The translations under genes were made by a program, and so were the position numbers. DNA of 34,709 nt from a virus. The stretch covers positions 1 through 34,709 of the IMG/VR virus record IMGVR_UViG_3300030104_000102. One strand, written 5' to 3'. Positions 1 to 34,709 of this stretch are shown one piece after another. Numbering within the stretch: the first letter of the stretch is position 1; every line of letters begins with the position of its first letter. The notes beneath the pieces are model-generated. The model worked only from the letters and a program-made list of their open reading frames with translations. It was not told the origin of the DNA and did not search any database.

Positions 1-938
1 TCACGGTCGTGACCCCACTTATGATCGACTACAAAGGTTACTGCGTTCATAGCACCCCACCACGTACCTTTAGATGATTTAAGGTTAGCTCCTGGCTGCT
101 CCTCAATCGCTTGATGTACCATAGCTGGTATGCGTTTAAACTCATCAACCATAGATTGACGAGTAGCGATAGCTTTGACATTACTCATTTTTTCTATCTC
201 ATCTTGAGCCACGAGTAACTCAGGCTGAAACAGGTCAGCGATGTAATTAACTACCGAATCTTTCTTAAACTTCTTAGAGCTTAAAAACTCAGCTGACTCT
301 TTAAACTCAGTCATTTTATCAGCAGCCAAACCTAGAGCCTGCTCTGCGGACGCAAACACTTGAGTATCAAGAGCTCTAACGTGAGGCATCTTAAAACCAG
401 CAGTGCTTTTATTAGACAAAGCCATGGTCAACGTATTATTACAAACTACCCTGATAGGTGTAAACCTAATCTCGTTAGACTTACCCCACTTATGAGACAC
501 GTTTACTAATAAGTAACCTAGCACACGGTCATCACCAGGAAGCGTAAAGTCTTTACTGACGTTAGCTAATCCCCAAACCTGCTCGCCACCTTTCAGTGAG
601 CCAGCAGTCTCCATCTTCATGTGCCCAGCGTCAGTAAACTTTTTGAAAAACTCAAAAGCCTCTGAGTTTTGACTAGGGATAAACCTTGGACCACATGGAC
701 CAAAGGTCTTGTTATCACTATCACGGACTAACACAGAGTAATTTTCTACACCAATGATATCATCACTAGCGTTTACGTCTGCGTCAGCGTGGGTAAATAA
801 ATGCCTTTTACTTACTGTCCAGTCAAGTCCAGCAGCAACAAGCATCTCTTGTGGTGTAAGGTTATCTTCAACCTGTACACCTAGCCCATGCCAAGGGGTC
901 TCCCCAGCATAAGCCATCGTTTCTACAGCGTGTGCCAT
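1..938 (-). CDS. DUF932 phage/plasmid-like protein, C-terminus cut off
   Basis: The frame is open from an ATG at 936-938 to the left edge (312 codons), so the C-terminus is missing. A strong AGGAG Shine-Dalgarno sits just upstream on the minus strand (reverse complement of ctcctt). The start (MAHAVETMAYAGETPWHGLG) and later blocks such as GDDRVLGYLLVNVSHKWG and RVVCNNTL match the DUF932 / TIGR03299 family of phage- and plasmid-borne proteins, which usually run to about 330-400 residues. Their function is unknown; they often sit near replication and recombination genes, as here. It is the last gene of the replication operon seen in the window. The 87-nt gap before it is AT-rich and could hold a promoter, but I find no convincing -35/-10 pair. 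Family assignment is fairly sure; no biochemical role is claimed. Confidence 0.8.
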   Translation of the reverse strand, partial: MAHAVETMAYAGETPWHGLGVQVEDNLTPQEMLVAAGLDWTVSKRHLFTHADADVNASDDIIGVENYSVLVRDSDNKTFGPCGPRFIPSQNSEAFEFFKKFTDAGHMKMETAGSLKGGEQVWGLANVSKDFTLPGDDRVLGYLLVNVSHKWGKSNEIRFTPIRVVCNNTLTMALSNKSTAGFKMPHVRALDTQVFASAEQALGLAADKMTEFKESAEFLSSKKFKKDSVVNYIADLFQPELLVAQDEIEKMSNVKAIATRQSMVDEFKRIPAMVHQAIEEQPGANLKSSKGTWWGAMNAVTFVVDHKWGHDR

Positions 939-1025
939 ATTTTTCTCCTTTCTAAAAATGTCTTCGTATAATTACTAAACATAGGTACTACTTTATATAA
1001 AAGCGTTAAGGATAAAAGCATAATG

Positions 1026-1424
1026 CTAAAGATTATAGGCAAGTTCATAATTTAACCAGTTATCAAATGTAGTGACTATCGTAATTGAATTATCTTTACC
1101 CCACTCTGAACTCATAGACCACAGAGGAACACACACTCGTATGTCTTGATGATTATATTTCCATATCAGAACTGGGATAGTATCTCCGCAAGAATCACAT
1201 ACTTGTTTCCACCAATCTTCTTTATACCAATTACCATTAGCATATCGTTTACATTCAATAGTGTGATTAGGTATGTTTAAGTCACCCAAGTCTTTTTCCT
1301 GATACTGTTCTAGATTACGTTTGACTTTATATTCATAACCTATTTCCTCAAAGAAACTATTTATACGTTTAGCTACATCACGCTCAAAAGAAGCACCTTT
1401 ATTTCTAGAATTTATTTTACCCAT
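1026..1424 (-). CDS. PDDEXK-type endonuclease (Holliday-junction-resolvase-like)
   Basis: A 132-residue protein with the layout of a small PDDEXK nuclease: an N-terminal GASFERDVAKRIN helix giving Glu14, then GDLN with Asp48, then the IECKR strand with Glu57 and Lys59. This G-x-x-F-E ... D ... E-x-K order is that of archaeal-type Hjc resolvases and related phage endonucleases; the family metal-binding residues are all present. A later Trp-rich stretch (WYKEDWWKQVCDSCG) and the CDSCG pair of cysteines are unusual and may be structural. In a phage with its own PolA and primase, likely roles are resolving recombination or replication branches, or degrading host DNA. It overlaps the upstream HTH gene by 8 nt, so the two are translationally coupled. 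The substrate cannot be read from sequence. Confidence 0.65.
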   Translation of the reverse strand: MGKINSRNKGASFERDVAKRINSFFEEIGYEYKVKRNLEQYQEKDLGDLNIPNHTIECKRYANGNWYKEDWWKQVCDSCGDTIPVLIWKYNHQDIRVCVPLWSMSSEWGKDNSITIVTTFDNWLNYELAYNL

Positions 1425-1716
1425 GTTTTGTTTTTATTAACCTTACCCCTTCTGATTCTAACCAATTACGCATAGCTTGATTTACAGCCCACGATCCTTG
1501 ATCCCTAAAAACTTCTTTCATCTTTTTATGTGCGGTGTTGTAAGATTTCAAACCCTTGTAGTAATTACCATCTCCCAGTGTAGAATATCGTACAATCTGC
1601 CATACTCTTTGTTTAGATATGTTGTACTTTAGTCCTATGTCTTCTAACGTTGTGTGACTGTTTATATAAGTCATATAAATATTAAAGTATAGATCTTTTA
1701 GCTCAGCTTTCTTCAT
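1417..1716 (-). CDS. small helix-turn-helix protein (sigma-70 region-4-like)
   Basis: I choose the ATG at 1714-1716 (MKKAELKDLYF, 99 residues), which has AAGGA about 8 nt upstream, rather than a longer in-frame start at 1761 that would run deeper into the polymerase gene. Residues about 22-44 (TLEDIGLKYNISKQRVWQIV) form a helix-turn-helix like that of sigma-70 region 4 or Trp-repressor-like DNA-binding domains. The rest is basic and helical. It overlaps the end of the polymerase gene by 14 nt and the nuclease by 8 nt. A small DNA-binding regulator or replication accessory protein is plausible; nothing shows a target site. Confidence 0.6.
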   Translation of the reverse strand: MKKAELKDLYFNIYMTYINSHTTLEDIGLKYNISKQRVWQIVRYSTLGDGNYYKGLKSYNTAHKKMKEVFRDQGSWAVNQAMRNWLESEGVRLIKTKHG

Positions 1717-3595
1717 TGAAATATTCCTTATAGTCTGTAACGTTACCCCAACTTGGACCAATCTCTGCGTCTACTTTATTAGGTACTTTTAGTTCTACAC
1801 AGTCTCTCATTATATCTACGACCTTCTCACATTCTTTTTTATCGGTTACAGATATATTAAGTTCATCATGTACTTGTGTATGAGCTAATAACCCTTCTTT
1901 ATATAAATCGAGCATAGCTTGCTTAGTCATATCTGCAGCTGAGCCTTGTATCAAACGGTTCATAGCTTTATAGGTATAGGCTCGCTTTAGCCTACCGCCA
2001 TACTCATCCATAGCCTTATCAAAAGGTAGTGGTAATTCTCTTCTATCGTGTGGTTCATATAAATTAAACCTACACTTACGACCCAATATAGTTTTGACAT
2101 AACCTCTGTTAGCTCCCTGACGAGCAGCAGAGTCACGCAAGCCACGGACAAAGGGCACTCGTTCATGATACTGATCAAACAGTGTCTCAGCTTCTTCATT
2201 ACTGATACCAAGCTGACTCGTTAACTTATCCTTACCCATACCGTAACTTAATCCTAGATTAATTATCTTAGCTTCCTTACGGCTTATGTTAGCCATATCT
2301 GCTACTATTTGATGAAAGTCAGCGTCATCATCGTGATAGTCGTTTGCTGCTTCTTCCGCACCATCCTGTTGCGTTATCAAAGAATAATGTACTGTAAGTC
2401 TAGGCTCTTGCTGAGAGTAATCAAAACATCCCCAGTGTTTTCCTTCCTCTGGTATAAATAATGAACGTATTAGATTACCTATCATAGGATCTCTAGCTGG
2501 CACTTGTTGTAAGTTTGGATTACTACAACTAAACCTTCCCGTAACCGTGCCTCCGCTATCTGATCTGAGTGGGTGTAGCTCACCGTGTATCCTACCGTCA
2601 ACTAAATGACCTAATATCATTTTATCTATAAACGTAGTACGAGCCTTATTTAGTTTTCTAGCCTGAGCGATAGCCATAGGTAATTTATGATCATGAGCCT
2701 CTAGCCAGTTAGCTACAAAACTTGGTGCTTGAGTTTTAGGGGTTTTAGGATAATCTAGCCCTGCCCTATCAAACACTTGTGCTAATGACTGTGCTGCCCA
2801 TAAGTCTGGTTCTATACCATACCAACCCTTAACCTCTTTGATTATTTTATCTTCGTCTTGCTTTAATTGTTTCTTTACCTGCTGTGCTTTATCAATATCT
2901 ATCCGCACACCCTTCATCCTCATGTCTATAAGCACAGGTAATAATCCACGCTCTAAGTTATAAATATCAGTTATGTTTTCCTCACTGATACCTCTTTTTA
3001 ATATCTGCCATAGCCTGTATGTAAGGTCGGCATCTTGCTCAGCATACATACCTACATACTCTGGTGCTAATTTATACATTTCAGATTTAGCATCAACACC
3101 GAATATCTGTGCAGCTTCTGTGAGCATAGTTTCATCTTTTATTTCACCGAGATACATTTTACCTAAACTGTTAAGTGAGTAACTGTACTCATTTTCATTT
3201 AGTAACGGAGCAGCCATCATAGTATCGTGTACCTCACCGTTGATTCTATAACCTTCTGCTTTGAGCCAACCTACATCGTACTGAGCGTTATGAAATATTT
3301 TAGAGTTAGGAGCGTCTAACTGTTTCTGTAACCACTTACGAACCACATTTTTATCTAAGTTTGCACCGTTACTATGAGCCACAGGAAAGTATCCTTTCCA
3401 ACCCTCAGTAGCTATAGCTATACCTATAATGTGTCCTCTATCTCTACCAGCCCACCCTGGACCATGTGTAGTAAGCCACGGATCACAAGTTTCTAAGTCT
3501 ATGGCTATCTCTTTCTGGTTTGTTAAATCAGGGAAAGAAGTGGGTGGTCGCCAATCTGTTTCTGGCTTTAAAAAATCCATTATCATTTGTGTCAT
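1703..3595 (-). CDS. polA: DNA polymerase I, family A, with 3'-5' exonuclease
   Basis: Replicative polymerase of T7 gp5/PolA type, 630 residues, without the 5' nuclease domain. The proofreading domain is intact: Exo I IDLET (Asp33, Glu35), Exo II FHNAQYD (Asp107), Exo III YAEQD (Tyr184, Asp188). Polymerase motifs follow: TGRFSCSNPNLQQVPARD (about 352-369), motif A DYSQQEPR (Asp392), motif B RKEAKIINLGLSYGMG (Arg439, Lys443, Tyr451) and motif C QVHDE (Asp577, Glu578). At the site equivalent to E. coli Phe762 this enzyme has Leu447. In marine phage surveys Leu at this site has been linked with slower replication and possibly temperate lifestyles. The start could be any of three close Met codons (residues 1, 4, 6). 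A stop 1 nt before the ThyA-like gene's stop region keeps it in one operon. No thioredoxin-binding loop was looked for beyond these motifs. Confidence 0.97.
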   Translation of the reverse strand: MTQMIMDFLKPETDWRPPTSFPDLTNQKEIAIDLETCDPWLTTHGPGWAGRDRGHIIGIAIATEGWKGYFPVAHSNGANLDKNVVRKWLQKQLDAPNSKIFHNAQYDVGWLKAEGYRINGEVHDTMMAAPLLNENEYSYSLNSLGKMYLGEIKDETMLTEAAQIFGVDAKSEMYKLAPEYVGMYAEQDADLTYRLWQILKRGISEENITDIYNLERGLLPVLIDMRMKGVRIDIDKAQQVKKQLKQDEDKIIKEVKGWYGIEPDLWAAQSLAQVFDRAGLDYPKTPKTQAPSFVANWLEAHDHKLPMAIAQARKLNKARTTFIDKMILGHLVDGRIHGELHPLRSDSGGTVTGRFSCSNPNLQQVPARDPMIGNLIRSLFIPEEGKHWGCFDYSQQEPRLTVHYSLITQQDGAEEAANDYHDDDADFHQIVADMANISRKEAKIINLGLSYGMGKDKLTSQLGISNEEAETLFDQYHERVPFVRGLRDSAARQGANRGYVKTILGRKCRFNLYEPHDRRELPLPFDKAMDEYGGRLKRAYTYKAMNRLIQGSAADMTKQAMLDLYKEGLLAHTQVHDELNISVTDKKECEKVVDIMRDCVELKVPNKVDAEIGPSWGNVTDYKEYFNEES

Positions 3596-3596
3596 T

Positions 3597-4604
3597 TTAT
3601 ACCCTTCTATCTAGCCACTCAAAACATGCCCTACGCCAATCTGTAGCAGCACAGCTTTGTATTTCTATTATAGCTTCTTCCGTTTTACCTAGCCTGTGTA
3701 ACCAGAAAGCATCTTGCATTGGCACAGCTACCTCTGTAAAAAACCTATCATTAAACTTGACGTCTTCAAAAGGTACTCTATCTAGAAAGTTGACTAAATC
3801 AATGTCCCATAACTCTGGGCTTACATTTATCAAAGGGTACGGTGAGACCTCTCCTGTTACATATGGATTATTTTTCATAGCAGTCCTTTGCGTATAAAAA
3901 TCTAGAGCGTCTCTACTAATTAATTGGTCTAATAATTTTTTAAATAAATCTTCATACGCATGAAAGTTATCACTAATCTGATAATATCTACCCACAGGAA
4001 TACCTATGTTAGCTGCCATGTATTCATGTAGCATAGACATATGCACTGCGTTAGCACCGTAAGCTCCCCATATAATATCGTTTGACCTATTACTGACTGT
4101 CATCTGTAGACACCCTGTAGTGTCTTCTTTAAAATATATAGAGGTATTACAAGGCACATCTTTGCCGTCTCTACCTAAGTCATTATAAGCGTCCCACATC
4201 TGTAAAACAGAACGTCTATCTTCTCCGTCTTTCTTTAATCTTTCTATGATGACCTTTAGTTGATCAAAACCGAAGTAGTACCGCCATCTCCAACCGTATG
4301 CCCCCCAAAGTATTTTACCATCATCACTGTAGTTCTCCATATTTTTAGCGTAGTATTTTACAAACTCTAAATCATTACGACCATCAAGCATCCATAAACT
4401 CTCCATAAAATGGAAAAATGGATTAGCGTCACGTTCCTCCCAGAATAAAACCCTTTCTTTAGGTCTTTCATAAACTGTGGTTACAGGAGTTCTAGCTTGA
4501 TAAACTCTACCGTTTCTACTTTCATTTCTAAAATCTTCTGTATGTAATAAATCCATACCACGTACTAAAGCATCGTGTACGTTTCTTACCTCAAGAACCT
4601 GCAT
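3597..4604 (-). CDS. thymidylate synthase-superfamily enzyme (ThyA or dUMP/dCMP hydroxymethylase)
   Basis: 335 residues with the ThyA fold signatures: phosphate-binding EDRRSVLQMWDA (Arg130, Arg131), catalytic cysteine in VPCNTSIYF (Cys152), NRSNDIIWGAYGANAVHMS (Arg173, Ser174, Asp176) and SDNFHAY (His215, Tyr217), matching the H-x-Y nucleotide contact of ThyA. ThyA converts dUMP to dTMP; close phage relatives instead make 5-hydroxymethyl-dUMP or -dCMP. The base-discriminating Asn of E. coli ThyA (Asn177) falls near Ala184/Asn185 depending on a one-residue gap, so the product cannot be settled here. The C-terminus lacks the typical ThyA ending. The next-door dUTPase supplies dUMP, and the adjoining glycosyltransferase and HMUDK_hel protein make a hydroxymethylase role attractive. 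It overlaps the glycosyltransferase by 14 nt. Confidence 0.85.
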   Translation of the reverse strand: MQVLEVRNVHDALVRGMDLLHTEDFRNESRNGRVYQARTPVTTVYERPKERVLFWEERDANPFFHFMESLWMLDGRNDLEFVKYYAKNMENYSDDGKILWGAYGWRWRYYFGFDQLKVIIERLKKDGEDRRSVLQMWDAYNDLGRDGKDVPCNTSIYFKEDTTGCLQMTVSNRSNDIIWGAYGANAVHMSMLHEYMAANIGIPVGRYYQISDNFHAYEDLFKKLLDQLISRDALDFYTQRTAMKNNPYVTGEVSPYPLINVSPELWDIDLVNFLDRVPFEDVKFNDRFFTEVAVPMQDAFWLHRLGKTEEAIIEIQSCAATDWRRACFEWLDRRV

Positions 4605-5376
4605 TTTCTACTCCTTCTTTATATGCTTTTTTCCAACCTATGATTACATCTTTACGTGGTAAACCATTCCATGCAGTTTTAGTTTGCTTTTCTACTACTT
4701 TTACGCAGGTGGGGTGAAGGTCATGTAGCCTTTGAGCCCCCTCATTATGTACGTCAATAGTTCTCCACTCACTACAGCCACCGTCAGCGTTAGAAGACTT
4801 TTGACCTTGAGCATAATAAAAACTTACTTTACATGCTTTACCCCTTCTAAGTAATTGTAAGGCTATATCAAAATCCTCCATGACTCTAGTTCTGCCCCAC
4901 TCAACATCACTAGGAAACTCTTCTAAGTTATACCCTAGAACTCTCATGTACCTTGTATTTTCTACTGATAAACTTTCTACCCTATTATTACCCTCTCTGG
5001 CACTTACACCCACATGAGCATAACCTTGATCCATCCATTCATCAAGTAATCCAAATAAAGCAGGATACTCTTCTGATTCAAGATACCTAAGATGCCAGTC
5101 AGTTGGACTTTTACGAATATAAAAACGTAAGTCATCGTCTAACATAATTATACGTGGGTCGTCTGTATTTTCTACTATGTATTTACGCTTTGGACCTATA
5201 CCGATACAGTCCTCAGGCACTACCATCTTAGCTGTATCTGGGTATTTATCATATTGATCTTTTTCGTCTTCGTCTATAACTAAGACTACCTGACCATTAG
5301 TTTGCATATCTTTAGGAAACCATTTAAGTGTTTCTTGGTTTTTAGGTCTGCCTCTTGTTGGTATATATATTTTCAT
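4591..5376 (-). CDS. glycosyltransferase, TET-associated (TAGT)-like, GT-A fold
   Basis: 261 residues opening with MKIYIPTRGRPKNQETLKWF, then VVPEDCIGIGPKRKYIVENT and a metal-binding acidic triplet in RIIMLDDDLRF (Asp80-82). A second acidic motif, RVMEDFDIALQLLRRG (Glu167, Asp168), is where GT-A enzymes place their catalytic acid. This arrangement matches the TET/JBP-associated glycosyltransferases that Iyer and Aravind predicted to glycosylate hydroxymethylated bases in phage DNA. It lies between the ThyA-like enzyme (14-nt overlap) and the dUTPase (4-nt ATGA overlap), as expected for an enzyme that decorates a modified pyrimidine. No signal peptide or membrane segment is seen, so it acts in the cytoplasm. 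The sugar donor and exact base are unknown. A generic family-2 glycosyltransferase acting on another substrate is the alternative. Confidence 0.75.
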   Translation of the reverse strand: MKIYIPTRGRPKNQETLKWFPKDMQTNGQVVLVIDEDEKDQYDKYPDTAKMVVPEDCIGIGPKRKYIVENTDDPRIIMLDDDLRFYIRKSPTDWHLRYLESEEYPALFGLLDEWMDQGYAHVGVSAREGNNRVESLSVENTRYMRVLGYNLEEFPSDVEWGRTRVMEDFDIALQLLRRGKACKVSFYYAQGQKSSNADGGCSEWRTIDVHNEGAQRLHDLHPTCVKVVEKQTKTAWNGLPRKDVIIGWKKAYKEGVENAGS

Positions 5377-5831
5377 TTTGTACCTGTACTCCCGAACCCA
5401 CCTATACTGCGCATAGTGATACCACTAAAATCTAACACAGGTTGCCACATTACCTGAACCACAGGCACTATAACTAACTGAGCTATCCTCTGTCCTTTTT
5501 CAATAAGCATGCCTGTCTCCCCGTTATTAGTTAGTGGAACCATTAACTCACCTTGATAGTCTGCATCAATAATTCCTAAAGTATTGGTTAAGTGTATCTT
5601 TTTAATACCTAGACTAGAACGAGGCACAAGCAAGCCACAAAGCTCAAAGTCTCCTAAGTACATAGCTAACCCTGTGCGGTATGTATGAGACTCTCCTGGA
5701 GTTAACTCATAGTCTTCTGCTGACCGTAAGTCTAAACCAGCTGAGCCTACAGTGGCATACTCGGGGAGTATGTGTGGGTCAGTATGGTCAAATAAACTTG
5801 GGTCTATTATTTTAATCTCTACTTTCTTCAT
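5373..5831 (-). CDS. dut: dUTP diphosphatase (dUTPase)
   Basis: All five motifs of the trimeric dUTPase family are present in 152 residues: I SAGLDLRS (Asp34), II PRSSLGIK (71-73), III GIIDADYQGEL (Asp89, Tyr92), IV KGQRIAQLV, and V GGFGSTG (144-150), whose C-terminal Phe arm closes over the nucleotide. It hydrolyses dUTP to dUMP and pyrophosphate, keeping uracil out of DNA and feeding dUMP to the ThyA-like enzyme two genes downstream. Length is normal for the family. The gene starts inside the end of the preceding small helical gene (20-nt overlap) and its stop overlaps the glycosyltransferase start, so it is part of the nucleotide/modification operon. Confidence 0.96.
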   Translation of the reverse strand: MKKVEIKIIDPSLFDHTDPHILPEYATVGSAGLDLRSAEDYELTPGESHTYRTGLAMYLGDFELCGLLVPRSSLGIKKIHLTNTLGIIDADYQGELMVPLTNNGETGMLIEKGQRIAQLVIVPVVQVMWQPVLDFSGITMRSIGGFGSTGTK

Positions 5832-6141
5832 AGTTATCCTCTCTTTTTTCTTTAGTTATAAATCTTGATGTATAATCCTCTACTAATATTAAGTATCTCC
5901 TTAAATCACGTATGTCGTCTAATATGCCTGTATCTGTAGGATCTTTAGCTATAGCTGAAAATATATCGTAGCCTTCTTTATGGGTTTGATTCTCTATCCT
6001 ATCCCATTTACGTGCTAACATCATAAAAGCTCCCACGCCTCCACGCTTACGCCAACTATCTCCGTAGCTTTTTTCAGCTTCTACTAGCTCACGCACGTCG
6101 TCCTCAACTAAGTTAAATAAATCTCTTGAGTCTACAGCCAT
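5812..6141 (-). CDS. small helical protein, possibly Nmad1/DUF1599-like
   Basis: 109 residues, predicted mostly helical and highly charged. The block SYGDSWRKRGGVGAFMMLAR followed by KWDRIENQ and DIRDLRRYLILVE resembles the YG-x-SW ... K-x-x-RI pattern of DUF1599, a family named nucleotide-modification-associated domain 1 in Pfam (from memory). Such proteins recall all-alpha NTP pyrophosphohydrolases. It overlaps the HMUDK_hel gene by 10 nt and the dUTPase by 20 nt. That company supports a role in handling modified nucleotides, for example housecleaning of dNTPs, but this is inference from context and a short motif. Confidence 0.55.
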   Translation of the reverse strand: MAVDSRDLFNLVEDDVRELVEAEKSYGDSWRKRGGVGAFMMLARKWDRIENQTHKEGYDIFSAIAKDPTDTGILDDIRDLRRYLILVEDYTSRFITKEKREDNYEESRD

Positions 6142-6974
6142 TTAGTTTCTCCTGTATATTTAAATTTTGCTCTAGGTCTGCCTTCTCCTAAACGCACCCT
6201 TTCATATTTATCGTACTCACATAGGCAGTGCTCTATCTCCCTCATCTCTAATGTAGGTAAAAAACTTCCTGCATATATACTAGCGTGATCTAATAACTCC
6301 CTCATCTCTGTCGTTAGTTGGTCTGGTTTTATAGTTTGCTCTAGTGGTCTACCGTGTATTCTATTTAAGCCACGTTTAGCTCCTGGACCAGCATTAGCCC
6401 AAGTCATAATATCATCAGCGTTTTCTAAATATTTACTGTGTCGTAGGTCAGTTACTACCTCATAAGCCATAAAGCCACTAAATCCAGGATATGGTAAATA
6501 CTTTTTCCAAGTCTCCTCAAGTGAGTACGGTAATATCTGAGGAGGTGATTCATATAGTGGGGTAAGTATTTTATCTATAGTTTGTTCAACCTTTGTACCA
6601 CCTAACGTGCCTGTCAACATATAAGCACCTGTGTACACTTTTTCTTTTCTATCTAACCTACCTTGCATGATAGCTTTTACACGTTCAGGGTTCCAGTGCT
6701 CAGGAAAACCTATCTCTTGTAAAGTATCTGGCCAGTTTATTTGACGAGCCACAGCCATAGCGAAAGGTAAATTAGGGTGGTCAGCATAAGGCTCTTTCCA
6801 GTTCTCACGTATCCATACAGTAACCTTATCTAACTCACGATAAACATTACAGAAACTATAGGTCTGTAATATCTCATCCTCTGTCCACGGAAAGGCTTCT
6901 CCTATACTACGTTTTAAATAGATAGCATGCCTTTCATTAATATAGTTATAAAAACCGTCTACACTTGAAACCAT
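6132..6974 (-). CDS. HMUDK_hel-family protein (5-hmdU / thymine hypermodification-associated)
   Basis: 280 residues with a pattern I recognise from the family named '5-hmdU DNA kinase, helical domain': FYNYINERHAIYLKR, PWTEDEILQTYSFCNVYREL (29-48), LPFAMAVARQINWPDTL, LPYPGFSGFMAYEVVTDLR, GPGAKRGLNRIHGRP (196-210) and IEHCLCEYDKYERVRLGEG (247-265). Iyer and colleagues placed it with the alpha-glutamyl/putrescinyl-thymine pyrophosphorylase group, helical DNA-glycosylase-like proteins predicted to act on 5-hydroxymethyluracil in DNA. No P-loop kinase is fused to it and none is visible in the window, so this is a stand-alone helical domain. It overlaps the small helical gene by 10 nt and the next gene by 16 nt. 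Family call is fairly firm; the reaction is not. Confidence 0.75.
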   Translation of the reverse strand: MVSSVDGFYNYINERHAIYLKRSIGEAFPWTEDEILQTYSFCNVYRELDKVTVWIRENWKEPYADHPNLPFAMAVARQINWPDTLQEIGFPEHWNPERVKAIMQGRLDRKEKVYTGAYMLTGTLGGTKVEQTIDKILTPLYESPPQILPYSLEETWKKYLPYPGFSGFMAYEVVTDLRHSKYLENADDIMTWANAGPGAKRGLNRIHGRPLEQTIKPDQLTTEMRELLDHASIYAGSFLPTLEMREIEHCLCEYDKYERVRLGEGRPRAKFKYTGETKWL

Positions 6975-7426
6975 TCTGGTACCTCACGTTTAGTCCACTT
7001 AGCAAAGCCACTTTTCTCCCCTATATAGTAATTACGATAAGCAGATATAGGATCACTCAATACTTTATACTCATCAGGCATACACTGTGGATGTTGTTGC
7101 AAGCCTTTACTTTTTATGAGTGGAGGAAATAATTCATTAATGACTTCTATTGATTTATGACTAGCTGACCTACCGTACCGCCAGCAAAACTCCTCATTTA
7201 AATAAATAGCTAATTCTTTTAACCAAAGCCAATTATCAAGACTCTCCCCAGCCCATATAGTACAAGGGTGTTTAGCGTGTACAGGCTTATAAGGAGCGTT
7301 TTGACCGTTAGTCCAAAGGCTTGTACAAAGCATTTGAGCTGACTCTAATATCATTTTAGATACATGCTTATCACAGTGCGTTTGAGCACAAAGTTGAGGA
7401 GTCGTATCTAATTTAAATATATTCAC
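6959..7426 (-). CDS. conserved phage protein, His/Cys/Trp-rich (CDKHV motif), unknown function
   Basis: 155 residues starting at a GTG codon with no clear Shine-Dalgarno. Likely conserved blocks are CDKHVSKMILESAQMLC (18-34), KHPCTIWAGES..NWLWL (52-69) and PQCMPDEYK...AYRNYYIGEK (113-138), with several Cys, His and Trp residues that could bind metal or form an active site. I have a memory of similar proteins in marine and cyanophage genomes without assigned function. It overlaps the HMUDK_hel gene by 16 nt and follows the AlkB gene after 58 nt, so it belongs to the proposed base-modification cassette. No function is claimed. Confidence 0.75.
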   Translation of the reverse strand: MNIFKLDTTPQLCAQTHCDKHVSKMILESAQMLCTSLWTNGQNAPYKPVHAKHPCTIWAGESLDNWLWLKELAIYLNEEFCWRYGRSASHKSIEVINELFPPLIKSKGLQQHPQCMPDEYKVLSDPISAYRNYYIGEKSGFAKWTKREVPEWFQV

Positions 7427-7439
7427 GTTATTTATTTTA

Positions 7440-7453
7440 CTTTACAAGTAAAG
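7440..7453. promoter_or_regulatory. palindrome CTTTAC-AA-GTAAAG in an intergenic gap
   Basis: A perfect 6+6 inverted repeat with a 2-nt centre lies in the 58-nt gap between AlkB and the GTG start of the CDKHV gene. It is too tight to be a hairpin and too weak for a terminator, so an operator-type protein site is the better reading. This is one of few real gaps in the left operon. AT-rich sequence on either side could house a promoter, but no clear -35/-10 pair is seen. Confidence 0.35.
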
Positions 7454-7484
7454 GGAAAGTATAGGATTATTCATAAAATTTATA

Positions 7485-8063
7485 TCAAATACCTGTCCTA
7501 AAAGTTAAATTTATTCTTTCACCAGCTTCTTGTGAGGGCAGTATAGCATGGGTACTACTCATCTGTGATTCTCCATCAAATATATACACATCACCATCAT
7601 TAAGTAAGTATGTTTTTTGTAGTGACCACTCTTCGTTTATATTCACTTCGCTTGTGTTAGTGTGTTCTTTTATATCGTATCTATATTGATTCCACTCCAT
7701 GTATCTTGGGGCACCGTAAGAAACACCTAATACTAAATCTTTTTTCGTAGGCACAGTATCTGAGTGATGCGGTATTGATACACTACCGTCTTTATAAAGT
7801 CCACAGAGGCAAAAATTAAACTTAATAACCTGATCTAACTGTTTAAAAACTATAAACTCTGCTGCCTGTTTTAAAATTTCCATAGACAAAGTCCATGGTT
7901 CAGGTTTGTACGTTTTGCCTGCATACTCAAAGCATTTGGTGCCATAAGCTTTTGTAGGTCTACCCACTACTTTTTTACCGTTGAAGTTTCTTATAACAGG
8001 ATCATCCCACTCATCTATACTTGGGTCATATTCTGTTAATGCTTGTTTTATAATCTTTATCAT
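7485..8063 (-). CDS. AlkB-like 2-oxoglutarate/Fe(II) dioxygenase
   Basis: 192 residues with the AlkB iron and oxoglutarate residues: FNFCLCGLYKDG (Tyr90), HHSD giving His100 and Asp102, STHAILP giving His172, and GERINLTFRTGI with Arg183 and Arg189. The R-x-N-L-T-F-R spacing equals that of E. coli AlkB Arg204/Arg210. AlkB enzymes oxidatively remove N-alkyl groups from DNA or RNA bases; some viral ones repair alkylated nucleic acid. Because it heads a run of base-modifying genes, oxidation of a phage-specific base is a second possibility. Its ATG overlaps the UvrD-like stop (ATGA). Iron-dependent chemistry is well supported; the substrate is not. Confidence 0.88.
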   Translation of the reverse strand: MIKIIKQALTEYDPSIDEWDDPVIRNFNGKKVVGRPTKAYGTKCFEYAGKTYKPEPWTLSMEILKQAAEFIVFKQLDQVIKFNFCLCGLYKDGSVSIPHHSDTVPTKKDLVLGVSYGAPRYMEWNQYRYDIKEHTNTSEVNINEEWSLQKTYLLNDGDVYIFDGESQMSSTHAILPSQEAGERINLTFRTGI

Positions 8064-9556
8064 ACAAATAAAAACTCCTTACGAGTTTTACCTCGCACTA
8101 TGTGTAAGTTCTCTTTAGTTCTAGTAACACCTACATAAAAAGCCCTACACTCATTATCAGGGTTTGTGTACAGCTCCTCCCAAGTTTTATTAGCTAGGTC
8201 TGTAAGTAATACCACATTATCAGACTCACCGCCTTTAGCAGCATGTATAGTGTTGAGTTTTATTTTAGAAGATAATAGTTTTTCACCCCTCCTCAAACAA
8301 GATATTACATATTCACGTTGGGTATTGCCTATAGAGTCAAAGCACTCATGCCAAACACAATCAACCAATAATCCATAATCCTTCTTTAAATTATTAATAT
8401 TTAATGTTGTGCTATCTAATACAGTTTTTAAAGTTTTATAACCTCTTTTTACACCTTTATCAACCCTCATATAACCATATATTTTTCTTATCCTACCAGC
8501 TTCTATTTCTCCACCTTCTCTTAGTATTTCCCAGTCTTTGATAGCAGATATTAAGTTTTCTGACACAGAAGATTTACCCCCTTTTTGATAGATCCTACCT
8601 TTAAGTTTTAAATATTCCTCTACTTGATTGAGTAGATAATTATTCCTAGCTAAAAATAACCAATCACCTTTATCAATATCTACATGCTCAAAACTTGTAT
8701 GGTGCATTACAGAGCCTTCGTTCTGTTTAGGCTCCCACACTTTTTCTTTTCTATTACCGATACGTTTAACCACGGACAAGGCTACATCATGAACCTTTCT
8801 GGGCACACGGTATGATTGTTTTAGGTATTGAGTTTTACCTTTTAAATCTATAAACTGCTCTACGTCTGCACCTGCCCAACGATATATGGCTTGATCATCA
8901 TCTCCAGCTATGTATACTTCTTCTACACCCTCCGCTAGTTTCTTTACACACTCCCACTGTAAAGCAGATAGGTCTTGTGCTTCATCAACTATAAGTACAT
9001 CTAACATAGGCTTACCCTCTGACTGCAGAAATAATTCTAGCATATCTGTGTAGTCGATTAAAAAGTTACCTTCTTTATACTTAGAATAGTTTTTTACAAA
9101 CCAATCAAAATGCATCCATGATATATTAGTGCCTGCTTGATTCCACTGCTCCCTGTGTCCTACGCACCTATTACGAGCCATGTTTTCTATAAATAACATC
9201 GTATCACCTTTACTCTTTAACGACATTAAATTTTCACCATCCCAAGCAGAGTTTATTCTTTCACCTATAGTTTTACTAAAGTCTCTTAAATTACTACGAG
9301 CCATAACATCGCTTCTCGTAAGACCTAGCCAATGATAACACAAAGAATGAAGTGTTCTAAAATAAACTAATTCTTTAGGTTCAAACTCAAACTTATCTAC
9401 CGCTCTTACTAGGGCTTCGTTTGCTGCTTTTTTAGTAAACGCAACATAACCTAGTTTATCTGGCTTTACACCTGCTTCTAAAAACTGTTCTACCTTATTT
9501 AATAGGTAAGTAGTTTTTCCTGTTCCAGGAGGTCCAAGCACCACGTTCCACATCAT
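8060..9556 (-). CDS. UvrD/Rep-like superfamily 1 DNA helicase
   Basis: 498 residues with SF1 helicase motifs in order: Walker A GPPGTGKTT (8-16), Ia YVAFTKKAANEA, II VDEAQD (190-195), III GDDDQAIYRWAGA (218-230), IV QSYRVP (247-252), V LNTIHAAKGGE and VI FYVGVTRTKENLHI near the C-terminus. It should be an ATP-driven 3'-5' DNA translocase acting in replication or repair, alongside the primase and PolA. It is shorter than UvrD (about 720), lacking much of the 1B/2B insertions, as is common in phages. Two tandem Met codons open the frame. It overlaps the primase stop by 4 nt and the AlkB start by 4 nt. Confidence 0.93.
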   Translation of the reverse strand: MMWNVVLGPPGTGKTTYLLNKVEQFLEAGVKPDKLGYVAFTKKAANEALVRAVDKFEFEPKELVYFRTLHSLCYHWLGLTRSDVMARSNLRDFSKTIGERINSAWDGENLMSLKSKGDTMLFIENMARNRCVGHREQWNQAGTNISWMHFDWFVKNYSKYKEGNFLIDYTDMLELFLQSEGKPMLDVLIVDEAQDLSALQWECVKKLAEGVEEVYIAGDDDQAIYRWAGADVEQFIDLKGKTQYLKQSYRVPRKVHDVALSVVKRIGNRKEKVWEPKQNEGSVMHHTSFEHVDIDKGDWLFLARNNYLLNQVEEYLKLKGRIYQKGGKSSVSENLISAIKDWEILREGGEIEAGRIRKIYGYMRVDKGVKRGYKTLKTVLDSTTLNINNLKKDYGLLVDCVWHECFDSIGNTQREYVISCLRRGEKLLSSKIKLNTIHAAKGGESDNVVLLTDLANKTWEELYTNPDNECRAFYVGVTRTKENLHIVRGKTRKEFLFV

Positions 9557-11070
9557 ATATCACTATCGTCAAAGTTTTTAACATCAAGTAAGTCATCATC
9601 TCTATAACTAAACTCATCTATATACCAAACATTCGTACCCCTCCCCTTAATATTCCAGAAGTGATGTTTAGCGTTTAAGTCTCTTAATTTAGAAGCTATA
9701 CGGTTAGTCTCCATATCGGTAAACCTGTGCTTAGTAAGATAGTCTTTTAAATCTTTTATTCTAAAATAGGTTTTACCTTCTTCTGTCCACGGTTTACCTA
9801 GTAGTATTTCATCTCTAGTATTTGCTTGTGCCATATCTGTACAGAAAGATTCTAGTAACTCCATAAATTGACCTTCAATAGTTACGTCCTCACTTACCTC
9901 AATAATCTCCATACCACTATCCATTAAGTTTTGTATTAAGGTTTGCCAAGCCCTATCATTCATTTTAGGTGGCATCATATTTAATATTTCCATACACGCT
10001 CGTTGAAACTTGAGTTGATTCTGAAGTTGTTCAGTATTTAATTCTAAACGTTTATCATTAATGGATAAAAACCAGAGCGGTGGTTTAGTGTCTAGTTTAG
10101 ATAAACTAGAAAACGTTGGGGTATTATTACCACCACCAACCCCGTACTTACATCCACGACACTTAGCCACATTACAGTAAGATTTTATAGGCTCATCACT
10201 ACACTTATAGTTATATTCTTTTTTCTTTAACGTACTGATTAAAGTTAATACTTCTTGGGCAGGTAAGGGTGGTTGTAAATATTTACGGTTATATTCCTCT
10301 ATCTCCAGTTCCCAGTTCTCAGGGCTTGACTTTTTAAGATATACCCCTACATTAAATAATCCATTATTGCGTGTACCCTCAGGGAACCCTTGCTTGAGTA
10401 AAACCTGTAGACACGGTGGACCATCTTTTATATCATCTAATACTGGCACCTCTAATGATACTAACTGTTCATGAGTTATCATTCTTTCTTCTATAAACAG
10501 TATGAAATTAGTAAGTGATAACGCTCCCCCTTTTGAATCAAAAGCGTACCTCATTGACTCATCTCCCTCAAAGTAAGGCATATTTAGCCAGCTACCTATA
10601 TCTCCACGGTCTACTAAAACCTCTCTTTGTTTAGGGAATATCTCTACACCACCATACCCCAGCCCTGCTGATATCTCTCTTAATTTATCTTGCATATCTG
10701 CGGCAGGTGCTTTTTCTTTTAAAAAGCAGTAAACGTGTGCACCGCCACTTTTACTTCTACAAACTACTAAGGGCAGTTTAAATTCTTCTATTTTAGCTAC
10801 TAACTTTTCTAAGTTGAGTGAGTATATATCTATGTCTATGGCTCCCCACTTGACTAGATTATCCTCGTCTATGGGTATAATGCCTAACCCTTGCTCACCA
10901 TCTAAATGTTTTTGCCAGTGCTTAGAATCAGCACCAACTGTTTTTACGGTCTTTGCTTTACCGTTAGTTTTTTGACCTAATATACTGTTTTCTACAATAA
11001 ACGTACCGTGAGCTCTTCCTGAGCCATGAAAAATCTGATTTAATTTTTCTGCTATCTGCAACGGTCGCAC
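9553..11070 (-). CDS. archaeo-eukaryotic-type (TOTE-like) DNA primase with PriCT/zinc region
   Basis: 505 residues. The N-terminal AEP domain has WGAIDIDIY (Asp79, Asp81), the catalytic metal pair, then CRSKSGGAHVYCF with His112 of the s-x-H motif, EIFPKQ and GSWLNMPYF. This is the arrangement of the TOTE-type primases found in many marine phages. A middle helical part (about 215-290, KQGFPEGTRNNGLFNVGVYL) resembles the primase C-terminal PriCT domain and is followed by a cysteine cluster (YKCSDEPIKSYCNVAKCRGC) that could bind zinc. It would make primers for PolA. The start is GTG directly after an in-frame TAG, with no Shine-Dalgarno and a strong hairpin only 9 nt upstream; TTG at codon 4 is an alternative. 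Confidence 0.85.
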   Translation of the reverse strand: MRPLQIAEKLNQIFHGSGRAHGTFIVENSILGQKTNGKAKTVKTVGADSKHWQKHLDGEQGLGIIPIDEDNLVKWGAIDIDIYSLNLEKLVAKIEEFKLPLVVCRSKSGGAHVYCFLKEKAPAADMQDKLREISAGLGYGGVEIFPKQREVLVDRGDIGSWLNMPYFEGDESMRYAFDSKGGALSLTNFILFIEERMITHEQLVSLEVPVLDDIKDGPPCLQVLLKQGFPEGTRNNGLFNVGVYLKKSSPENWELEIEEYNRKYLQPPLPAQEVLTLISTLKKKEYNYKCSDEPIKSYCNVAKCRGCKYGVGGGNNTPTFSSLSKLDTKPPLWFLSINDKRLELNTEQLQNQLKFQRACMEILNMMPPKMNDRAWQTLIQNLMDSGMEIIEVSEDVTIEGQFMELLESFCTDMAQANTRDEILLGKPWTEEGKTYFRIKDLKDYLTKHRFTDMETNRIASKLRDLNAKHHFWNIKGRGTNVWYIDEFSYRDDDLLDVKNFDDSDI

Positions 11071-11079
11071 CTATATTGA

Positions 11080-11099
11080 GGTGGGGGCGAACCCCCACC
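11080..11099 (-). other. strong intergenic RNA hairpin with UUCG loop
   Basis: A perfect 8-bp GC-rich stem (GGTGGGGG / CCCCCACC) closes a 4-nt loop, TTCG in the minus-strand transcript. It lies in the 44 nt between the ssDNA-binding-like stop and the primase start, and stands out sharply in AT-rich surroundings. Neither side has a T-run, so it is not a typical Rho-independent terminator. Likely roles are protecting the upstream mRNA end, guiding RNA processing, or damping primase translation; the function is inferred. Confidence 0.7.
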
Positions 11100-11114
11100 C
11101 AAGTTATTATCAAA

Positions 11115-11903
11115 TTAAAATGGAGCTTCTGACGGATCAGTTGAGAACCCACTTGTATTATCAAAATTTACAGTACTAGCAAACTGTTTAGCTGCATCGT
11201 ATAAATGCATCTCCCCTTCACCCAGTACCCCCAAGTTTTCTATAACCCAACCATACCAGCTACCACGGTCGTTAGACTCAGGCACTGTAGTTAGTCTATA
11301 TTTATGACTGTAAGAAGGTGGGGTAAATACATTACCGTTACCAGACTTGACTTTTAAACTCGCCATGAGTGAGTTCCAAGTTCTAGACTTCTTTAATTGT
11401 GTACCAGCCATAGGTATCATAACTTGTTGAAAAGAGTCACCATCTACAGTCAACACATAATGTGTAGCTGACGTTTGTATATAGTTACCATTTTCTAACA
11501 CGTCTGCTCCCTGTTTATCCTTAGTAGTTTTACTTAGAATATCAGGGTCAGTGTGTTGACTTATTAAACCACCACCGCTTTCACGAGGTTGCCACTCAAG
11601 AAACATACGCTTGTATAAAACAGGTATAACTATACAACCTTCTGTGCTAGGAAATACTTGACCTGTTACAGTGTTGGTTATATCACCAGCCTCTGCACCT
11701 TCAATATATTTACCGTCTGCCTTTGACACTTCTGGGCTTAAAGCTTGAAGTATTTTTAAGCGAGGTATAGTTAAATCTTCAGCAGTTATATTTTCTAAAC
11801 CACCACCAGCGTCTTCCTCGAAAATAGAAGCAGAGGCTAAAGCTGTATTTTTCTTTTCCGCTATTTCATTTTTCTCAGTTACTTTTTCATTTTTATCTGT
11901 CAT
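11115..11903 (-). CDS. probable phage single-stranded DNA-binding protein
   Basis: 262 residues: a charged N-terminus (lysine/glutamate rich, 1-35), then a conserved-looking core with LTIPRLKILQALSPEV (44-59), GCIVIPVLYKRMFLEWQPR and SRTWNSLMASLKVKSG, then a tail ending STDPSEAPF. I recognise this as a conserved phage protein usually beside primase or recombination genes and sometimes annotated as ssDNA-binding. The final aromatic after acidic residues loosely recalls phage SSB tails, but the tail is short. Being upstream of the primase and before a strong hairpin fits a protein made in large amounts. Its start overlaps the upstream gene by ATGA. Function remains inference. Confidence 0.55.
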   Translation of the reverse strand: MTDKNEKVTEKNEIAEKKNTALASASIFEEDAGGGLENITAEDLTIPRLKILQALSPEVSKADGKYIEGAEAGDITNTVTGQVFPSTEGCIVIPVLYKRMFLEWQPRESGGGLISQHTDPDILSKTTKDKQGADVLENGNYIQTSATHYVLTVDGDSFQQVMIPMAGTQLKKSRTWNSLMASLKVKSGNGNVFTPPSYSHKYRLTTVPESNDRGSWYGWVIENLGVLGEGEMHLYDAAKQFASTVNFDNTSGFSTDPSEAPF

Positions 11904-12448
11904 TTTTTCACCTTTATTTTTTGACCTACATAAACGTTAAAGGTTTCTAAAGGGAGGTCTGTACCTTTTTCTACCTGCTCTTTAACTACTGCTTTTAAGG
12001 TCATAGGCTCAACCCACTTCTTTTGAACCAGATCATGCCCTTCGCTTTCTAAGTTAGTCATAAGAGTTTTTGCAGCATCATCCTCACCTCTACCGAAGTT
12101 AGCCGATACTGTATTTTTGATTACATCCCCTAAACCGTTATTCTCAAGCCAATGAAAGCAAGCATCACGGTTATCGGGAGTAATCCTCGCAGAGTAGTAC
12201 GTCTGCACTGACATGCTAGTACCGTCTGCTAATTTAAATTCACTGACTCCTAACTCCTGTAATTTATTAGGTAAGGTATCCTCACTTAATTTACGGTAAT
12301 CAGTTTTCAGGTTTTTTAAATGTTCTTCTTGTATTTGTATTTTTTCTTCTAGGTCTGCTAGTTGTCTACCTAGTTCACTTATATTATCTAAGTCATCAAC
12401 CTTTATATCAGGTTGTGTATCTTTTTCCATTTTATCTAGTATGCTCAT
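11900..12448 (-). CDS. coiled-coil phage protein, unknown function
   Basis: 182 residues. Residues about 20-60 form a strongly heptad-like coiled coil (LADLEEKIQIQEEHLKNLK), followed by a globular part with EFKLADGTSMSVQTYYSARI and a lysine-rich end (KIKVKK). A good GGAGG Shine-Dalgarno precedes the ATG. It overlaps both neighbours by 4 nt, between a small unknown gene and the ssDNA-binding-like gene, so an early role in replication or recombination is likely. I do not recognise a named family. Confidence 0.75.
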   Translation of the reverse strand: MSILDKMEKDTQPDIKVDDLDNISELGRQLADLEEKIQIQEEHLKNLKTDYRKLSEDTLPNKLQELGVSEFKLADGTSMSVQTYYSARITPDNRDACFHWLENNGLGDVIKNTVSANFGRGEDDAAKTLMTNLESEGHDLVQKKWVEPMTLKAVVKEQVEKGTDLPLETFNVYVGQKIKVKK

Positions 12449-12759
12449 ATTTCCACCTCCACAGGGTAATAAGTATATTCACGGTTGTCCCATTTAAGAA
12501 ATTTAACTTTACCACGGTTATAATCTGCTGCTACTGCTGTGCATATACCTATAACCGCAGGATCCCCTATTAATAATAGGTGGTCTTGATCATTGTAATA
12601 ACGTAATTCTTTTTTAATTATTGATACTGCCTCTTTAGTATCAAACATAAGATTAGTTTTTTCAGGTAAGATAAATTTAAAGTCTCCATACTTACTAGCT
12701 GAGACTATATTTTTCTTTTCGTCAGGTTGCTGGGCGACGTAAACTGTAGGATTATTCAT
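12445..12759 (-). CDS. small conserved phage protein, first gene of the left operon
   Basis: 104 residues with mixed alpha/beta character: KYGDFKFILPEK, DQDHLLLIGDPAVIGICTAV (57-76) and WDNREYTYYPVEVEI. The middle block looks like a buried strand-loop-helix. No signal peptide or transmembrane segment is convincing. It is first downstream of the divergent control region, with a candidate promoter about 30 nt upstream, and overlaps the coiled-coil gene by 4 nt. Function unknown; position suggests early expression. Confidence 0.7.
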   Translation of the reverse strand: MNNPTVYVAQQPDEKKNIVSASKYGDFKFILPEKTNLMFDTKEAVSIIKKELRYYNDQDHLLLIGDPAVIGICTAVAADYNRGKVKFLKWDNREYTYYPVEVEI

Positions 12760-13126
12760 GCTCTTGTTTCTTATTTCTTAATACCCTTCGATTTTAACTC
12801 TAAAAAAGTTTTAGGTAAAGCATTAAAGGGTGACGATGTGTAGTCCTGACTACTTTAAGGCAGCACCGCCACTACCCATCTACTACTACCCTATTATTAT
12901 AGGTAATTTTTAAAAGTATAAATAGGACGCATGCTTAAATATTTAAAAACAGGTAATAACTCAATAGGGTTTAACTATAAAAGCCCATACAGTGCGTCTT
13001 TGGAGGGTTATTGAGGAAGCTATTGAGGGGTTATTAGCTTTATTTAAACAATAATGCTAAAACGTGTATTTATTTTTTATACTTAATATAAGATACTTAT
13101 AAACACATATATAAGAAACGAGAAAC
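12760..13126. promoter_or_regulatory. 367-nt divergent non-coding control region, possible origin
   Basis: The only gap over 300 nt in the window, between the minus-strand replication operon and the plus-strand helicase. No ORF of note is seen. It holds inverted repeats GTAGTC-CT-GACTAC (12840-12853), CCTAT-TATT-ATAGG (12890-12903), the 12-bp perfect palindrome TTAAATATTTAA (12935-12946) and AAGCTA/TAGCTT with a 12-nt loop (13017-13040). A TATTGAG core occurs three times: inverted at 12959-12967 (ACTCAATAG) and direct at 13007-13016 and 13019-13028, 12 nt apart. GACGCA (12926-12931) and TGCGTC (12993-12998) form a long-range pair. The right end is extremely AT-rich. Divergent promoters with operators, or an iteron-type origin, are both compatible. 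Confidence 0.6.
12791..12819 (-). promoter_or_regulatory. candidate sigma-70-type promoter for the left operon
   Basis: On the minus strand TTTACC (12814-12819) and TAAAAT (12791-12796) are separated by exactly 17 nt, 4/6 and 5/6 matches to -35 and -10. Transcription would begin near 12784, about 25 nt before the first ATG of the operon. The palindrome at 12840-12853 lies just upstream of the -35 and could be an activator or operator site. In such AT-rich DNA chance matches are common. Confidence 0.4.
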
Positions 13127-14569
13127 ATGACTGAGTTTTTATTTAAAACTAACCCCTATCAACATCAACTAGAAGCACTAGAAGCTTCTTGTCAAAAAGA
13201 AAAGTTTGCTTTATTTATGGAGATGGGTTGTGGTAAATCAAAAGTTGTTATAGATAACTTTATACACCTATACAGAGAACAAAAAATAAATGGTGTGTTA
13301 ATACTTGCGCCTAAAGGTGTGTACGATAATTGGTACAGTAAAGAAATACCAAGCCACGCACCAGATGAGATAGAACTTCATTCAGTAAAATGGTCAAACG
13401 CTAATACACAAAAGAATAAAAAACTATTAGCCACATTATTAGAAGAACCAGAAAGGCTTAACATATTAATTATGAACATAGAAGCTATAAGCACTAAAAA
13501 AGGTACAGAGTTTGCTACAGAGTTTTTATCAAAAAGATCTTGTATGTTTATAGTAGATGAAAGCACAACAATAAAAAACCATAAAGCGAAGAGAACCATA
13601 AATGCCATACGTCTAGGGGTTTATGCAAAATATAAAAGAATATTAACAGGTAGTCCTGTAACTAAAAGTCCTCTAGATTTATATAGTCAAGCAAACTTTT
13701 TAGATCCTAGATTATTAGGGTTTCAAAGCTATTATTCATTTAGGGCAAGATATGCTAATTTAGTAGAAAGATCAGCTAACGGTAGGACGTTCAAACAGGT
13801 ATTAGGGTACAAGAACTTGACAGAACTGAACGAGAGTCTCCTTAAATTTAGCTCTAGAGTGTTAAAAAAGGACTGTTTAGAGTTACCCGATAAAGTGTAC
13901 CTCAAAAGAATAATAGAGATGAGTGATGAACAAAAACGTGTTTACAAAGATTTACAAAAGTTAGCTAGAGCATCTTTAGGTGAAAGCACAGTAACCATAA
14001 CACATTTAATTACACAAATAATAAGGCTACATCAAGTGTCTTGTGGTTTCGTAGGCACAGACGATGGGGGTGTAAAAGAGCTACCTAATCAAAGGTTGTC
14101 AGAGCTACTTGAAATATTAGAAGAGACAGACGGTAAAGTAATTATATGGGCAAACTACAGACACGACATACAAAAGATACAAGATGAATTAACAAAGACA
14201 TACGGTTCAAACTCTGTGGGTGCGTATCATGGAGACGTTGATCAAGATAGAAGGGCAGAAGTTATCAATGAGTTTCAAAACCCTGACAGTCCGTTGAGAT
14301 TTTTTGTAGGTAATACACAGACAGGTGGTTACGGTATAACACTCACCGCAGCAAGCACAGTTATCTACTACAGTAATAATTATGATCTAGAAAAAAGATT
14401 ACAATCAGAGGATCGTGCACACCGTATAGGTCAAACAAATAAAGTTACTTATATTGATATAGTCTGTAAAAATACAGTAGATGAAAGAATAGTAAAATCA
14501 TTACGTTTAAAACAAAACATAGCCCAAACTGTATTGGGTGAAGAAAAATGGAAAGATTGGTTAGCTTAA
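13127..14569 (+). CDS. SNF2-family (superfamily 2) helicase, the only plus-strand gene
   Basis: 480 residues with SWI2/SNF2 motifs: Q-like PYQHQLEALEA (10-20), Walker A EMGCGKSK (32-39), Ia LILAPKGVYDNW, II FIVDESTT (Asp144, Glu145), III RILTGSPVTKSP, IV KVIIWANYRHDI, V TGGYGITLTAAS and VI QSEDRAHRIGQ. The LTGTP-type motif reads LTGSP and the DEAH box reads DEST, both seen in phage members. It is an ATP-driven DNA translocase likely used in replication or recombination, perhaps replacing a DnaB-type helicase, which is absent. It runs against all other genes and converges with a minus-strand virion gene: the two share a TTAA in which both stop codons lie, leaving no room for a terminator. The ATG follows a weak GAGA element. 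Confidence 0.93.
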   Translation: MTEFLFKTNPYQHQLEALEASCQKEKFALFMEMGCGKSKVVIDNFIHLYREQKINGVLILAPKGVYDNWYSKEIPSHAPDEIELHSVKWSNANTQKNKKLLATLLEEPERLNILIMNIEAISTKKGTEFATEFLSKRSCMFIVDESTTIKNHKAKRTINAIRLGVYAKYKRILTGSPVTKSPLDLYSQANFLDPRLLGFQSYYSFRARYANLVERSANGRTFKQVLGYKNLTELNESLLKFSSRVLKKDCLELPDKVYLKRIIEMSDEQKRVYKDLQKLARASLGESTVTITHLITQIIRLHQVSCGFVGTDDGGVKELPNQRLSELLEILEETDGKVIIWANYRHDIQKIQDELTKTYGSNSVGAYHGDVDQDRRAEVINEFQNPDSPLRFFVGNTQTGGYGITLTAASTVIYYSNNYDLEKRLQSEDRAHRIGQTNKVTYIDIVCKNTVDERIVKSLRLKQNIAQTVLGEEKWKDWLA

Positions 14570-15402
14570 CGCTGACTCATAAAATCCATATCAGGTGTAA
14601 CCCTAGCCATCTTCATAGCAGGCATAGTAACAGGTTGTATATCAGGAACTACAGCAAACTGCGGAGCTAGAGGGGTTATAGGAGTTACAGGAAGGGTAGC
14701 CACAGGAAAATCAGTAATCTGAGGGATTTGATAAGGAATGTCTGGTACAGGTACGGAAGCTATACCACTACCCATAGTTACTCCTGTAGGTAAGTTATCT
14801 AATATTTCTTGTATGTCTATATTACCTATCTCTGGTTCAAACACCACACCTGGAGAAGTAGTTGTTGGTGGTTCAAATACCACACCTGGAGGAGCAGGTG
14901 TTCCTGGACCAGTAGGTAGTCCTAAGTCAGCACCAGTAACAGGAAAAGCTTTAGGTGGTGGAGGAGCGGGAGGTGCTAGAAAACTTCTGAATGTTTGTCG
15001 TTGCATCCCCATAAGTTTTCTCATATCTTCTTGATTTCCAGGATCTGTTCTGGGTGGTCTTATAAGAGCTTCTATACCTGTGGGGGCAGGTTTAGATTCC
15101 GACAAAGAATCTAAGAATGCTTCATACATTCTGCCAACAGTGCCAGAACTAAATATTGAACCATCGCTGGCTCTATACATGTCCATTGTTCCTATACCGC
15201 CTTCGTCTTGAAACTTTTTGTACATTGGTGAATTATAGAAAGCTTCTAGATTAGGATTTTTTTCTCTTTTACGTCTTGTTGTACCGCCTAATAAAGATCT
15301 CAAACCTTTTGATTCTGTAGGCAGTCTTTCTATACTCACACTTTGATCTTGCATATCTATCTGATCTTGTATGCCTTTCTTTAAATTTTTAAAAAACCCC
15401 AT
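14566..15402 (-). CDS. proline-rich probable virion protein, unknown function
   Basis: 278 residues: a basic N-terminus (MGFFKNLKKGIQDQ, RRKREKNP), a globular-looking middle, then a very proline-rich, low-complexity C-terminal half (LAPPAPPPPK; PVTPITPLAPQF). The PGVVFEP heptad occurs twice and is encoded by a 23-nt direct repeat (14833-14855 and 14869-14891, one mismatch). A good GGAG Shine-Dalgarno precedes the ATG. It is last in the late operon after a row of large virion proteins, so a minor structural or ejected protein is likely. No family is recognised. Confidence 0.7.
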   Translation of the reverse strand: MGFFKNLKKGIQDQIDMQDQSVSIERLPTESKGLRSLLGGTTRRKREKNPNLEAFYNSPMYKKFQDEGGIGTMDMYRASDGSIFSSGTVGRMYEAFLDSLSESKPAPTGIEALIRPPRTDPGNQEDMRKLMGMQRQTFRSFLAPPAPPPPKAFPVTGADLGLPTGPGTPAPPGVVFEPPTTTSPGVVFEPEIGNIDIQEILDNLPTGVTMGSGIASVPVPDIPYQIPQITDFPVATLPVTPITPLAPQFAVVPDIQPVTMPAMKMARVTPDMDFMSQR

Positions 15403-15403
15403 T

Positions 15404-18367
15404 TTATTCTCCGTAACCGTATTTTAATTTTACTCTACCACCTGTGTTCATACCTGCTGGTCTTTGGAATCCTGGACCAAATCTTACAGTGTCTTCTGGA
15501 GTGACATCAGTAGTCGGTTCTTCTTCCTCTACACTTTCTCTATAGTATATCCTACCGAGTGCTCTCACTAAACTTTTTACCGCAGGACTTTTGAATACTT
15601 TATCACTTGTAATTGCTTCATACATCTTATCAGGGTTAGATAATAATTCAATAGTTTTAAAATCTTTTCTTCCTGTGAGTATACGCTTAGCAGCAGTCAT
15701 CACACGTCCTGGAGTAGTGAATAACCCTACATAAGCACGAGCTAAAGAGTTAAGTGCGTCAAGAGTAGGATCGTCAGCCTTTTTTACAGCTGATACTCTA
15801 GGATCATCAAAAGCTCTGAGTCTTTTAGCGATATCACCTAATTGTTCAGTAAATTTATCACCGAACCACACTTCTAAATTATCTTTATTATTGTTTATGT
15901 AATCTTGTAGTTGAGTACCATCATAAACTTTTTGATTAAGCGTTCCTCTTTTTTGTGTTTTTTCTTGTATATCTTTAAATATGTATGATTTATAAGCGTT
16001 TAATAAATCTTTACTACCACTATTATTAAGAGCGTCAAATACTTCTTTAGTGGCAGTTATTTTTCCAGGACTCCATGTATTTTTAAATAAATCTTCAGGT
16101 GATTTATAATTCCTAGCCACATCTGCTAAATTTGTATTTTTTTCTATGAGTTCTTTTGCTCTTTTTAGTTCTAAATCTCTTTGTTTAAATGTATTTATAA
16201 ATTGTTCAGCGTTAGTAAATTCTTGTATCTCGTCTTCATTAAAAAACTTTTTGATAATGTTGTCATTTTTAGCCATGAATGTTTCATGAGCTCTAGGTGT
16301 TTTAGGTCTCATAACACCACCCACAGTTTCTACTACCTCATCCATGTATGCGTTGCGTATGCCACCCTTTAAACCCAGTAATCCTGCTGTGTTTTCGGGG
16401 TCAAATAATATATCGTCTATAAATCCAGGAGATGTAAGAGTTCCGTCACCTTGTGGAGTAATATTATTTCTTAAAAAAGTAACAAAGCCATTATATGCAG
16501 TTTTATCACCTTGTCTATATAGATCATTACTGACTGATTGTAAATTAAGTAGTCTTTTTATTTGATCATTATTAAAAGTTTCCATCTTTTGTCTATACAG
16601 ATTCTCAGCTTCTATAAACCCTTTATAGGCTTCTGGACTACCACGATCTTTTAATGTTTTAGCTCGTATACTTTCTAAAACTTTTCTAAAATTTACCAGC
16701 TCGTCTACGTTGTTACCCATAGCTACGTTCTGCCTGATAATACTTCTCAAGTTAGATAAGTCTTGCGTAAATACTGTATCTGATTTTTTAGTGCCTTTTT
16801 CTATACTCTCAAGTATACCGTTCACTATCTTTTTATCTTGTGGATTAGCAAAGGCTTGTGCGTCTAATATATTTTTAAACCTCTGTGCAGGTTTTTTAAG
16901 TGTGCTATAATCATAAGCTTTTTCATTAGGTTTGAAGTTAGCTAGTTGTTTAGCATTTTCGTATGCTTCATCAACTGATTTTATAGCTGAATCTTCTGCA
17001 GCAGAAAATGTGCTCCTTATCTGTGCACCAGCTGTAGCTGGGTCTAGTGAACCATCAGCTATGCCTCTAAATATATTATCAGATTCTACACCTAATTCTA
17101 TTATGTCTCTTTCTGCTTGAACCAATTTAGGGCTAGTCTCTATAGTTTCTTGTGCTATTTCTCTTATTTGTTCACCTCTTGCAGCTCTAGTTGCAGCACC
17201 AGCTTCTTCTTCTACTAAATCACGTGTTATACCCTGTGCTTCAAAAGGTTGTGGAACTAAATCTCTTCCTGCTTGTTCTTGTGCTGTATAGATATCTCTT
17301 AATGCTTGAGCTTGCGGATCTTCTGTCTCTGCTATGTTTCTTAATCCAGCTTCTAAACCTTCTGCTGGAGAAGTCACCTCTACACCTTCATCTGCAGCTC
17401 TTATCACTACTTGAGGTGCAGTCATAGCAGCAGTGTCTTCGCCTGCTTGTTTAAGTGTTTCAAATGATTTTAAAAATTCTTCTTCTTTTAATAATGTATC
17501 TGGCACTTTAGCGACACCCATAGCAAGTTTTACTAATTTAAATACAGGTATAGCACCTATGCCGAATAATGCTGTCATATTAGCTTCTTTCATAGCCTGC
17601 CCTGTCATGTCGTAATCTTCTGGTAAATAGCCTTGCTCTTTTAGATAATTTAAATTATTTAATCTCCATACAAAAGTTGCTACAGTTTCACCAGCTACTG
17701 CACCAGCACCTATACCTAATGGACTTCCACCTGTCATTGCCCCACCAGCTATCCCGCCACCTATACCTGCGGTTATTTCTGCAGCGAGAGGCTCTACAAA
17801 GGCTAAAAAATCGCCTTTATTGAGTCCTGGAGGGTTAATTACAGTGGGCTGGTTATTATTTAGAGGGTCGTTAAAAATTAACTCTCTTGTGTTAGGTTCT
17901 ATCCTTACGTCATAGTCGTAAGTTCTAGGTATATTATAATCTTCTGCGTAGTTTTTCTGTAAAACTCTTGTTACATAATTAGGATCTACTCTTATATCTG
18001 GTGGTAGCAGTTCTATTTGTCGGATAGTGTCACCTTGCGCACCTCCTGTAAAATCTACCCCTGTGTACTCAGCCCTTGTTTGTGGTTCTGCTCTAGAGAG
18101 GTATGTTTCTACAAAGTATGGATCATCAGCTAGTATGCCTTTTTTAATAGCGTCATCCATGGCTTTTTTATTTTTCATATAATCTACCACAGGTGCAAAC
18201 TGACTCATGCTTTTAGTAGGCTCTGGTGCTTGATAACCAAACTCAGCTAGTTTTTGTTGATCTAGTTGTAATGCTGCTTGTGTTTGTGCTACTCCTGGAT
18301 TTACGAGTAGACCAGCTTCATACTCATCAAGCATTTTATCTAAATCTATTACGTCATTCTGTGCCAT
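15404..18367 (-). CDS. large probable internal virion (ejected) protein
   Basis: 987 residues, largely helical and charged, with a glycine/alanine-rich hydrophobic segment at about 197-230 (AGIGGGIAGGAMTGGSPLG) of the glycine-zipper type able to enter membranes. The C-terminus ends in GMNTGGRVKLKYGYGE, a glycine-basic ending I associate with marine phage structural proteins. No enzymatic motif is evident. By size, order and membrane-like segment it resembles the internal core proteins that podoviruses inject to form a DNA channel, but there is no sequence-level link to T7 gp14-16. It overlaps the next gene by one base (TAATG-type junction). Confidence 0.6.
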   Translation of the reverse strand: MAQNDVIDLDKMLDEYEAGLLVNPGVAQTQAALQLDQQKLAEFGYQAPEPTKSMSQFAPVVDYMKNKKAMDDAIKKGILADDPYFVETYLSRAEPQTRAEYTGVDFTGGAQGDTIRQIELLPPDIRVDPNYVTRVLQKNYAEDYNIPRTYDYDVRIEPNTRELIFNDPLNNNQPTVINPPGLNKGDFLAFVEPLAAEITAGIGGGIAGGAMTGGSPLGIGAGAVAGETVATFVWRLNNLNYLKEQGYLPEDYDMTGQAMKEANMTALFGIGAIPVFKLVKLAMGVAKVPDTLLKEEEFLKSFETLKQAGEDTAAMTAPQVVIRAADEGVEVTSPAEGLEAGLRNIAETEDPQAQALRDIYTAQEQAGRDLVPQPFEAQGITRDLVEEEAGAATRAARGEQIREIAQETIETSPKLVQAERDIIELGVESDNIFRGIADGSLDPATAGAQIRSTFSAAEDSAIKSVDEAYENAKQLANFKPNEKAYDYSTLKKPAQRFKNILDAQAFANPQDKKIVNGILESIEKGTKKSDTVFTQDLSNLRSIIRQNVAMGNNVDELVNFRKVLESIRAKTLKDRGSPEAYKGFIEAENLYRQKMETFNNDQIKRLLNLQSVSNDLYRQGDKTAYNGFVTFLRNNITPQGDGTLTSPGFIDDILFDPENTAGLLGLKGGIRNAYMDEVVETVGGVMRPKTPRAHETFMAKNDNIIKKFFNEDEIQEFTNAEQFINTFKQRDLELKRAKELIEKNTNLADVARNYKSPEDLFKNTWSPGKITATKEVFDALNNSGSKDLLNAYKSYIFKDIQEKTQKRGTLNQKVYDGTQLQDYINNNKDNLEVWFGDKFTEQLGDIAKRLRAFDDPRVSAVKKADDPTLDALNSLARAYVGLFTTPGRVMTAAKRILTGRKDFKTIELLSNPDKMYEAITSDKVFKSPAVKSLVRALGRIYYRESVEEEEPTTDVTPEDTVRFGPGFQRPAGMNTGGRVKLKYGYGE

Positions 18368-20838
18368 TATTGATTTAGTTGTTTTTGTATGTAATCTCTT
18401 ATGGGATCAAAGTCGCTTCCTAGAGTTTCTCGTATTGTTGTTAAATACCCTAGTTGTGAGTTTTGATCACCTTTACTTAAATACTCTACATATATGTCGT
18501 GTATTGTTTGATTACCATACCCAGAACGTTCACCACCTCCAGGAAGCACGGTTACTGATTGAGCATCTGTGTTAGCTGGTATATAGTTAGCATCTCTATA
18601 TGCGTTAGGACTTGTCTTGAGTTGTGCCTTTAGTTCTTCTATAGTGTATGGTGCGTCTCTAAATGGTTTAGAAGCATTATCTGTTGCCCTTACGTCACCG
18701 AACTGTTCTTCTATAAATGAGATTCTTGTTCCATCTGGCTTTGTAGTGCCCATAGCATATTTAAGTTCATTATCCAAAGCTATCTCATGTTTATTTATAA
18801 CAGATAATGTTAAATCATCCACTAAAGTTAAAAACTCTTTTGCAGAAGTAGCGAAAGCACCAGCTCTTTGTAGATATCTTTCCATATCTTTGTCTGATAT
18901 ATCACGGCTTTTTTGATTATCTGTAGCAGCACTTTGTAAAGCTAGTGTTAATACTAAACTGTTAACTCTTTTTCTTGATAAACCTGAGTTAAGTAAAAAT
19001 TTACCTAAATTACTGTTTGCTATTTGGTCATCAAATTGTTTTGCGTACTTATCAAAAGTTTCTATTCCTTCTCCTGGATCTAGTACACCGTTACCATTAG
19101 CATCTGTGTAAAGGTTGTATCCTTGTTCTTTATCTGTAAATATAGTTTTTAATTGATCAACTTCGTCAATAACTCGTTTACCAATAGTTGTTAAACCACC
19201 AGCAGTACCGAATGTTAGTGGAGCATTATTTTTTTCAGCTTCGTTAAATAGATCTACTATACTTTGACGTGTTTTAATTACTTGGTTTCTAGTTGTGTCG
19301 TTTTGTATTAAAAACTGTTGCACTCGTTTTCTTTCTTTACCTGCTAAACTTGCAGTCAAAGCAGATCCATCTCCTTTTACTAATATAGGTTCACCATTAG
19401 TTCCAAGAACCACCATGTTTTCTTCACCCACAGGAGCGTATAGCTCTCTACCTCTAGGCGACATTAGTTCTTGTGTAGAAACAAAAGTGGGTAAACCTGT
19501 AGCTTTTTCTATAGCGGATTTTATGCTTGCTGTTCCTACAGGTGCAGCTAAGATTCCTGGATTTTCATTTAAAAAGTTTTCTAATTCAACTTCTGACATC
19601 ATCATTGATTTACCGTTGACCATGTACAGCTTTTTACCTTTTGTTAAATTACCCTTTCTAACGATAAAACCTTCTGCTTGTTTATTTACAGCACCTGCTG
19701 AGGTAAGTATTTCAGTTCTAGCTGGTGCGTTATTATCTGGCTGACCGTCTTTATTTTCATCAACAAATAAAGTGTACTCTTCTGTATTTCCGTCTGCTGC
19801 TGTCCAAGGCTCAACTCTGTTTCCTCTTCTAGATACAGTATTTGCTTCTTCGTCTGTATAATACACAGGGTTAGCTTGATCATTTAATTTATATGGACTT
19901 CTATTAGCAGTCTTCAAAGCTCTTTCTAAAGCTTTTTGTTCTTTGACATCAGCTAAATACAGTTGCATAGCAAACTGATTTATATTTTGTTGTTGCTGTA
20001 TATCTAAACCTGTAAGAGTTTTTTCAAAATCTCTTTCCCCTTTTCTTTTTGTTATAGCATATTTAGATAGTGCTGATGATAATGCTGTTCCCCAGCTTTC
20101 ACCTTTCTCACCAGCTTGTATAAGTGCTGCACCTGCAACTAAAAAAGGTAAGCCTTCATCTGGTTTAGTTATAAGTTTTTTAATGTCATCTACATTATAA
20201 AATTGTGCTGCTGCGTCTTTATAAACCTGTAGTCTTTCTTTTGGGTCTAGTGTGTCATTTATCTCAGTCATAGCGTTGAAGGTTTGTAACGCTTCACTGT
20301 CATCTGCTCCTCTTGAGCCAGCACCTGCTGCAGAAGCCATCACCACTTTTTTAGTAGGATCATTTTCAGCATCTAATGCTTCTGCTTCTTCTTCACTTAG
20401 GTCTAAATTTAAATCTTCTAAACCAGATATTATGGCTCCCTCCGTCAAAAGACTTGTAGGAGGTAAATTAGGATCTATGTTAGTTTGTACTAAATCTGAT
20501 ATATTACCACCCTCTGCTACATAGTCGCTTAATTCTCTACTTTCATTATCTAATAAAGAATCTATACCTATGCCCTCTGGGGGTTGCTGTATGGCAGGTC
20601 TCTGTGGTTGTAACGTCATAGCCACTTGATCCTGTGGTATACCTGTTAATTGTGATATTTGATCTATAGCTAAACCACTACGAGCCAGCCTCATAACAGT
20701 TTGTTCAGGTGATTCATTAGCCATCACCATGTTTGTATTTTGATCTGTAACTACACCACCAAAAGGATTATTACGATCTCCTGTAATAGTAGTAACTCCT
20801 GGACCAATAAATGGACGGAAAGGGTATTTAGGCTCCAT
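18367..20838 (-). CDS. large probable internal virion protein
   Basis: 823 residues with no enzyme motif. The N-terminus is Pro/Gly/Asn rich (PFRPFIGPGVTTITGD), followed by LARSGLAIDQISQLTGIP, which resembles a short helix-turn-helix-like or Gly-x-Pro motif used in other phage structural proteins, then acidic and helical segments. A DxDxNG-like acidic loop at about residue 580 (TDANGNGVLDPGEG) has the look of an EF-hand/dockerin calcium site. It sits between the 987- and 437-residue proteins with 1- and 3-nt overlaps, so co-translated and probably co-packaged. Function unknown. Confidence 0.6.
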   Translation of the reverse strand: MEPKYPFRPFIGPGVTTITGDRNNPFGGVVTDQNTNMVMANESPEQTVMRLARSGLAIDQISQLTGIPQDQVAMTLQPQRPAIQQPPEGIGIDSLLDNESRELSDYVAEGGNISDLVQTNIDPNLPPTSLLTEGAIISGLEDLNLDLSEEEAEALDAENDPTKKVVMASAAGAGSRGADDSEALQTFNAMTEINDTLDPKERLQVYKDAAAQFYNVDDIKKLITKPDEGLPFLVAGAALIQAGEKGESWGTALSSALSKYAITKRKGERDFEKTLTGLDIQQQQNINQFAMQLYLADVKEQKALERALKTANRSPYKLNDQANPVYYTDEEANTVSRRGNRVEPWTAADGNTEEYTLFVDENKDGQPDNNAPARTEILTSAGAVNKQAEGFIVRKGNLTKGKKLYMVNGKSMMMSEVELENFLNENPGILAAPVGTASIKSAIEKATGLPTFVSTQELMSPRGRELYAPVGEENMVVLGTNGEPILVKGDGSALTASLAGKERKRVQQFLIQNDTTRNQVIKTRQSIVDLFNEAEKNNAPLTFGTAGGLTTIGKRVIDEVDQLKTIFTDKEQGYNLYTDANGNGVLDPGEGIETFDKYAKQFDDQIANSNLGKFLLNSGLSRKRVNSLVLTLALQSAATDNQKSRDISDKDMERYLQRAGAFATSAKEFLTLVDDLTLSVINKHEIALDNELKYAMGTTKPDGTRISFIEEQFGDVRATDNASKPFRDAPYTIEELKAQLKTSPNAYRDANYIPANTDAQSVTVLPGGGERSGYGNQTIHDIYVEYLSKGDQNSQLGYLTTIRETLGSDFDPIRDYIQKQLNQ

Positions 20839-22151
20839 TATTTAGTAGCTCCATAAAGTGTGGCTGCTGTGCCTAAAGCTTGCATTAATGGGTTCGTATC
20901 ATTACCTGTCATACCTGATTGTAAAGTAGTGCCTCCTAAAGCTGGGGCTAAACCACTTGCTAACCCTGCTGCTGCTCCGATAGTTTGCATAGGTAGATTA
21001 TACTGACCTACAAAATTACCGAAGGCTAAGTCAAGACCTCTTTGATCTAATCCTTGTTGCATACCGCCCATACCTAGTAGTCTGTTAATATCTGTGCCTG
21101 CTAGTGAACTACCAAGTGAACCTAAACCTGCTAACTGTGATCCTGCTCCTAACCCTAATTGACCTAGATTTACTCCACCTGTTTGTATGTCTCTAGCACC
21201 ACGACCAAGGATATTAGCTAAGTTACCACCTAAAGCACCTATACCGCCAGCAGTTCTACCTAATAGATTACCAAAGTTAGTTCCTAATCCAGCTAACGCT
21301 GTACCTATGCCTGCCTGTTGACCAGCTAAACGTCCTAACAAATTAGCTTGACCTGCTTGCCTTGCTTGTTGTGTTTCAAAAGCTGACTGTGCTCTACGTG
21401 CCGCATCACCAAAGCCTGCTGATCTTATAGCTCCTACTCTTTCTGCTGCACCTCTCGCTGCAGATTCTGCTAGTTCTTCACCGACTAATCTACTACGTGA
21501 TCCACCGAAAGCACCAGAACCTATAGCACTAGCTCTTCTAGCTATATCACCTTGAGCTAAACCTTCACGCACATCTTTTAGTGTTTGTTGTACTACTTGA
21601 TCTTCAAAAGGGTTGTAAAAACTTTCTATACCACTAGGGTCAAACATTCTAGTAGAGCCGAACCCTACATCTGCTGCTGTGCCTAAACCTCTGCCTGCAC
21701 CTAATAGTTGACCTACTCCCATACCAGTTGCACGTCCTGCTATTCCTGGCACTCTACCTAATAAATCCATTCCAGCCATAGTGCTGGTTTCTCCCGCACG
21801 TATGGCATCTCCTATCAAACCTGTAGATGTATTAAAAGCATCTTCTGCGGTTCCTAATCCACCTGTTACGGCTTCTTGTGCACCTTGTATAAAAGGTTGA
21901 TAACCACCTACACCTTGAGCAGTAAGACGGAAAGCTTCTTCCTGTGCTGGTGTAAACCCAGCTATACGTTGACCTGTGTATGTAAATGGGTTAGCACCAG
22001 CAACACCAAAGCCCATAATTTTATTCACTAAGTCTTGGTTTAATAGAGGTAATATTCCAGGAACATTCTGTCCAGGAACCCCAGCAAAAAACTGACCCAG
22101 CATATTAGGGGGTAGTGTTTCTGTTCTTTGATAACTTGTTGTCTCTGCCAT
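20838..22151 (-). CDS. glycine/alanine-rich probable virion protein
   Basis: 437 residues, exceptionally rich in Gly, Ala and Leu. After an N-terminal part (LPPNMLGQFFAGVPGQNVPG) the protein is made of loosely repeated G-x-x-LG-x-LAG-like segments, for instance LLGRLAGQQAGIGTALAGLG (about 270-290), which predict flexible amphipathic helices. A central part, RRASAIGSGAFGGSRSRL, is more polar. No signal peptide is seen. Such composition is common in marine podovirus structural genes placed between the gp10-like protein and the large internal proteins. Role in DNA ejection or tail assembly is inferred from position. Confidence 0.6.
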   Translation of the reverse strand: MAETTSYQRTETLPPNMLGQFFAGVPGQNVPGILPLLNQDLVNKIMGFGVAGANPFTYTGQRIAGFTPAQEEAFRLTAQGVGGYQPFIQGAQEAVTGGLGTAEDAFNTSTGLIGDAIRAGETSTMAGMDLLGRVPGIAGRATGMGVGQLLGAGRGLGTAADVGFGSTRMFDPSGIESFYNPFEDQVVQQTLKDVREGLAQGDIARRASAIGSGAFGGSRSRLVGEELAESAARGAAERVGAIRSAGFGDAARRAQSAFETQQARQAGQANLLGRLAGQQAGIGTALAGLGTNFGNLLGRTAGGIGALGGNLANILGRGARDIQTGGVNLGQLGLGAGSQLAGLGSLGSSLAGTDINRLLGMGGMQQGLDQRGLDLAFGNFVGQYNLPMQTIGAAAGLASGLAPALGGTTLQSGMTGNDTNPLMQALGTAATLYGATK

Positions 22152-23377
22152 TAAGCTCTCCCTATACCCATTTGTTTTGCTTTATTTTCGTTTTTCTCCA
22201 TCATTGCGTAAAGTCTTTTTATTCCTGCTTCGTGGTCACCGTCACCTAAACCAGCTACAGCTTGTTTAGTCATAACAAACTCACCGTCTGCTAGTATTGC
22301 ATTTACCGTGTCTGTATCACCAGCACCGTCAGGGTCTTCTATATCTCCACCGACTGCTCTCATATCCATTACACCGCCTTCATTAAATTCAGGAAACATC
22401 AGTTTACTATATTCTTCATCCCCTAAAGTTGCTCGTAAGTATGCAGCAGTAGCTGGGTCTAACATTCCGCTTGAGCTTATGCCTGTACCCATATAGGTGG
22501 GTGAACCTACTCCTACACCCTGAGTTCCGTATTGAGTGGGTAATACTGCTGGTCTAAGTGGATTCTGTAAGTAACCACCTTGTGCTCCACTCGGTCCAGG
22601 CATACGTGCGTTATTTTCTCCACCTTCAAGTCCGCCGAGTGCTGTCAAACCTACTAAACCTGCACCTACTTTACCCATACCGCTTAACGCATCATAACTA
22701 TCACCTAATCCTGTAAATGCAAACTGTGAACCTGCTCCTGGCAGACCTGCACTCGCCCCACGTAACATTCCTGCACCTGATGCACCAATGTCTTGAAAGA
22801 AGCCACCTATAGTTCCTTGCGTACCTGATTGTATTGAAGAAACTGCTGGGTTGAGACTTCTAAACATACCTGCTTTGTTAAATGGGTTAAGTGAACCTAA
22901 TCCACCACCACCTTTGACACCAAAACCAGCTGCAACATTACCTAACATGTAGCCTTGAGCAGCACCTTTTGCAGCACCTTTTAAATTACCCTCTTTTATA
23001 CCGCCACCTATACCACCACCTATTGCTGCTCCTGCTGGTCCACCTATAGCAAAGCCTACCACCTGACCAATAGTTGGTGCTGCTTTTTTAATTGATTTAC
23101 CTAACTTTTTAAAGAAACCAAACTCAGGTGCACCTGTTAGTGGGTTTATTGAGTTTTCAAAGTGTCCTACTTGGTATTGATAAGGATTAAGTTCATGACG
23201 CTCAAAAGCATCAAATAATTGTCTTTTTAGTACAGGGTCATCCGCTAAAGGTCTAGGTAAGACCATCTCTCCAGGTGTAAGGTGGCCAATCATATTGTCG
23301 CCATAGCGACCATGGATAGCTAATTCGTAACGTGCGTCTGCTAAACCTTCTAAACTTTCTAGCCCTGTAGTCTGCAT
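22151..23377 (-). CDS. glycine-zipper virion protein of marine phage type
   Basis: 408 residues. Near the N-terminus GRYGDNMIGHLTPGEMVLPR and near the C-terminus TVNAILADGEFVMTKQAVAG with KRLYAMMEKNENKAKQM match motifs I know from marine phage structural proteins ('DGEFVMT ... G..GDH..G..RLY.MM'). Between them a strong glycine zipper (about 105-130: VVGFAIGGPAGAAIGGGIGG) is likely to insert in membranes. A good AGGA site precedes the ATG. The protein probably forms part of the tail or injection apparatus. The two terminal motifs may be assembly signals, as they are similar (xPGEMV / xDGEFV). Confidence 0.65.
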   Translation of the reverse strand: MQTTGLESLEGLADARYELAIHGRYGDNMIGHLTPGEMVLPRPLADDPVLKRQLFDAFERHELNPYQYQVGHFENSINPLTGAPEFGFFKKLGKSIKKAAPTIGQVVGFAIGGPAGAAIGGGIGGGIKEGNLKGAAKGAAQGYMLGNVAAGFGVKGGGGLGSLNPFNKAGMFRSLNPAVSSIQSGTQGTIGGFFQDIGASGAGMLRGASAGLPGAGSQFAFTGLGDSYDALSGMGKVGAGLVGLTALGGLEGGENNARMPGPSGAQGGYLQNPLRPAVLPTQYGTQGVGVGSPTYMGTGISSSGMLDPATAAYLRATLGDEEYSKLMFPEFNEGGVMDMRAVGGDIEDPDGAGDTDTVNAILADGEFVMTKQAVAGLGDGDHEAGIKRLYAMMEKNENKAKQMGIGRA

Positions 23378-23381
23378 AGTC

Positions 23382-23428
23382 CTTTGTTTAACTCCTGATT
23401 AGATTTAGTTTAACTAATTTGAACAAAG
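23382..23428. repeat. nested inverted repeats in a 60-nt gap
   Basis: CTTTGTT (23382-23388) pairs with AACAAAG (23422-23428), and inside the loop TAGTT-T-AACTA (23406-23416) forms a second short palindrome. The element lies between the stop of the 109-residue gene and the start of the glycine-zipper gene. AT-rich stems and no T-run argue against a terminator; an mRNA processing site or operator is possible. Confidence 0.35.
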
Positions 23429-23437
23429 TTGTATATA

Positions 23438-23767
23438 TCATAATGAAATACTCGTTGCTCCTGCTATTTTTAATGTAACTTCCCCTACTGAGCCAGTAGC
23501 TGATAAACCTTTATTTATTTTAGGTGTAGTAATAGTTATCCACTGATTGCCACTGTAAACTTCTAGTGACTCATTATTTGTGTTCCATACTAAACTTCCT
23601 GCATTAAACTGTGCTTGACCTTTAGTAGTATCATCTATTTGACGTATATTATCAGGGTCAAACTCTCCTAAGTTTATTTCTAATATTCTTACTAATCGAT
23701 TAAATGTCTCTGAGTTGACTACCTCATCCATCTCTAATGGTAGTCTAGTGACTAACAACTTACTCAT
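23438..23767 (-). CDS. small probable tail/virion protein
   Basis: 109 residues: a helical N-terminus (EMDEVVNSETFNRLVRILE), then a beta-rich part with AGSLVWNTNNESLEVYSGNQ and WITITT, the kind of 'xxWNT..x.LEVY.G..W' strand pattern found in phage fibre and baseplate proteins. The ending GSVGEVTLKIAGATSISL is hydrophobic. It overlaps the gp10-like gene by 4 nt. It may bridge a tail component, but no family is assigned. Confidence 0.65.
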   Translation of the reverse strand: MSKLLVTRLPLEMDEVVNSETFNRLVRILEINLGEFDPDNIRQIDDTTKGQAQFNAGSLVWNTNNESLEVYSGNQWITITTPKINKGLSATGSVGEVTLKIAGATSISL

Positions 23768-25629
23768 CTTCTACCGTCAGTCCTTACATCTAAACGTGTT
23801 GCTCCTAATCTCCAGCCTGTTGCTGTGTTTGCTGGCACATTATCATCATCAGATTCTATCCTTACTACAGCTTGTCTTGCTCTTGCTCTTACGTGTGATT
23901 GTTGAGTGCTACTACTGATAGCTGATGTGCTGTTTGTAGTTAATGTGTCTCCTGGAAAATTACGTGTCTTTAAAACTATATTTACTTGACCGCCACTACT
24001 GTTACTTAAAAAACGTATGTCAGGAATCATTCTATTTATAAAAGCAAACTGTTCTCCATCTCCTATATCAAAGTCGCTTGACTCAACAAAAACGTTAGTC
24101 ATAGGACTTCCATCATCATCGTATCCTGTCTCATGTTCGTAAAGTAGCGAATCATTAGTAGCTCTAGGATAAGGTTCTACACCAGCGTCTAACCAAGCAT
24201 ATCTTCTCAGTTGTCCATAAGCCCAAACATTTTCTACATAATTATATATAACATATCTATCTATTTCATCAGAACTACCAGAGCAATAATACCAGCCCAC
24301 TTCATCGTACTGAGTGTTAGTAAAAGCATGTGTTTTGAAAGCTTGACTTGAATTAAAATCGTCGAATACATAACTTAGTATGCTGCATGGCACTTTCCTT
24401 ACAGAACCTGTGTAAACGTAAAAATTGTCATAACCCATCCAATAAACACCACTGGGTGCAGTAACTGCTGCTTTAGGTGCCACTAAACCTGTATTTTCAT
24501 TAATTAAATTTACACCAAACGTGAACGGTGGTCCAATAAACTGCATGCTATAAAGAGCTGTATCAGTCCATATTAGTATCTCTTGCCTAGATTTTACAGC
24601 ACCAATAATACTACTACCAGAGGATAACCTTAGTTCTCCTGCTGTGTTTGTGCTTCTTGGATCAAAATCTAAATCATTTTCTTGGTCACTAAAAGCTATT
24701 AACATAGGATCAATCGCTCCACCTCTCACAGAACCATCCATCGCATCTGCTCCTAATATAATCAAGTGTCTATCTTTCTCTGAAGTTATAGCTTGAAGAC
24801 CTAGTGTGGGAACCTTATTGGCTCCACCAACACCAGACAGCTCTACTGCTCTTGTGCTTGTGCCACTATTTTCTAACCATCTATATATACCGCCACCCCT
24901 TACATTCATTATAAGGTTTTCACCAAAGTGATCATGTGTCCATAACCTTAGTTGATTACTAGCTGATATAGCATTAGAGCTCCCCCACGTACTTGCTCCC
25001 CATGTTCCTGTACCCCAACCTGTAGACCCCACGAAAACATCTAGCCCTACGTTTATTTGATATACCCCGATCACTGAACTGCCTCCATTACCACTATCAC
25101 TAGCGTTTGCTGTGACTGTAGTTCCAGAAGTGTCTTTAGCTGTTATTGTGTATGTGTTCGTTCCTGTAACTAGAAGTATTTGATATTCTTGATTTAATAC
25201 AGCAGCAGTGATATTACCACCTAAAGTTGCTGCACCACTAAAAGTAACGAAGTCGTTAGTTACAGCACCATGGCTTGCATCTGTTACTGTGATAGTAGAA
25301 CTACCATTAGTTGCTGCAAAAGTTACATCGCCTGCAGAAGTTGTAGACCTAATAGGTGTAACATCGTCAAAGTTTGTGCCTTGTTTTATATAATATTTAA
25401 AAGTCGTACCTAACCCTAAATATTTACTACCCTCTAAAGACACCCAAGCATGAAGTGCTCTTGCCTTTCCTAAATAAGTTGATAATGTATCTTTTGCCCA
25501 GCCACCTATTTTTTGTACTCTACCGTTTCTAAAACGTATTAAGTTTGAGTCAAACCAGCCACCCTCATTATCGTATTCAGTTCCTTCTCTATTTATTCCA
25601 GGTCTAAATATAAATTTGCTTAGTGCCAT
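23764..25629 (-). CDS. P22 gp10-like phage stabilisation/tail hub protein
   Basis: 621 residues. The opening LSKFIFRPGINREGTEYDNE and FRNGRVQKIGGW is typical of the marine-phage branch of the 'phage stabilisation protein' family, related to P22 gp10, which closes the head and forms the tail hub. An insert at about 95-185, rich in Thr/Ser/Gly (SSTITVTDASHGAVTNDFV; NTYTITAKDTSGTTV), looks like a small beta domain added to the core. A WG-rich stretch (STGWGTGTWGASTWG) recalls the start of the gene at 32888. Family call is by overall resemblance; the insert's role (surface exposure) is inferred. Confidence 0.6.
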   Translation of the reverse strand: MALSKFIFRPGINREGTEYDNEGGWFDSNLIRFRNGRVQKIGGWAKDTLSTYLGKARALHAWVSLEGSKYLGLGTTFKYYIKQGTNFDDVTPIRSTTSAGDVTFAATNGSSTITVTDASHGAVTNDFVTFSGAATLGGNITAAVLNQEYQILLVTGTNTYTITAKDTSGTTVTANASDSGNGGSSVIGVYQINVGLDVFVGSTGWGTGTWGASTWGSSNAISASNQLRLWTHDHFGENLIMNVRGGGIYRWLENSGTSTRAVELSGVGGANKVPTLGLQAITSEKDRHLIILGADAMDGSVRGGAIDPMLIAFSDQENDLDFDPRSTNTAGELRLSSGSSIIGAVKSRQEILIWTDTALYSMQFIGPPFTFGVNLINENTGLVAPKAAVTAPSGVYWMGYDNFYVYTGSVRKVPCSILSYVFDDFNSSQAFKTHAFTNTQYDEVGWYYCSGSSDEIDRYVIYNYVENVWAYGQLRRYAWLDAGVEPYPRATNDSLLYEHETGYDDDGSPMTNVFVESSDFDIGDGEQFAFINRMIPDIRFLSNSSGGQVNIVLKTRNFPGDTLTTNSTSAISSSTQQSHVRARARQAVVRIESDDDNVPANTATGWRLGATRLDVRTDGRR

Positions 25630-25631
25630 AA

Positions 25632-26084
25632 TTACACCTCATACCAATCTTTACCCTCAAACAACAGAGACTCAGCTTCTCTTCTTCTTATTAACCCTTT
25701 TAAAACTTCACCACCAGCTTTGTTCCATCTTCTCATTTGTGCAGGAACTTCACTGTATTTTCCCTCATTGAGAACTTTTAACATAGTTGACTCTCCAAGA
25801 TTGGTTGGACCAAGATTATACACCCAACAAACTAAACCATCAAACTGACACTGAGTTAGCTCTACTTTGACCATGTCGTTTATATACCCTTCATATTCAG
25901 GCATCTCTTCTGCTAAAAGGTGTAAGGCTTCATCTTTATTAATTTTATCACCTTCTTTTACATCTTTAGTGTGTCCATAACCTATTGTCCAAACACCTAC
26001 AGAATCTTGATAAGCTTCTAGCTCACAACCTTCAAACTTTTTAATAAGAGCTAAACCTTCTTCAGATATCTTCATCTTAGTCAT
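25632..26084 (-). CDS. endolysin, GH24 T4-type lysozyme
   Basis: 150 residues with the T4 lysozyme catalytic triad spacing E-8-D-5-T: Glu18 in KKFEGCE, Asp27 in YQDSVGVW and Thr33 in TIGYGHT. WVYNLG and MRRWNKAGGEVLKGLIRRRE match the C-terminal lobe. It cleaves the glycan strands of peptidoglycan at the end of infection. No signal peptide or SAR anchor is seen, so export needs a holin, supplied by the gene overlapping it upstream (8 nt). A second in-frame Met at residue 4 could be the start. Confidence 0.95.
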   Translation of the reverse strand: MTKMKISEEGLALIKKFEGCELEAYQDSVGVWTIGYGHTKDVKEGDKINKDEALHLLAEEMPEYEGYINDMVKVELTQCQFDGLVCWVYNLGPTNLGESTMLKVLNEGKYSEVPAQMRRWNKAGGEVLKGLIRRREAESLLFEGKDWYEV

Positions 26085-26556
26085 TTTTGTCTGGTGAGTT
26101 AGATGCTCCGAAGTAAAAACTTATTATGGCTGATGCCAAACCTCCTAAGTACCCTAAAACTAAATTAATCAAAGCTTCTGAGTTTTGCTCTGGTGGTTGT
26201 ATAGTTACTAAAAATATGTACCCCATAAATCCACCTACTACAGCTATACCTATAATTCTGGCTGTCCAGTCTCTAGAAAAAGTTTGTCTAGCGTTTTGTG
26301 TATCTTGAACTTCTAGTTTAAACACATCCACCTCTAGCTCTTTCATTTTTAACTCAAACTCAGCCTCTGCCTTTTTAAGCTCTAGCATCTGTTCTGGAGT
26401 GGCGTTATCTATAGCTTTTTGTATTTCTTTAGGTTCATTCTTACAACCTAATACATCAGCTATCATATTAGCAGCCATCCCTCCCATCGGTCCACCGAGT
26501 GCTGTTCCTAGTGTTGGTGCTACTGATCCGACTAAATTTTTAAGTAATGCTTTCAT
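26077..26556 (-). CDS. holin, GTA/3TM-type
   Basis: 159 residues. An N-terminal glycine-rich hydrophobic segment (SVAPTLGTALGGPMGGMA), a charged helical middle (60-95), then two clear transmembrane helices at about 105-122 (IIGIAVVGGFMGYIFLVT) and 130-149 (LINLVLGYLGGLASAIISFY). The SRDWTARI before the first helix and FYFGASNSPDK after the second match the 3TM holin family found in gene-transfer agents and marine phages. It should form lesions in the inner membrane that release the endolysin encoded directly after it (8-nt overlap). A GAGGAGAGT Shine-Dalgarno lies upstream. Confidence 0.85.
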   Translation of the reverse strand: MKALLKNLVGSVAPTLGTALGGPMGGMAANMIADVLGCKNEPKEIQKAIDNATPEQMLELKKAEAEFELKMKELEVDVFKLEVQDTQNARQTFSRDWTARIIGIAVVGGFMGYIFLVTIQPPEQNSEALINLVLGYLGGLASAIISFYFGASNSPDKND

Positions 26557-26628
26557 ACTCTCCTCTCCGCCTTTATAAATTTTAGTAAGTTTAACTTAAT
26601 TCCACACATTTTTTTAGTATCTTGTTGA

Positions 26629-27750
26629 CTAACTACCTTGCTTAATTGTAATTGTATTAGATGAACCACCGTTTACTTTTATAACATTTTCTACACCATC
26701 TTGTAAAAGAACTAATGTGTAGGAACTAGATCCATCTAAATCTAATCGAAGTGATTGACCTACCGTTCTACGGACACTTATAAGCTGACCTGTTATTATA
26801 GTGGTTATCTGTGTATCTTTATCTTGACCTATATCTGTACCCGCTATAGTGATTCCTGTGGCAAGTTTGCTTAATTGATCCTCTTCTTCTTCGATGGCTA
26901 AAGCATCGATTATATTGAGTAAGTCTTCTAAAAAATTAACATCTAAGTAGTTTATATCGAGCTCTGTAAATTCTAGTTCTGATTCATTATTTAGAAAATC
27001 CTCAGCTAAAAAATCTATATCTAAATCATTAAAGTCTAAATAATCTGCTGTAGTTTGTTGTTGGTTACTTTCTTGTAAATCTTCTTTAATCTTTGGAGGA
27101 TTAACTATTAACATATTATCGATTAGTTCTAATGTTATGTCTAAAATAACAGGTTTAGTTGGTGCTTGTTCATATACTGTTGCTACAGTAGATTGATAAG
27201 GTTTATTAAGAACAACCATTCCCATGGCAGTTTCTACTGTTATTTCACCACTAGATATACCGTTCTCGTCTGGGAGCAATATGACAAGAGATCTACCCAG
27301 CTCGTCCACAGTGATTGTAAAATCCGTTCCCCTTATACCGATAGTTGCACTGTTTGTTCTTATTTTTATATTTTTCTTTTTTACTTTGTTTAATTTACCA
27401 GTAACAAATCTTGCAGTGCCTTTAGCAAAAGTTAAAGCCATTTTAGATTTATCAGGGTTAGGATCAAATACAAACTCATCTATTAACACTCTAGAGTTTT
27501 CTGTTAATCGTATCTGTGTCTCATCTATAAACGTAATACCCATACGTCCGTTAGCAGTTTCTACTTTGTCGTAACTAAGTATGCCGAAGTCTATTTCAGC
27601 ACCATATGGTTTATCCCTTACTACTTGGGCATTACCTCTCAGCTCACTTATAGAGCCTATATCAACAGCCTGTGCTTGTGCCTTGGTCGTTTTGAATAAC
27701 ACACACAGTTGAAGTGCTAGTGCCAGAACTAATAATCTTGAGCCAATCAT
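26629..27750 (-). CDS. secreted FecR-domain protein with curlin-like C-terminus
   Basis: 373 residues. A Sec signal peptide (MIGSRLLVLALALQLCVLF, cut near Ala28), then a FecR domain (about 30-160: SISELRGNAQV, TNSATIGIRGTDF, a hallmark motif of FecR-type periplasmic domains). Residues 236-280 are acidic with repeated LDxxFL/LDINYLDVNFL units. The last 35 residues contain LLQDGVENV (Gln350-x4-Asn355) and SSNTITIKQGS (Asn365-x5-Gln371), spacing used in curlin repeats. It follows the curlin-like gene and its signal peptide is coded in an 89-nt overlap with that gene. No Shine-Dalgarno is seen. A scaffold, nucleator or envelope anchor for the curli-like system is inferred; FecR is normally a signal transducer, but no sigma factor is here. 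Confidence 0.7.
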   Translation of the reverse strand: MIGSRLLVLALALQLCVLFKTTKAQAQAVDIGSISELRGNAQVVRDKPYGAEIDFGILSYDKVETANGRMGITFIDETQIRLTENSRVLIDEFVFDPNPDKSKMALTFAKGTARFVTGKLNKVKKKNIKIRTNSATIGIRGTDFTITVDELGRSLVILLPDENGISSGEITVETAMGMVVLNKPYQSTVATVYEQAPTKPVILDITLELIDNMLIVNPPKIKEDLQESNQQQTTADYLDFNDLDIDFLAEDFLNNESELEFTELDINYLDVNFLEDLLNIIDALAIEEEEDQLSKLATGITIAGTDIGQDKDTQITTIITGQLISVRRTVGQSLRLDLDGSSSYTLVLLQDGVENVIKVNGGSSNTITIKQGS

Positions 27751-28375
27751 TGTCTAAAGTGCTTTGTTGTTGAATATTGAATGTTCTATTGCTGCCTGTA
27801 TGGTCTAACCAAAAGTAACCACCAGCATAACCATCTCCATCATAAGTTACAGTATTATCAGAACCGTCTATATCCATATAATTAGTAGCACTATCTATAT
27901 CTATAGCTGATGTAATACTATTACTAGAACCATTAATTATCCAATCTAAGTCTAGTGTACTAGCTAAAGCAGTGGTGGCTTGATTTAAGGTAAAAGTGTT
28001 ACTATTGCCAGTAACGTCAACATTCACATTAGACGAGTCAGCACCGTATGTGTTTGTCTTATCTGTGTTCATGTTAAAAGTATTGCTGTTACCATCAAAC
28101 TCAAAAAAGCCAGTGTACGAATCTGAGACTATGTCGCCTAAGAATTTATTTGTGTCACCGATCTGATTTATGTCTAATGTTAACCCTGTACCGATTAAAT
28201 TTAAATCTGTCATAGTGCCTGCTACTGCATCAGCACCCCCTATAATATTGCCAGAACCAAGTTGTTCTAAATCTATGTTTGAATTAGAAGCACCTGAACT
28301 TTGATCAATAAAGATTTCATTATCTGCTGCATAAATCGGTAAACAGATAATAAATAAAAATAGATATTTTCTCAT
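27662..28375 (-). CDS. secreted curlin-like (CsgA/CsgB-type) protein
   Basis: 237 residues from the ATG at 28373-28375, preceded by a perfect GGAGG; a longer frame opens at a TTG that lies within the preceding gene. A short signal peptide (MRKYLFLFIICLPIYA) should be cut after Ala16 or 17. The mature part is rich in Asn, Ser, Thr, Gly and Asp. It has the curlin hallmark Q-x-G-x-x-N twice (QLGSGN 38-43; QIGDTN 71-76) and repeats of G-N-S-N-T-F strands about every 20-25 residues (95-100, 123-128, 149-153, 171-175, 194-199), predicting a beta-solenoid amyloid-type fold. It ends TVCVIQNDQGTSTGC. It is the likely export substrate of the CsgG/CsgF pair. The repeats are more diverged than in E. coli CsgA. 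Confidence 0.7.
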   Translation of the reverse strand: MRKYLFLFIICLPIYAADNEIFIDQSSGASNSNIDLEQLGSGNIIGGADAVAGTMTDLNLIGTGLTLDINQIGDTNKFLGDIVSDSYTGFFEFDGNSNTFNMNTDKTNTYGADSSNVNVDVTGNSNTFTLNQATTALASTLDLDWIINGSSNSITSAIDIDSATNYMDIDGSDNTVTYDGDGYAGGYFWLDHTGSNRTFNIQQQSTLDNDWLKIISSGTSTSTVCVIQNDQGTSTGC

Positions 28376-29172
28376 TGTTTTAACCTCCAATATTCTTTAT
28401 CTACACCTTCCCGTATAGTTTCTAAAACTGCTGTTTCTATAGCTATCTGTAGAGCTACGCTCATCGGTTCGTTTCTTACGTTTCCGCCCTCCACTTCTAT
28501 GAGCTCTGTTCCTTGACTTACAAACCTAAAAACATCACTATCTAAAGAAGCTGATAAAACAGTTTTAGTTACTAACACTTCTGTTAAAACTCTTCCTGTA
28601 CTTACAGAAACAGTTCTTAAACTTATTGTAATTATATCCTCTCTGTATTGTTTGGAAAAACCTATACCCAAGTTTCTAGCCCCTGCTCCACCTGAGCCAA
28701 TGTTAGCTTGATAAGATAAAACACCCCCTGTCATAATCATGTCACCAAATTTAAGGGGTAAAAGCTTTTGATCTTCATCAAATGTTTCTCTCGTTGACCT
28801 TATTAGTTGTCGTTCTTTTGTTACTGACTCTAATGATACTCTTTCTACAACTTCAAAAAAGTTTGAGTGTTTTAATGCTCTAATTAAATATGCATGAGGT
28901 GCTTGCGTTATCGCTGTAGCAAAAGTTGCATATTTAGCATTAGATCTACGTTGTCCAGTTTGATCTTTAAAATCATTAGCATAAACTGATATGACAGGTT
29001 TCCTTGCTGGTTCTTCTACATTAGCTAAATCTGTGTATAGTTTTTCTACCGAAGCTGGTTGAATGTACTTTATTGGTGGTATATTGTTTTCTAGTGGATC
29101 AATCATGAGAGCACAACTAGAAAGTAAAACCACCGATAGGCACGATAACTTCTGTAATGTTGCCTTCTTCAT
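28372..29172 (-). CDS. csgG: CsgG, outer-membrane curli secretion pore lipoprotein
   Basis: 266 residues (E. coli CsgG 277). Lipoprotein signal with lipobox LSSC (Cys20). Strong blocks shared with E. coli CsgG: ISVYANDFKDQTGQ (61-74), IGSGGAGARNLGIGFSKQY (158-176), VSVSTGRVL, VFRFV (214-218) and NEPMSVALQIAIETAV (234-249). CsgG assembles as a 9-subunit, 36-strand beta-barrel through which curlin subunits cross the outer membrane. At the constriction loop the E. coli Tyr51/Asn55/Phe56 line up with a region YATF (81-84): the Phe is kept, Asn becomes Thr, and Tyr is shifted or lost. It overlaps CsgF by 56 nt and the curlin gene by 4 nt (ATGA). A GAGGAGG site lies about 18 nt upstream, unusually far. 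Confidence 0.93.
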   Translation of the reverse strand: MKKATLQKLSCLSVVLLSSCALMIDPLENNIPPIKYIQPASVEKLYTDLANVEEPARKPVISVYANDFKDQTGQRRSNAKYATFATAITQAPHAYLIRALKHSNFFEVVERVSLESVTKERQLIRSTRETFDEDQKLLPLKFGDMIMTGGVLSYQANIGSGGAGARNLGIGFSKQYREDIITISLRTVSVSTGRVLTEVLVTKTVLSASLDSDVFRFVSQGTELIEVEGGNVRNEPMSVALQIAIETAVLETIREGVDKEYWRLKQ

Positions 29173-29593
29173 CAGTGATAGTAACTTTAACCTCCTCGTC
29201 TGTTATTTCATATTCTATGGTGTTACCGTCCAGTTCCATAGAACCGCTCTTTTGTTGGTCTTCACCGAACAAAGCTGACTCTACTTGTCTAGCTATGTTT
29301 GCATAGATTCTAGAAGTAAGATTGCGCATAAAACGAGCTTCTACAGTATTATTTTCTTCTCTTTCTATTTGGTCTTGTAATGCTTCTATTTCTTCTTTCA
29401 AAGCCTTTTTACGATTAGTCTCTTGATTTTCTATAGTTAAGTAGTGACTAGACGTACCTATACCGCTAAAAGACGGATTTTTAAATTCATGCACCATCTC
29501 GTCTGATTGTATGTGGTTTGTGAACAAAACTAATGCAGTCACTATGAGCATAGAAGAAATAAGCAGAAGTTCATTAGGTGTTTTAGGATCCAT
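29117..29593 (-). CDS. csgF: CsgF-like curli assembly factor
   Basis: 158 residues from the ATG at 29591-29593 with AGAGGA 7 nt upstream (a TTG one codon earlier is rejected). An N-terminal hydrophobic segment (about 9-26) serves as signal or anchor. Then VHEFKNPSFSGIGTSSHYL (34-52) matches the CsgF mature N-terminus, FQFRNPNFGG in E. coli, which plugs into the CsgG barrel to form a second constriction. LTSRIYANIARQVES (92-106) and IEYEITDEEVKVTITDEEG (126-144) match its helix and beta C-terminal parts. A charged coiled coil (61-82) replaces the usual linker. CsgF couples CsgG to the curlin nucleator at the cell surface. The 56-nt overlap with csgG suggests strict co-expression. Stop/start overlap TGATG with the upstream holin-like gene. 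Confidence 0.85.
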   Translation of the reverse strand: MDPKTPNELLLISSMLIVTALVLFTNHIQSDEMVHEFKNPSFSGIGTSSHYLTIENQETNRKKALKEEIEALQDQIEREENNTVEARFMRNLTSRIYANIARQVESALFGEDQQKSGSMELDGNTIEYEITDEEVKVTITDEEGNITEVIVPIGGFTF

Positions 29594-29943
29594 CAATCTT
29601 TCCTCTGATCGTCACGATCAGCTTTGGCTATTTTATTACTATCTATTAACTGTGGTACACCTAAGATAGTTTTGATAAGAGTATCTTGACGTATGATTTC
29701 ATTATCTAAAGATCTAACTCTGTCTATAAGAGCTACTAATATACCGTGTTGTGAATCTAATTTTGTACCAAGCCTTTGTTCCATCTGTTCTATTTGATCA
29801 GCAACTTTATCATCTAGCACATCTACTTTAGTTTCCATGCCATCTATAATTCTATTTATAAGTTTCCATATAAAGAAACCTAACCCTAGTGCTGCTGCGA
29901 TTGGAAAGCCTACCTCGTTAATAAAGGTGACTGCTTGATCCAT
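29593..29943 (-). CDS. small membrane/coiled-coil protein, holin-like (BhlA type?)
   Basis: 116 residues: an N-terminal hydrophobic helix (about 8-30: EVGFPIAAALGLGFFIWKLI), then a long charged coiled coil (LDDKVADQIEQMEQRL, ALIDRVRSLDNEIIRQD). One membrane helix plus a coiled coil is the layout of BhlA/UviB-type phage holins. It is the gene immediately before csgF, so a membrane protein of the lysis or export module is likely. It might alternatively be a spanin-like inner component, but no lipoprotein partner is visible except CsgG. Start and stop both overlap neighbours (TAATG, TGATG). Confidence 0.6.
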   Translation of the reverse strand: MDQAVTFINEVGFPIAAALGLGFFIWKLINRIIDGMETKVDVLDDKVADQIEQMEQRLGTKLDSQHGILVALIDRVRSLDNEIIRQDTLIKTILGVPQLIDSNKIAKADRDDQRKD

Positions 29944-30107
29944 TACTTACCTTTTTTCTTTTTCTTTACTCTTTTTGTAGTGTAAGCTTCGTTAACATTA
30001 GGTGTAGATTTATCGTCTGCTACAAACTGACCTTCTTCATCTCTGGCTCTGACTTTAACTTTTTTTGTTCCCGTTACTTTATCTACTATTCTGCTCCATA
30101 GTCCCAT
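29943..30107 (-). CDS. 54-residue lysine-rich protein, unknown
   Basis: A short gene with ATG at 30105-30107 overlapping the previous stop (TAATG) and stop TAA at 29943-29945 overlapping the next ATG (TAATG). The protein begins MGLWSRIVDKVTGTKK and ends in a basic tail (KRVKKKKKGK), with a central acidic patch (RDEEGQFVADDKS). Tight coupling on both sides makes it a real gene. The ending is like a DNA/RNA- or phospholipid-binding tail. No family recognised. Confidence 0.75.
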   Translation of the reverse strand: MGLWSRIVDKVTGTKKVKVRARDEEGQFVADDKSTPNVNEAYTTKRVKKKKKGK

Positions 30108-30301
30108 TACTTTTCTCCTATCTTCTTAGTAATTGATTCTACTTGGGCTTCTTCTTGAGAATCTTCTGCCAAATTCTTAATCTGTTCCATAGTTTGTTTT
30201 CTAACCGCAGCTATGGCTTCTATTTCAGCACCTTTCCAAGCACCTCTCTCTGTTGCTACGTCTAATATTTGTAACACGTTTACGAAGTATTGTTGTTCCA
30301 T
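30107..30301 (-). CDS. small helical phage protein, unknown
   Basis: 64 residues, wholly helical in appearance: MEQQYFVNVLQILDVATERG, AWKGAEIEAIAAVRK, then a charged end (SITKKIGEK). The 'xGAWKGxE' turn is a pattern I associate with small proteins of marine podoviruses near the tail fibre. It lies 4 nt after the DUF7936-like gene and overlaps the lysine-rich gene by a shared TAATG. Function unknown. Confidence 0.7.
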   Translation of the reverse strand: MEQQYFVNVLQILDVATERGAWKGAEIEAIAAVRKQTMEQIKNLAEDSQEEAQVESITKKIGEK

Positions 30302-30305
30302 ATTT

Positions 30306-30650
30306 TTATCCTAATGTTTTCTTGACTGATGTTGGTGTAACTTTTTCTGTTATTTGTGCACTTAATTGAGACTTAATTTCTGTAACTCTATCTGCTCCTA
30401 AAGCAGCCTCTACCCAACCTTGTACTTTAGCAGCATCAAGACTCGACCAGTTGGTAAAAGATGATAAATCAGAAGTATCTAAACCTTGACTTCCGTAGCT
30501 TGTAGCTGTCCAGTTGTTACCATCTGAGTCTTTGTTAGTGTCATCAGTTGCTGTTAGTCTCCAATGTACGTTATGCACTACATTAGATTTACCGCTTTTA
30601 GTAGGGTATACATCACATTCAGAAACATCCCAAGTATAATTTATTGCCAT
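30306..30650 (-). CDS. conserved tail-fibre-adjacent protein (DUF7936-like)
   Basis: 114 residues. The start MAINYTWDVSECDVYPTKSG, the middle VVHNVHWRLTATDDTNKDSD and the end ITEKVTPTSVKKTLG match a small family frequent next to tail fibres in marine phages. Repeated Trp and Tyr in beta-type strands suggest a compact carbohydrate-binding or fibre-capping domain. It follows the S74 fibre gene after 4 nt. Role unknown; a virion or chaperone protein is likely. Confidence 0.65.
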   Translation of the reverse strand: MAINYTWDVSECDVYPTKSGKSNVVHNVHWRLTATDDTNKDSDGNNWTATSYGSQGLDTSDLSSFTNWSSLDAAKVQGWVEAALGADRVTEIKSQLSAQITEKVTPTSVKKTLG

Positions 30651-30654
30651 AATT

Positions 30655-32871
30655 TTATCCTTCTAATGTTGTTATTCTCGCTTCCATTTCTTGTATTGTT
30701 TTTACAAGAAGGGGCACTAATTTACTGTGGTCTATTTGTTGATAATTTGGTTGTCCTTCAACTGCTAAACTATTTTCTGCTGCCTCTTCTGCTGTATATA
30801 CTGCATCTTTTTCACCTGAAACTGCTTGAGGAACTATACTTGATACTTCATGTGCTAGAAATCCTTGTACTGTAGTGCTTGCATCAGCTTTAAAATTAAA
30901 TTTAGAAGGCTTTAGCTGTTTAAGTAAAGTTGTACCATCCCAATCTGTAACCACATTTTCTTTTAATCTGTAGTCTGATGAAGTGTTATAAACTGTTGCG
31001 CTTCCGTTTGTTTGGATTGTTCCTACTGTTCCATTTGGATTTAAAAAACTTCTATGGGTTTGTGCATTAGTAGCAGCACGACCACTAGAAGATTGTCCGT
31101 TAATATCAATAAAGTGTCCGTTGTGACTTCCTGGCGAAAAAGATGATCCATCTGCTGAAAAATTTGTCCTACCCGCTACAAACGATGATACTCCAGCGTC
31201 GTCAATTTCAAATTTTCTTGACGGACCACCCGAAGAAGAAGTTCCAAAAATAATATGTTTTCCTGTTGCAGCAGCCATAACTATATCGCCTGTTGCAGAA
31301 CCAGTTACGTGAAAATTAGTTCCTCCAGCTATACCGATTCCAGCAGTATTACCAAAAGACGCAGTAGAACCACCCATAAAATGAACTGCATTAGTGCTTG
31401 CTTGTATTATATCTGCACTAACCGCAACGTTACCTGTTACATCTAATTTTTGTGTAGGACTCGTATTTCCTATGCCTACGTTTCCAGAGGAATCAATACG
31501 CATTCTTTCACCGCTATTAGTTTCAAAAGCCATGCCAGAATCTTGTCTTACTATTGCATTTCCACCATTTAAATTAAAACCATTACCATTAGAACTATTT
31601 ACTTTTATTTCACCTGCTACTTCTAGTTTTACGTTAGGAGTCATTCCTATGCCTACGTTTCCAGAAGAATCAATACGCATTCTTTCTGTATTACTTGTAC
31701 CAAATGCCAGTGTGCCTGTGCTTGGAGTAAGCAAAGTAACTGCCGAAGCTGTTTTTATATTTAAATCTGCATCCACACCATTTGAAAACAAAGCAAGAGT
31801 GCCATCTGCCCCTACAACATGAAAAAGTTGTGCTGGAGCAGTTCCTATACCTACTCGGTCATTACCACCATCAACAAACAACATATTAGCGTTACCATTA
31901 GATTCAACACGAAAATCTAAGTCAACAGAATCTTCATTAAATACTGTTTCTGTTCCAAGAAGTGTCATTCTTTCTCTTTCAGTTCCAGCAACCATTGTCC
32001 TATGACTTAGTTTGATATCTTCTGTTCCATCTGAAGCATCTTGTATATTGCCTTGAATAAGTGCATAAGTTACTTTTTGGTCAGCATCATTTTCGCCCTG
32101 TATATATATCTGCGCTAAAACATCACTATCGGCTGGACTACTAGAGTTTCTATAAAGGACTAACCCTGGACCTTCGTTAGCATCTGCATCTGTAGATATT
32201 AAAGATAAAGCTATGCTGTTGTCATTAACAGTAATAGTTGCTCCATCAGAAGAAGTTATACTTCCATCTACTTGTAAGGTTGAAGCCATATCAACCGCAC
32301 CATCAATATCTACTACGTCTAGGTTAGTTGTGCCATCTACGTCTAAATCGCCATTAAAGTCGCCATTACCTGTAAGTGTTAAAGCTCCACCGATAGACAC
32401 ATCATCTGTAACTGTTAGGTCGTCTTGTACTTTTAAATCTACTGTAGAAAGACTAGCAAAAGCATCTACTACTGCTGCTCCTGAACCAGCACCATCTAAG
32501 TAAACTGCTTTGGTATCGCCAGCTGGTATGGTTATGTTAGCACCAGAACCTTGTGAGATAATTATGTTTTGAGAACCGCTTGTGCCGTTTTCAATAAATT
32601 GCATCCTACTTATAGTGTTAGGTGCAATAGTAATCGTACAAGCAGAGTCTAGTGTACCTGTATATTTAAGATACATAGCTCTACCAGGATCAGAAGCTCC
32701 ATCTGCTACTGTTGTGGTATGAGTATCTGCATTAGTAGTAATAGCTTCTGTTCCAAAGCTGAGTGCTTCTCCAATCAATTCCAGATTTGTATTTGTGCTC
32801 GTGCCCCAAGTTCCTGACTCGTCACCTGTTGCTATTTCTTTTAATCTAAGATCATTTACATAAGTTGCCAT
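30655..32871 (-). CDS. tail fibre/spike with C-terminal S74 self-cleaving chaperone
   Basis: 738 residues. The start (VNDLRLKEIATGDESGTWG) is a typical marine phage fibre opening that docks to the tail. A long beta-rich region follows with hints of a beta-helix (DLTVTDDVSIGGALTLTGNG; twice RMRIDSSGNVGIG). Residues 632-738 form a peptidase S74 intramolecular chaperone: SDYRLKENV with Ser632 and Lys637 as the catalytic pair, then QGFLAHEVSSIVPQAV and coiled-coil end (VKTIQEMEARITTLEG). The chaperone trimerises the fibre and cuts itself off before Ser632. This is the likely receptor-binding fibre. Paired 41-nt repeats in the gene mark the repeated strand unit. Confidence 0.9.
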   Translation of the reverse strand: MATYVNDLRLKEIATGDESGTWGTSTNTNLELIGEALSFGTEAITTNADTHTTTVADGASDPGRAMYLKYTGTLDSACTITIAPNTISRMQFIENGTSGSQNIIISQGSGANITIPAGDTKAVYLDGAGSGAAVVDAFASLSTVDLKVQDDLTVTDDVSIGGALTLTGNGDFNGDLDVDGTTNLDVVDIDGAVDMASTLQVDGSITSSDGATITVNDNSIALSLISTDADANEGPGLVLYRNSSSPADSDVLAQIYIQGENDADQKVTYALIQGNIQDASDGTEDIKLSHRTMVAGTERERMTLLGTETVFNEDSVDLDFRVESNGNANMLFVDGGNDRVGIGTAPAQLFHVVGADGTLALFSNGVDADLNIKTASAVTLLTPSTGTLAFGTSNTERMRIDSSGNVGIGMTPNVKLEVAGEIKVNSSNGNGFNLNGGNAIVRQDSGMAFETNSGERMRIDSSGNVGIGNTSPTQKLDVTGNVAVSADIIQASTNAVHFMGGSTASFGNTAGIGIAGGTNFHVTGSATGDIVMAAATGKHIIFGTSSSGGPSRKFEIDDAGVSSFVAGRTNFSADGSSFSPGSHNGHFIDINGQSSSGRAATNAQTHRSFLNPNGTVGTIQTNGSATVYNTSSDYRLKENVVTDWDGTTLLKQLKPSKFNFKADASTTVQGFLAHEVSSIVPQAVSGEKDAVYTAEEAAENSLAVEGQPNYQQIDHSKLVPLLVKTIQEMEARITTLEG
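31469..31686 (-). repeat. 41-nt direct repeat inside the tail fibre gene
   Basis: The 41-nt stretch at 31469-31509 (starting cctatgcctacgtttccaga) recurs at 31646-31686 with one mismatch (gagg vs gaag). Both encode the RMRIDSSGNVGIG strand unit, 177 nt (59 codons) apart, so recombination between them would keep the frame and add or remove 59 residues of the fibre. Confidence 0.8.
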
Positions 32872-32887
32872 ATTTGATTCCTATATT

Positions 32888-33583
32888 TTATGCGACTTCT
32901 TCCCAGTTTGGTTCTTGTGTTGTACTAACAGAAGAATAACTAGGAGTTTGTGTTGTACTAACATTACTATAATTAGGTGTTTGAGAATCATCAACTAATC
33001 CCCAAACATTTACTATAGTTGTTTCTCCTGTTCCTGTAACTCCAGTAGGTAATACAACAGCTTTACTTATATTAGTTACACTACCTAACTCTCCTGTACC
33101 AGATAAACCTGTTACATCTAAGTTGTTTTCACATATAACAACCTCGTCACCTAGTCCTAATGTTGAAGCTACTGCACTTACACCTACTACAGCTATTGCT
33201 TGTACTACAACTGTACCTTGTTGTGTTGTTCCAGCATTACCACTAACTTCTGTTAAGGCTTTTGCTATTACAGTTTCAGAACCTAATGCTGTTGTTCCTA
33301 CATTACCTGTTACAGATACATTAGCAGCACATACAACACTTTCATCTCCTAAACCTGATGTAGATGTAACAGCAGATACTCCTTGTACTGCTTTACCTAT
33401 TACAACAGAGTTTCCAACTGCTGTCGTACCTACATTACCTGAAACTACAACTAATGCTTTGGCAACTACTGTCTCCGAACCTAATGCAGTAGTACCAGCA
33501 TTACCAGTAACTTCTACAGGTATAGGGTTTCCCCACCCGCCTTGACCCCAAGTGCCTCGACCCCAACCTGTGACGTTAGCCAT
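32888..33583 (-). CDS. 22-residue-repeat virion protein
   Basis: 231 residues. A WG-rich start (TGWGRGTWGQGGWG) resembles one in the gp10-like protein. Then eight loose copies of a ~22-residue unit, for instance VTGNAGTTALGSETVVAKA (25-43), VTGNVGTTALGSETVIAKA, and the variant GVSAVTSTSGLGDESVVC (69-86) repeated about 66 residues later. So the units are ordered in a higher-level block of three. The C-terminus has three TPNYSNVSTTQ-like units ending in EPNWEEVA. This suits a beta-solenoid or elongated surface fibre between the adaptor and the fibre. Ig-type folding is an alternative. Known in marine phages as an uncharacterised structural protein. Confidence 0.65.
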   Translation of the reverse strand: MANVTGWGRGTWGQGGWGNPIPVEVTGNAGTTALGSETVVAKALVVVSGNVGTTAVGNSVVIGKAVQGVSAVTSTSGLGDESVVCAANVSVTGNVGTTALGSETVIAKALTEVSGNAGTTQQGTVVVQAIAVVGVSAVASTLGLGDEVVICENNLDVTGLSGTGELGSVTNISKAVVLPTGVTGTGETTIVNVWGLVDDSQTPNYSNVSTTQTPSYSSVSTTQEPNWEEVA

Positions 33584-34014
33584 TAAGCTATTCTAATTAT
33601 TGCGTTTGATGCGTCTGCTGTTGGAAATTGAATTGTAAAATCACCATTGGTAGAAGTTTTATCTCCTCCAAAAGCTAATACACATACTGCTGGATCACCT
33701 GATGCAGAGTCATTAAATATCAAAGCACCATTAGCAGTAATTGTTGCAGAACTAAATGTTAAATCAGAAAAATCTGTGAAGGCAGTTGTGCCTGATGTAC
33801 TAGGATCAACTCTAGTTAAAGCACCGCCTTTAGCAGTATAGTTAGTTCCACTAGCTTCATTAGAAGTGGTATAAGCAGTTGTACCAGCACCTAAACTAGC
33901 ACTACTTGTATATAGTGCCAAATTAAATGTGCTTCCGCCTGAGTTTTTAAAATTATGTACACCTTCCAAAAGTTCTTGTTTGAAAGAAGTGCACATTGCT
34001 TGTGATATTGCCAT
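33583..34014 (-). CDS. conserved marine phage structural protein
   Basis: 143 residues, beta-rich, beginning MAISQAMCTSFKQELLEGVH and containing FNLALYTSSASLGAGTTAYT (30-49) and a Thr/Ser-rich middle. This start and strand pattern is common in marine podovirus structural modules, where it is found beside the adaptor gene. No signal peptide. It overlaps both neighbours by one base. It could be a decoration or tail protein; the function is inferred from position. Confidence 0.7.
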   Translation of the reverse strand: MAISQAMCTSFKQELLEGVHNFKNSGGSTFNLALYTSSASLGAGTTAYTTSNEASGTNYTAKGGALTRVDPSTSGTTAFTDFSDLTFSSATITANGALIFNDSASGDPAVCVLAFGGDKTSTNGDFTIQFPTADASNAIIRIA

Positions 34015-34304
34015 TATAGTCTCCTTATAATATTTGCCATTTCTTTATGACCTTGTTTTTCTAACATACCTGCTACAGTTGATCTATCGCTCAAAATAGC
34101 CTGTTTCATATAAATTAAAATAACTTTCTCTATTTGTTCTTTAAAAGCTTCTGCCTGTGCTCTAACCATTGGATCAGCACCTTCACTTACAGAGACTAGT
34201 TTTTCTAATATTCTTTCTGTCCAGTATTCAGGACTTAAACCTTTATTTTGAGTTGTCTGTACTGAAACTTGTCCTAGGGTTGACTCTACATCTACACTAA
34301 ACAT
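34014..34304 (-). CDS. small helical virion-module protein, unknown
   Basis: 96 residues, helical: SPEYWTERILEKLVSVSEGA (24-43), then MVRAQAEAFKEQIEKVILIY. Its ATG overlaps the stop of the adaptor-like gene (TAATG) and its stop overlaps the structural gene next. I associate it with head-tail modules of marine phages, with no known function. A neck or assembly protein is a reasonable guess. Confidence 0.65.
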   Translation of the reverse strand: MFSVDVESTLGQVSVQTTQNKGLSPEYWTERILEKLVSVSEGADPMVRAQAEAFKEQIEKVILIYMKQAILSDRSTVAGMLEKQGHKEMANIIRRL

Positions 34305-34709
34305 TATGTTCTCTGTATCCTATACATATCATCTCTATAATTATCTATAGTATTATCTGCCTCTCCTAAGTCTTTTAGTCTTGATAAAGCTTGTAAAAAT
34401 CTTTCTTCATACTTCATCATCAAATCAGGCTCACCTTTCATATAAAGATATCCCTCTACTAAACAACCATATAATAATGCGTTTTTAGCATTTTCTGAAA
34501 GCCAAGTAGTACCACTTTCTGCACCAGCAGTTATTGAAGCAGGTCTATATAAGTAATGTAGTTCTACAGTATAAGAACTATCAGGAGTTGGTCCTATTAT
34601 AAAAGTAGTGTCATCAAATAAAGCATAGTGCTTTGGAGTGCCTGTAGTTGAAGAATTTGGATAAGCCTCTCTTATAAAGTTTACATCTTTATATAATAAA
34701 AAGTTTTGC
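34304..34709 (-). CDS. head-tail adaptor (SU10-adaptor-like), N-terminus cut off
   Basis: An open frame enters at the right edge and ends with TAA at 34304-34306 (about 135 codons visible). The visible part contains YALFDDTTFIIGPTPDSSYT, VELHYLYRPASIT, TTWLSENAKNALLYGCLVEG and YLYMKGEPDLMMKYEERFLQ. This order (sheet with 'P-x-PDxxYxxEL-x-Y-xxP', Trp-Leu, a helix with LYGxLxE, YLK and a terminal helix) is that of the phage adaptor family of SU10 and HMO-2011-like phages that joins portal to tail. The portal and terminase should lie further right, outside the window. Confidence 0.7.
   Translation of the reverse strand, partial: QNFLLYKDVNFIREAYPNSSTTGTPKHYALFDDTTFIIGPTPDSSYTVELHYLYRPASITAGAESGTTWLSENAKNALLYGCLVEGYLYMKGEPDLMMKYEERFLQALSRLKDLGEADNTIDNYRDDMYRIQRT

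Follow-up and report, generated by a model that had tools for sequence, protein, structure and literature searches.

A kinase-less gene cassette predicted to make glycosylated 5-hydroxymethyl-deoxyuridine in a marine phage

The DNA analyzed here, the 34,709 nt window IMGVR_UViG_3300030104_000102, is a fragment of a phage genome. The nearest matches of its family A DNA polymerase (PolA) in the phage collection were those of HTVC023P-type pelagiphages and related polymerases (49-51% identity), and the source phage is marine, a relative of SAR11 viruses. Seven open reading frames (ORFs), all on the minus strand and overlapping or nearly so, occupy positions 3597-8063 (Table 1), as the initial annotation had described. 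The labels that it gave to the ThyA, TAGT, dUTPase, HMUDK_hel and AlkB-like products were confirmed by Pfam matches exceeding the curated cut-offs, with 159.5 bits against a cut-off of 25 for HMUDK_hel (PF18723) and 88.5 bits against 27.5 for TAGT (PF20691). The CDKHV protein matched PF03013 (Pyr_excise) under the cut-off (0.033). In turn, the DUF1599 label of the 109-aa product, here p109, was rejected, since a threshold as loose as E 10 still gave no PF07659 match in the window. Nor was there a credible match within the window to the exonuclease and YfbR genes that relatives carry, and a DNA-level search of public phages with the cassette gave two short matches only.

Table 1. Genes of the cassette and the adjacent polymerase gene in the window
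Feature	Position	Strand	Match or remark
Family A DNA polymerase, directly downstream of the cassette	1703..3595	-	predicted 5-hmdUTP incorporation
ThyA-superfamily enzyme, predicted dUMP 5-hydroxymethylase (to 5-hmdUMP)	3597..4604	-	PF00303 1.4e-18; PHROG 5131 6e-124
GT-A glycosyltransferase of the TAGT family, predicted to act on 5-hmdU in DNA	4591..5376	-	PF20691 7.6e-25
dUTPase (dUMP supply, dUTP removal), optional	5373..5831	-	PF00692 1.1e-29
p109, 109-aa conserved helical protein	5812..6141	-	in 79/80 best viral loci
HMUDK_hel (formerly aGPT-PPlase1), predicted base-presenting transferase partner	6132..6974	-	PF18723 1.5e-46
CDKHV protein, accessory	6959..7426	-	PHROG 624 'DNA binding protein' 1.7e-51
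AlkB-like 2OG-Fe(II) dioxygenase, accessory	7485..8063	-	PF13532 3.3e-16

Relatives were collected by viral scans with four query proteins. Each scan retained the best 80 of its confirmed stretches (552, 563, 561 and 563 in total), and the survey thus samples the loci nearest to those queries; the Manatee Spring TAGT, used as a viral-scan query, found no relatives. The trio of HMUDK_hel, ThyA and TAGT was present in all of the 80 best viral loci listed, which argues that the grouping is not due to chance. This part of the seven-gene cassette proposed at first stands as its core, whereas the AlkB-like, CDKHV and dUTPase genes, found in 29, 67 and 17 of these 80 loci, are non-core. Among 84 TAGT loci, the dUTPase alternates with a YfbR-like 5'-deoxynucleotidase, 13 loci having the former, 36 the latter and none both.

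The ThyA paralogue retains the catalytic Cys146 and Asn177, the residue that specifies uracil, while Trp80 is absent and the changes L143D and H147N are present. The gap at 80, D143 and N147 are also found in the enzymes of CampHawk, ST-W77 and M6, and the whole pattern, common to SPO1-like, ViI-like and M6 enzymes, was kept in 142 of the 142 full-length homologues of the survey. Among solved structures, its best relatives were CMP 5-hydroxymethylases (82 bits, against 43 bits for the best thymidylate synthase). From these sequence features, the enzyme is predicted to be a dUMP 5-hydroxymethylase. A plain thymidylate synthase raising the dTMP supply, beside a relic HMUDK_hel, would agree with the membership of the PF00303 superfamily and with how common such enzymes are in phages, but the loss of Trp80, the two substitutions and the nearer structural relatives make it very improbable, and HMUDK_hel is an intact, highly conserved protein.

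The retention of Asn177 also indicates a base of the uracil and not of the cytosine type. The modified pyrimidine proposed at first, a glycosylated hydroxymethyl base, is still the best reading and is narrowed accordingly. We give only a slim chance to hydroxymethylcytosine in the T-even style: hmC phages are the best-known source of TAGT, and the authors of the Brevibacterium phage LuckyBarnes genome predicted a dCMP-hydroxymethylase (PMC6588365), but Asn177 is found in every survey homologue and in gp41, the ThyA of LuckyBarnes, whereas the modified-cytosine contigs of PMC8670742 (section 11) mostly have Asp at 177.

Profiles of the 5-hmdU DNA kinase (PF18748) and of the amino-acid:DNA transferase (PF18724) were positive in the M6 control and matched none of 30 IMG/VR records, namely the window and 29 relatives. 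Because the window is a fragment, this particular phage might still encode a kinase elsewhere in its genome. The initial annotation had seen neither a P-loop hmdU kinase nor a TET/JBP gene in the window and had suggested a variant pathway; both points were borne out. The TET/JBP route to the base was rejected because PF12851 had no match above the cut-off in 32 records; the only match below it (11.8 bits, record of L003) has coordinates that overlap those of the AlkB-like ORF. In base J of kinetoplastids, the sugar is carried by 5-hydroxymethyluracil that arises through TET/JBP oxidation of T in DNA. The product predicted for the cassette, a sugar on 5-hydroxymethyluracil, is alike, but its predicted route differs, since it would begin with dUMP and the ThyA paralogue.

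The TAGT of the window shares with the T6-type enzyme the PF20691 family and the GT-A type DDD metal motif (D80, D81 and D82, invariant, with DDD kept in 86 of 86 family members), at about 27-28% identity to T4-like members. The T6-type system differs in having a cytosine and not a uracil hydroxymethylase, and its T4 alpha-GT and beta-GT partners were not found in 12 records by searches that had no positive control. According to PMC13216743, TAGT of T6-type phages puts a second sugar onto glucosyl-hmC, so the transfer of a first sugar to 5-hmdU would be an extrapolation. In the HMUDK_hel survey, TAGT had HMUDK_hel on one side and ThyA on the other in 81 of the 84 TAGT loci. In the reverse test, 13 of 80 TAGT loci were removed as duplicate DNA; HMUDK_hel was present in all 50 loci whose upstream DNA extended for 2.5 kb or more, ThyA in all 66 whose downstream DNA extended for 1.2 kb or more, and the kinase in none of the 67 distinct loci.

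Removal of identical C-terminal 150 residues reduced 332 HMUDK_hel loci to 167, which were classified with HMMs built partly, for the kinase and others, from proteins found in the survey itself. TAGT was the transferase at 84 loci, the kinase at 26, GT20 at 25, GT24 at 14, GT33 at 7 and a sulfotransferase at one; 10 had none, five of them with at least 2.5 kb on both flanks, and no locus had more than one kind. Glycosyltransferases other than TAGT were found at 46 of the 167 loci, filling the slot of TAGT between HMUDK_hel and ThyA, and no locus combined a kinase with a glycosyltransferase. The amino-acid:DNA transferase was restricted to kinase loci (19 loci), and FkbM methyltransferases were near HMUDK_hel in 17 loci, 14 of them with a glycosyltransferase. 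GT24 and GT33 had no significant Pfam match of their own, and PDB profile searches with them gave nothing. Profile comparison linked GT24 to GT20 (probability 95, E 2e-8) and did not link GT33, which is assigned through a sub-cut-off Glyco_trans_1_2 match in two of its seven members. In the HMUDK_hel tree, which omits one short HMUDK_hel, the transferase kind switched 18 times, five of them between glycosyltransferase and kinase, so these swaps recur.

It could be argued that the glycosyltransferase is a mere neighbor, 5-hmdU being the final base or TAGT having another acceptor such as a surface glycan. Phages commonly carry glycosyltransferases, and plain 5-hmU is listed for SPO1-type phages in PMC5977210. 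We consider this quite unlikely, given that TAGT was tied to HMUDK_hel at every testable locus and that other glycosyltransferases take the same slot, never two kinds together.

HMUDK_hel is named as part of the 5-hmdU DNA kinase. Its invariant charged residues are R15, D33, R46, E47, D49, D176, R201, R205, E253 and K256; 48 residues are conserved in kinase- and glycosyltransferase-partnered members alike, and none is specific to the latter. The best fold match of its AF2 model (pLDDT 93) was the PaMx11 5-PmdU glycinyltransferase (8z2n, Z 12.0), and the top rows for HhH DNA glycosylases had Z 8.0-10.6, which for this helical model are scores under the tool's safe level; the best Foldseek E was 0.44, and a sequence search for solved relatives gave nothing useful. 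Position 200, matched by eye to the hairpin that precedes the catalytic lysine of HhH-GPD DNA glycosylases, is K in 76 of 131 glycosyltransferase-type members, and 20 of 26 kinase-type members have L or I there. The model suggests a glycosylase-like, possibly base-flipping fold, and HMUDK_hel would present the incorporated 5-hmdU to the transferase. A catalytic role for HMUDK_hel, as a transferase or kinase-like enzyme in its own right, with the glycosyltransferase and kinase acting earlier or later, would be in line with its many invariant charged residues and with the amino-acid:DNA transferase being its closest fold match. We regard this as unlikely, since the same residues in both contexts fit shared substrate binding better than a single chemistry, and visual inspection of the family alignment showed no P-loop.

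The p109 family is real and highly conserved, with 20 invariant columns in 60 sequences, and none of 11 members had a credible Pfam match. For the AF2 model (pLDDT 89), the best Foldseek rows were weak matches of the MazG/DCTPP1 types (E at least 1.6), and comparison with named pyrophosphatases gave Z of about 5.3-6.5, also weak. Judging by this model, p109 might be an all-alpha NTP pyrophosphatase that depletes competing nucleotides. Eight p109 loci were on bacterial or archaeal MAG contigs, and three of them are independent cases of HMUDK_hel-glycosyltransferase-ThyA arrangements: HEL-TAGT-ThyA (L347), HEL-FkbM-TAGT-ThyA (L348) and HEL-p109-GT20-ThyA (L346).

Pseudomonas phage M6/YuA also has a dUMP hydroxymethylase-like thymidylate synthase and HMUDK_hel beside PolA. 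However, M6 carries the PF18748 kinase, the PF18724 transferase, a radical SAM-type gene and a PLP enzyme and has no PF20691 match, the window having TAGT instead. In HTVC023P-type pelagiphages, the consulted portion of Wittmers et al. 2022 (PMC9599517) places a thymidylate synthase and aG/PT-PPlase1 (HMUDK_hel) by PolA, in some with a beta-glucosyl-HMC-alpha-glucosyltransferase and a 5'-deoxynucleotidase, and reports curli genes in that lineage. The gene set itself (thymidylate synthase, HMUDK_hel, TAGT-like) was thus reported there; what is new here is the pathway logic, as that portion does not raise the absent kinase, the one-transferase-per-locus pattern or the pathway.

We think it fairly probable that the cassette makes glycosylated, base-J-like 5-hydroxymethyl-deoxyuridine in the phage DNA. 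The gene content and order, the key residues, the single transferase kind per locus and the predicted fold come directly from the analysis. In the route that we infer, for all the enzymatic activities as well as for the sugar and the presentation of the base, the dUTPase would yield dUMP and bar dUTP from DNA, and the ThyA paralogue would convert dUMP into 5-hmdUMP, leading to 5-hmdUTP that the phage polymerase would insert instead of thymidine. The competing dTTP pool may be reduced by p109, and by YfbR in relatives. HMUDK_hel would then bind 5-hmdU in DNA and expose its hydroxyl, onto which TAGT would move the sugar. In M6-type phages, HMUDK_hel would pair instead with the P-loop kinase, and the amino-acid:DNA transferase would act next. 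Since thymine is likely replaced by a sugar-bearing hydroxymethyl base, the phage DNA is probably chemically armored against the host.

A broader proposal, to which we assign even chances, is that HMUDK_hel is a general 5-hmdU reader with exchangeable group transferases: the kinase in M6-type phages; in ocean phages, glycosyltransferases of two or three unrelated lineages (TAGT, GT20/GT24 and GT33); and, on a single contig, a sulfotransferase. On this view, the DNA of SAR11-type phages would contain base-J-like sugar-5-hmdU, the sugar being methylated in some of them, and a single lineage would have sulfated 5-hmdU. The prediction of glycosylated 5-hmdU is directly checkable in LuckyBarnes, a cultured phage and another independent case, which has the gene order ThyA-TAGT-TAGT-HMUDK_hel and whose complete genome gave no match to PF18748. 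It might also account for some of the genomes with a solitary TAGT, which number 288 of 753 phage genomes in PMC13216743. If true, a domain filed under the 5-hmdU kinase would become a common platform of DNA hypermodification, and glycosylated thymine analogues would be present in a phage group that is abundant and widespread in the ocean, as described in PMC9599517.

Seven closely packed genes on the minus strand extend over 3.6-8.1 kb of the window, and the gene of a family A DNA polymerase comes next. The identities that the initial annotation proposed for ThyA, the TAGT glycosyltransferase, dUTPase, HMUDK_hel (PF18723) and the AlkB-like dioxygenase were all recovered above cut-off in the Pfam search of the window, and the CDKHV protein corresponds to PHROG 624; the DUF1599-like label of the 109-residue protein (p109) was abandoned, as it gave no DUF1599 match. 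The IMG/VR virus record is classed as linear (34,709 bases) and is therefore possibly a fragment. In the phage collection, its polymerase is closest (49-51% identity) to those of phages 023Pt_psg01, DSL-LC04, HTVC027P and HTVC023P, which together with the curli genes listed in the table points to the HTVC023P-type pelagiphage lineage, where a previous work describes a curli module (PMC9599517).

Coordinates of the features in the window and in comparison loci
Feature	Sequence	Coordinates	Match or remark
Seven-gene cassette	window	3597-8063 (-)	
p109	window	5812..6141 (-)	
ThyA and PolA	window	3595-3597	directly adjoining
Primase ORF	window	9553-11070	AEP-TOTE domain (PF22548 7.1e-11)
Curli / type VIII secretion genes	window	26629-29596	FecR (PF04773 1.2e-12), CsgG (PF03783 1.2e-47), CsgF (PF10614 1.4e-19)
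Curlin-like ORF, in curli region	window	27662-28390	no clear Pfam match
Distant HMUDK_hel locus	Microbacterium phage Bustleton (L343)	1962-5354	
Sulfotransferase-type locus	L029	596-5167	sulfotransferase-like protein (PF13469 4.3e-5, below cut-off)
Cupin and cytidylyltransferase-like genes, within or next to GT-type cassettes	L014	10794-11147	
	L090		
	L182	11073-11498	

In the 80 viral loci whose HMUDK_hel is nearest to that of the window (best 80 of 552), HMUDK_hel, ThyA and TAGT always occur together, accompanied by p109 in 79, an exonuclease in 78, CDKHV in 67, AlkB in 29, YfbR in 18 and dUTPase in 17. AlkB and CDKHV vary independently and are therefore treated as accessories. The exonuclease, a PD-(D/E)XK protein of ~226 aa, is encoded between or near ThyA and PolA in those 78 loci, and no credible match to it was found over the whole window. 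The reverse scan, seeded with TAGT, left 67 distinct loci of 80: HMUDK_hel was present in 50/50 having at least 2.5 kb upstream and ThyA in 66/66 having enough downstream DNA, while the PF18748 5-hmdU DNA kinase was present in none of the 67. Five loci lacked HMUDK_hel, each with less than 0.7 kb of upstream DNA.

Thymidine hypermodification is established for Pseudomonas phage M6 (PMC6449724), in which the gene order is amino-acid:DNA transferase, PLP enzyme, 'photolyase' (a rSAM in the SN1 paper, PMC9476957), PF18748 kinase, HMUDK_hel, Nmad5, TS and YfbR-like nucleotidase. The absence of a P-loop hmdU kinase, from which a variant pathway had been proposed, holds: with M6 as positive control, neither PF18748 nor the amino-acid:DNA transferase was found in any of 30 IMG/VR records (the window and 29 relatives), four of which are 48-65 kb long. 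The gene set itself was already published in 2022, since for clades V, VIII and IX Wittmers et al. report aG/PT-PPlase1 alongside TS, sometimes also with a beta-glucosyl-HMC-alpha-glucosyltransferase and a 5'-deoxynucleotidase (PMC9599517). Based on phage annotations of matching proteins ('aGPT-Pplase1', '5-hmdU DNA kinase helical domain', M6-like genes), aG/PT-PPlase1 is PF18723. No statement of an exchange of kinase for glycosyltransferase was found in the literature searched, whose coverage of thymidine hypermodification is limited.

In a broader survey, 332 loci were gathered from scans with different lead sequences, 167 of them distinct by the last 150 residues of HMUDK_hel; neighbour genes were clustered, and HMMs made from the clusters were used to search the loci. 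Of the 167, 84 carried TAGT, 26 the P-loop kinase, 25, 14 and 7 the glycosyltransferase clusters GT20, GT24 and GT33, and one a sulfotransferase, with none recognised in 10 (5/130 where both flanks reached 2.5 kb or more). Two transferase kinds never shared a locus (0/167), and kinase and any GT never co-occurred (Fisher p 4e-22, uncorrected for kinship). The amino-acid:DNA transferase was found in 19 loci, every one with the kinase. HMUDK_hel and ThyA flank the GT in 81/84 TAGT, 22/25 GT20, 12/14 GT24 and 7/7 GT33 loci. Support for the GT assignments is uneven: GT20 matches Glycos_transf_1 slightly below cut-off (1.3e-5), GT24 is linked to GT20 by profile comparison, and GT33 gave only a weak match as glycosyltransferase. 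On the HMUDK_hel FastTree the transferase kind changed 18 times, five of them between GT and kinase; the pattern is therefore not one ancestral event. In M6 the kinase is directly upstream of HMUDK_hel, whereas many GT-type loci (L030-type) have there a conserved ~205-aa protein (cluster 13) without Pfam match.

Independent cases were also observed. The cultured actinobacteriophage LuckyBarnes, a Brevibacterium phage, carries consecutively TS (gp41), two TAGT (gp40 and gp39) and HMUDK_hel (gp38), and its complete genome gave no PF18748 match. Among eight MAG contigs with p109 relatives, HMUDK_hel was present in 7/8 genomes; near p109, two had TAGT, two GT20 (one of these a weak match), one the kinase plus amino-acid:DNA transferase and three no recognised transferase, and two transferase kinds were never together in these eight loci.

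Regarding the base, window ThyA aligned with E. coli ThyA retains Cys146 and Asn177, with Asp at 143, Asn at 147 and a gap at Trp80, whose loss favours hydroxymethylation. The pattern recurs in CampHawk (SPO1-like), ST-W77 (ViI-like), M6 and LuckyBarnes, save Trp83 variants, and in 142/142 full-length survey homologues. Among solved structures, CMP 5-hydroxymethylases match window ThyA best (82 bits; best thymidylate synthase 43 bits). At position 177, Asn selects dUMP and Asp dCMP, according to section 11 of PMC8670742. Residue pattern and solved relatives together suggest that window ThyA is a dUMP hydroxymethylase. Bustleton, with a very distant HMUDK_hel homologue (22%), has Asp at 177 of its thymidylate synthase, as expected for cytosine, and its genome gave no PF18748 or PF20691 match.

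Of the supporting genes in the 84 TAGT loci, dUTPase was found in 13, the YfbR-like nucleotidase in 36, neither in 35 and both in none. p109 is predicted all-helical, with nucleotide pyrophosphatases as its closest, though weak, fold matches; its position in the kinase-type Pam3, between YfbR and the polymerase region, suits a role in nucleotide pool control, not in the transfer step. FkbM-type methyltransferases (17 loci, 14 with GT) hint that some sugars may be methylated, and the cupin and cytidylyltransferase-like genes possibly serve sugar donor synthesis. At L029, HMUDK_hel, ThyA, YfbR and p109 adjoin genes for a PIG-L deacetylase, an APS kinase and the sulfotransferase-like protein, and these neighbours suggest sulfated 5-hmdU.

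The HMUDK_hel model is confident (pLDDT 93). Its best structural match was the PaMx11 5-PmdU glycinyltransferase (8z2n; Z 12.0, 216 residues, 3.6 A), followed in the top rows nearly always by HhH DNA glycosylases (Z 8.0-10.6; the exception was human DUF2419, Z 9.9), although the Foldseek E was 0.44 and helical models can reach Z of this order through a common arrangement. Kinase- and GT-partnered proteins alike conserve 48 residues, with no GT-specific ones. A function confined to the kinase, suggested by the Pfam name, does not fit these GT-partnered loci. We infer that HMUDK_hel would act as a module for binding 5-hmdU in DNA, the base probably being flipped out, and for offering the hydroxyl of 5-hmdU to whatever transferase is present.

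What the first reader, a model, noticed from the sequence alone, without database searches (positions are those of the whole stretch)
26629..29593. A curli (type VIII secretion) cassette inside a phage lysis module
Seen: csgF, csgG, a secreted curlin-like protein and a secreted FecR-domain protein in four overlapping late genes. They are flanked on one side by a holin-like membrane protein and on the other by a 3TM holin and a GH24 endolysin. Known: CsgG is the outer-membrane pore and CsgF its coupling factor for amyloid export in bacteria. I recall reports of csgG/csgF in some marine phages, so the pair alone may not be new. The full block with a cargo-like protein and a FecR partner seems less described. 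Inference: the phage either makes an amyloid (adhesion, aggregation, superinfection block) or uses the CsgG pore to breach the outer membrane at lysis. No csgB, csgC, csgD or csgE is seen.
Basis: partly seen in the sequence, partly recalled or inferred. Interest (0 to 1): 0.93.

Follow-up and report, generated by a model that had tools for sequence, protein, structure and literature searches.

The report
Swappable curli-export cassette in marine phage
A marine phage carries a known kind of five-gene cassette for exporting a curli-like protein across its host's outer membrane; new here is that related phages swap it cleanly for an unrelated, unnamed secreted-protein cassette beside the lysis genes, which points to a job at the cell surface rather than in lysis.

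Summary
In detail: CsgF (E 1e-19), CsgG (E 1e-47), a secreted curlin-like protein (CUR) and a secreted FecR-domain protein overlap in one late operon beside a GH24 lysozyme. As a block it is not new. Wittmers 2022 described the same order in pelagiphages, and Buchholz 2022 already proposed a lysis role.

Not found in the papers read:
(1) The cassette is a discrete unit (window 26557-29950) that includes the 'holin-like' gene. In relatives the same slot holds an unrelated three-gene secreted cassette (ALT). CsgG is absent from 34 of 34 ALT contigs and 5 of 5 ALT isolates; ALT is absent from 43 of 43 curli records.
(2) One FecR-domain allele occurs only where a CHASE2 adenylate cyclase is absent, as here (15 FecRs without, 56 with, no exception), although FecR's own tail and the neighbouring genes recombine.
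(3) The gene in the position of the published 'histidine kinase' is too small (about 93-116 aa) to be one.

Best reading: a late curli-like exporter acting at the host surface. A lysis pore is unlikely: 22 cassette loci also carry Rz/Rz1 spanins, and ALT phages keep the same lysis genes without CsgG. No fibre has been shown.

The parts
26557..29950 (-). Whole exchangeable cassette (borders from comparison with L092)
   Evidence: blastn of L092 against the window: homology stops at 29951 and resumes at 26556, the start of the 3TM gene, then 86.9% over 4.6 kb
29593..29943 (-).
   Evidence: PHROG 18771, unknown function, 7e-16; no kinase domain; lost with the cassette
29117..29596 (-). CsgF; ORF from TTG, a nearby ATG is possible
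   Evidence: PF10614 1.4e-19; N-terminal FxNPxFxG motif kept
28372..29172 (-). CsgG outer-membrane pore lipoprotein (lipobox LSSC by eye)
   Evidence: PF03783 1.2e-47; solved E. coli CsgG 2e-41
27662..28390 (-). CUR, secreted curlin-like beta-solenoid, putative cargo
   Evidence: Melnitz orthologue passes PF07012; GxxN motifs; AlphaFold solenoid
26629..27750 (-). Secreted FecR-domain protein; domain allele of the cyclase-less type
   Evidence: PF04773 1.2e-12; allele analysis
27136..27615 (-). FecR domain segment (residues 46-205) that assorts with the absence of the cyclase
   Evidence: One change on the domain tree against 6 on the tail tree
26077..26556 (-). Flank, not cassette: 159-aa membrane protein (possible holin)
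   Evidence: PHROG 1544, unknown function, 2e-27; kept in ALT phages
25632..26084 (-). Flank, not cassette: GH24 endolysin
   Evidence: PF00959 2e-47

Best explanation
This is a phage-encoded, CsgE-less type VIII (curli-type) export cassette of an HTVC023P-related podophage, transcribed with the late structural and lysis genes. CsgG forms the outer-membrane pore, and CsgF still inserts its N-terminal peptide in the barrel (inferred from motif conservation). CUR is exported through it and probably forms a curli-like fibre or patch on the infected cell before lysis (inferred). FecR is a periplasmic or secreted partner of the exporter. In most relatives its FecR domain is matched to a CHASE2 adenylate cyclase that would report to the cytoplasm (inferred); this phage belongs to a lineage without the cyclase and carries the FecR allele that goes with that state. 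The cassette sits in a swap slot beside the lysis genes, where relatives carry an unrelated secreted-protein cassette. Its job is therefore most likely at the cell surface in late infection (adhesion or aggregation, exclusion of other phages) rather than breaching the outer membrane.
For: Families and order. CsgF N-terminal motif and CsgG conserved across phages. Curlin link of CUR. Purifying selection. FecR allele and cyclase coupled in 65 of 65 loci; every lysozyme-anchored new locus agrees; one change on the FecR-domain tree against 6 on the FecR-tail tree and 8-9 on the CsgF, CsgG and CUR trees; a single cyclase-less clade is rejected for the tail (p-AU 0.0003). Exchange with the ALT cassette at exact borders; no co-occurrence in the records searched. 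Spanins beside the cassette.
Against: No experiment shows a fibre, and Buchholz 2022 saw no clumping of cells infected with Melnitz, which has the module. CUR of the window has no direct Pfam curlin hit. FecR could not be modelled (pLDDT 38). Myophage FecRs are of neither allele, so the coupling is shown only within the podophage group. Fisher p 4e-11 is inflated by shared ancestry, and the independent-pairs test had too few pairs. Late expression is inferred from gene position only.
Confidence: 0.55

Rival explanations
1. CsgG/CsgF act in lysis: the pore depolarises or perforates the envelope like a pinholin or a spanin (Buchholz 2022; first reader).
For: A lysozyme gene is near in 90 podophage-type cassette loci; no convincing Rz/Rz1 pair in the window; position in the late operon.
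Against: 22 cassette loci also have Rz/Rz1. Phages of the same type with ALT in place of CsgG keep the same 3TM and lysozyme genes. HTVC008M and Melnitz have the module without a lysozyme gene nearby. It does not explain conserved CUR and FecR.
Confidence: 0.15
2. The ungated CsgG pore serves uptake of nutrients or cofactors during infection (Zaragoza-Solas 2020, Wittmers 2022).
For: No CsgE gate in the record; oligotrophic hosts; CsgG well conserved.
Against: Does not need CUR, CsgF or FecR, which are under equal constraint; does not explain exchange with a cassette of secreted proteins without a recognisable pore.
Confidence: 0.12
3. The module exports CUR as a soluble or anchored surface protein that blocks other phages or binds the host's envelope, without forming an amyloid.
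For: CUR folds as a confident beta-solenoid in the model, with two conserved C-terminal cysteines in the podophage type; weak curlin repeat signal.
Against: The myophage orthologue has true curlin repeats; CsgF, which couples export to fibre nucleation in E. coli, is kept.
Confidence: 0.18

Closest known systems
Pelagiphage T8SS module (Wittmers 2022, PMC9599517; HTVC023P-type podophages and pelagimyophages)
   Same: Gene order small upstream gene, CsgF, CsgG, CsgA/B-like, FecR; no CsgC/D/E; HTVC008M shares CsgG at 43% and FecR at 42% identity
   Different: No adenylate cyclase and no second curlin gene in the window; beside lysis genes; the gene at the 'HK' position is a small 1-TM coiled-coil protein; exchange with ALT is not described in the text I read
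csgGF of Methylophilales phage Melnitz (Buchholz 2022, PMC9004378)
   Same: CsgF, CsgG, curlin-repeat protein and FecR in the same order
   Different: Melnitz is a T4-like myophage with cyclase and second curlin, away from a lysozyme gene; its authors doubt CsgG-CsgF pairing, whereas the N-terminal CsgF motif argues for it
E. coli curli system csgBAC-csgDEFG
   Same: CsgG pore and CsgF with a conserved N-terminal motif
   Different: No CsgC, D or E; cargo far diverged; FecR added

Membership tests
Type VIII (curli) secretion | CsgG outer-membrane pore | tested here: met
   PF03783 1.2e-47; solved E. coli CsgG 2e-41
Type VIII (curli) secretion | CsgF coupling factor | tested here: met
   PF10614 1.4e-19; N-terminal motif kept
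Type VIII (curli) secretion | Curlin-repeat cargo | tested here: inconclusive
   No direct PF07012 hit in the window; Melnitz orthologue passes the cut-off; solenoid model
Type VIII (curli) secretion | CsgE gate (not present in all curli systems) | tested here: not met
   No PF10627 match in the record, E. coli control found
Type VIII (curli) secretion | Secretion and fibre formation | not testable with these tools
   Needs expression or imaging
Pelagiphage T8SS module (Wittmers 2022) | Order small gene, CsgF, CsgG, CsgA/B-like, FecR | tested here: met
Pelagiphage T8SS module (Wittmers 2022) | Downstream adenylate cyclase (frequent, not universal) | tested here: not met
   No cyclase between FecR and the 3TM gene in the window
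FecR sigma-factor regulator (iron signalling) | Cytoplasmic N-terminal domain, TM helix and a cognate sigma factor | tested here: not met
   Signal peptide by eye, then only the FecR domain is matched; no sigma-factor gene beside it
Histidine kinase (29593-29943) | Kinase catalytic domain | tested here: not met
   116 aa, no kinase match in Pfam or NCBIfam
Holin (29593-29943) | Membership in a holin family | tested here: inconclusive
   PHROG holin hits only at E 0.004 and 0.02, best match is PHROG 18771 of unknown function; it leaves with the cassette

The most novel reading that the evidence does not exclude
Marine phages of several types carry one of two mutually exclusive late cassettes: a curli-type exporter, or an unrelated, unnamed set of two secreted proteins plus a small membrane protein (ALT). 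The two are functional equivalents that remodel the outside of the infected cell. Within the curli type, FecR and a CHASE2 cyclase form a matched signalling pair that is gained or lost as a unit.
Probability: 0.42. Interest if true: 0.78.

Novelty: new member of a known kind. Interest (0 to 1): 0.56.

Why it matters
Phage curli has been a puzzle since 2020: SAR11 hosts have no curli system and nobody knows what the phage gains. A natural swap with a second cassette gives a test, because whatever the curli cassette does, the ALT cassette should do too, and ALT is present in cultured pelagiphages (HTVC023P, HTVC033P, HTVC115P, Baldr, Mosig). The result weakens the lysis hypothesis and turns FecR and the CHASE2 cyclase from a listed 'iron regulator' and a separate cyclase into a candidate matched signalling pair.

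Tried and rejected
FecR structure: AlphaFold failed (pLDDT 38.5), so no fold is claimed. FecR tail as a curlin repeat: a home-made repeat HMM hits 59 of 74 related FecRs, but only at about 5 bits while shuffles reach 8.6; not claimed. CUR fold search: no Foldseek hit under E 0.001; beta-helix matches to SufB and pectinases (VIA Z up to 17.6) are taken as a shared solenoid shape only. CsgF profile against the PDB: no match. Bacterial source: the one genome scan mostly returned phage-like contigs inside MAGs (L076-L082, L085) and lone csgG genes without FecR or cyclase, so the origin was not resolved. Homology of the small TM proteins of the two cassettes: none found. CsgG as a replacement for a missing spanin: rejected, because spanin-bearing relatives keep the cassette. 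Promoter and terminator scan: nothing above shuffles. Two whole-record searches exceeded a limit of 50 loci and were repeated with fewer.
Full report
What is there. The window is a whole IMG/VR viral contig of 34,709 bp. On the minus strand, with overlapping reading frames, lie a 116-aa protein with one predicted TM helix and a coiled coil (29593-29943), CsgF (29117-29596), CsgG (28372-29172), a secreted curlin-like protein CUR (27662-28390) and a secreted FecR-domain protein (26629-27750). They are followed by a 159-aa membrane protein (26077-26556) and a GH24 endolysin (25632-26084). Pfam gives CsgG 1.2e-47, CsgF 1.4e-19, FecR 1.2e-12 and lysozyme 2.2e-47. CsgG aligns with the solved E. coli pore over nearly its whole length. 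Signal peptides, TM helices and the CsgG lipobox (LSSC) are read by eye. A tail protein has distant relatives in HTVC023P, HTVC027P, 023Pt_psg01 and Roseobacter phages, and the primase in 023Pt_psg01, so the phage is most likely a podophage related to the HTVC023P type. Its host is not known.

Is CUR a curlin? By itself it has no Pfam curlin hit. Its orthologue in Melnitz, in the same gene position, passes the Curlin_rpt cut-off with three stretches, and the orthologue in L076 scores just under it. The window protein has seven GxxN motifs against 2.7 expected (p 0.009), and AlphaFold gives a regular beta-solenoid with pLDDT 77. I treat it as a diverged curlin-like cargo, not as a proven amyloid.

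Already known. Zaragoza-Solas 2020 (PMC7029224) reported csgF and csgG with further genes in pelagimyophages. Wittmers 2022 (PMC9599517) described the module HK, CsgF, CsgG, CsgA/B, FecR, then often a second CsgA/B and a cyclase, in HTVC023P-type podophages and pelagimyophages. Buchholz 2022 (PMC9004378) proposed a role in lysis timing. So both the block and the lysis idea are published. HTVC008M and Melnitz carry the full form. The Wittmers main text does not mention holin, endolysin, lysozyme or CHASE2.

Survey. CsgG of the window recovers 72 IMG/VR loci. The order 1-TM gene, CsgF, CsgG, CUR, FecR is kept in nearly all loci long enough to show it. Most then have an adenylate cyclase of about 580 aa (CHASE2 2e-26, cyclase domain 2e-21), which the window lacks. 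The 'histidine kinase' of the literature corresponds by position (one or two copies before csgF) to small proteins of about 93-116 aa without a kinase domain. This identification is by position only, since I did not have that paper's sequences. Lysis genes are near in this podophage group: 90 cassette loci have a lysozyme 2.1-4.8 kb from csgG, 63 of them with the 159-aa membrane protein and 22 with an Rz/Rz1 spanin pair (PHROG 739 and 812). Some contigs were fetched twice, by CsgG and by lysozyme, so these are counts of loci, not of independent phages. In the two myophages no lysozyme gene is near. The cassette genes show strong purifying selection (median dN/dS 0.05-0.11, with dS near saturation). 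The CsgF N-terminus keeps an F-x-NP-x-F-x-G motif in the podophages, with small changes elsewhere. From general knowledge this stretch enters the CsgG barrel in E. coli, so its conservation argues against the suggestion that phage CsgG and CsgF no longer pair.

FecR and the cyclase assort together. FecR has three segments: signal region (residues 1-45), FecR domain (46-205) and tail (206-373). The 15 loci without a cyclase, the window among them, share one domain allele: 89-97% identical to the nearest other member and only 61-67% to any cyclase-bearing locus. Signal regions and tails are, by contrast, 78-98% identical to the nearest cyclase-bearing locus. On the domain tree the cyclase state changes once (support 100); on the tail tree it changes 6 times, on CsgG 8, CUR 9 and CsgF 8. 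Holding the cyclase-less rows together is rejected for the tail (p-AU 0.0003) and for CsgG (0.02). A new set fetched with the lysozyme instead of CsgG agrees without exception: every locus without a cyclase scores 25-27 of 27 diagnostic residues for the allele, and no locus with a cyclase scores more than 14. In total there are 71 distinct FecRs, 15 without and 56 with. The profile of L040 against L032 shows mostly 95-100% identity through CsgF, CsgG and CUR, 50-67% in the FecR domain, 93-98% again over most of the tail, and then a cyclase of about 1.7 kb present in one only: two separated differences that travel together. The simplest reading is that the FecR domain and the CHASE2 cyclase work as a pair and mismatches are selected against. 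Caveats: ancestry is shared, so Fisher p 4e-11 is inflated; the independent-pairs test had too few pairs; myophage FecRs belong to neither allele.

The slot is swappable. Two lysozyme-anchored relatives lacked the curli cassette. In its place they carry three other genes (ALT): a 336-aa secreted protein with an N/T-rich stretch and a conserved Cys-containing C-terminal domain, a secreted protein of about 690 aa with an acidic middle, and a 115-aa 1-TM coiled-coil protein. Against L092, window homology stops at 29951 and resumes at 26556, exactly the start of the membrane-protein gene, at 86.9% over 4.6 kb. The same clean exchange is seen between L171 and L028. This sets the cassette borders and shows that the 1-TM gene belongs to the cassette. 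A scan with the 692-aa protein gives 68 loci, many in the same three contexts where curli cassettes sit (before the 3TM gene and lysozyme, between 3TM and tail genes, before Rz/Rz1), none with csg genes. At record level, CsgG is absent from 34 of 34 ALT contigs and from 5 of 5 ALT-bearing isolates, and ALT is absent from 43 of 43 curli records including complete HTVC008M and Melnitz, while all five positive controls were found. ALT homologues occur in cultured pelagiphages HTVC023P, HTVC033P, HTVC115P, HTVC202P, Baldr and the T4-like Mosig, almost all annotated as hypothetical. One site can hold only one cassette, so exclusivity at the slot alone is weak evidence of equal function; the absence elsewhere in complete isolates is the stronger part. 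Most contigs are fragments.

Mechanism. Shown: gene content, order, conservation, exchange, FecR-cyclase assortment. Inferred: CsgG/CsgF exports CUR in late infection; CUR acts outside the cell; FecR is a periplasmic partner that in relatives signals through the cyclase; in the window's lineage FecR is kept without a cyclase, so it probably also serves the exporter. The lysis reading is disfavoured because spanin-bearing relatives keep the cassette and ALT phages keep the same lysis genes without CsgG. Uptake through an ungated pore does not explain CUR or the exchange. What the surface product is for (adhesion, aggregation, exclusion of rival phages) cannot be told from sequence, and the one culture observation found no clumping.

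Verdict. Observation confirmed; as a system it is a further member of a published kind. The exchange with an unnamed cassette and the matched FecR-cyclase pair are what I did not find in the papers read, and they carry the interest.

Noticed in passing
L092:1016-4376, L169-L235; HTVC023P gp45-48 (L237:5770-8349), Mosig 202-200 (L236:1250-4313): Unnamed three-gene secreted cassette (ALT) that replaces the curli cassette in the same slots and is shared by several pelagiphage types; its first protein has a highly conserved Cys-containing domain (NCER-x-KL ... GMKVA ... LCQD-x-RVF ... GTPCP).
   Followed up: partly
OR671924.1 (Roseobacter phage CRP-810) 45908-46249: The conserved domain of the first ALT protein lies in a gene annotated as OmpA family, possibly an anchor to peptidoglycan.
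   Followed up: no
L238:11324-11773 (HTVC115P gp46): A gene annotated as lysine acyltransferase of the toxin-activating type lies a few genes from the ALT cassette, next to a 685-aa hypothetical protein.
   Followed up: no
L076-L082, L085: Contigs filed under Maricaulis, Pelagibacter, Flavobacteriaceae and Rhodobacteraceae MAGs carry the phage-type curli cassette and look like phage contigs in bacterial bins; host labels from such bins are unsafe.
   Followed up: partly
OR851715.1: A 1.5-kb unannotated record named Salmonella phage S.Kent 1-2-1 holds a csgG-like gene; probably a host fragment rather than a phage genome.
   Followed up: no
window 15404-20838: Two very large late proteins (987 and 823 aa) with no PHROG match; the 823-aa one also has no match in the phage collection; probably virion or ejection proteins.
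   Followed up: no
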